From Kiritimatiellota bacterium (lineage in GTDB: Bacteria; Verrucomicrobiota; Lentisphaeria; Oligosphaerales; JAADHN01): DNA of 32,761 nucleotides. Both the position numbers and the translations under genes were made by a program. Below the pieces are notes generated by a model. It was not told the origin of the DNA and ran no database searches. It saw only the letters and a program-made list of their open reading frames with translations. The first letter of the stretch is position 1, and each line of letters begins with the position of its first letter. This document shows, piece after piece, positions 1 to 32,761 of the stretch. The DNA is taken from the NCBI GenBank assembly GCA_013151865.1, contig JAADHN010000150.1, forward strand, positions 1 to 32,761, given 5' to 3'.

Positions 1-24
1 GCGTCCATCGGCGTTTATCCGCGG
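1..24 (-). repeat. 10-bp periodic intergenic repeat, copy 1 (truncated by window edge)
   Basis: Read on the minus strand this gives GCGGATAAAC then GCCGATGGAC then GC: a 10-base unit of the form GCNGATNNAC. The same unit occurs three times in a row at 4108-4137 on the plus strand. Both copies lie outside genes. The left end of this copy is cut by the window, so its full length is unknown. Confidence 0.5.
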
Positions 25-50
25 TTCCTTTTTCCGGACCGCAGTTCGTC

Positions 51-150
51 GGAGCGCGCAAGTGGAGACGCGGGCGGCGGTCGACTTACGGTCGCCGTCT
101 TCAGTCCGCTTGCCGTGAGGCACGGCCCTCCCCCCCCGACAGGATCGCCC
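51..150 (+). repeat. Dispersed repeat family R2, copy a
   Basis: Shares an ordered set of blocks with 13973-14073 and 15288-15383: GCGCAAG(T/C)GGA, then GTCGACT...CGGTCGCCGT, then a TC(A/G)GT..G.(T)TGCC segment, then GAGGCACGG(C/T)CCTC, ending near a CGGGATCGC-like stretch. It lies just downstream of the heparinase-like gene. Similarity was judged by eye. It does not look coding in any frame. Confidence 0.6.
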
Positions 151-184
151 ACCACAGGGTCATCGTGCGGATGCGTACAGGAGT

Positions 185-3100
185 TTACTCCGCCGCCCAC
201 ACGGTCATCGATTGGATTCGGAACGTGTCCCCGGGGCCGAAATCAACCAGCCACGCGTCCGTGACGCCGTTGCCGTCAGCGTCGGTGAAATCCGCGGGGT
301 CAGGCCGGTCTTCGAGCTGGATGGCCCCGGCACTCACGGACCGCACGCGTAGCGACACGGTCCGGGCCTCGTTTACGACCCGCATCCCGGGGTAGATCGC
401 GGGGAACGCAAACCGGGAGGAAGTCTTGATTTGTCTGGCCTCGCGGTCCACGCTGGACACACGGGCCCTTCCGGTCACGAATTCCGGTCCGTCGAGCGTC
501 ATCCGCACGTGGCCGTCTTCATGCTCGACATCTCCGACGGTATACATGCAAGTATGACGCGCATTCGAGAACAAGATCGGCCGGCCCCGGAGCGCCGACT
601 CGGCGGGCACGGGAACGTTCCCGGTCACTCGCAGGCGCACGGCGCGCTTTTCATAGTCCACACCGACAATCTCGCCTTCCAACGACCGGCGGCCGCGGAT
701 GGAACGACCTCCGATTCGAGCGTAGCTCCCGTCGAGCATACTCAGCGATACCGGGGCCCCGCCCGGTCCGAGACGCGCCACGCACAGCCGGGCGTCCGTG
801 CCCAGGCCGGCCGCCGAAACCGGTCCCGGCTTGCTTTGCCGGACAATGATGTCCTCTCCCTCGAGCCTGCGCACCCGAACGGCCACACCGCGTTCCAGGT
901 CGAAACGTTCGGCGTCCGCAATCTGCGGCCGGTCCTTGAACGGTTCAAGCACGGTCACATAGCGGCTACGCAACTTCGTTCCCTTTCGCCTGGCAATCAG
1001 GTACTTGAGCACCCACGGATTCTTGCCCGTCGGTGAGACGCGCCCGTCGCACACGAACAATTTCTGCCCCGGCTGTCCCAGGATGCGAATCCTCAGGCCG
1101 ACCCCGCCCGCATCCTCCAAGGCCCACCGCGCCCACCATTTGTCGCCCGAGAGCAACGTCTGCACCTTCTCGAGGTGCTGGAACCCGCTGCCCTTGTAAC
1201 CCGCGTAACTGCCCTGGTAACCGGGCGCGGCCAGGGCCGGGTCGTCGTAGAATTGGCCGTATGCCACATTCTCGCCGGCCAGCGTGCCTTTCCGCGGCGG
1301 CGACAATTCGCCGCCCTCGAACCGGAACTTGCCCAGCGGCCCGTGCAGGCTGTAGTCGTGCTGGTCCCCGCCGGCGACCGCGAAAAAATCGAGGAGGTAG
1401 CCCGAATCCGCCCCGAGGTCAACCAGCACCAGCGCCCGCCGGTACGTACCGGCCTCCGGATACGTGCCGTCGGCGGAGACGTCGATGAAGTGCACCCCCG
1501 GGGCGTCCATGAAGCCCCGGATTCGGCCGGGGACATTCCCGGTCTGCCGCTGTCGATTCACCACCACGCAATTGTGATTGATTGTATTCTTGGACCAGGA
1601 GTAGATGCCCGGCACGAGTGCGTTCATGAAATCGGGGTAGCCCAGGTCCGGCGTCATTTTCCGCCCATAGGCGAAAAGCGAAAAATTGAGTCGGTCGAAG
1701 TGGCCGTGGCCGCCCTTGAACCCGTAATAGATCGACACCGCCGTCGTGTTGCGGACGTTGTTCAGGATCCCGAGACCGTACCCGTCGAGCACTCGACTTC
1801 GCAGCGCGGGCGCCGGCGTTTCCGCCGCCGCTTTCTCCGCCGCCGCGAGCACGTCCGGCTCGAACAGGTTTTCGTACCCCTTGAATCCCCGCTTCCGAAA
1901 CGCACCGAGTTCTTTCAAGGCGTGGGCGAACCGGGGCTCGCGGTAATGCGCGAACGCGGCCAGATACACCGGGACGCTGCCGCCGATTCGCCCGCTCGTC
2001 AGGCTTCCCGCATCGCCGATGGAGGGGGTGTATTTCCCGATGCAAACCAAATCGAGAAACGCCTCGAACATCGCTTTGAACCTGGGCTGGGCGTAAAAGT
2101 CGTAACCCGCCTTCTCGAGGATTCGTGCCAAAGCCACGAAATTGGACACCCAACTGAAACAATACCCCGGGGAAGTCTCGAACGGCATGCCGTCCTTGTA
2201 GATGTAATTGTAGAAGGCGTACTCGACGCCCTCTTCGCCCGAACTTCCGCCGGACTCGTGCAGGATCCAGGCCAGGTCCGCCTCGACCGGCCCCTTTTCC
2301 CGCACCACCGACGCCATAGCCAACGCGCATTGGTGCATGCCGAAATTGCCTCGGATGCGACCGTCCTTGACACAGTCGATGCCCTCCTCGAGGATGTTCG
2401 CCTCGATGTTCTCGCGCGTCGCCTGGCTGGACTTGGCCAGCTTTCCGTCGAGCGGGCCGCCGTCCCGAAGGGCGTCAAAGATGTTGTCATAAGCCTCGGC
2501 CAACTTCCGCAGAGTCCCGGTCTCCCAGATATGGTTCAAGATCTTGCCCCGGTATCGCCCGCCGGTTTCAAAACCGTACCGAGACTGGTTCTCGTATTCC
2601 ATGCCCGGATAAACGTCCGCGATGCGATCCAGCATCACGGCGCACTTGTGCGCGTATTCGGGATCGCCCGTAAGCAAATAGGCACGCGACAAGCGCAACA
2701 CCCCGGGCAGGATGAATCGGTTCCAGTGCCAATGACAAGCGTACCCGACCAACCAGTAGATTTCGCCGTTCGATCTCTTCCAACCCCAGCCGTCGTCCAC
2801 GTATTTTCCCTTCAATAAGGCGGTGTCCCGAAACCCGGACCGCAGGTAAGCGAAAAAGTCGTTGTCCGGGTATTCTTCGCCTCCGACCGGACACATAATC
2901 TTGAACGGCTTGTCGATGTCCAGTTTCCACGGATACGTCCCGTGTTTGTAGATGGCTTTGCCATGCACCGGACAGCCCTGAGTCGACACATTGAAGGCCC
3001 GGGGCACGGCGCCCGGCGGGATCCGAGCGCGAAGTTCGTCGTCACCCAACGCCATCCAGTACTTCCCGCTTCGGACGATTCGGTCACGAATCGCTTTCGC

Positions 3101-3853
3101 GCTGTCGGCCTTTTCGCAACGCGCTCGGGCCAACTCGACCTGTTTGTCGGTCAGGAGCGTGCGCCGGTCCTTGGGGGGATATCGAGGTTTGCGAACTTCG
3201 CGGACGCGCATGGCGTCCGACAGCACCAAGCGCGGCGCCCGGAACTGGGCCCACTCGACGGCCCCGGTGTGCATGGCGCCCATTCTCAGGGCAACCACTA
3301 CCTCCCGTCCCGCACGCCGGCGCAAAACCGGGGCAAGGTCGCGGCTCTCCCACTTCGCCCACTCGAGCGTGTCTTCCCGACCTCCGACGATCTGCTGCGT
3401 GAACAGGAGAGCGTCCCGCCCCCGCCGCGCCGGGGGGCGGGCCTTTTCCGGCGCAGCGGAAAGGGCGTCCCACCCTTTCGGGGTGAACACGCAAAAGGTC
3501 AATCCCGGCGCCCGGTTGTTCTCGCTACACTCACGTCGGTACTCGAGCCGCACCGACGCCGCTACGGGTACCGTCTCAGGCAATCGGATGCGACGCCCAA
3601 CATAGATGTACCCGGACAGGATCCGCGTTTCGTCCCCGGCAATGGACAGCACCCGGGCCCCGGCCTCGACAGTCGTGTGGACCTGGAAGCCGGGGGTCCG
3701 TCCCACCGCCAAGTCCGCCGCCGTGAACGTCCGGTGTGTCTCGTAGCGCTTTTCAATTTGCTGAGCCAGCGACCACGTCTGTTCCGCACCGTGAGCCGTA
3801 GCGCCGGCCATCAGCACGGCAATTCCCAAGCCCGACCATCCGCATGTGTGCAT
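185..3853 (-). CDS. Exported heparinase II/III-like polysaccharide lyase (1,222 aa)
   Basis: Likely a secreted enzyme that cleaves uronic-acid-containing polysaccharide by beta-elimination. The N-terminus (MHTCGWSGLGIAVLMAG, ending ATAHGAEQ) is a signal peptide with an AHG-A cleavage site. Residues about 30-230 look like a beta-sandwich of the carbohydrate-binding kind, about 240-660 are an alpha-helical toroid-like region rich in Trp, Tyr and His, and about 690-860 match the heparinase II/III beta domain, with YYGFKGGHGHFDRLNFSLF near residue 716 and SWSKNTINHNCVVVN after it. The remaining 350 residues are further beta-rich modules, making the protein much longer than the usual 600-750. The ATG at 3853 has GGGAG nine bases upstream. 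The next gene on this strand lies 485 bp upstream, so it is probably transcribed alone. The exact substrate (heparin, alginate, ulvan-like or other) cannot be read from the sequence. Confidence 0.85.
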   Translation of the reverse strand: MHTCGWSGLGIAVLMAGATAHGAEQTWSLAQQIEKRYETHRTFTAADLAVGRTPGFQVHTTVEAGARVLSIAGDETRILSGYIYVGRRIRLPETVPVAASVRLEYRRECSENNRAPGLTFCVFTPKGWDALSAAPEKARPPARRGRDALLFTQQIVGGREDTLEWAKWESRDLAPVLRRRAGREVVVALRMGAMHTGAVEWAQFRAPRLVLSDAMRVREVRKPRYPPKDRRTLLTDKQVELARARCEKADSAKAIRDRIVRSGKYWMALGDDELRARIPPGAVPRAFNVSTQGCPVHGKAIYKHGTYPWKLDIDKPFKIMCPVGGEEYPDNDFFAYLRSGFRDTALLKGKYVDDGWGWKRSNGEIYWLVGYACHWHWNRFILPGVLRLSRAYLLTGDPEYAHKCAVMLDRIADVYPGMEYENQSRYGFETGGRYRGKILNHIWETGTLRKLAEAYDNIFDALRDGGPLDGKLAKSSQATRENIEANILEEGIDCVKDGRIRGNFGMHQCALAMASVVREKGPVEADLAWILHESGGSSGEEGVEYAFYNYIYKDGMPFETSPGYCFSWVSNFVALARILEKAGYDFYAQPRFKAMFEAFLDLVCIGKYTPSIGDAGSLTSGRIGGSVPVYLAAFAHYREPRFAHALKELGAFRKRGFKGYENLFEPDVLAAAEKAAAETPAPALRSRVLDGYGLGILNNVRNTTAVSIYYGFKGGHGHFDRLNFSLFAYGRKMTPDLGYPDFMNALVPGIYSWSKNTINHNCVVVNRQRQTGNVPGRIRGFMDAPGVHFIDVSADGTYPEAGTYRRALVLVDLGADSGYLLDFFAVAGGDQHDYSLHGPLGKFRFEGGELSPPRKGTLAGENVAYGQFYDDPALAAPGYQGSYAGYKGSGFQHLEKVQTLLSGDKWWARWALEDAGGVGLRIRILGQPGQKLFVCDGRVSPTGKNPWVLKYLIARRKGTKLRSRYVTVLEPFKDRPQIADAERFDLERGVAVRVRRLEGEDIIVRQSKPGPVSAAGLGTDARLCVARLGPGGAPVSLSMLDGSYARIGGRSIRGRRSLEGEIVGVDYEKRAVRLRVTGNVPVPAESALRGRPILFSNARHTCMYTVGDVEHEDGHVRMTLDGPEFVTGRARVSSVDREARQIKTSSRFAFPAIYPGMRVVNEARTVSLRVRSVSAGAIQLEDRPDPADFTDADGNGVTDAWLVDFGPGDTFRIQSMTVWAAE

Positions 3854-4338
3854 ATCCGCTCACTCCCTGTTCGTACTGCCGAGAAGGAAACGCCCATGAT
3901 TCCGGTGCACCAGAGCAGCCTGCCGCGCTCCGGAGCAGGAGCGAGGACCAACTGCGTGCACTGCACAAGCAGACGCTCGAGCCACTTTCTCGTCGAACGA
4001 CACGCAACTATCTTTTATCTCTCGCCGAAATCCGCGTCCAGCATACTCCTGCCTCGTGCTCGTGCCTCATCCGCGCGCCCCCCGCGATTCTTTCCGGCGT
4101 TTCAACCGCAGATGGACGCGGATGCAGGCAGATATGCACTCGATTCCGAGAAGCAGTGCCGACCCCCGACCGGGGGCGGGTGCGGGGTGCGAGGTTGTCC
4201 GCGAGTAGCTCGCTGGACACCGATTCTCCTTTTCCCAAGATCGTCGTCGTCGTCGGGTCGAGCCCGGCGGTGACGCGGCCGTCCCACGCCCGCGTCCGTA
4301 CTCACCTGCGGTCCCTTTGCATCTCGTCCCTCTTCCTG
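3854..4338. other. Intergenic region upstream of the heparinase-like gene
   Basis: No convincing gene in either strand. It holds the 5' leader of the heparinase-like gene with its GGGAG ribosome site, the 10-bp periodic repeat at 4104-4137 and a short run of GTC triplets near 4240-4256. An AT-richer patch at about 4008-4020 could carry a minus-strand promoter, but no -35/-10 pair is clear. Confidence 0.5.
4104..4137 (+). repeat. 10-bp periodic intergenic repeat, copy 2
   Basis: Three consecutive 10-base units: GCAGATGGAC (4108-4117), GCGGATGCAG (4118-4127) and GCAGATATGC (4128-4137), preceded by AACC. The first unit matches the units at the left window edge on the other strand. Poorer single units (GGAGATGGACGC near 14139, GCGGAGATCGCAGAC near 26289) may be decayed copies. 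The period is close to one DNA turn. Confidence 0.6.
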
Positions 4339-6432
4339 TCACCGCAGCGGCGGCTCGAAGACATCGAAGCGCTCGACATGCACCTTGCCGTCTCCAACAG
4401 CGACAACTTCAAGCACATGCACCCGGTTCGGCAGCTGCTGGAAGAGATTGACGCGGAACTCTCCGGTCTTCCCCCGGAACTCGACCAGGGGTGTGCAGGC
4501 GCGAGTGACCCTGAACGTATAGGTGTCGCCCTTCCGGTTGAGGATCTTGCCGTTCCAGGGGTGGAGGAAGGGCACGCAGCCCGGACCGTGCCGCCAGAGT
4601 TCCGGGGGGACCCGAACCTGACCGCTGTCGCTCGTAAACGGCTTCAACACGTGGCCCGTGCCGTCGGCGCCGGTAACGTTCCCGAAAAATTCGTACCCTC
4701 CTGCGTCGTCCGTCATCCGAATGGTCCAGACCTGCGGTACCGGGTTCCTGCCGAGGGTGATGCCGTGGGGCCCGATGTCGGCCGTCGATCCCTGCGCCGG
4801 ACGGGCGTTGTCGGGGCCGCGGACGATCGGACCGGCGAAGAAAGCCGGCGCCTTGTCCGCCGGGACGCCGTCCAACAAGACCCGGGCTGTCCCACCGTCC
4901 GGCGACCTGACGCCGATAAGATCGATTCGATTGCCTGTGAACCTGACCCTGATCCGACTTCCCGCGACCCCACTGGTCGCCACGCCCTCCCCCACGGTCC
5001 AGCTTGAACCGACGGCCGTCGCAGACTCTTTGTCGCCGCTCACTTCCCGCCGCGTCACAGGCAGACGCCGTTCCCGACTGTCCGGGTCGTAAGCATACGC
5101 GTCTCGGACGGCAAAATGGCGAACGATGTTTTCGTTGATTACGAGCGCACCGTACTTGGATTGATGTACCCCGTCCATGAGCAGCCCATGCTCGGGATCC
5201 ACCTCGACTTTCATGTCATGATCGCGCAGGTACTGCGCCCATTCCTTGCGATTCTCGACAAATTCCACACCGTACGCCCTGCAAATTCGGCGCATTTCCG
5301 GGATGTCCGCGAAGTCGGTGGCGTCTTCGTCCTTGCCCCAGTACCTGACGTCATCGCTTTTCCAGTGAACGCTCGCCACAATGATGTCCGCGGTGGTATG
5401 TCGGCGCAAAGTTCGGAAGATCTTCTCCAGATCGCTTTCGAGTCCGATGCCGTAGAGCAGGACCAAGTCCGGCTGTTCGGGGACCACCACCTGCCTGGCC
5501 CAGCCCAGCACATAGCGCCAAGGAACGGACGAACCCACCTGTTTCTTGTAGACAATGGGCGGGGCGTTCGGGAAACGCCGGCGAAGATAGCACGCCAACA
5601 CGGTCCCGTCCCCCAAAAAATTGAGGTAACTGGGCCCGATCCCCCAGATTAAAAAGGGGCGCTCGGGAGCCAACCCCCGACTTAGTTTACGGATGCTCAG
5701 CGCCAAGTTCCGCCCGTCGTCCGGTCGCGGGGACAAGTCCCTCGCGGGATACCTGCTCCGCCATCTCCAGAAGCCCCGGTCCTGCTTGAGCGCCGCAACC
5801 CGCAGGCGCGCCGGAAGCGGCGGCAGCGTGGTTGTGCGCATCCCGTCGATCCGCAGCGTAATGTCCACCGCACCGGCGGGAAGGACGAAATTCAGGCAGA
5901 TGGTCGTCACGTCATGCCGGTCGTACACGCCCGCCTGATTCGGAGCGGCTTTGTCCAGGACGCGCACATTGGTGAGATCGATCACGACCCGCTGCCACGC
6001 CCCCGGGCCCGACACGTCCACGTCTTCGAGCCAGTCGGCAATGGCCAGTTTTTTGAAGTCCGGACTGCAGAAATAGGCATTGCGCGCCTTCAATCCGGTG
6101 CCCGCGACCACTTTCAACTGCAGTTCCACCGCCTCCGCCCGGGACAAGTCCAGCGGCTCCGGCAACGTCAGGCGCAGCTCGATCCCGTCCCGGGGACGTT
6201 CCTCCGCCACCTGCATGTGGACCTGCACGCTGGATTCGCCCGTGGTTTTGTCCTCTCGGTTCGATGTAAACGTATACCGTTGCAGGATGTTTTCGTCCCG
6301 CCAGTAGCTCTGTGTGCACCAGACGCCGCCGGCTTCGGACCAGTCGGACACGATCTCCGCTCCCATCGCCCCCAGGGCGCCCGCGCAGACGCCGCATACG
6401 ATCCCCGACGCAATCCCGGTCCCATTCATCAT
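4339..6432 (-). CDS. Exported SGNH-type hydrolase with carbohydrate-binding-like flanks (697 aa)
   Basis: Probably an extracytoplasmic esterase acting on acylated sugars. It begins with a signal peptide (MMNGTGIASGIVCGVCAGALG, then AMGAE). Residues about 25-215 form a jelly-roll-like domain with the AWQRVVIDLTNVRV pattern seen in galactose-binding folds. The central domain (about 250-440) fits SGNH hydrolases: WGIGPSYLNFLGDG near residue 262 stands where the GDS block normally is, LLYGIGLES follows at the usual third-block position, and MDGVHQSKYG near residue 420 supplies the Asp-x-x-His pair. The last 250 residues are beta-rich (GSRIRVRFTGNRIDLIG) and resemble another sugar-binding module. 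The GDS block is altered to GPS, so activity is not certain. The ATG at 6432 has GGGAG six bases upstream; an in-frame ATG follows at 6429. It lies between the lyase gene and the MFS gene on the same strand. Confidence 0.75.
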   Translation of the reverse strand: MMNGTGIASGIVCGVCAGALGAMGAEIVSDWSEAGGVWCTQSYWRDENILQRYTFTSNREDKTTGESSVQVHMQVAEERPRDGIELRLTLPEPLDLSRAEAVELQLKVVAGTGLKARNAYFCSPDFKKLAIADWLEDVDVSGPGAWQRVVIDLTNVRVLDKAAPNQAGVYDRHDVTTICLNFVLPAGAVDITLRIDGMRTTTLPPLPARLRVAALKQDRGFWRWRSRYPARDLSPRPDDGRNLALSIRKLSRGLAPERPFLIWGIGPSYLNFLGDGTVLACYLRRRFPNAPPIVYKKQVGSSVPWRYVLGWARQVVVPEQPDLVLLYGIGLESDLEKIFRTLRRHTTADIIVASVHWKSDDVRYWGKDEDATDFADIPEMRRICRAYGVEFVENRKEWAQYLRDHDMKVEVDPEHGLLMDGVHQSKYGALVINENIVRHFAVRDAYAYDPDSRERRLPVTRREVSGDKESATAVGSSWTVGEGVATSGVAGSRIRVRFTGNRIDLIGVRSPDGGTARVLLDGVPADKAPAFFAGPIVRGPDNARPAQGSTADIGPHGITLGRNPVPQVWTIRMTDDAGGYEFFGNVTGADGTGHVLKPFTSDSGQVRVPPELWRHGPGCVPFLHPWNGKILNRKGDTYTFRVTRACTPLVEFRGKTGEFRVNLFQQLPNRVHVLEVVAVGDGKVHVERFDVFEPPLR

Positions 6433-6461
6433 GGTTCTCTCCCTATCCAGCCTGGTTTATT

Positions 6462-6487
6462 CGCGCCCCTCGCCCTGGGAGGGCGCG
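6462..6487. repeat. GC palindrome upstream of the SGNH gene
   Basis: CGCGCCC (6462-6468) pairs with GGGCGCG (6481-6487) around a 12-base loop; CTC and GAG inside can extend the stem with one bulge. It sits 30 bases upstream of the SGNH gene start. It resembles the palindromes at 6657-6677 and 26208-26229, all with a C-rich arm, a CCTGG-type centre and a G-rich arm. Confidence 0.5.
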
Positions 6488-6530
6488 ACTCATGCCGGTT
6501 CAAGTTCTTACGTCGACCGGCGGTCCCGGC

Positions 6531-6622
6531 TGTGTCGAAACACCGTCTCGACCGGCGTTTGGCGGCAACGCTCCAAAGATCAGCCAGATGGATCGTCGCA
6601 GCGGGTGGTTCCTGTACAATTC
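6531..6622 (+). repeat. Dispersed 92-nt repeat family R1, copy C
   Basis: Aligns end to end, without gaps, with 15521-15612 (plus) and 28487-28578 (minus). Shared landmarks are TGT.T.GAAACACCGT.TCG at the start, GGC.GCAA in the middle and AAT/GATTC at the end. A hairpin is preserved: ATCGTC (6592-6597), loop GCAGCG (6598-6603), GGTGGT (6604-6609), with three G-C/A-T pairs and three G-T pairs. This copy is the most diverged; a hand count gives 53 of 92 bases equal to the 15521 copy. It lies between the SGNH and MFS genes, antisense to both. Confidence 0.65.
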
Positions 6623-6656
6623 AAGCCGCCTGGCGGATCGAGCGACGCCTTTTCCC

Positions 6657-6677
6657 GGCCCCCACCCTGGAGGGGCC
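6657..6677. repeat. GC palindrome just downstream of the MFS gene
   Basis: GGCCCC (6657-6662) and GGGGCC (6672-6677) form a perfect six-pair stem. It lies 25 bases past the end of the MFS gene on the minus strand, where a terminator would be, but no run of T follows on that strand, so a standard intrinsic terminator is not shown. Same palindrome class as 6462-6487 and 26208-26229. Confidence 0.45.
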
Positions 6678-6701
6678 ATGATCGGCCGCGCCGCCCGCTT
6701 T

Positions 6702-7937
6702 TCAGGCGTTCCGCTCTCCCCGCGAAAGCGTGGGAAAGTCGCGACCGCGCAGAATGAACCAGAGCGAGCCGGCAATCCCGAACCCGAAGGCCGTCAGGAA
6801 ATTGACCCGGGGCCCGAGGGTCCAGAGAAACGCCCCGCCGAAAGCCGCCGCCGACACTATCACGTCCCGCACCAAATAGTACGCACCGAACGTGGAGGCC
6901 TTCTTGCCCTCCGGGGCCAGGTCCATGATCAGGGCCTTGCGCGTCGGTTCCCCGAATTCCTTCAGCCCCCGGAGTACAAAAGCGGCGGCCAGCGGCCAGA
7001 ACGAGTGACAGTACAGAACGGCAAGGGGAAACAACGTGAAAAACACAAACGTCACGGCCACAAACGGTTTCTTGCTTCCCCTATCCGCCAGCCAAGCCAC
7101 CGGGATGTAAATGAGCATGGCCGTGATCATTTCAATGCTGGTGAGGATTCCGAATTGGAATGCCGTCACGGGCGACCGGATGACTTTCATGGCCCAGAGC
7201 ACGACGAACGGATAGGGTATCTGCTCGCAGAACCGGACCAAGACATCAGACACCAGCAGGTTTCGCAAGGCGGGATCCAGGTGCATGAAGACCCGGAACG
7301 GGTTCTTGTCCGGAGTTGACGTCGCACGCTTTTTCCCGTCCGGATCTTCTTCGATCAGCTTCTGCTGCAGGACAATGGCCACGCCTGCCATGATCACGGC
7401 CACCACAAACGCGACTCGGATACCGTCCCGCTCGCCCCACAAGCCGATGCACAGCCCGCCGACGAGCGGCCCCAGCGCCATGGGCACCCGGCGCACCAAC
7501 GAGTGCATCGAAACGCCCATGGCACGCTTGGTTTTTGGCAGGGCCCGGGCTACCAGACTCATCGAAGCCGGCAGCGAAATCGCGGTCCAGGAAAGGAAGA
7601 AGAACGCCCCGACAATCACCGCCTGCCAAGTCGGCACCAGAACGACCAGCAGGAACCCGGCCATGGCCATGAGATTGAAAAGCAGCAGGGCGCGCTTGGT
7701 CCCGAGTCGGTCGGACAAATAGCCTCCCGGAAACGAATACAGCGCCGAGAGCAGATTGTCCAGACCGTTCAGCAACCCCACCGAGAGTGCGCCCCCGCCC
7801 AAAGCGATCAGGTAGATGGGAAGAAAACGTTCCGAGAATCGTTCGCCCATGCCCACCAGGACGACCATGAACAAGAGTCCGCCGGTGCTGCGGTTGATTC
7901 CCAGGAAACGGAGCAGACGTTGGGTCCTTTTTTCCAC
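6702..7937 (-). CDS. Major facilitator superfamily transporter (411 aa)
   Basis: An inner-membrane transporter with about twelve hydrophobic segments in two halves. The loop after the second segment carries the MFS signature GYLSDRLGTKRALLL near residue 74, and a weaker equivalent, AWLADRGSKKPFV, appears in the second half. A hydrophilic central loop (about residues 195-215, EEDPDGKKRATSTPDKNPF) separates the halves. The start is GTG at 7937 with AAGGGGG just upstream; no better ATG is near. The substrate cannot be read from the sequence. The proteins it resembles are general drug or sugar-type MFS exporters and importers. Its position next to polysaccharide enzymes makes uptake of a breakdown product possible, but that is inference. 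Confidence 0.85.
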   Translation of the reverse strand: MEKRTQRLLRFLGINRSTGGLLFMVVLVGMGERFSERFLPIYLIALGGGALSVGLLNGLDNLLSALYSFPGGYLSDRLGTKRALLLFNLMAMAGFLLVVLVPTWQAVIVGAFFFLSWTAISLPASMSLVARALPKTKRAMGVSMHSLVRRVPMALGPLVGGLCIGLWGERDGIRVAFVVAVIMAGVAIVLQQKLIEEDPDGKKRATSTPDKNPFRVFMHLDPALRNLLVSDVLVRFCEQIPYPFVVLWAMKVIRSPVTAFQFGILTSIEMITAMLIYIPVAWLADRGSKKPFVAVTFVFFTLFPLAVLYCHSFWPLAAAFVLRGLKEFGEPTRKALIMDLAPEGKKASTFGAYYLVRDVIVSAAAFGGAFLWTLGPRVNFLTAFGFGIAGSLWFILRGRDFPTLSRGERNA

Positions 7938-8575
7938 GGCGCCCCCTTAATTGCCTCCAAGAACGACTGTTGGCGGGCCATTATTCAACGTGTGGTCATT
8001 ACCATAGCCGCAACGCGCGGAAAACAGAGGTGTCGGGACTGGTTTGAGTTTGGAACAGTTGGGTTCCGCCGACGTTGCATTTTCGCGTTTCCCGGGTGCC
8101 TTGTGGTGCGCAAGTTTCATCCTCAAGTGTGGCGTTCCGGGAACTCTTGGACAAGAGAAGTCTCCTGGCGCCCGGGCGGCGGCGACATGGCGGCACGGCG
8201 TCTTGGTTTTGACTTCCCGACCGATCTGCAGTATTCTTCTCACTGAGAACCCACTTCACTTCGCGGTCGGCTTCAGTTTCGTTGCTGCACAGGAGGGCCT
8301 GCATCTGCATTCTCGCCCTCCACTGCCCCCGACACAGACCGTCGTTTTCCGGACACACCGTTACTCTGTCGAGCAACGCCGCCGTGCTCCGGGAACGAAG
8401 AACTCCCGGCCGGCTGAATGTTATCGCCGGCGACGCTTGTGGATGAGTTCCGCCCATACTGCAAACGCCGGCGGACCTTGCTGGCGCTATATATGAAATC
8501 CAGGAAATGAGGGCTGCGCGCACGAAACGCAATCCGGCGTAGCCCGTGTTGCCCATCGCGGAGAAACGGTCGGTT
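7938..8575. other. Divergent intergenic region between MFS and glycosidase genes
   Basis: Holds the 5' leaders of two divergently transcribed genes. Open frames on both strands here (for example 8044-8496 plus) have no recognisable domain, no good ribosome site and odd composition, and I do not call them. The plus-strand stretch TATATATG at 8488-8495 is a possible -10 region for the glycosidase gene, but no matching -35 is seen. GGAG at 8560-8563 serves as ribosome site for the ATG at 8576. Confidence 0.5.
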
Positions 8576-11500
8576 ATGCAAATGCAAGTGCGAAGGTGCA
8601 TCATTATCACTGTGTTCGGTGCGTACGGGCTTCTTCGTTTCGGCACGGCGGCGGCGTATTCCGAATCGTTTCGAATGTTGCAGAACTTCGATTACCCGGT
8701 GGGGTGGCGCGCGAGTGATGTGGATTGCACGGTGGATCGGGTAAGCGACCAACGACTGGTCCGCGAAGGAAAGGGCTGCATGCGCCTCAGATTTCGGGTC
8801 GCCCCCGAGGATGTAGGTAAGAAACACTGGATCGTTGCGGCCCGATGCGACGTAATGTTCATGCCGCCGCGTAGAATACGGTTATGGGTGCAAGCATCGG
8901 CGGCGGGCCCATTGTTCTTCTCTCTGCGCGACGAAGCCGGCGTTGAATCCATTTGGAGGATTCAACCAACGTCGGTGGGGAAATGGGAACGGGTTACGCT
9001 GGAACCGGACGCGGCGGAGTTCGTCTCGCTCTGCAAAGGAGGCGCCGCGGTGTTGACGAAGCCGGTCGTTCGTCTCGCTTTGTTTGTACGGTGCGAGAGT
9101 ATGAAAAAGGCGGGAAAGTACCAGTTCCTCGTGGACGGCTTGGAAGTCGTGCCGCCCGGCGCGATGCCGCCGCCGGCGAAAACGACGAAACGGATCGACG
9201 CCGTGACCGACCCCCGAATCGTCAAAGCGACCGGTTGCAAGGTTGCGGCGGAGCCGAAAGCCGGCTTATTTGCCGGGGGAAACGACGCTTTGAGGGTCGA
9301 GTGGCGTGTGGCCGGCGCCGGAGAGGAACCCCGGTGGAGGTCCGTCGTCGTCGAGGGACTGCGCACTCCTGTTCCCAGGGCGATAACATTCTGGATACGT
9401 CCCGAGCGGAAGTTCCCGCTGTCTTTGAACCTCGATGATGCGGACGGTACTCGCATTACTTGGTCTTTGCCCGCTCTGCGCATCGGACACTGGAACTTCG
9501 TTCGACTCAACATCGATGAGGCGACCAAATGGCTGCGACAGACTCACGCGAAAGGCCCTTTCGGGAATACATGGGCGGACTCGCCGATCATGCGTCTGCA
9601 ATTCGTGCTGGACCGGGACGCGATCGAGGAGCCCGGTGATTACGTCTGCCGCTTTGCCGATGTTCGCATGGTGTACAACGCCGATATCTTTCCTGCAGAC
9701 GACGCCAGGACGGCCGGCGAACGGTTCGAGAAACGGGTGTTTTCCGAGGGCGAAGAGGCCACGGGACGATTCTCGTTCTCGATGCCGCGGAACACGCGCC
9801 TCACAGCAACGCTGAATGTCCGACAGACAAGCGGGAAGAAGAAGGAGGTCCTCCGAGTGCAGAGAACGTTTCCGGCAGACCGGGGACGCAGATCGGTGGG
9901 ATTCAGATTCGCTGCATCTGCCTTTCCAGTCGGGAACTACGACGTCTCCGTGCGTCTGAGAGCCCCCTCCGGTAACCTTGTGTTTCACGGCGAAGAATCC
10001 ATACGCCGAATTACACCCACTGCAAGGGTGGCGGGTTTCTTGCAGCGTTTCGAACTGCTGGGCGAACACGCGGTTAGGCTCGATGCACTTCTCGAACGCG
10101 CCCGTCGCAAAGGGGGCGAACCAGTCTACCTGAACGTAGCGCGGGCGACACTGCGCCATTTCATCCCTGTGTCGCGCTCCTTCGCTTACGACGGCAAGTT
10201 CGACCGGGTGGAACGGCACTTGAGATTCATGGAGTCCCTCGCGCACAACGCCCTGGATGAGGCAAGAGAAGTGGTTGCGCAGCCCAAACGGGCCGCCGCC
10301 ATTCCCCCGGAGCATCTTGCTTCGCTGAGAATCCGAGACGGAAATCTGTACGCAGACGGGAATCCGGTTGTCCTGATAGGTCCGATGGGCATTCCCAAGG
10401 GCGAAGTGGACGAAATACCCAAGTTCGGCTTCAACCTTGCGGACTCATGGGACGGCTGGCCGACCTGCATGCGCACGGTGTTGCGCGGGCCTGAGGAAGT
10501 GGACCTCCATGGCACGGCAACGCTGGCCAAAAGTTGGGTCCGCGCCCGCAGCTCTGGCGTAGCATTGACCTTCTGCCCCGCTCTGCGGTTTCCCTTTTGG
10601 GCCTACCGGAAGTACCCGGACACGGCTGGCTACGGTCCGGTACAGGCAGGGGCAACAAACGGGTGGCGGCACATACCCGCCCCCAAGCTGTGCGGGACCA
10701 CGTTCTGGCGGTTCTGCATGGAAGCCCCCAACACAACCCGCTTGGTTCGAAGGTACTACGAAGTTCTTTTCCGGAGACTGGTGCACTTGCCCAAACCGCG
10801 CATTTACTGGCTCATGAACGAGCCCGCTTACCGCAGCCGGACGCCCCTGTATCTCCATCTCTTTCGCAAGGACTTGAGACGCAAATACCGCGATATCCAT
10901 GCCCTGAATACAGTGTGGGGAACGAAGTTGCAGAGCTTCGATCAGGCCACGTTCCCGAAACGTGCAAATAAAGCCGCCTGGTTTGACTGGCTTGATTTTC
11001 ATCAGCGCCAAGTGAGCCACTGGTTCCGATGGCTTCGCGGCGAAGTGAAAACGTTCGACGACTCTGCCATGGTCACGAACAAACCGACTCAAATCTGTCT
11101 CTTCAAACCGACTGCGGGCGTCGATATGGCAGAACAGGCGCACACGTTTGACTTGGCGGGATGCGACACGTGGCGTGATTACACGCCCAAAGCCGAATTC
11201 GCTTTGGAAATCCTCGGAAGGGGGCCTTGGAAAGGACTGGGCGTGATGACACTCGATTTCTTCAAGTCCGCGGCACCGGAAAAACCCATCGCCGACCTGG
11301 AATACCACTTTGCACACAGCCAGCGGATCAAAGAGTATCCCGCCGCATACCCCCGTGCAGCGTTCTGGCAGAGTTTCCTCCACGGAATGCGGTTGTGCTG
11401 TTTCTGGGTATGGAACAGCGAGTATCGAGAGGATACGATGGTTCAATACCCGCCCTTCGCACGCCCGAGAGTTGCGTGGGCGCTGGGCACGACCGCGCTC

Positions 11501-12211
11501 GATCTCCGTAGATTATCCACATTCGTGTCGCTTTTCCCTCCGAAGCCCTCCGAGATTGCATTGTTGTATTCCCGCTCTTCTGTTTTCCTTGACCCGGAAC
11601 GCACTTTCAACGAAACGCTTACCGCCTACAAGTCTCTGTTCTTTCTCGACGCGCCAGTGGGATTCATAACAGAACAGAGGATTACCGAGGGAGGGCTGAA
11701 CCATCGGGAAAGCCGGCCCAAATTGCTGGTGATTGCCGGTGCCCGGTATGTTCCCGCCGCCGTGTTCGACCGAATCGGTGCCTATACGCAAACCGGCGGT
11801 CGCGTGATCCTGCTGGGGCGTGACGTTCTCGCCTTTGACGAACACGGACGGAAGCGACGACCGGATACTCTCTCCCGATTAGCCGATATGCAGCGGTTTC
11901 CATCCCAGTGGGCAGAGAAACTGTCGCACCGGTTTGACGCGTTGCTCGACGAAGTCGGTGTGTCCCGTCCCGTTCGGATTCTCGGACAAGATGGAAAGAA
12001 TGCTTGGGGCGTCGAGTCCCGATCGGTCATTCACAATGGCCATCCCGTGACCTACATCATCAATATGCGCAGCGAGCCCGTAACCGTCCGCATGTACGGC
12101 TTCCCGCCAGACGCCGCATTCATGGATCTAATCGAGTCGAAGTCACATCGCAGCCCGGTGTTGAATTTGAGACCTCTTCAGGTCGCGCTACTCACTCCCA
12201 CGGTGAACTGA
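8576..12211 (+). CDS. Exported GH42-like / clan GH-A glycosidase with N-terminal beta-sandwich domains (1,211 aa)
   Basis: Likely a beta-galactosidase-type or related glycoside hydrolase acting outside the cytoplasm. The ATG at 8576 has GGAG twelve bases upstream and opens a signal peptide (MQMQVRRCIIITVFGAYGLL, then FGTAAA); an upstream GTG at 8546 lacks a site and would bury it. Residues about 25-430 hold two or more jelly-roll-like modules with repeated GKWERVTLEPD / GHWNFVRLNID patterns. The catalytic barrel spans about 580-1000: YWLMNEP gives the acid/base candidate Glu749, and KPIADLEYHF gives the nucleophile candidate Glu909, about the spacing expected for GH42. LRRKYRDIHALNTVWGT is typical of GH42. 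A trimerisation-like domain (LLVIAGARYVPAAVFDRIGAY) and a short beta domain follow. It is nearly twice the length of ordinary GH42 enzymes. It stands alone, divergent from the MFS gene. Substrate is unknown. Confidence 0.75.
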   Translation: MQMQVRRCIIITVFGAYGLLRFGTAAAYSESFRMLQNFDYPVGWRASDVDCTVDRVSDQRLVREGKGCMRLRFRVAPEDVGKKHWIVAARCDVMFMPPRRIRLWVQASAAGPLFFSLRDEAGVESIWRIQPTSVGKWERVTLEPDAAEFVSLCKGGAAVLTKPVVRLALFVRCESMKKAGKYQFLVDGLEVVPPGAMPPPAKTTKRIDAVTDPRIVKATGCKVAAEPKAGLFAGGNDALRVEWRVAGAGEEPRWRSVVVEGLRTPVPRAITFWIRPERKFPLSLNLDDADGTRITWSLPALRIGHWNFVRLNIDEATKWLRQTHAKGPFGNTWADSPIMRLQFVLDRDAIEEPGDYVCRFADVRMVYNADIFPADDARTAGERFEKRVFSEGEEATGRFSFSMPRNTRLTATLNVRQTSGKKKEVLRVQRTFPADRGRRSVGFRFAASAFPVGNYDVSVRLRAPSGNLVFHGEESIRRITPTARVAGFLQRFELLGEHAVRLDALLERARRKGGEPVYLNVARATLRHFIPVSRSFAYDGKFDRVERHLRFMESLAHNALDEAREVVAQPKRAAAIPPEHLASLRIRDGNLYADGNPVVLIGPMGIPKGEVDEIPKFGFNLADSWDGWPTCMRTVLRGPEEVDLHGTATLAKSWVRARSSGVALTFCPALRFPFWAYRKYPDTAGYGPVQAGATNGWRHIPAPKLCGTTFWRFCMEAPNTTRLVRRYYEVLFRRLVHLPKPRIYWLMNEPAYRSRTPLYLHLFRKDLRRKYRDIHALNTVWGTKLQSFDQATFPKRANKAAWFDWLDFHQRQVSHWFRWLRGEVKTFDDSAMVTNKPTQICLFKPTAGVDMAEQAHTFDLAGCDTWRDYTPKAEFALEILGRGPWKGLGVMTLDFFKSAAPEKPIADLEYHFAHSQRIKEYPAAYPRAAFWQSFLHGMRLCCFWVWNSEYREDTMVQYPPFARPRVAWALGTTALDLRRLSTFVSLFPPKPSEIALLYSRSSVFLDPERTFNETLTAYKSLFFLDAPVGFITEQRITEGGLNHRESRPKLLVIAGARYVPAAVFDRIGAYTQTGGRVILLGRDVLAFDEHGRKRRPDTLSRLADMQRFPSQWAEKLSHRFDALLDEVGVSRPVRILGQDGKNAWGVESRSVIHNGHPVTYIINMRSEPVTVRMYGFPPDAAFMDLIESKSHRSPVLNLRPLQVALLTPTVN

Positions 12212-12664
12212 ATCCCGCCGGAACCCGTCCATAAAGAGGGCGTGAGCCGCGGGAATTGTCGCTCTCCCCCAGGGGCGAATCGCTGCCCCCTGAGGCGGAC
12301 CCGTCTCTCCCGCCAAGCGGGATCGGCTGGGAGCGCAGGGCGGCAGAGCGAGCCCCCGAGCGGCTCTGCGCAGCAGAGACTGCGGAGTCTGCCTGAGACG
12401 GACATGCCTGTCCCGCTCAGCGGGAACGAAATCTCACCCAAAATCGCACTCGCGCACCGCCACGCATCCTTTGCGGCCGGGCTCAGGCTGCGATGAAGTC
12501 GCTCTTTCAGGAGATCTCACGGCCAACCCCAACACGTACCAACATCGACGATTGGAGGCCCCCCAAAACGACAGGCCCTCAACGCGGAACTTGACCGTGG
12601 AGAAAAAACGCGCGCAACGATCTTGCGAGCCCAGCAGAATCGGTTGCAGAGTGACCGCCGGGCT
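12212..12664. other. Convergent intergenic region with clustered hairpins
   Basis: Lies between the 3' ends of the glycosidase and serC. No gene is supported. Several inverted repeats crowd 12270-12424: CAGGGGC/GCCCCCTG (12270-12292), CCCGC-CAA-GCGGG (12309-12321), CTCTGC-GCA-GCAGAG (12364-12378) and CCCGC-TCA-GCGGG (12412-12424). None is followed by a T run on either strand. They may end transcription from both sides or be repeat remnants. The remaining 240 bases toward serC show nothing distinct. Confidence 0.55.
12270..12424. repeat. Cluster of four short GC inverted repeats
   Basis: Four stems in 155 bases. Two share the same outline CCCGC-N3-GCGGG (12309-12321 and 12412-12424), and a close relative, CCCGCC-A-GGCGGG, sits at 14056-14068 inside repeat R2 copy b. 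The stretch TCTCCCGCCA(A/G)GCGGGATCG is common to 12309 and 14056, which ties this cluster to the R2 family. Confidence 0.5.
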
Positions 12665-13756
12665 TCAACCGTGTCGGGCCTCGAATTCCGTCATGAAGTC
12701 CACCAGGCACGAGATTCCCGCCAGCGGCATGGCGTTGTAGCAGCTGGCCCGGATACCCCCAACCGACCGATGCCCTTTGAGACCGATCAGACCGTTCTCA
12801 GCAGCTTCCTTGACGAACAACGCTTCCAACTCCGGGTTCGGCAGGCGGAAAGTGATGTTCATCTTTGACCGATCCCCGGCTTCGGCCGTGCCTTGATAAA
12901 AAGTCGTCGAGTCGATCATCTCGTACAATGTCTGAGACTTGACCGTGTTGATACGCTCGACGGCCGCCAAGCCGCCCTGCCCCTTAAGCCAATCCGTCAC
13001 CAAGCCCAGCATGTAGATAGCGAACACCGGCGGTGTATTGAAACAAGAATCCTTCTCGACGTGCGTGCCGTACCGAAGCATGGCGGTCAGTCCCTCCGGG
13101 GTCCGTGCGAGAAGGTCTTTGCGCAAGACGACCAGGGTCACCCCCGCCGGGCCGAGGTTTTTCTGGGCCCCGGCAAAGATGAGGCCGAACCGCGCGATGT
13201 CCAACGGCCGGGACATAATGTCGCTGGACATGTCGGCCACCAACGGTACGCCGCCTCCGTCGGGGAAAAAATGATATTGCGTGCCGCGAATCGTGTTGTT
13301 GCTGCAAATGTAAAGGTAAGAGGCGTCCGAACGGACTTCCCAACTCTGCGGATCGCCGATGCAAGCATATCCGGCCTCTTTGCCGCTGAATACAATCTCG
13401 ACGTCCCCGAACAGTTTGGCTTCTTTGATCGCCTTGGCGGTCCAGGCGCCGGTGTCCGCATAGACCGCGGGCCGTCCCGGCATCATCAGGTTCATGGGGA
13501 CCATGGCGAATTGAAGACTGGCCCCGCCCTGGAGGAACAGCACCGCATACTCCTCGGGAACTTCCAAGAGTTCTCGGACGTTCTGTTCCGTGCGCGCCAG
13601 CACGTCTTTAAACGCCTCCCCTCTGTGACTGGCCTCGACAATGCCGTACCCGAGCCCCCGATAGTCCGTGAACTCCTCCTGCGCCTGGACCATGACTTCT
13701 TTGGGGAGGGTGGCCGGACCGGGGTTGAAATTGTATACGGTTTGATTCCTGCTCAT
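12665..13756 (-). CDS. serC: Phosphoserine aminotransferase SerC (363 aa)
   Basis: Cytoplasmic PLP enzyme that converts 3-phosphohydroxypyruvate and glutamate to phosphoserine and 2-oxoglutarate in serine synthesis; the same family also acts in pyridoxal phosphate synthesis. The N-terminus MSRNQTVYNFNPGPATLP is the family hallmark. FLQGGASLQFAMVPMNL provides the phosphate-binding turn near residues 75-90, YICSNNTIRGTQ follows at about 149, VADMSSDI lies at about 173, and GLIFAGAQKNLGPAG contains the PLP lysine, Lys199. The length equals the usual 360-362. The frame runs open upstream to 13849, but the ATG at 13756 has GGAGA eleven bases before it and starts exactly where family members start. 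No serA or serB partner is adjacent. Confidence 0.97.
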   Translation of the reverse strand: MSRNQTVYNFNPGPATLPKEVMVQAQEEFTDYRGLGYGIVEASHRGEAFKDVLARTEQNVRELLEVPEEYAVLFLQGGASLQFAMVPMNLMMPGRPAVYADTGAWTAKAIKEAKLFGDVEIVFSGKEAGYACIGDPQSWEVRSDASYLYICSNNTIRGTQYHFFPDGGGVPLVADMSSDIMSRPLDIARFGLIFAGAQKNLGPAGVTLVVLRKDLLARTPEGLTAMLRYGTHVEKDSCFNTPPVFAIYMLGLVTDWLKGQGGLAAVERINTVKSQTLYEMIDSTTFYQGTAEAGDRSKMNITFRLPNPELEALFVKEAAENGLIGLKGHRSVGGIRASCYNAMPLAGISCLVDFMTEFEARHG

Positions 13757-13905
13757 GTTGCTCGTGGTCTCCAAGAAAGCTGTGGACGTGTTTCGACTGC
13801 CGTGCGCCGGGTCGCCGGAATTTTCGGGGACCACCCCATTTCGCCGCACCGGCGAGTTCGATACCTTAAGCCACGTCCGGAAAAAGGGAAGAGGCCCCGC
13901 GTCTG

Positions 13906-13927
13906 TTTATAATTTAACAGGACATTT
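13906..13927 (-). promoter_or_regulatory. serC: Possible serC promoter region
   Basis: The minus strand reads TTAAATTATAAA over 13917-13906, a clear AT-rich island giving a TATAAA or TAAATT -10 candidate about 150 bases upstream of serC. The matching -35 is poor (TTGTTT further upstream at roughly 16 bases from TAAATT). Position and base composition support it more than consensus fit. Confidence 0.3.
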
Positions 13928-13972
13928 CGGGGAAACAACCGCGCGGGGACGAAAGACGGTGCAGCAAAGCTC

Positions 13973-14073
13973 GGCGGCCGCGCAAGTGGAACACGGGCAT
14001 TGGTTGACTGACTTTCGATCAACGGTTCGGTCTGTTTGCCGGGCGGCCGGGTTCTCCCGCCAGGCGGGATCGC
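13973..14073 (+). repeat. Dispersed repeat family R2, copy b
   Basis: Aligned by eye with 51-150 and 15288-15383: GCGCAAGTGGA, then GGTTGACTGACTTTCGATCAACGGTTCGGTCTGTTTGCC (only key blocks are shared), then GGCGGGATCGCCC. In this copy GTTGA pairs with TCAAC, while the same places in the other copies read GTCGA and TCGCC: one T-A pair has become C-G, although another pair is lost. A perfect CCCGCC-A-GGCGGG hairpin ends the element at 14056-14068. Confidence 0.6.
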
Positions 14074-14258
14074 CCTCCTCGGGCTGATGTCGCCCGTCTT
14101 GTGCGTTCATTCAGTTTGCGCACCTCAAAGAATACGCCGGAGATGGACGCCAGGAGGACGTTTGCAAAAGAGGGCCATGCCCGATGCGATTCGACACCGT
14201 TCTTGGTCTGACTCGTCTCCGCCGGATCCATTCAAGTTCGAAGGCAGATGCGGGACGG

Positions 14259-15206
14259 TCAATCAAGAATGCCAGCCCGATGCAAAGCTTGACACGCGGC
14301 CCGATGTCCTTCCCGGATCGCCTCTTCCGACCGGTTGAACTCAAAAAAGTTGATGTGCCCGAGTTTGGGACGAATGATGACGTCCGGCGCGTCCACCATC
14401 AGTCGGGCGTCGGTAATCCGTTTGGTCATGATGACGACGGCCGCCATAATGACCTCGAAGATATTCGGCAGGCGGCGGGCCGGAGCGCCGGCGTTCTTGT
14501 CGGCCCGCAACGTATCCCACCACTGATTCAAGCGTTCGCGCAACCCTGCCCGTCCGAGGTCGCGATCCCCCTCACCGTCTCCGGCGTTGCGCTCGATTCC
14601 AAACCAACCTTTTCGGTTGACCCCCTTCGTCTCCGCGATGTCGTGGTTCAAGTCCACGGCGATGACCACATCCGCCCCGAGGTCTCGAGCGGCCTTGACC
14701 GGGACCGGGTCGACGAGACCGCCGTCGCCGAGCAGGCGGCCGCCTCGCTGCACGGGAGTAAAGATCCCGGGGACCGAGATACTGGCACGGATAGCGCTAA
14801 CCAAATCCCCCTCTCTCATAATGACTTCGGCACCGTCGGCCAAGTCCACGGCCACGGCGGCAAACGGCACCGCCAGTTCCTCGATCCGGCGGTGACCGAT
14901 TCTCTCGCGGACGTAATCCGCTATGCGTTTCCCGTCCACCAGACCGCTCCGAGGAAAAGTGACGCCGAAAAAACGAAGTACTTGGCGCCAGTCCATGTCC
15001 CGAATGGTGCGGCGCAATTCTTCCAGCCGGTCGGCGGCATAAAAAGCACCGACGACTGCGCCCATACTGGTTCCGGCCACGACATCCGGACGGACCCCCG
15101 CCTCCTCCAAGGCCTCGATCACCCCGAGGTGTGCGCACCCGCGCGCGGCCCCGCCGCCAAGCGCCAAGCCGATGCGTCTGCCGCGGAGCAGGTGCGTGGT
15201 GTCCAT
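14259..15206 (-). CDS. Patatin-like phospholipase, RssA type (315 aa)
   Basis: A probable lipid acyl hydrolase with the Ser-Asp dyad of patatins. GLALGGGAARGCAHLGVIEAL at residues about 13-33 is the oxyanion-hole glycine stretch, GTSMG puts the nucleophile at Ser47, and GDGGLVDPVPV gives the catalytic Asp161. There is no signal peptide or membrane segment, and 315 residues is the usual size for bacterial RssA-like proteins. The frame is open up to 15485, but the upstream part is repeat DNA with no patatin similarity, so I place the start at the ATG at 15206, eight residues before the conserved strand; the ribosome site there (AAGG, about twelve bases away) is weak. It is separated by repeats from serC and from the importer operon. 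Physiological substrate unknown. Confidence 0.9.
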   Translation of the reverse strand: MDTTHLLRGRRIGLALGGGAARGCAHLGVIEALEEAGVRPDVVAGTSMGAVVGAFYAADRLEELRRTIRDMDWRQVLRFFGVTFPRSGLVDGKRIADYVRERIGHRRIEELAVPFAAVAVDLADGAEVIMREGDLVSAIRASISVPGIFTPVQRGGRLLGDGGLVDPVPVKAARDLGADVVIAVDLNHDIAETKGVNRKGWFGIERNAGDGEGDRDLGRAGLRERLNQWWDTLRADKNAGAPARRLPNIFEVIMAAVVIMTKRITDARLMVDAPDVIIRPKLGHINFFEFNRSEEAIREGHRAACQALHRAGILD

Positions 15207-15287
15207 TCTGCCAAACCTTCGTTTCCGCAGGCCGAAGCGCGGAGGCCCGACCGGGACGCCAGAATGTCCCGGGCGCCAAAGCGCGTC

Positions 15288-15383
15288 GGGGCGCGCAAGC
15301 GGAGTACGCGCGTCGACTGACTTGCGGTCGCCGTTTCGGTTTGTCTGCCCAGAGGCACGGTCCTCGCCACCGGCGGGACCGCG
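15288..15383 (+). repeat. Dispersed repeat family R2, copy c
   Basis: Shows all the R2 blocks: GGGGCGCGCAAGCGGAG, CGTCGACTGACTTGCGGTCG, GCCGTTTCGGTTTGTCTGCC, then AGAGGCACGGTCCTCGCC and a CGGCGGGACCGC end. It is closest to copy b in the TGACT block and to copy a in the GAGGCACGG block. It lies 82 bases upstream of the patatin-like start and 137 bases before R1 copy A. Confidence 0.65.
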
Positions 15384-15520
15384 CTCCAGGGGGCGTAGCC
15401 GGGAGCATACGCTCGTCGGGCTTGCGCGCCCCCAAGTTTCCCCGATTAACACACAGGCTTCGTCACGAAATGGCGCAACTCTCACGACTTCAGTTTATTG
15501 CGGCGAGAAACAGGCAAGAC

Positions 15521-15612
15521 TGTATTGAAACACCGTTTCGGTTCGTTGGCGGCAGCAATATCCTGAAAACGTGTGGGATGCGTCATCACAGCAGATGACT
15601 CACGCATGATTC
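15521..15612 (+). repeat. Dispersed 92-nt repeat family R1, copy A
   Basis: Best-preserved hairpin of the family: GTCATC (15582-15587), loop ACAGCA (15588-15593), GATGAC (15594-15599), all six pairs canonical. ATGC (15578-15581) and GCAT (15604-15607) can extend it across a four-base bulge. A hand count gives 70 of 92 bases equal to the minus-strand copy at 28487-28578, with no gap. Starts TGTATTGAAACACCG and ends CACGCATGATTC. It is antisense to the flanking genes. Confidence 0.75.
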
Positions 15613-15622
15613 GGGTTCGCGT

Positions 15623-15640
15623 GCCTCGGCAACACGAGGC
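15623..15640 (-). terminator. Possible hairpin terminator of the importer operon
   Basis: GCCTCG (15623-15628) and CGAGGC (15635-15640) form a six-pair stem with a six-base loop, 37 bases past the last permease gene. No T run follows on the minus strand, so this is a candidate from position and structure only. Confidence 0.3.
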
Positions 15641-15676
15641 GGGGCCTGCCCGCCCCCGTCCTTCCCTTCTCCCGCT

Positions 15677-16504
15677 TCACCCCTTGACGGCGCCGGCGGT
15701 GAGTCCTCGAACGAACAGGCGCATGGTGAAGAGGAAAATCAACACCAGCGGAATCGCCGCGATCGTGAACCCGGCCATCATCTGACCCCACTGCTTCACG
15801 TATTCGCCGTCGAGGCGCATGAGCCCGACCGGTATCAGTTGTTTGAAGTCGTCGGAGATGAAAACCAGCGGCTGAATAAAATTGTTCCAGCTCCCCAGGA
15901 AGCGAAGAATGGCGAGTGTGGCCAGAATGCTTCCGCTCATGGGGACGACGATGCGGAAAACCTGCTGGATCGGGCCGGCGCCATCCACCTGCGCGGCCTC
16001 GAACAATTCGCTGGGAATGTCCTCTATGAAGTTCCGCAACACGAAGACGCAAAACACCTGTCCGCCCACGGTGTAGAGGATCGTCAGTCCGACGAGAGAG
16101 TTGAGCAGATTCAGGTCTTTCATCAAAATGAAGAGCGGCACAAGATTCATGATTCCGGGCATGAACAGCAAACCGAGCAGTAAGTACCAGAGGGCGGTCT
16201 TGCCGGGAAAATCGTAGCGGGCGAACACGAACGCACTGAGGAGGGCCGTGACCAGGGTGGCGGCCACCGCGACCGTGGAAACGAGGATGCTGTTGGCGAT
16301 GTAGCTGTTGACCAGTTGCCAGCCGAAACGCCAGTTTTCCCAATGGTACGGCGGAAACGGGAACCAGGGGTTGCGAACGAACTGGGCGTTGTCTTTTAGA
16401 CTGATCTCGAACATGATGTACAGCGGGAAAAACGCAAAGAATAGCACGAACCAGATGAGGCTGTGCTTGGCGAAATCGTGCGTTTTCTTTGTTCGCGCCG
16501 CCAT
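15677..16504 (-). CDS. Carbohydrate ABC transporter permease, MalG type (275 aa)
   Basis: One of two membrane subunits of a CUT1-type sugar importer. Six hydrophobic segments are visible, starting with SLIWFVLFFAFFPLYIMF. The conserved cytoplasmic coupling loop reads ELFEAAQVDGAGPIQQVFRI at about residues 166-184, the EAA motif that docks to the ATPase. Size and layout are normal for MalG/UgpE proteins. The frame is open to 16537, but I choose the ATG at 16504 (MAARTKK), with GAAAGGGCGAAAG upstream. It lies 122 bp after the MalF-type gene, on the same strand, and ends the operon. No nucleotide-binding subunit is encoded nearby. Confidence 0.93.
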   Translation of the reverse strand: MAARTKKTHDFAKHSLIWFVLFFAFFPLYIMFEISLKDNAQFVRNPWFPFPPYHWENWRFGWQLVNSYIANSILVSTVAVAATLVTALLSAFVFARYDFPGKTALWYLLLGLLFMPGIMNLVPLFILMKDLNLLNSLVGLTILYTVGGQVFCVFVLRNFIEDIPSELFEAAQVDGAGPIQQVFRIVVPMSGSILATLAILRFLGSWNNFIQPLVFISDDFKQLIPVGLMRLDGEYVKQWGQMMAGFTIAAIPLVLIFLFTMRLFVRGLTAGAVKG

Positions 16505-16626
16505 GGTCTTTCGCCCTTTCGATTGCACGCCCAGCACGGTCTTGACACCGCCCCTCCGGCGGACCCCGTACCGTGTGCACGAGCACCGCTCGGAAGCCGC
16601 TGCGCCCCCCCTCCTCGCGGGTCTGC

Positions 16627-17940
16627 CTATTTTTCAACGCGCACGTACTTCTGGTTGATCACGGTCAGAACCAGTATGATGAAAAACAGGATCAAGCCGA
16701 TGGCACAAGCATAACCGTAGTTCTGCTCCTCGAAAGCTTGGTAAAACATGTAGAGTCCGGGCGTAAGCCCCTTGTTCTGGGGGCCGCCTTCGGCGCCGAG
16801 GAGCACGTACTGAAAGCCGTACGCCTGGAACGTGCCGATGATCATGAGGATGAGGTTGAGCCGCACCTGCGTCATGATCAGGGGAAGTTCGATTCGCCAA
16901 AACTTGCCCCACCAGCCGATGCCGTCGATTTCAGCGGCCTCGTACACGTCCTGGCTGATATTCTGCAGTCCGGCCAGATAGATGAGCACTCCGATTACGC
17001 CCACCCAAGGAAAGCCCCAAAAGATGAGCGCAGGAATGATCAGGCTGGGGTCCCCGAGCCAGGCGGGTTTGAATGGAGCGACGAAGACCCCCAGATGCAG
17101 GACCCATTTGTCCAACCACATCAGGAACCGGTCGAGGTGCGTGATGACCAGGAATCGGTTCAGCACACCGACGTTGGGGTCGTAGAAGAACTTCCAGATG
17201 AGCAGCCCGACCATCTGCGGAATAATCATGGGAACCACGAAAAGCACCCGATACAGATACTGGGTTCGCTCGGATCGGAGACGATGAATGCAAACCGCCG
17301 TAAAAATACTCGGCCACATTTTGAACAGGTTGGCGACAATCAGGATAAAGATCAGACGGAAACTGCCCCAAAGCAGCGAGTCGCCGAACTGCCGGACGCG
17401 AATCAGGTAGACGATCGCCGCGAGGATGGGAAAGAGATAGACCCCGAGGCGTGCGCCGGCGCGGCGTCGACCTTCGCCGAGTCGGTGTGCGGCGACGGCA
17501 CAGGTCACGCCCAGGGCGAGGAGCCCGAGGACCTGCAGCAGGCCGCCCCGCACTTCTGCCATGGCGCCCTTGGAGGTCCCGGAAAAAAAGCGACTTGCGT
17601 CAAAGGCCAGTGCCCCGAAGGCCCAAAGTAGAGCCAGGGCGCCTCCCGAGCGAAGCGTGCGGCGGAGCCGCTCGCCGTTCACGAGGGCGGAGAGCCCCGA
17701 GAGGACCGCCCCGAGCAAGAGCGGCGTCCACAGCCGGAGATCCCCGAGAAGCCGGCGCAGATTCTCAAGTCCGGTGAGTTCCTCGACGGACGTGCCGTCC
17801 CAGTTGTAGAAGCTTCGGCGCACGGCCTGAACCGCCGGGATATAACTGAACACGGCGATGCCGATGAGCGTGGGCGCCAGCATGGCGAAGATCACCCAGT
17901 TCTCGCGCAAGTTCTTCCAGGTGACTTTCTGTGCGTTCAT
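16627..17940 (-). CDS. Carbohydrate ABC transporter permease, MalF type, with a membrane-rich insertion (437 aa)
   Basis: Partner of the MalG-type subunit. The first helix (WVIFAMLAPTLIGIAVFSYI) and the following GLENLRRLLGD match ordinary UgpA/MalF proteins of about 300 residues. The usual core then resumes at about residue 190 (FRLIFILIVANLFKMWPS) and includes VVPMIIPQMVGLLIWKFFYD and the EAA loop QDVYEAAEIDGIGWWGKFWR (about 330-349). Between them, residues about 72-190 are extra and contain roughly four hydrophobic stretches: LWTPLLLGAVLSGLSALV, GGALALLWAFGALAF, GGLLQVLGLLALGVTCAVA and VYLFPILAAIVYLI. The gene starts at ATG 17940, overlapping the end of the solute-binding gene by ATGA, so translation is probably coupled. 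Confidence 0.9.
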   Translation of the reverse strand: MNAQKVTWKNLRENWVIFAMLAPTLIGIAVFSYIPAVQAVRRSFYNWDGTSVEELTGLENLRRLLGDLRLWTPLLLGAVLSGLSALVNGERLRRTLRSGGALALLWAFGALAFDASRFFSGTSKGAMAEVRGGLLQVLGLLALGVTCAVAAHRLGEGRRRAGARLGVYLFPILAAIVYLIRVRQFGDSLLWGSFRLIFILIVANLFKMWPSIFTAVCIHRLRSERTQYLYRVLFVVPMIIPQMVGLLIWKFFYDPNVGVLNRFLVITHLDRFLMWLDKWVLHLGVFVAPFKPAWLGDPSLIIPALIFWGFPWVGVIGVLIYLAGLQNISQDVYEAAEIDGIGWWGKFWRIELPLIMTQVRLNLILMIIGTFQAYGFQYVLLGAEGGPQNKGLTPGLYMFYQAFEEQNYGYACAIGLILFFIILVLTVINQKYVRVEK

Positions 17941-19589
17941 TCGGCAGGCCCCCCCGCGACGGCCTCGACCTGCGCGAGTTCTTTGCGATTGACCGCGTTC
18001 ATGAAGGTGAAATACTGCATCGATTCGAGCAATTGCGTGACCTTGGCCCGACTCAATTCGACATCCTTTGGCGGCGCAACAGCGAGGCGTACGGTGAGGC
18101 CGTCGAGAATGCGTTCAAGGTTGCGGATGTTCAGGGCGTCCTTGTGCAGGAGTTCCCGGTACCCCTCGGCGCCGGTCCGCTCGTAAGATTCCCCGATGAC
18201 GCGTCCATACTCTTCCGGCGTAATCTTTCCCGCGAACAGCGACCACCGGTAGCCCTCGGCCTTGAGCTTTACCGCCGTACTGATTCGGTAGTCGAACCAT
18301 CCGTAATAGCCCCGAATCTTCGGCTTGAATGCTTCGAGGATCGGGCTGAGGCGCGTCCCCCTGATCACGGGTAGCCAAGTGACGGCGCGATTCCAGGTCT
18401 CGTTGTTGCGGCGGGTGGTGCAGAACCGGAGGAAATCGATGCAGATGTCGGCATGCCGGGATTGTTTTGTGATGGCCATCGGAATGCCGCCGCGAATTCC
18501 GGCTTCACTCAACGGCCCCTTGACGTACTGTCCGTATTCGGGGTCGCGGACCGGGATCGGGAAATCGAAGATGCCGATCTCGAAACTCTTCCCGACCTGA
18601 TCCACCAGGCTCCTGGCGTCCCACGAGCCGGTGGCAATCATGACGGCACGTTGCTGGATGAACATGAACGCTGCGTCATCACGCAACGCCGCAAGCCAGC
18701 CGGCCTGGAAATTCCTGGCGATCTCGAGCCGACAGCGCCGCGACGCCAAGTAGGCCGGCGAATTGAAGTTCCACACCCCGCGACGGTATCCCCGATAAGC
18801 TTCGTACGCGTCCGTGGTTCCGTCCAGGTTTTCGTCGCACTTCCGAATGATGTCGAAAAGGAACGGGGTTTCGTACCGGGGTCGAAACACGTTTGCCCCG
18901 TACTTGCTGCCCGCGATCGGCACGATCGGCGTCCCGGTTCTCTCGGCGTAACGCCGAATCTGCTCGCACGCCCCGAGGAAAGCGCGGAAGTCCGCCGGCG
19001 GCGCCCGGTGTCCGATGATCTTTTTGTAAAGATCGACGTTGTAGAAGATGCGGATCGTGAACATGGAAAAGGGAATGTAGTAATAATCGAGCAGTTGGCG
19101 GTCATAGGCCCCCTGCATCCCGTCAAAGAAGGTGTTTTTCCAAGGGACTCCCTCCAGCGGCGTGCCTTTGTTGTACGGATTCGGCTCGTCCAGGTATCGT
19201 GCCAGGGGCAGGAAAAAGCGAGCCACGTACGCGGGATTATAGGCCGCTTTCGAGTGTCCTTTCTCGATGATATCGGGGGCGATGTTGCCGACCAGGCCGG
19301 TATTCACGTATTGGGCATAGCCCCGCTCGCTCACCGGAACCTGAATCACCCGCAGACGCTTGCCGTGTTTCTTGAAGTAGAGCCGTTCGTATTCCCTCAT
19401 GAGACGCGCGAAGGCTTCCCGAACCCCGGATTCGAGTTGCCAGTGACAGAGGCGAATTGTCAGGACGTCCGGCGCCTCGTAGGTCCATTGATTGTGGGCC
19501 ACTCGCACGGCGGCAAAAAGCATGACGCCGGCCAGGACGATCAGTCCCAGGTACCGCCGCAGGAATTGGAAGAGGGCTTTAGCGCTCAT
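17937..19589 (-). CDS. Membrane-anchored extracellular sugar-binding protein, ABC family 1 (550 aa)
   Basis: Binds the substrate for the MalF/MalG-type permease pair encoded directly after it. MSAKALFQFLRRYLGLIVLAGVMLFAAVRVAH is a positively charged start plus one hydrophobic helix; there is no Cys lipobox and no good signal-peptidase site, so it looks like an uncleaved anchor. The body fits family 1 binding proteins: TIRLCHWQ, an NIAPDIIEKG segment, IPFSMFTIRIFYNVDLYKK (the substrate-lobe pattern), FMFIQQRAVMIATGSWDARSLV and IPMAITKQSRHADICIDFLRF. It is longer than the usual 420-450, with an extra C-terminal helical region of about 100 residues. The ATG at 19589 overlaps the TPR gene end by 11 bases. 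An upstream extension of this frame to 19805 lies within that gene and is not used. Confidence 0.88.
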   Translation of the reverse strand: MSAKALFQFLRRYLGLIVLAGVMLFAAVRVAHNQWTYEAPDVLTIRLCHWQLESGVREAFARLMREYERLYFKKHGKRLRVIQVPVSERGYAQYVNTGLVGNIAPDIIEKGHSKAAYNPAYVARFFLPLARYLDEPNPYNKGTPLEGVPWKNTFFDGMQGAYDRQLLDYYYIPFSMFTIRIFYNVDLYKKIIGHRAPPADFRAFLGACEQIRRYAERTGTPIVPIAGSKYGANVFRPRYETPFLFDIIRKCDENLDGTTDAYEAYRGYRRGVWNFNSPAYLASRRCRLEIARNFQAGWLAALRDDAAFMFIQQRAVMIATGSWDARSLVDQVGKSFEIGIFDFPIPVRDPEYGQYVKGPLSEAGIRGGIPMAITKQSRHADICIDFLRFCTTRRNNETWNRAVTWLPVIRGTRLSPILEAFKPKIRGYYGWFDYRISTAVKLKAEGYRWSLFAGKITPEEYGRVIGESYERTGAEGYRELLHKDALNIRNLERILDGLTVRLAVAPPKDVELSRAKVTQLLESMQYFTFMNAVNRKELAQVEAVAGGPAE

Positions 19590-20538
19590 GGCCGCCCTCC
19601 CCTTGCAGACCGTTGTCGGAGGCTTTCCCCGCAAAGGGGTCGGACAGCGGGGGCGGCGTCTCCCCGAGTTCCCGGATGCGCTCCTGGGCCTCGTATGCGA
19701 AGCTGCTGCGCTGCACCTCGGTGATGATCCGCCGAAAGTATTCCACGGCCGTGGTGCGGTCCCCGGCCATCTGGGCAAGGTTGGCGACACGCCAGTAAAA
19801 AGCATCCCGCTGACTGTACGCCGGCAAGCCGACCCGCTCCGCTCGGCGAAAGGCTTCGACCGCTTTGGCCGGTTCCTTAAGCGGCTCCATGTAAGTCAAG
19901 GCGATCAAAGTCCACTGGAGGTAAGCCAACGGATTGTCCGGGTACTTGGCGAGCCAGTCAGAGAGTTCGCGGATCCCCCGACGCGCGCCCTCCGGAGTCA
20001 TGGTGAAGACCGCAAGCTGGGCTCGGTAGAGCGCCGCCCGGTGAATCAGGGGGGATCGAGGCCAAGCCCGAATGAGTTGATCGTACAGGCCGCGCGCTAC
20101 GGTCGGGTCCGGTTTGTCGCCATAGAAATCGATTTGGTCGGCCATCCTTGCCCGCAACAGCAGAACCACGGGTTGTAGGGGATTTCCGTGGGTCTCTTTG
20201 ATGAGTTCGTCGTAAAGCCGAGCGGCACGCTGCTTGTCGGATTGCACATCGGGCTGCCGATGTTGGAGGCAAAGGGCCAAGCCCAATTTGGCCTCGATCC
20301 CCGCCGGCGACCCCGGCGCCGCGCCTTTCAGCGCCCGGGCGAACTGCTTGGCGGCCCCGCGAAAATTCATGTACCCGATTTCGGTCCAAGGATCATCGCT
20401 CTGCGCGGCCCCGCGGACCTCGCACAGTGCCGAAAAGCAAATGACGAAGGCCGCGCCTCGGCAGGTGCGGCGCCAGCGCACCAAGCGACGCGCCGGCCTA
20501 CCGGACACCGGGCCGGAACTGGAAGATCGTGAGTGCAT
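19579..20538 (-). CDS. Exported tetratricopeptide-repeat protein, first gene of the importer operon (319 aa)
   Basis: A helical repeat protein, probably for protein-protein contacts outside the cytoplasm. MHSRSSSSG opens an Arg-rich stretch, followed by a hydrophobic core (GAAFVICFSALCEV) and a likely cleavage near RGAAQS. From residue 55 on there are about six helix-turn-helix repeats with TPR-like spacing: EIGYMNFRGAAKQFARALKG, RAARLYDELIKETHG, VARGLYDQLIRAWPRSPLIH, RELSDWLAKYPDNPLAYLQW, AVEAFRRAERVGL and TTAVEYFRRIITEVQRSSFA. The end is Gly/Asp/Glu-rich. The ATG at 20538 is chosen because it gives the signal sequence; the ribosome site is weak, and the frame is open further upstream to 20685. 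It overlaps the solute-binding gene by 11 bases, so it is part of that operon. Confidence 0.8.
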   Translation of the reverse strand: MHSRSSSSGPVSGRPARRLVRWRRTCRGAAFVICFSALCEVRGAAQSDDPWTEIGYMNFRGAAKQFARALKGAAPGSPAGIEAKLGLALCLQHRQPDVQSDKQRAARLYDELIKETHGNPLQPVVLLLRARMADQIDFYGDKPDPTVARGLYDQLIRAWPRSPLIHRAALYRAQLAVFTMTPEGARRGIRELSDWLAKYPDNPLAYLQWTLIALTYMEPLKEPAKAVEAFRRAERVGLPAYSQRDAFYWRVANLAQMAGDRTTAVEYFRRIITEVQRSSFAYEAQERIRELGETPPPLSDPFAGKASDNGLQGEGGHER

Positions 20539-20898
20539 CGCGTCTTTCTTTTGGAAAAACCATCCCTGAGCGCGTGAGCACGGAGGCGCCTGCTCAGCCT
20601 GTGAACCCGGTCTTCGACCTGCGACGCATCTCCGCGCGGCGCGGGACCGCCCCGGGCCGGCGCACCGCCGATGGCCCCGGCCCATGGACGCCGCCGCGGA
20701 CCTGCTTCAGCGCCGTCCTCCAACGTCCTGCCCGTTGAAACACAAGCCCCGGGCGGACCCGAAGAATATCGTTCCTGCGAGCCGGAACTCAAGCCCCCGC
20801 GGGCATCGTCCGCGTCTCCCGGAAAACCTCCCCGTTCACGTCTGCCGGCCCGATAGGAAACAGAGACGATCCCAAACCGCGCCGACAGAAAAACGGTC

Positions 20899-20926
20899 TT
20901 GACCCCCTCCGCGACAATGGGGGCAA
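20899..20926. repeat. Hairpin between divergent genes
   Basis: CCCCC (20903-20907) pairs with GGGGG (20919-20923) over an 11-base loop; outside it TTG (20899-20901) pairs with CAA (20924-20926) with one bulged A. It could be an operator-like or terminator-like structure for either neighbour; nothing in the sequence decides this. Confidence 0.4.
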
Positions 20927-21060
20927 TCCCGACTGGTCAGTTAGCCGGAGCCCGACCACAAAGCGGGCGGGAGGGCGCGGTCCCGCGGCAAGGGAGAACC
21001 CTTCGTCGCATCGCGGCACACTCACACCATTCCGTCGCCCCGAACGCGCCGTGCATTGGC

Positions 21061-21089
21061 TTGACAGGCGACTCTTGTGTGACTAGAAT
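21061..21089 (+). promoter_or_regulatory. Near-consensus sigma-70 promoter of the pseudopilin gene
   Basis: TTGACA (21061-21066), a spacer of exactly 17 bases, then TAGAAT (21084-21089): eleven of twelve consensus bases. Transcription would begin near 21096 and leave a leader of about 97 bases before the ATG at 21193. It is the best promoter match I found in the window. Confidence 0.75.
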
Positions 21090-21192
21090 TCTTCCGCGCA
21101 GCAGTTCGGAACGGACGGCCCGGCAAATGCACGCCTCGAGGGTCCGCCGCCAGGACGGTCGCTCCCGTCCGCTCAACCGGGGGAACGGAAAA

Positions 21193-21873
21193 ATGCAGGC
21201 GCCTCGCAAGCACACTTTCACGTTGGTCGAGCTGTTGCTGGTCATTACCATCATCATGGTCATGGCGGGTCTGCTGCTGCCGGTTCTTCAGAAAGCCCGG
21301 GGGAAAGCCTTTCGCGTGCGCTGTATGTCCAATCTGAAACAGTTGGGCGCCGGGGTCCTGATGTACGTTGACGACAACGGCGTATTCCCTGACTGGTACG
21401 GCTGGAACAACGGCGCGGCCGACACCTCGACTTGGGCCTTCACCCGCTGGTATCCGCGCATCCTCGAATACGTCACGGACCACCGTCTTTTCCAGGACCC
21501 CGTTCTCAACACTTGGAGCGCCCATTGGGTGCCGCCGGCCGAATGGCCCAATGACGATGCCCACCGAGTCAATTACGCCATTGGACGTTGCGCCGCTTAC
21601 AACCACGCCTTCTCCTTTCGGTTGACCCGCTATCGCGATCCGCTCCGCTCGATCCTGGTCACCGACAGTGCCCATGTGGACGACTGCGGGAACCGCGGCC
21701 GCGTGGCCTGGGCGAATACTTGCGCCGCGGACTGCAACTACAGTCGACGCACGGAGGCGAACGCTCGACACAATGGCGGCAGCAATATCGCTTTCGTGGA
21801 CGGACACGTCGAGTGGTGGTCCTCGCTGGCGGTGTTCGGCGGCTGGAATGTCACCATCAGGCCGGGTCCGTAA
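21193..21873 (+). CDS. Type II pseudopilin with H-X9-DG tail (226 aa)
   Basis: A prepilin-type protein inserted in the membrane and cut by a prepilin peptidase. [20 protein letters not shown] holds the signature: cleavage would fall before Phe9, leaving Glu as the fifth mature residue, followed by a hydrophobic helix to about residue 33 and [22 protein letters not shown], the usual start of the pseudopilin head in this group. The -1 residue is Thr, not Gly. Near the C-terminus, [12 protein letters not shown] (His193 to Gly204) is the H-X9-DG motif that marks a pilin-like family greatly expanded in Planctomycetota, Lentisphaerota and relatives. The ATG at 21193 has GGGGGAA upstream; a longer frame back to 20899 is leader. 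It is a single gene with its own promoter and no secretion genes beside it. Its role is unknown. Confidence 0.9.
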
Positions 21874-21894
21874 CCCGCACCGTGCCCCCCGCCC

Positions 21895-23817
21895 CTACTG
21901 CCGAGCCAACCAAGCCTCAAAAAGGTCGATCCACGCCCCCACGGCCTTGTCGCCGGCACGCAAACCGTAACCGTGCGGCCCCTGCTCGTACGTGTGCAAT
22001 TGGGCCGGCACGCCATGGTCCTTTAAAGCGCGGTAGAAAAACAGACTGTTCTCCACGTGGATGTTGTCGTCTTCGGTCTGCACCAGAAAAACCGGCGGCA
22101 TCTCCTCCGAGATGCTCACCTCCCCGGCCAGCTCACCGGTTTTCTGGTCCTTGACGAGAAACGCAGGGTAGATCAGGCCGACGAAATCCGGACGACATGA
22201 TTGCGTGTCCGTGGAGTCGACCGCCGGGTAAGTCGGCGTCCGCCACTGCGCGGCAGTGACCGCAGAAAGATGCGCCCCCGCCGAGAACCCCATGATTCCA
22301 ACTTTTTCGACGCCCCACTCCGTCGCGTGGGCACGGACCAAGCGCAGGGCACGTTGAGCGTCTTGCAAGGCGGCGGCATACCGCACCGAATCGAGTTCGG
22401 GCCGGGGCAATCGGTATTTGAGAATAAACGCTTGATATCCCTCGGCGCACAGCCGCCGAGCAATTTCCTCGCCTTCGAGGTCCCAGGCCAGGATACGGTA
22501 CCCACCCCCCGGGCAGATCACCACGGCGCTGCCGTTGGCCGTGGATCGATCGGGAATATATCGGGTCAGCGTGGGATCGTTCACGTTGTGGATGCGCGTG
22601 ACCCCCCCGGAACGGACCACTGTCTCCGGTTCCGGATTGCGCCAACCGCCGGGATTACCGCCGGGCCAAAGTCGGATCACGCTGCCGGGTGCCTCGTCCA
22701 CCCGAAGCTGGAGCAACAGCTTGCGGATGAACGGCGCGGTGTGTTCGGCGATCTGCCACATACCGTAATCCGTGGGGTGAGTCCCGTCCACCGTGCCTTC
22801 CCACCACTCGGGACCGAGCAGTCCCGTACCGTCGAGAAACCAGATGAACCGGTCGCCCTTCTTTCGTAGGCCGTCCACCAGTTTCCGCTCGAAATCCCGG
22901 AGCGCTTCACGAGCGCGCAACGCCTTGGGATCCAAAACCTCACGGGCATAACGAATCTTACTTATCACCACGATGGGCAGACTCGGGTCCGCCGCCCGAA
23001 GCGTTTGAATGAACGGTCCCAATGTGGTGCGAATCCCGTCGCCGGCGTTGGCCTCGTAGTCCAAGACCACCATTCGCTTGCGAGAGATTCGGTTGATCAA
23101 CACGGCCAATTCCCGTTCGCCCTTGCCGTTCCCGGAAAAGCCGAGATTGACGACTTCCCGGTTCAGACGCCGACTCAGAATATTGGTCCAGGCTGTTCCG
23201 GGACGAGAGGCGCAACCGCCCTGGGTTATGGAAGTGCCGTACACCACGATACAGCGGTCGTCTTCCAACGGCTCCGGCGGCAGAAGCCGCGCGCCTTGGT
23301 CGAGCCCGATCTCCACACTGCGGACCCCACAATAGAGCGGGAAGTTCAACCGAAAACTGCGGAGTTCGCGCGTACTTCGATGAAACAGGCCCTGCTCGAT
23401 CTTCGACCCCCGAATCCGCGTGACGCCGACGAACTGTTCGCGCCCCGGCGGACCCACGTACAGATCGAAGCCGTCCTGACCGGTCCTGGCCATGTGGTCC
23501 ATGTTGCCGAATCCCGCCAGTTCGGCGCGAACGATCACCCGACGGCTGTCGGTCCGGAATCGAACTTGCCCGCCCGCCGTGTGATGCGCCAAGGCCATGA
23601 CCGGCTTCCGCACCGGCACTCCCGGGTCGACCGGTAGACGGCAGTAGACCCGGCCGTTCTCTTCGAACCACTTGAAGCCCAGCAGTTGGAATGGCTGCTG
23701 GTACGCGGGACGCCAAGTCAAACCGTCGCTTTTCGCAACCTGCCCGATCGCGGACTCACCCTCGACCGCACTGCTCATGATCAATCCTCCAATTACCAAG
23801 GCCTTGAGTTCGTTCAT
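21895..23817 (-). CDS. Exported two-domain hydrolase: SGNH domain fused to alpha/beta hydrolase (640 aa)
   Basis: Two esterase folds in one protein, probably for deacylating polysaccharide. A short hydrophobic start (MNELKALVIGGLIMSSAVEG) acts as signal peptide. Residues about 35-180 are a beta-sandwich. The SGNH domain follows: VVYGTSITQGG with Ser196, NLGFSGNGKG near 224-234, and DGTHPTDYG with Asp344 and His347. From about 400 an alpha/beta hydrolase of the acetyl-esterase kind begins: VVICPGGGYRILAWDLEG (about 432-449), GIMGFSAGAH with nucleophile Ser512, TEDDNIHV with Asp583 or Asp584, and QGPHGYG with His615. Both catalytic sets look complete. The ATG at 23817 has GGGGGTGG upstream; the frame is open to 23982, but that part lacks similarity. 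Its end faces the pseudopilin gene end, 21 bp away. It is separated from the helicase gene by 218 bp. Confidence 0.88.
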   Translation of the reverse strand: MNELKALVIGGLIMSSAVEGESAIGQVAKSDGLTWRPAYQQPFQLLGFKWFEENGRVYCRLPVDPGVPVRKPVMALAHHTAGGQVRFRTDSRRVIVRAELAGFGNMDHMARTGQDGFDLYVGPPGREQFVGVTRIRGSKIEQGLFHRSTRELRSFRLNFPLYCGVRSVEIGLDQGARLLPPEPLEDDRCIVVYGTSITQGGCASRPGTAWTNILSRRLNREVVNLGFSGNGKGERELAVLINRISRKRMVVLDYEANAGDGIRTTLGPFIQTLRAADPSLPIVVISKIRYAREVLDPKALRAREALRDFERKLVDGLRKKGDRFIWFLDGTGLLGPEWWEGTVDGTHPTDYGMWQIAEHTAPFIRKLLLQLRVDEAPGSVIRLWPGGNPGGWRNPEPETVVRSGGVTRIHNVNDPTLTRYIPDRSTANGSAVVICPGGGYRILAWDLEGEEIARRLCAEGYQAFILKYRLPRPELDSVRYAAALQDAQRALRLVRAHATEWGVEKVGIMGFSAGAHLSAVTAAQWRTPTYPAVDSTDTQSCRPDFVGLIYPAFLVKDQKTGELAGEVSISEEMPPVFLVQTEDDNIHVENSLFFYRALKDHGVPAQLHTYEQGPHGYGLRAGDKAVGAWIDLFEAWLARQ

Positions 23818-24035
23818 AACCACCCCCGAGAATCGACTTTTTCCCAAAATGTCTCGCCCGACACCCCGAATCGTGCCGCGACACGGTGTCTCACATACCA
23901 AACCACGGGCATCCCAAGGGAGCAACCGTCGACACCAACGACGGTTCACGGGGGACGCGGGGAGGCATCTGTAGCCCGGCAAATCGCAGAGCCCTTCGAA
24001 AAGAAACAGACAAACCGACCCGGCGTCCCCCCGCC

Positions 24036-26033
24036 TCAGAACACCTGCCGGGAGCAGGGCGGCAGCGATTCCAGGAAATGCCTGCCGTACCCGGCGCGAA
24101 CGAGTCGACTGTCCAACACCACAACGATACCTGTGTCGTCCCGACTGCGGATCAGACGGCCGAACCCCTGCCGGAAATGCAGGATGGCTTCCGGCAGTGC
24201 ATAATCCCAGAAGGGGCGGCCGCCGCGTTGTTTGACCATTTCCTCCCGGGCGGCGACCAAGGGGTCGTCCGGTACAGGGAACGGCAGTTTCACGATAATG
24301 ACATTGCTGAGCGCTTCCCCGGGAACGTCCACTCCCATCCAGAAACTCGTCGTCCCGAAGATCACGGAATTGAAGTCATTCCGAAACGCTTCGAGCATCC
24401 GCGACCGGGGTACGCCCTGGCCCTGAACGAGGAGCGGAAGCCCCGCCTTCTCGAAAAACGGGGCCAATTCGTCGGCGAACGCTGCCATCATTCGGTAACT
24501 GGTGAAAAGCACGAACGCCTTTCCCTCGGTCTGGAGAAGAAAACGCCGGACATGCTCACAGGCTTTGGGGACAAAATGCTCCGCATCGTTCGGATTGGGC
24601 ATGTCAAGCGGGACGTACAGGGTCACCTGCCGCGCGAAATCGAAGGGGGAGTCCAACACGACCGCCTCACTGCCGACCGCGCCGATCCGTTGCTGAAAAT
24701 AGTCCATACGCCCGCGGACAGCCAACGTGGCGCTTGTCGTCACCACCGGGCTCTCGCCCTCGAACAGAAGGCGTCGCAGCAGCGGTCCAACCTCGATCGG
24801 GACAGCGTTCAGCGCCACACTGCGACGCGACGCTCCGGTCCGTTCCAGCCAGTACACATAATCGTCGAGCCGCATATTGAGAAACGCGTCGAGCCCCAAG
24901 CGATACTCGTGCAGGCGCTCGTGAATGGATTTCAGCTCCTGCCGTCGGTTGTCGTCCGGCTCGAAGCCGAGGAGCGGCTTCAGGGCGTTCTCCACCTTTT
25001 CCAGCGGTCCACGCAGAAAGTCCGGGATATGCCCGGGCTTCGTATAACGAAGCGGGTCGCGCCGAGCTCGATCCAGCCAATCCACGATTCGGTCGAAAAA
25101 ACTCTCGACCTGCCCGAGGGCAGCAACGACCGTCATTCGGGCATCGGTATACGCCACGTCCGTGAGTAATCCGCGGTTGCGCTCCGGCCTGTAAAGCCGG
25201 TGCAGGAGCCGACGGACCCCGAAGCGCGTCAGACGCAGCCCCAGGTGCCGTGCCGCGGCATTTTCCACCGTGTGTCCCTCGTCCAGGATCACGGCCCCGT
25301 ACGGCGGAAGCAGGCCGCCGGCGTCTTCCTCGGACTGAGATTTCATGCCGAGGTCCGAGAAGAACAACGCGTGATTGGCAACGATTATGTCGGCTTTCAG
25401 CAGGTCGCGCCGGGCCCGCATGAGAAAGCATTGCTTGAAGAACGGGCAGCGTGCGTTGAGGCAGTTGCCGACTTCGCAGCAAACGGCGTTCCAGAGTTCC
25501 GGCGACGGCTCCGTCTTCAAGTCGGTGAGAGAGCCGTCTTCGGTCGTTTCAACCCACTCGCACAATCGGCGGGTCTCGGGTAGGAACTCCTCGCCGGGCA
25601 GGTACGCATCCCGATCCTGTGCCAACCCTTGGAGTCGGCGCAGGCACACGTAGTTGGACCGGCCTTTGGCGAGAACGGCACGAAACTCGCAATCCATCAC
25701 CGCTTCGAGGACCGGCAGGTCCTTTTCGATGATTTGTTCCTGCAGGCTGATGGTGTGAGTTGTCACAACCACGGGCAGACCGCGTCGGCGGGCAAAGTGG
25801 ATCGCTGGAATGAGGTAGGCGAAAGTCTTGCCCACGCCGGTCGGCGCCTCGATGCAGAGATGCCGACCCGCCGCCAACGCGGCGGCGGTCCGCAACGCCA
25901 TCTCCCGCTGCTGCGGCCGCTCCTCGTAAGGCCGCCCGCCCACGCCGTCCGCGCCCTCGAGCGGGGTCCCCGGCATGAAATACCGGCGGACGACGCTAAC
26001 GAGTTCGTCCTCGATGGGGGTCTCTGCAATCAT
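24036..26033 (-). CDS. dinG: DinG/XPD-type ATP-dependent DNA helicase (665 aa)
   Basis: A cytoplasmic 5'-to-3' superfamily 2 helicase with an iron-sulfur cluster, related to DinG and YoaA, which unwind R-loops, D-loops and damaged replication structures. EAPTGVGKT (62-70) is Walker A, VVVTTHTISLQEQI is motif Ia, and AVILDEGH (DEGH at 251-254) is the DEAH-type box. Four cysteines at 130, 191, 196 and 202 fit the iron-sulfur ligands. The second motor domain includes FVLFTSYRMMAAFAD, VIFGTTSFWMGVDVPG and RQGFGRLIRSRDD, the arginine-finger motif VI. No exonuclease domain is fused to it. The ATG at 26033 lies 35-40 residues before the Q-motif region, as expected; no clear ribosome site is seen before it. 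Neighbouring genes share its strand, but gaps of 218 and 425 bp suggest separate transcription. Confidence 0.92.
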   Translation of the reverse strand: MIAETPIEDELVSVVRRYFMPGTPLEGADGVGGRPYEERPQQREMALRTAAALAAGRHLCIEAPTGVGKTFAYLIPAIHFARRRGLPVVVTTHTISLQEQIIEKDLPVLEAVMDCEFRAVLAKGRSNYVCLRRLQGLAQDRDAYLPGEEFLPETRRLCEWVETTEDGSLTDLKTEPSPELWNAVCCEVGNCLNARCPFFKQCFLMRARRDLLKADIIVANHALFFSDLGMKSQSEEDAGGLLPPYGAVILDEGHTVENAAARHLGLRLTRFGVRRLLHRLYRPERNRGLLTDVAYTDARMTVVAALGQVESFFDRIVDWLDRARRDPLRYTKPGHIPDFLRGPLEKVENALKPLLGFEPDDNRRQELKSIHERLHEYRLGLDAFLNMRLDDYVYWLERTGASRRSVALNAVPIEVGPLLRRLLFEGESPVVTTSATLAVRGRMDYFQQRIGAVGSEAVVLDSPFDFARQVTLYVPLDMPNPNDAEHFVPKACEHVRRFLLQTEGKAFVLFTSYRMMAAFADELAPFFEKAGLPLLVQGQGVPRSRMLEAFRNDFNSVIFGTTSFWMGVDVPGEALSNVIIVKLPFPVPDDPLVAAREEMVKQRGGRPFWDYALPEAILHFRQGFGRLIRSRDDTGIVVVLDSRLVRAGYGRHFLESLPPCSRQVF

Positions 26034-26458
26034 GCGCCGTGATCGTTCGTAGCAAATTTTTACTCAGGCGTGGACGACGCGCCGCAATCGCGCGCAGCGG
26101 GAACACCGTCTCCGGCACCGTGCAAGACGCATCACGAAAGGTCCCGCAATGCAACAACAGCAGCGGTAGGTGCCAAACACGCTGCCCCGGCCCGTCGCCG
26201 TCCCGAGGCCCCTCCCGCCTGGAAGGGGCTGTCGCCTTACTCGGCTCGCGACCTGGAGTCCGCCGTCCTCGGCGGTATCCCAAGCGCGGTTTACCGCGGA
26301 GATCGCAGACTCCAAACCGGTTTTTCCGGGGACGACGCAATGAATCGACAGCCCCTGGAAGACGGTTTGAGGATGCCGGAGCCCCCGGAAAACACAGATA
26401 TGATATATCCGGGAGGAACAACGCGCATCCTCCGCCCGCTCCCCGAAAACCGAAAAAA
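26034..26458. other. Intergenic region between the helicase and UroD-fold genes
   Basis: No gene is supported. It contains a GC palindrome at 26208-26229 and a possible decayed unit of the 10-bp repeat near 26289. The stretch 26097-26175 has faint resemblance to repeat R1, but the R1 stem is not preserved, so it is not called a copy. Confidence 0.5.
26208..26229. repeat. GC palindrome
   Basis: GCCCCT (26208-26213) and AGGGGC (26224-26229) pair around CCCGCCTGGA. It has the same outline as the palindromes at 6462-6487 and 6657-6677: C-rich arm, a CCTGG-type centre, G-rich arm. Confidence 0.45.
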
Positions 26459-27541
26459 TCAGTATGTCCCGAGCCGGAGACCCTCGTCCACGAAAAACCG
26501 GTACGTCGCGTACTCTGTCGTGGTGGGGATGGAATGGTCCGAGTGCAAGATATAGCCCGAATTCTGCTTCAGCAACGGAATCTTTTCCGTCAGTTCGCGG
26601 CGGATGGCGTCGATGTCGTTGGCCACCAGGTTCCGCGCATCCATGCCCCCGAACAGCACCACGGCGTCGTCGGTTTCGCGTTTGATCCGCACCGGGTCCA
26701 TGCCCGCCTTCACTTCGATGACCTGCAGGCAATCGATGCCTGCCTCGATCATCCCGGGAACCAGCGGTTCGACAAAGCCGCAGGAATGCATGATCACCGG
26801 CAAATCCAGCGAATGCACAAAATCGATGGTCTTTTTGTGCGCCGGCTGAATGATCTCCCGATACATGGCCGGCGACATGAAAGGCCGGTTCTTGAAGCCC
26901 ATGTCCTCGTAGAACCAGATGCCGTCCGGCCTGCCTTCCTCGGCGAACAGGATCTCCATTAGTGCAATGGTCAAATCGGAATACACGTCGGCCATATCCC
27001 GAACCCAGTCGGGGTCGAGGGCCATCCCCACCAGCATGTGTTCGTGCCCGCAAACCGGATGCATCATTTCGAAAACGTTCACCCCGCCCCAGCAAAAAAA
27101 ACGTTCCAGTTCCGCATTGTGGGCTTTCGCGTTGCGGTACGCCTCGAAATTGATCCGCTTCCGGTCGGGTGTCAGGTGCGGCCGCACCAAATCTTCCCAG
27201 GTCGCCCGGTCGTGGACGGCAAAATCCACATGCTCGGGAGTCGCATCGTGCAGCTTGTGCCGGCGCAAAACCGCACCGTTGCCGTCTCGGGTGAGGATGG
27301 TGTCTTCGGTCTCGTCGACGACTTCCGGCGTGAAGTCCAGTCGCGCCACCATGTTGAAGCACCACGCAACGCCCATATCGAACCCGAAGTGGGTCGCAAG
27401 ATCTTCGCTCTCGCCAATGTGCCCTTCCGCACGCCACTTGCGGAGGGTATCACCCCAAAAATGCTCGAACAATCCGATCCGGTCCACCGGTTCCCGCCGC
27501 AAGATCCGGGCGATTCTTTCCCTGCCGGTCATGCTGCTCAT
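26459..27541 (-). CDS. Uroporphyrinogen decarboxylase-fold protein, MtaA-like branch (360 aa)
   Basis: Belongs to the UroD/MtaA fold. It begins MSSMTGRERIARILRREPVDRIGLFEHFWG, the typical opening of the family. PVIMHSCGFVEPLVPGMIEAG places His252 and Cys254, followed by Cys271, in the position of the zinc ligands of corrinoid methyltransferases of the MtaA/CmuA branch. The arginine-rich substrate pocket residues of true HemE proteins are not evident, and no heme genes are nearby, so heme synthesis is unlikely. Many such paralogues of unknown substrate occur in PVC and related genomes next to sugar-degradation genes. The ATG at 27541 has AGGAAGG nine bases upstream, which decides it against the ATG at 27532 and the long open frame above. 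It follows the methyltransferase gene by 74 bp and may be co-transcribed. Confidence 0.85.
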   Translation of the reverse strand: MSSMTGRERIARILRREPVDRIGLFEHFWGDTLRKWRAEGHIGESEDLATHFGFDMGVAWCFNMVARLDFTPEVVDETEDTILTRDGNGAVLRRHKLHDATPEHVDFAVHDRATWEDLVRPHLTPDRKRINFEAYRNAKAHNAELERFFCWGGVNVFEMMHPVCGHEHMLVGMALDPDWVRDMADVYSDLTIALMEILFAEEGRPDGIWFYEDMGFKNRPFMSPAMYREIIQPAHKKTIDFVHSLDLPVIMHSCGFVEPLVPGMIEAGIDCLQVIEVKAGMDPVRIKRETDDAVVLFGGMDARNLVANDIDAIRRELTEKIPLLKQNSGYILHSDHSIPTTTEYATYRFFVDEGLRLGTY

Positions 27542-27615
27542 TGTCTGTGGCCTTCCTGATGTCTCCACCGCCTCCATCGACAACGGAGCGCAGTATAGTG
27601 CCTGCCCCGGACCCG

Positions 27616-28209
27616 TCAATCCGACGCCGAGTGCTTTTGCCCGCCGTCGTCCGGCTTTTCCCCCAGGATTCGTGCGCGAAACCCGCCCTCCTCCATCACC
27701 CGTGCAACTATCCCGCGTTCTTCGAGACACCTGCAGACGTCCCACGGCGACAGGAACCGACCCCGAAACCCCACGCAACGCTCGGCCCACGCGGTAAAAC
27801 GACCCAGCGGACGCCGGATATCCGGTTCCTCGATCAGTACCCGACCGCCGGGACGCAGCACCCGCACCACCTCGTCCAACGCCCGATCCCGGTCCTGAAA
27901 ATGGTGGAGGGCATCCGTGATTACCACGGCATCCGCAATCCCCGTCCGAAAAGGCAATCTCTCGGAACATGCCGCGATCGGAATCAACCCCTGCCTTCCC
28001 GCAGCCCGCCGAAGCATTCCCAACGAAACATCGCAGACCACCACCCGGGCGAACCGGTCTCTCAACTGATGGGTCACACGCCCGGTACCGCCACCCACGT
28101 CCAGCAACAGGCCGCCGCCATCCGCACCCAGCAGCGACAGCAATCCTGAACGCTCGGGCGGCCGCTCAAACAAATCGTACAATGGCGCCAGAAAGTCGAA
28201 TGACCGCAT
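27616..28209 (-). CDS. Class I SAM-dependent methyltransferase (197 aa)
   Basis: A small cytoplasmic methyltransferase of the Methyltransf_11/UbiE-like type. MRSFDFLAPLYDLFE is the usual lead-in, LLLDVGGGTGRVTHQL (34-49) is the SAM-binding motif I, VVVCDVSLGML gives the acidic residue that holds the ribose, DAVVITDALHHFQDRDRAL is motif II/post-II, and VLRPGGRVLIEEPD is motif III. The start at ATG 28209 is set by GGAAGGGGGG just upstream; a longer frame to 28443 lacks similarity. The methyl acceptor is unknown. Its closeness to the UroD-fold gene suggests a shared transcript, and methyl transfer is a theme common to both, but a joint pathway is only inference. Confidence 0.9.
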   Translation of the reverse strand: MRSFDFLAPLYDLFERPPERSGLLSLLGADGGGLLLDVGGGTGRVTHQLRDRFARVVVCDVSLGMLRRAAGRQGLIPIAACSERLPFRTGIADAVVITDALHHFQDRDRALDEVVRVLRPGGRVLIEEPDIRRPLGRFTAWAERCVGFRGRFLSPWDVCRCLEERGIVARVMEEGGFRARILGEKPDDGGQKHSASD

Positions 28210-28486
28210 AAGCCCCCCTTCCACAATCTCATCATCACCTGAAGCTGCACGGCGCGCCGTACTCGAGCGCACATGCTCCGGTTCCGAAAACCGAGAGCCC
28301 TCGGGCGCAATCCCCGCAAATGTACTCCCGGACGCCTTCCAGCAAACCCGGACGCTCCCATTTTTTTCCCCGACCGAGCCGGACCGGCGACCTTGCCCGT
28401 CACCCCGGGTATGCGGCACCGCATGAATTGCCTCCCGACCCAAACTTCAGACCGCGGGCCGAGTATTCACCGCACCCAACTCTCTT

Positions 28487-28578
28487 GAATCATGCGTGAG
28501 CCATGTGCTGCGGTGGCGCGTCTCGCACATCTTCAGAACATTGCTGCCCTCCACCGACCGAGGCGATGTTTCAACACG
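28487..28578 (-). repeat. Dispersed 92-nt repeat family R1, copy B
   Basis: On the minus strand it begins CGTGTTGAAACATCGCC and ends CTCACGCATGATTC; the last 12 bases are identical to copy A. The hairpin arms read GCCACC (28517-28512) and CATGGC (28505-28500) around GCAGCA. Four pairs form; the second pair is C-G where copy A has T-A, a double change that keeps pairing. It lies 278 bases upstream of the methyltransferase gene, in the same direction. Confidence 0.75.
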
Positions 28579-28756
28579 GCCTCGCCCAACGTTCGTCCCA
28601 ACAACCTGAATTCCTCCGGGCCGCGCCCTCTCGCAACGACGTTCATTAATCATCCAGGCCAATTCATCGCCTCGAAACAATCTGGAGCGCAGGCGAACCC
28701 GCTGCCTCTGCCGAATCGGTCAGGTTTTTCGGAGACAGCGCATAATAATAACTTCT

Positions 28757-28784
28757 TTGTTAATTGATATAATAATCTTATAGT
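28757..28784 (+). promoter_or_regulatory. Promoter candidate for the long exported protein
   Basis: TTGTTA (28757-28762), 16 bases, TATAGT (28779-28784), inside a 50-base stretch with about 20 percent G+C. A perfect TATAAT is also present at 28768-28773 but has no good -35. The leader to the ATG at 28865 would be about 75 bases. Confidence 0.5.
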
Positions 28785-28806
28785 AAGCACTGGGCGTGGC
28801 AAATCG

Positions 28807-28832
28807 GGCTTTGCGCACAGCAGGCTTTGCGC
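28807..28832 (+). repeat. Direct repeat GGCTTTGCGC in the leader
   Basis: The 10-mer occurs at 28807-28816 and 28823-28832, start to start 16 bases, between the promoter island and the ribosome site GGGAG (28852-28856). It could be a regulator site in the untranslated leader or chance duplication. Confidence 0.4.
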
Positions 28833-28864
28833 GTAGTGGGGAAACCGGAACGGGAGCGGCTCAG

Positions 28865-31800
28865 ATGAAGGCCGGACACAAGTTGGGACCGGGGCCGATT
28901 TCAACGGGGACACGGGATCTCGAATCAGCGGGACGGCGGAGGCTGTCCGCGTCCGCAACCGCGCGCGGTCTGGTTCTGCTGGTCGTGGCCACGGCGACGC
29001 TGAGCGGCGGCGCGCCGGGAACTCTGGGAGCGGAGATACGGGGACGGGTCACGGAAGCCGGCACGCAGAAATCCGTGGCGTGGGCCACGGTCTCTCTGGA
29101 TGCCCGGCCCCCGGACGGTTCTGCCGAATACACAACTCAAACAGACGTGTTCGGCATGTTTGTTCTGGACGGCGTGACACCGGACGACTACCGAATCAAA
29201 GTCGAACACGCGGGGCATGAGCCATCGGTGGGCGACATCGCGTTGGACACGGCGGACGCGCGCCGAACGATGTCGTTTTCGCTGGTCGGGACGGACCAGG
29301 AAACGCGGATCACCCTTCACTTCGGCGTTTCGTGCGTTCAGACCTACGCGGGAATCCCCGATGCGTCTATCACGGTCGTTCGCTGGGACCGATACGCGGC
29401 GCGTGCGGCGCCCGATGAAATCCAATATGTACACACCGACAAAGCGGGAGACCATATTGGACAGGCCGTGTTGCCGGGAATAAAGACCGGCGACTTCCGT
29501 TTTTCGGTGTCCCGAAACGGATGGGAAATCCTGACGATTCCCCCCACGGGCCAGGATCCGGTGCATCTGGACACGGACTACACGGTGTCGGCGGCCCTGA
29601 AACCCGTGTACCAAGACCTGCATGTCCAGGTGACCGGCTACGACCCGAAACAGGATCAGGCCGATCAGTCTTTGAGCGGCATCATGGTTGAACTCACCGG
29701 TCTGGATTTTTCGGAATCGGAAGAACTGGTCGCACCGCGGACAGTACTCACCGACGCCAATGGGCAAGCGGTCTTCCGGAACCTGCCGCAGATCCCGTGG
29801 CGCGTGCGGGCATTCAGTCCGGGCTACACCGATGCCGAACAGATCGCGCGGGCCGGCGACGCCGGGTATCCGCCGGTCAATCTGGCGTTGTCCATGGGCC
29901 AAACGACGATCGAGGTCGAGCTGCGCGCCCCGCTGTATGAGATGCAACTGGCCGAGTATGGCCAAGTGCGTCTGACGGGAATCGACGGCTCCGCCACGGC
30001 CGGCATTGATCGAACCCTCTCCGCGGTGGAAGGCGCACGGGGACGCATTCGTGCCCGGGTCACCAACCTCGTGCCCGGCCGATACATGGTTCGAGTCGCC
30101 CATTCGAGGTTTGTGCTGCCTCCGACCTACCCCGGCTTGGGCTACTCGACGCCCGAGCCCAGCCACGGCTACGGATACCAGGCGGAAATCCGGTTCGAAC
30201 CCGTCCGTCTTTTCACTGAAGTCGAGTTGGATGAAACCCGGATCGTTTCCGTTGACCTGAAACCCGTCCCGGCCGTCATTACCGGTGTTCTGCTGGCCGG
30301 CGAGAAACCCAGTGTGGACTCCATGGATCTGTGGTCCGGAGATGTTTTTACCGAGAAGATGCAGAGCGGCATCGAATTTGTCCAACCGGATGCAGAAGCA
30401 ATCCTGAAACCGGAGTTCGCGGTCGAATCCGTGGATACAGACGCCGCGGGACGTTTCACCATCGAACTGCCGCCGGGGGTGTTCGGCATCCGTATCCCCG
30501 GATTGCACGACTACACCGGGTTCGACATGACGCTCATCAATCCCGACACCGGCGAACCCATCATAGACGAATGGACTCAATCGGCGAAGCGCGGTTGGCC
30601 TTACGCGGAAACGGACAACTACCCCTATCCCGTGGTAATGTACCCGCGGCAGATCGCAGGTCCGATGCTCCTCCAGTCGGGAGACCGCTACGAAATGGTC
30701 CTGCGGATCCACAAGAAGCAGGCAATCGTTGTCGTCCCGGTGAGAGGGGTCCGCTCACCCCTGTATCACGCGCTCATCAGCGTCGATCCGGTTTCATCCA
30801 CTTACAGCACATTCGAAATGGTGGATTTGCAGGGAACCACAACATTGACGCGGCTCGACGACGGTCTTCAATTCGTGCACCGGTACGCCCGGGAAGAAGG
30901 CTTTGAGGAACCCGGTACTCTTTCGGGGTTTGCCGCGATCTTTTCGGACGTTCCTCCCGGCGTATACGATATCGATGTCCAGCTCGACCACTTCTCGCCG
31001 AGGCAATCCACCGTGACCGTTCCCGTGTGGGGCGACCCGGGGTTTCTCCCGTCGGACCCATTCTTCCAAACAACGTGGGTGACCCCGGGGGACCCTCTGC
31101 AACCAGAGAACAGCCCCAACATCAACTGGATTAACCTGCCGACGCTGTCCCCCGGTCCTATCCAGGTAACGGACTATATCTGGGATGAATACAACGGCGC
31201 ATACTACCAGGGCGCGGTGGCCAAATTCGGCGCACTTGTCAAGCGGGGGCATGACGACGCGGACGGCAATCCCATTTACGCGATCGGGGTCAACGGCGGC
31301 AATATGAACAACAGCATCAGCGGGGCCCCGGACGGTCTTTACACGTTCTGGTGGCCCGGTTCGGATCGTAAATGGTATCGGGTGGCCGCGGCGGACGGAC
31401 GGACGACCTTCGAGTTCTACCATGGCGGCCCCCAAGACGACTCTGCGCTGGGGTTGGCGCCACCGCCGTTTCAGGGGGGTGCAGGCCTTTCGTACGAAGC
31501 ACGTATTTCCACCGTGAGCACAGGCGACCCGAATTACCTCATCGGCGGGATTACGGTCCCTCTGCCAGACGGCAGTACGCCCGCGCAATTCGTCAGCTCC
31601 GATTCCGGACCGACAGCCGTTCAGTTGAGGTCCCCACCGGGCACCGACACGTTCAGCGGGATACAGACTACGCAGTGGCTGCATTGGGGATACGACGACT
31701 GGACCCTGGTCAGTGCCAATCCAATTGTTTTCAACGTGCTCGTTCCCTTCAAGCGCGGCATGCAGGTTTCCGGACGGGTCGTCGCCGACCCGGCGACCCG

Positions 31801-32761
31801 GGCGGCCCTTGCTGGCGCGAGAGTCACTGTTTACAGTCGGGGTGGGACACAGTTGCTGGACGGCCTCTCCGATGCCCAGGGCCAGTTCGCGCTCGGCCCC
31901 ATCGATACACAAAGCGTGTACATCGAAATACGCGCCACCGGACACCTTCCCTTCCGCAAACGGTACTCGCCCGGCCCCCAGGACAATCCGGACATTGCGA
32001 CGGGCGATATCGCCCTGACGCCGATACCGGCGCCGGCGATTCAATCCCTGACCCTGAACCGGTTCGGGCTTTTCCTGCCCGGCGTGCTCAAGAGCGGAGA
32101 CGCCTCCGGGTACAACATGGACAATGCGGACTCCGCGCTTACCGCGACATGGCAGGCCGTGATCCAACCCGTCACTCTGTCGTTCACTCTCGAGGGCTTC
32201 GACGACGAACAGGGCGCACCGCAACAGAAAACGTTTGAAGTGGTCGATCCGGTGCGCGACATCTGGCTGGTGGACAAACGCTGGTTCGAGGCCCTGCCCG
32301 CGGAGGACCCCGCCGCATCTGCCAATTCGCTCGGCGCCCCGTCGCCTCTGACCGCATCCGCCGTCCGGGCATTGATGACGGACATCAGGGCCACGGAGAA
32401 AGACGGCAGGCCGTTCTACGTGGTGTATAACCCCGGTCTGCCGAGTACGGCCCGGGGCCCGGTCGGGCGGGAGAGGGCCCCGAGCCCGGCGACCTACCAA
32501 GGCGCCCTGAAACTCTACAACCTGCCGGCCGGTCGTTTCCTGCCCATGCTCCTCGTCGTCACGGAGCGAGGCGCCGCGGCCGCCAAAGACTACCTGGTCC
32601 CGGATGGCAAGAAAGCCCTCCAAGGCCTTCTCCTCCCGAAGTGGAGCGCCACTTTTCTCGAGGTCATCGGCATCGCCTCGACTTTCGCTCCGGATGTGGA
32701 CCCCTCCCAGGCGACGCCCCAGGGCCGATTTGTACCGTTGCCGGATTTCGACTCCGGGATC
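28865..32761 (+). CDS. Very long exported protein with carboxypeptidase-regulatory-like domains (partial, at least 1,299 aa)
   Basis: The frame from ATG 28865 has no stop to the window end, exactly 1,299 codons, so the C-terminus is missing. GGGAG lies eight bases before the ATG. An N-terminal region with Arg residues is followed by GLVLLVVATATLSGG and GTLGAE, a signal sequence. Residues about 57-140 form a carboxypeptidase-regulatory-like fold (EIRGRVTEAGTQKSVAWATV, then DVFGMFVLDGVTPDDYRIKV). Similar modules recur: VLTDANGQAVFRNLPQIPWRV near 300, VDTDAAGRFTIELPPGVFGI near 525, and VSGRVVADPATRAALAGARVTVY through SDAQGQFALGPID at about 968-1020. In between are Tyr/Trp-rich beta regions. There is no catalytic motif I can name. 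The make-up suggests a large cell-surface or extracellular beta-sandwich protein, possibly a cargo or adhesion protein. Frames on the opposite strand here are its shadows. Confidence 0.85.
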   Translation, partial: MKAGHKLGPGPISTGTRDLESAGRRRLSASATARGLVLLVVATATLSGGAPGTLGAEIRGRVTEAGTQKSVAWATVSLDARPPDGSAEYTTQTDVFGMFVLDGVTPDDYRIKVEHAGHEPSVGDIALDTADARRTMSFSLVGTDQETRITLHFGVSCVQTYAGIPDASITVVRWDRYAARAAPDEIQYVHTDKAGDHIGQAVLPGIKTGDFRFSVSRNGWEILTIPPTGQDPVHLDTDYTVSAALKPVYQDLHVQVTGYDPKQDQADQSLSGIMVELTGLDFSESEELVAPRTVLTDANGQAVFRNLPQIPWRVRAFSPGYTDAEQIARAGDAGYPPVNLALSMGQTTIEVELRAPLYEMQLAEYGQVRLTGIDGSATAGIDRTLSAVEGARGRIRARVTNLVPGRYMVRVAHSRFVLPPTYPGLGYSTPEPSHGYGYQAEIRFEPVRLFTEVELDETRIVSVDLKPVPAVITGVLLAGEKPSVDSMDLWSGDVFTEKMQSGIEFVQPDAEAILKPEFAVESVDTDAAGRFTIELPPGVFGIRIPGLHDYTGFDMTLINPDTGEPIIDEWTQSAKRGWPYAETDNYPYPVVMYPRQIAGPMLLQSGDRYEMVLRIHKKQAIVVVPVRGVRSPLYHALISVDPVSSTYSTFEMVDLQGTTTLTRLDDGLQFVHRYAREEGFEEPGTLSGFAAIFSDVPPGVYDIDVQLDHFSPRQSTVTVPVWGDPGFLPSDPFFQTTWVTPGDPLQPENSPNINWINLPTLSPGPIQVTDYIWDEYNGAYYQGAVAKFGALVKRGHDDADGNPIYAIGVNGGNMNNSISGAPDGLYTFWWPGSDRKWYRVAAADGRTTFEFYHGGPQDDSALGLAPPPFQGGAGLSYEARISTVSTGDPNYLIGGITVPLPDGSTPAQFVSSDSGPTAVQLRSPPGTDTFSGIQTTQWLHWGYDDWTLVSANPIVFNVLVPFKRGMQVSGRVVADPATRAALAGARVTVYSRGGTQLLDGLSDAQGQFALGPIDTQSVYIEIRATGHLPFRKRYSPGPQDNPDIATGDIALTPIPAPAIQSLTLNRFGLFLPGVLKSGDASGYNMDNADSALTATWQAVIQPVTLSFTLEGFDDEQGAPQQKTFEVVDPVRDIWLVDKRWFEALPAEDPAASANSLGAPSPLTASAVRALMTDIRATEKDGRPFYVVYNPGLPSTARGPVGRERAPSPATYQGALKLYNLPAGRFLPMLLVVTERGAAAAKDYLVPDGKKALQGLLLPKWSATFLEVIGIASTFAPDVDPSQATPQGRFVPLPDFDSGI

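Follow-up and report, generated by a model that had tools for sequence, protein, structure and literature searches.

A three-copy intergenic repeat of a Kiritimatiellota bacterium is probably part of an IS1380-type MITE with a conserved full-length hairpin

The 92-base intergenic repeat present in three copies in the window, a stretch of 32,761 nucleotides from a Kiritimatiellota bacterium, is probably (at about 0.82) part of an IS1380-type MITE, a non-autonomous mini-transposon of about 175 bp. That figure expresses confidence in the class of element and not in the role of its fold. A complete IS1380-family element in a relative of the same class has the same ends and target duplication, and the repeat is therefore a MITE; an IS1380-type transposase most likely mobilises it in trans. 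The palindromic MITE is a known kind of element; what is unusual here is the deep, strand-specific conservation of its hairpin.

The three copies align over 92 bases without a gap, as the sequence-only reading had it. Its agreement counts hold after relabelling (70 positions between the copies at 15521 and 28487, 53 between those at 15521 and 6531), its copies A, B and C being those at 15521, 28487 and 6531, which differs from the order of its coordinates; the copies at 28487 and 6531 share 59 identical positions. The stem pairs are likewise as described, with six of six formed in the 6531 copy, three of them G-U, and two lost from the 28487 copy. The extent was drawn too short, however. Comparison of the copies together with their flanks gives a sharp right-hand limit and conservation for about 55 bp further upstream on the left, and the reported 92 bases correspond to the hairpin apex plus nearly the whole 3' arm of a ~175-base element. 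The full unit is 175 bp without its flanking tetramers and is given as 185 bases with them. The relevant features of the window are as follows.

15441 to 15615, plus strand: full MITE copy, containing 15521 to 15612 (covariance-model match 15437-15621, 142.3 bits, E 7.7e-30)
6451 to 6625, plus strand: second full MITE copy and the one that has diverged furthest (match 6447-6631, 101 bits, E 4.5e-20)
28484 to 28658, minus strand: third full MITE copy (match 28478-28662, 148.6 bits, E 2.5e-31)
15441 to 15457, plus strand: left terminal inverted repeat of the 15441 copy, decayed; family form CCTGATTAATTCATGAA (from alignments; the same ends occur on the IS1380 element)
15599 to 15615, minus strand: right terminal inverted repeat of the 15441 copy, decayed; family form CATGAATTATTCAGG as read on the plus strand (from alignments)

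The 28484 copy is 91% identical to another at L040:2976-3160; the left flanks of the two are similar, and a single duplicated site may be the origin of both. A short A+T-rich stretch, ataagattattatatcaattaacaaagaagttattattatg, lies at 28730-28790 amid G+C-rich DNA, some 80 bp upstream of the 28484 copy.

The repeat is far more abundant than chance would allow. Its core word has 222 near-matches in the host genome, compared with 46 for a reversed control. A covariance model built from 43 copies and searched across the host genome and its relatives places the element at ≥138 distinct loci in the 6.2-Mb host genome when the best 150 candidates are scored (141 matches, three of which are the opposite strand of listed loci), nearly all matched end to end, and is positive in relatives as well. 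Shorter derivatives of ~62-116 bp also occur, in the host (L186, L189, L190) and in relatives (L162, L157, L149, L173, L067); these keep both ends and lack the hairpin centre, the pattern of loss expected of deletion within palindromes.

The assignment to a transposon class rests on the ends and their flanks. The element is 175 bp long, contains no transposase gene and carries the ends CCTGAWTAATTCATG in inverted orientation, as befits a MITE. The younger copies found in genomes G016, G053 and G058 are flanked by YTAR tetramers, identical on the left and right in 44 of 61 cases, against a shuffled mean of 23.4 and a maximum of 34 in 5000 shuffles; the first bases of the paired tetramers are associated at p 7.5e-13. 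In the host genome this target duplication has decayed, and only one position still stands out. A class-wide search for the MITE ends led to IS1380 elements in two genomes, a decayed one in G063 with the same ends and then a complete one in G135 (L283:1298-2918). The latter spans 1621 bp with its tetramers, CTAA on both sides, and has the ends CCTGAATAATTCATAAA and CCTGAATTATTCATAAA. Its 445-aa transposase frame is free of stops and matches PF13701 at E 1e-144 and the NCBIfam IS1380 model (NF033539) at 329 bits, over a cut-off of 180. Terminal inverted repeats of the form CCTGAWTAATTCATRAA are thus common to the MITE and to a complete IS1380-family element of a class relative.

The likeness is confined to the ends, where it extends to up to 21 bp. 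Only the ends of the MITE align to this one complete element, which gives no sign that the interior arose by internal deletion, and the claim is accordingly that the MITE is mobilised by, rather than derived from, IS1380. The only genome seen to contain both the MITE and an IS1380 partner is G135, whose MITE is 170 bases long with a different interior. Neither the host nor the other high-copy genomes, drafts of which break at these repeats, yielded an intact IS1380 transposase with matching ends; the best PF13701 match in the host reaches E 3.3e-5, or 18 bits against the cut-off of 180. Viral contigs contain no exact match to the end, and plasmids and phages no similar DNA. By the proposed mechanism, an IS1380-type transposase would act in trans on the MITE ends, and insertion would take place at YTAR sites, mostly between genes.

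Other transposase families were considered on the basis of the target. Elements of the IS701 family target YTAG, and an IS701-like transposase (PF13546) suspected on that ground is absent from seven of eight genomes, the single match lacking matching ends. IS5 shares the YTAR motif (PMC10359306), and matching ends surround an IS5-like gene (PF01609) in none of 28 loci. A TA-only duplication, as described for IS711 (PMC2266754), is ruled out, since the two tetramers are associated at their first base. Several long end-to-end distances taken as candidate insertion sequences (L182, L168, L143, L098, L004) yielded none, L182 and L168 consisting of separate or truncated elements around other sequence, and no transposase frame is seen in the 1373 bp between end-like sites at L258.

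The whole element is a single full-length imperfect palindrome with the ends CCTGATTAATTCATG../..CATGAATTATTCAGG; the consensus folds with 72 pairs at -101.5 kcal/mol and an apex of GTGT-TGAA-ACAC. A first model finds the element in 8 of 60 genomes and a broader one in 19 of 198 genomes of the class, representing 17 of 86 genera, the host being included in each count. Exact end matches also occur in Lentisphaerae B1Sed10_208R1 and Candidatus Hydrogenedentota B1Sed10_210R1. Nine subfamilies can be distinguished, each with a unit of 183-186 bases and each folding as a long hairpin with the same bulges, despite inner identities of only 21-75% between them. Across an alignment of 30 copies from the subfamilies, 90.0% of cells are paired, compared with 73.2% after shuffling, and 354 cells show double changes, compared with 132.5; none of 500 shuffles reaches the observed values. 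Subfamilies might have become palindromes independently, and clearly homologous pairs were for this reason compared separately. Where inner identity is 55-75%, 36 of 44 doubly changed pairs are still paired and about 10 are expected, which rules out that the covariation stems from palindromes formed repeatedly de novo between identical ends. The conserved fold is this long hairpin and not the small one at repeat positions 62-79 that had been proposed, whose individual pairs are formed in 72-98% of host copies and in 27-100% in other subfamilies, and which is therefore not kept.

Within the host genome, the picture is different. Resident host copies are mostly decaying, as judged from pairing that is hardly above that of shuffled copies (84.5% versus 84.2% of pair cells), from departures from the pairing consensus that are divided between G.T (205) and A.C (173), and from the weak folds of the window copies. 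Compensated changes are in slight excess only, at 48 against 33 expected. None of the three window copies has a fold clearly stronger than that of shuffled sequence (z -1.36, -0.19 and -1.23), whereas a copy from a relative has a z of -12.9, and the covariation among the three could therefore not have carried a conclusion by itself. As to selection on a fold, which the sequence-only reading proposed, strong covariation is seen only between subfamilies; among resident host copies, stem positions vary almost without compensation, the very observation that had been named as telling against it. Selection on source copies only would account for both the strong covariation between subfamilies and the near-neutral decay within a genome. 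Selection seems, then, to act on spreading copies. Copies in G016, most of those in G058 and many in G053 lie only 2-11% from their own consensus. The family appears to be old in the host, where the search turned up no intact IS1380 partner, so the window copies are probably relics.

The hairpin is also strand-specific. When strands are assigned from the conserved ends, the plus strand gives the better fold in all nine consensuses under either set of folding parameters, and in 102 of 108 copies with RNA and 103 of 108 with DNA parameters, subfamilies and copies being related and so not independent trials. The consensuses contain 81 G.T pairs on the plus strand and 28 on the minus. The strand difference fits RNA and single-stranded DNA alike.

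For the role of the fold, the most likely reading, at roughly even odds, is that the element requires the plus-strand hairpin in order to spread, given that the fold is kept in multiplying lineages while inserted copies decay. A stricter form of this proposal is tentative, an appreciable possibility that falls short of probable: the plus-strand hairpin would be a working part of the mobility cycle, with spread occurring only when one strand, as RNA or single-stranded DNA, folds over its full length, making this a DDE-type (IS1380) MITE that depends on a structured strand.

The main rival on the fold, and a rather unlikely one, holds that the palindrome is kept without function in an ordinary palindromic IS1380-type MITE, arm-to-arm correction during replication (template switching) producing the paired changes. 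Palindromes are known to undergo such correction, deletion derivatives without the centre are common here, and the small excess of compensated changes in resident copies is consistent with it. Correction restores Watson-Crick pairs, however, and is blind to strand, yet the source consensuses hold 4-11 G.T pairs on the plus strand and far fewer on the minus; it also sits poorly with the retention of the same bulges and unit length across subfamilies. The strand difference is left unexplained by it.

A host structured RNA or cis-regulator (riboswitch, attenuator or mRNA stabiliser) dispersed in many operons is highly improbable. The strong covariation and the better-folding strand would suit such an RNA, and palindromic MITEs such as ERIC can alter mRNA stability in a given orientation (PMC2229807). 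Against this, by crude ORF-based gene calls in four genomes the copies lie in mixed orientations relative to their neighbouring genes, and neither the window nor the loci of 11 copies contain an Rfam match that reaches the gathering score; target duplications and transposon ends point elsewhere. A host regulatory role is not supported, given the near-uncompensated decay of resident copies and the lack of consistent gene orientation. As a general role it is largely refuted, although single copies could have been recruited. Among the options raised by the sequence-only reading (small RNA, attenuator-like element, hairpin-recognised mobile element), the attenuator is not supported, given the lack of a consistent orientation, and the last came close in naming a mobile element with a conserved hairpin but missed that the hairpin is the whole element. 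Hardly credible at all is a REP/RAYT-like element that a Y1 transposase would move in the form of a single-stranded hairpin. The fold is palindromic and strand-asymmetric, and the host genome has five Y1_Tnp matches, of which four exceed the cut-off, but a duplicated 4-bp target is not expected of Y1 enzymes, the terminal inverted repeats match IS1380, the element is much longer than a REP and no matching ends lie near four Y1 genes (L041-L044).

The IS1380-type MITE bears comparison with several known systems. It shares with the IS1380 family (NF033539, PF13701) the ~17 bp terminal inverted repeat and short target duplication seen on the complete G135 element, but has no gene and a palindromic interior unrelated to the IS. 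IS1247, a published member, is listed with 5 bp repeats (PMC3281130), whereas the duplication here is 4 bp. ERIC/IRU, YPAL/RU-2, Correia/NEMIS and RUP (PMC2229807) are likewise ~100-200 bp, intergenic and of high copy number, with terminal inverted repeats and a predicted long stem-loop transcript; their ends and target are different, several having TA at the termini, and in contrast to them the present element keeps the same length and hairpin through many genera of a class, as followed by covariation. Published piggyBac trees take IS1380 transposases as the outgroup, and the 4-bp TTAA duplication of piggyBac, with rare TTAG and CTAA (PMC10813416), resembles the YTAR found here. The piggyBac elements of that study are animal, and the likeness to the MITE described here is that of the duplication motif.

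Bacterial MITEs are commonly drawn as hairpins, and it is hard to tell from one species whether the hairpin is functional or a by-product. Here, nine subfamilies keep one length and one hairpin by compensatory change, with G.U pairs mainly on one strand, while resident copies decay, a pattern that tells selection during spread apart from selection exerted by the host. The question becomes testable with one IS1380 transposase and a mini-element, and patchy, class-wide intergenic repeats of uncultured bacteria are linked to a transposase family.

Some minor observations concern the placement of copies. YTAG contains a stop codon, and elements can therefore sit directly on a gene end; insertion at a CTAG that supplies the TAG stop of the upstream frame leaves the gene intact. 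At L182:1044-1047 and 2618-2621, two upstream reading frames end in the TAG of a CTAG, and several G016 copies abut the end of a reading frame at exactly the CTAG/TAG stop offset. Elements also lie back to back with one CTAG or TTAG in common (L232:1501-1818, L244, L254 in G053 and the right flank of L082), the duplicated target beside one copy serving as the target for the next. Another repeat, unrelated to the MITE and containing words such as GTCGCAAGTTGAACGACACTCAGAAAGAAAAATGCCCAA, is common to two Lentisphaeria contigs (L168:6070-6170 and, on the minus strand, L150:1-268); in L150 it lies inserted within a MITE copy. Other MITEs in the class, of 170, 144, 118 and 71 bp, have such ends and different interiors. 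Similar YTAR-flanked ends with unrelated interiors are found at L240 and L251 (G009) and at L241 (G011); the interior of the G009 MITE repeats CACGAATG, and its two strands fold about equally well.
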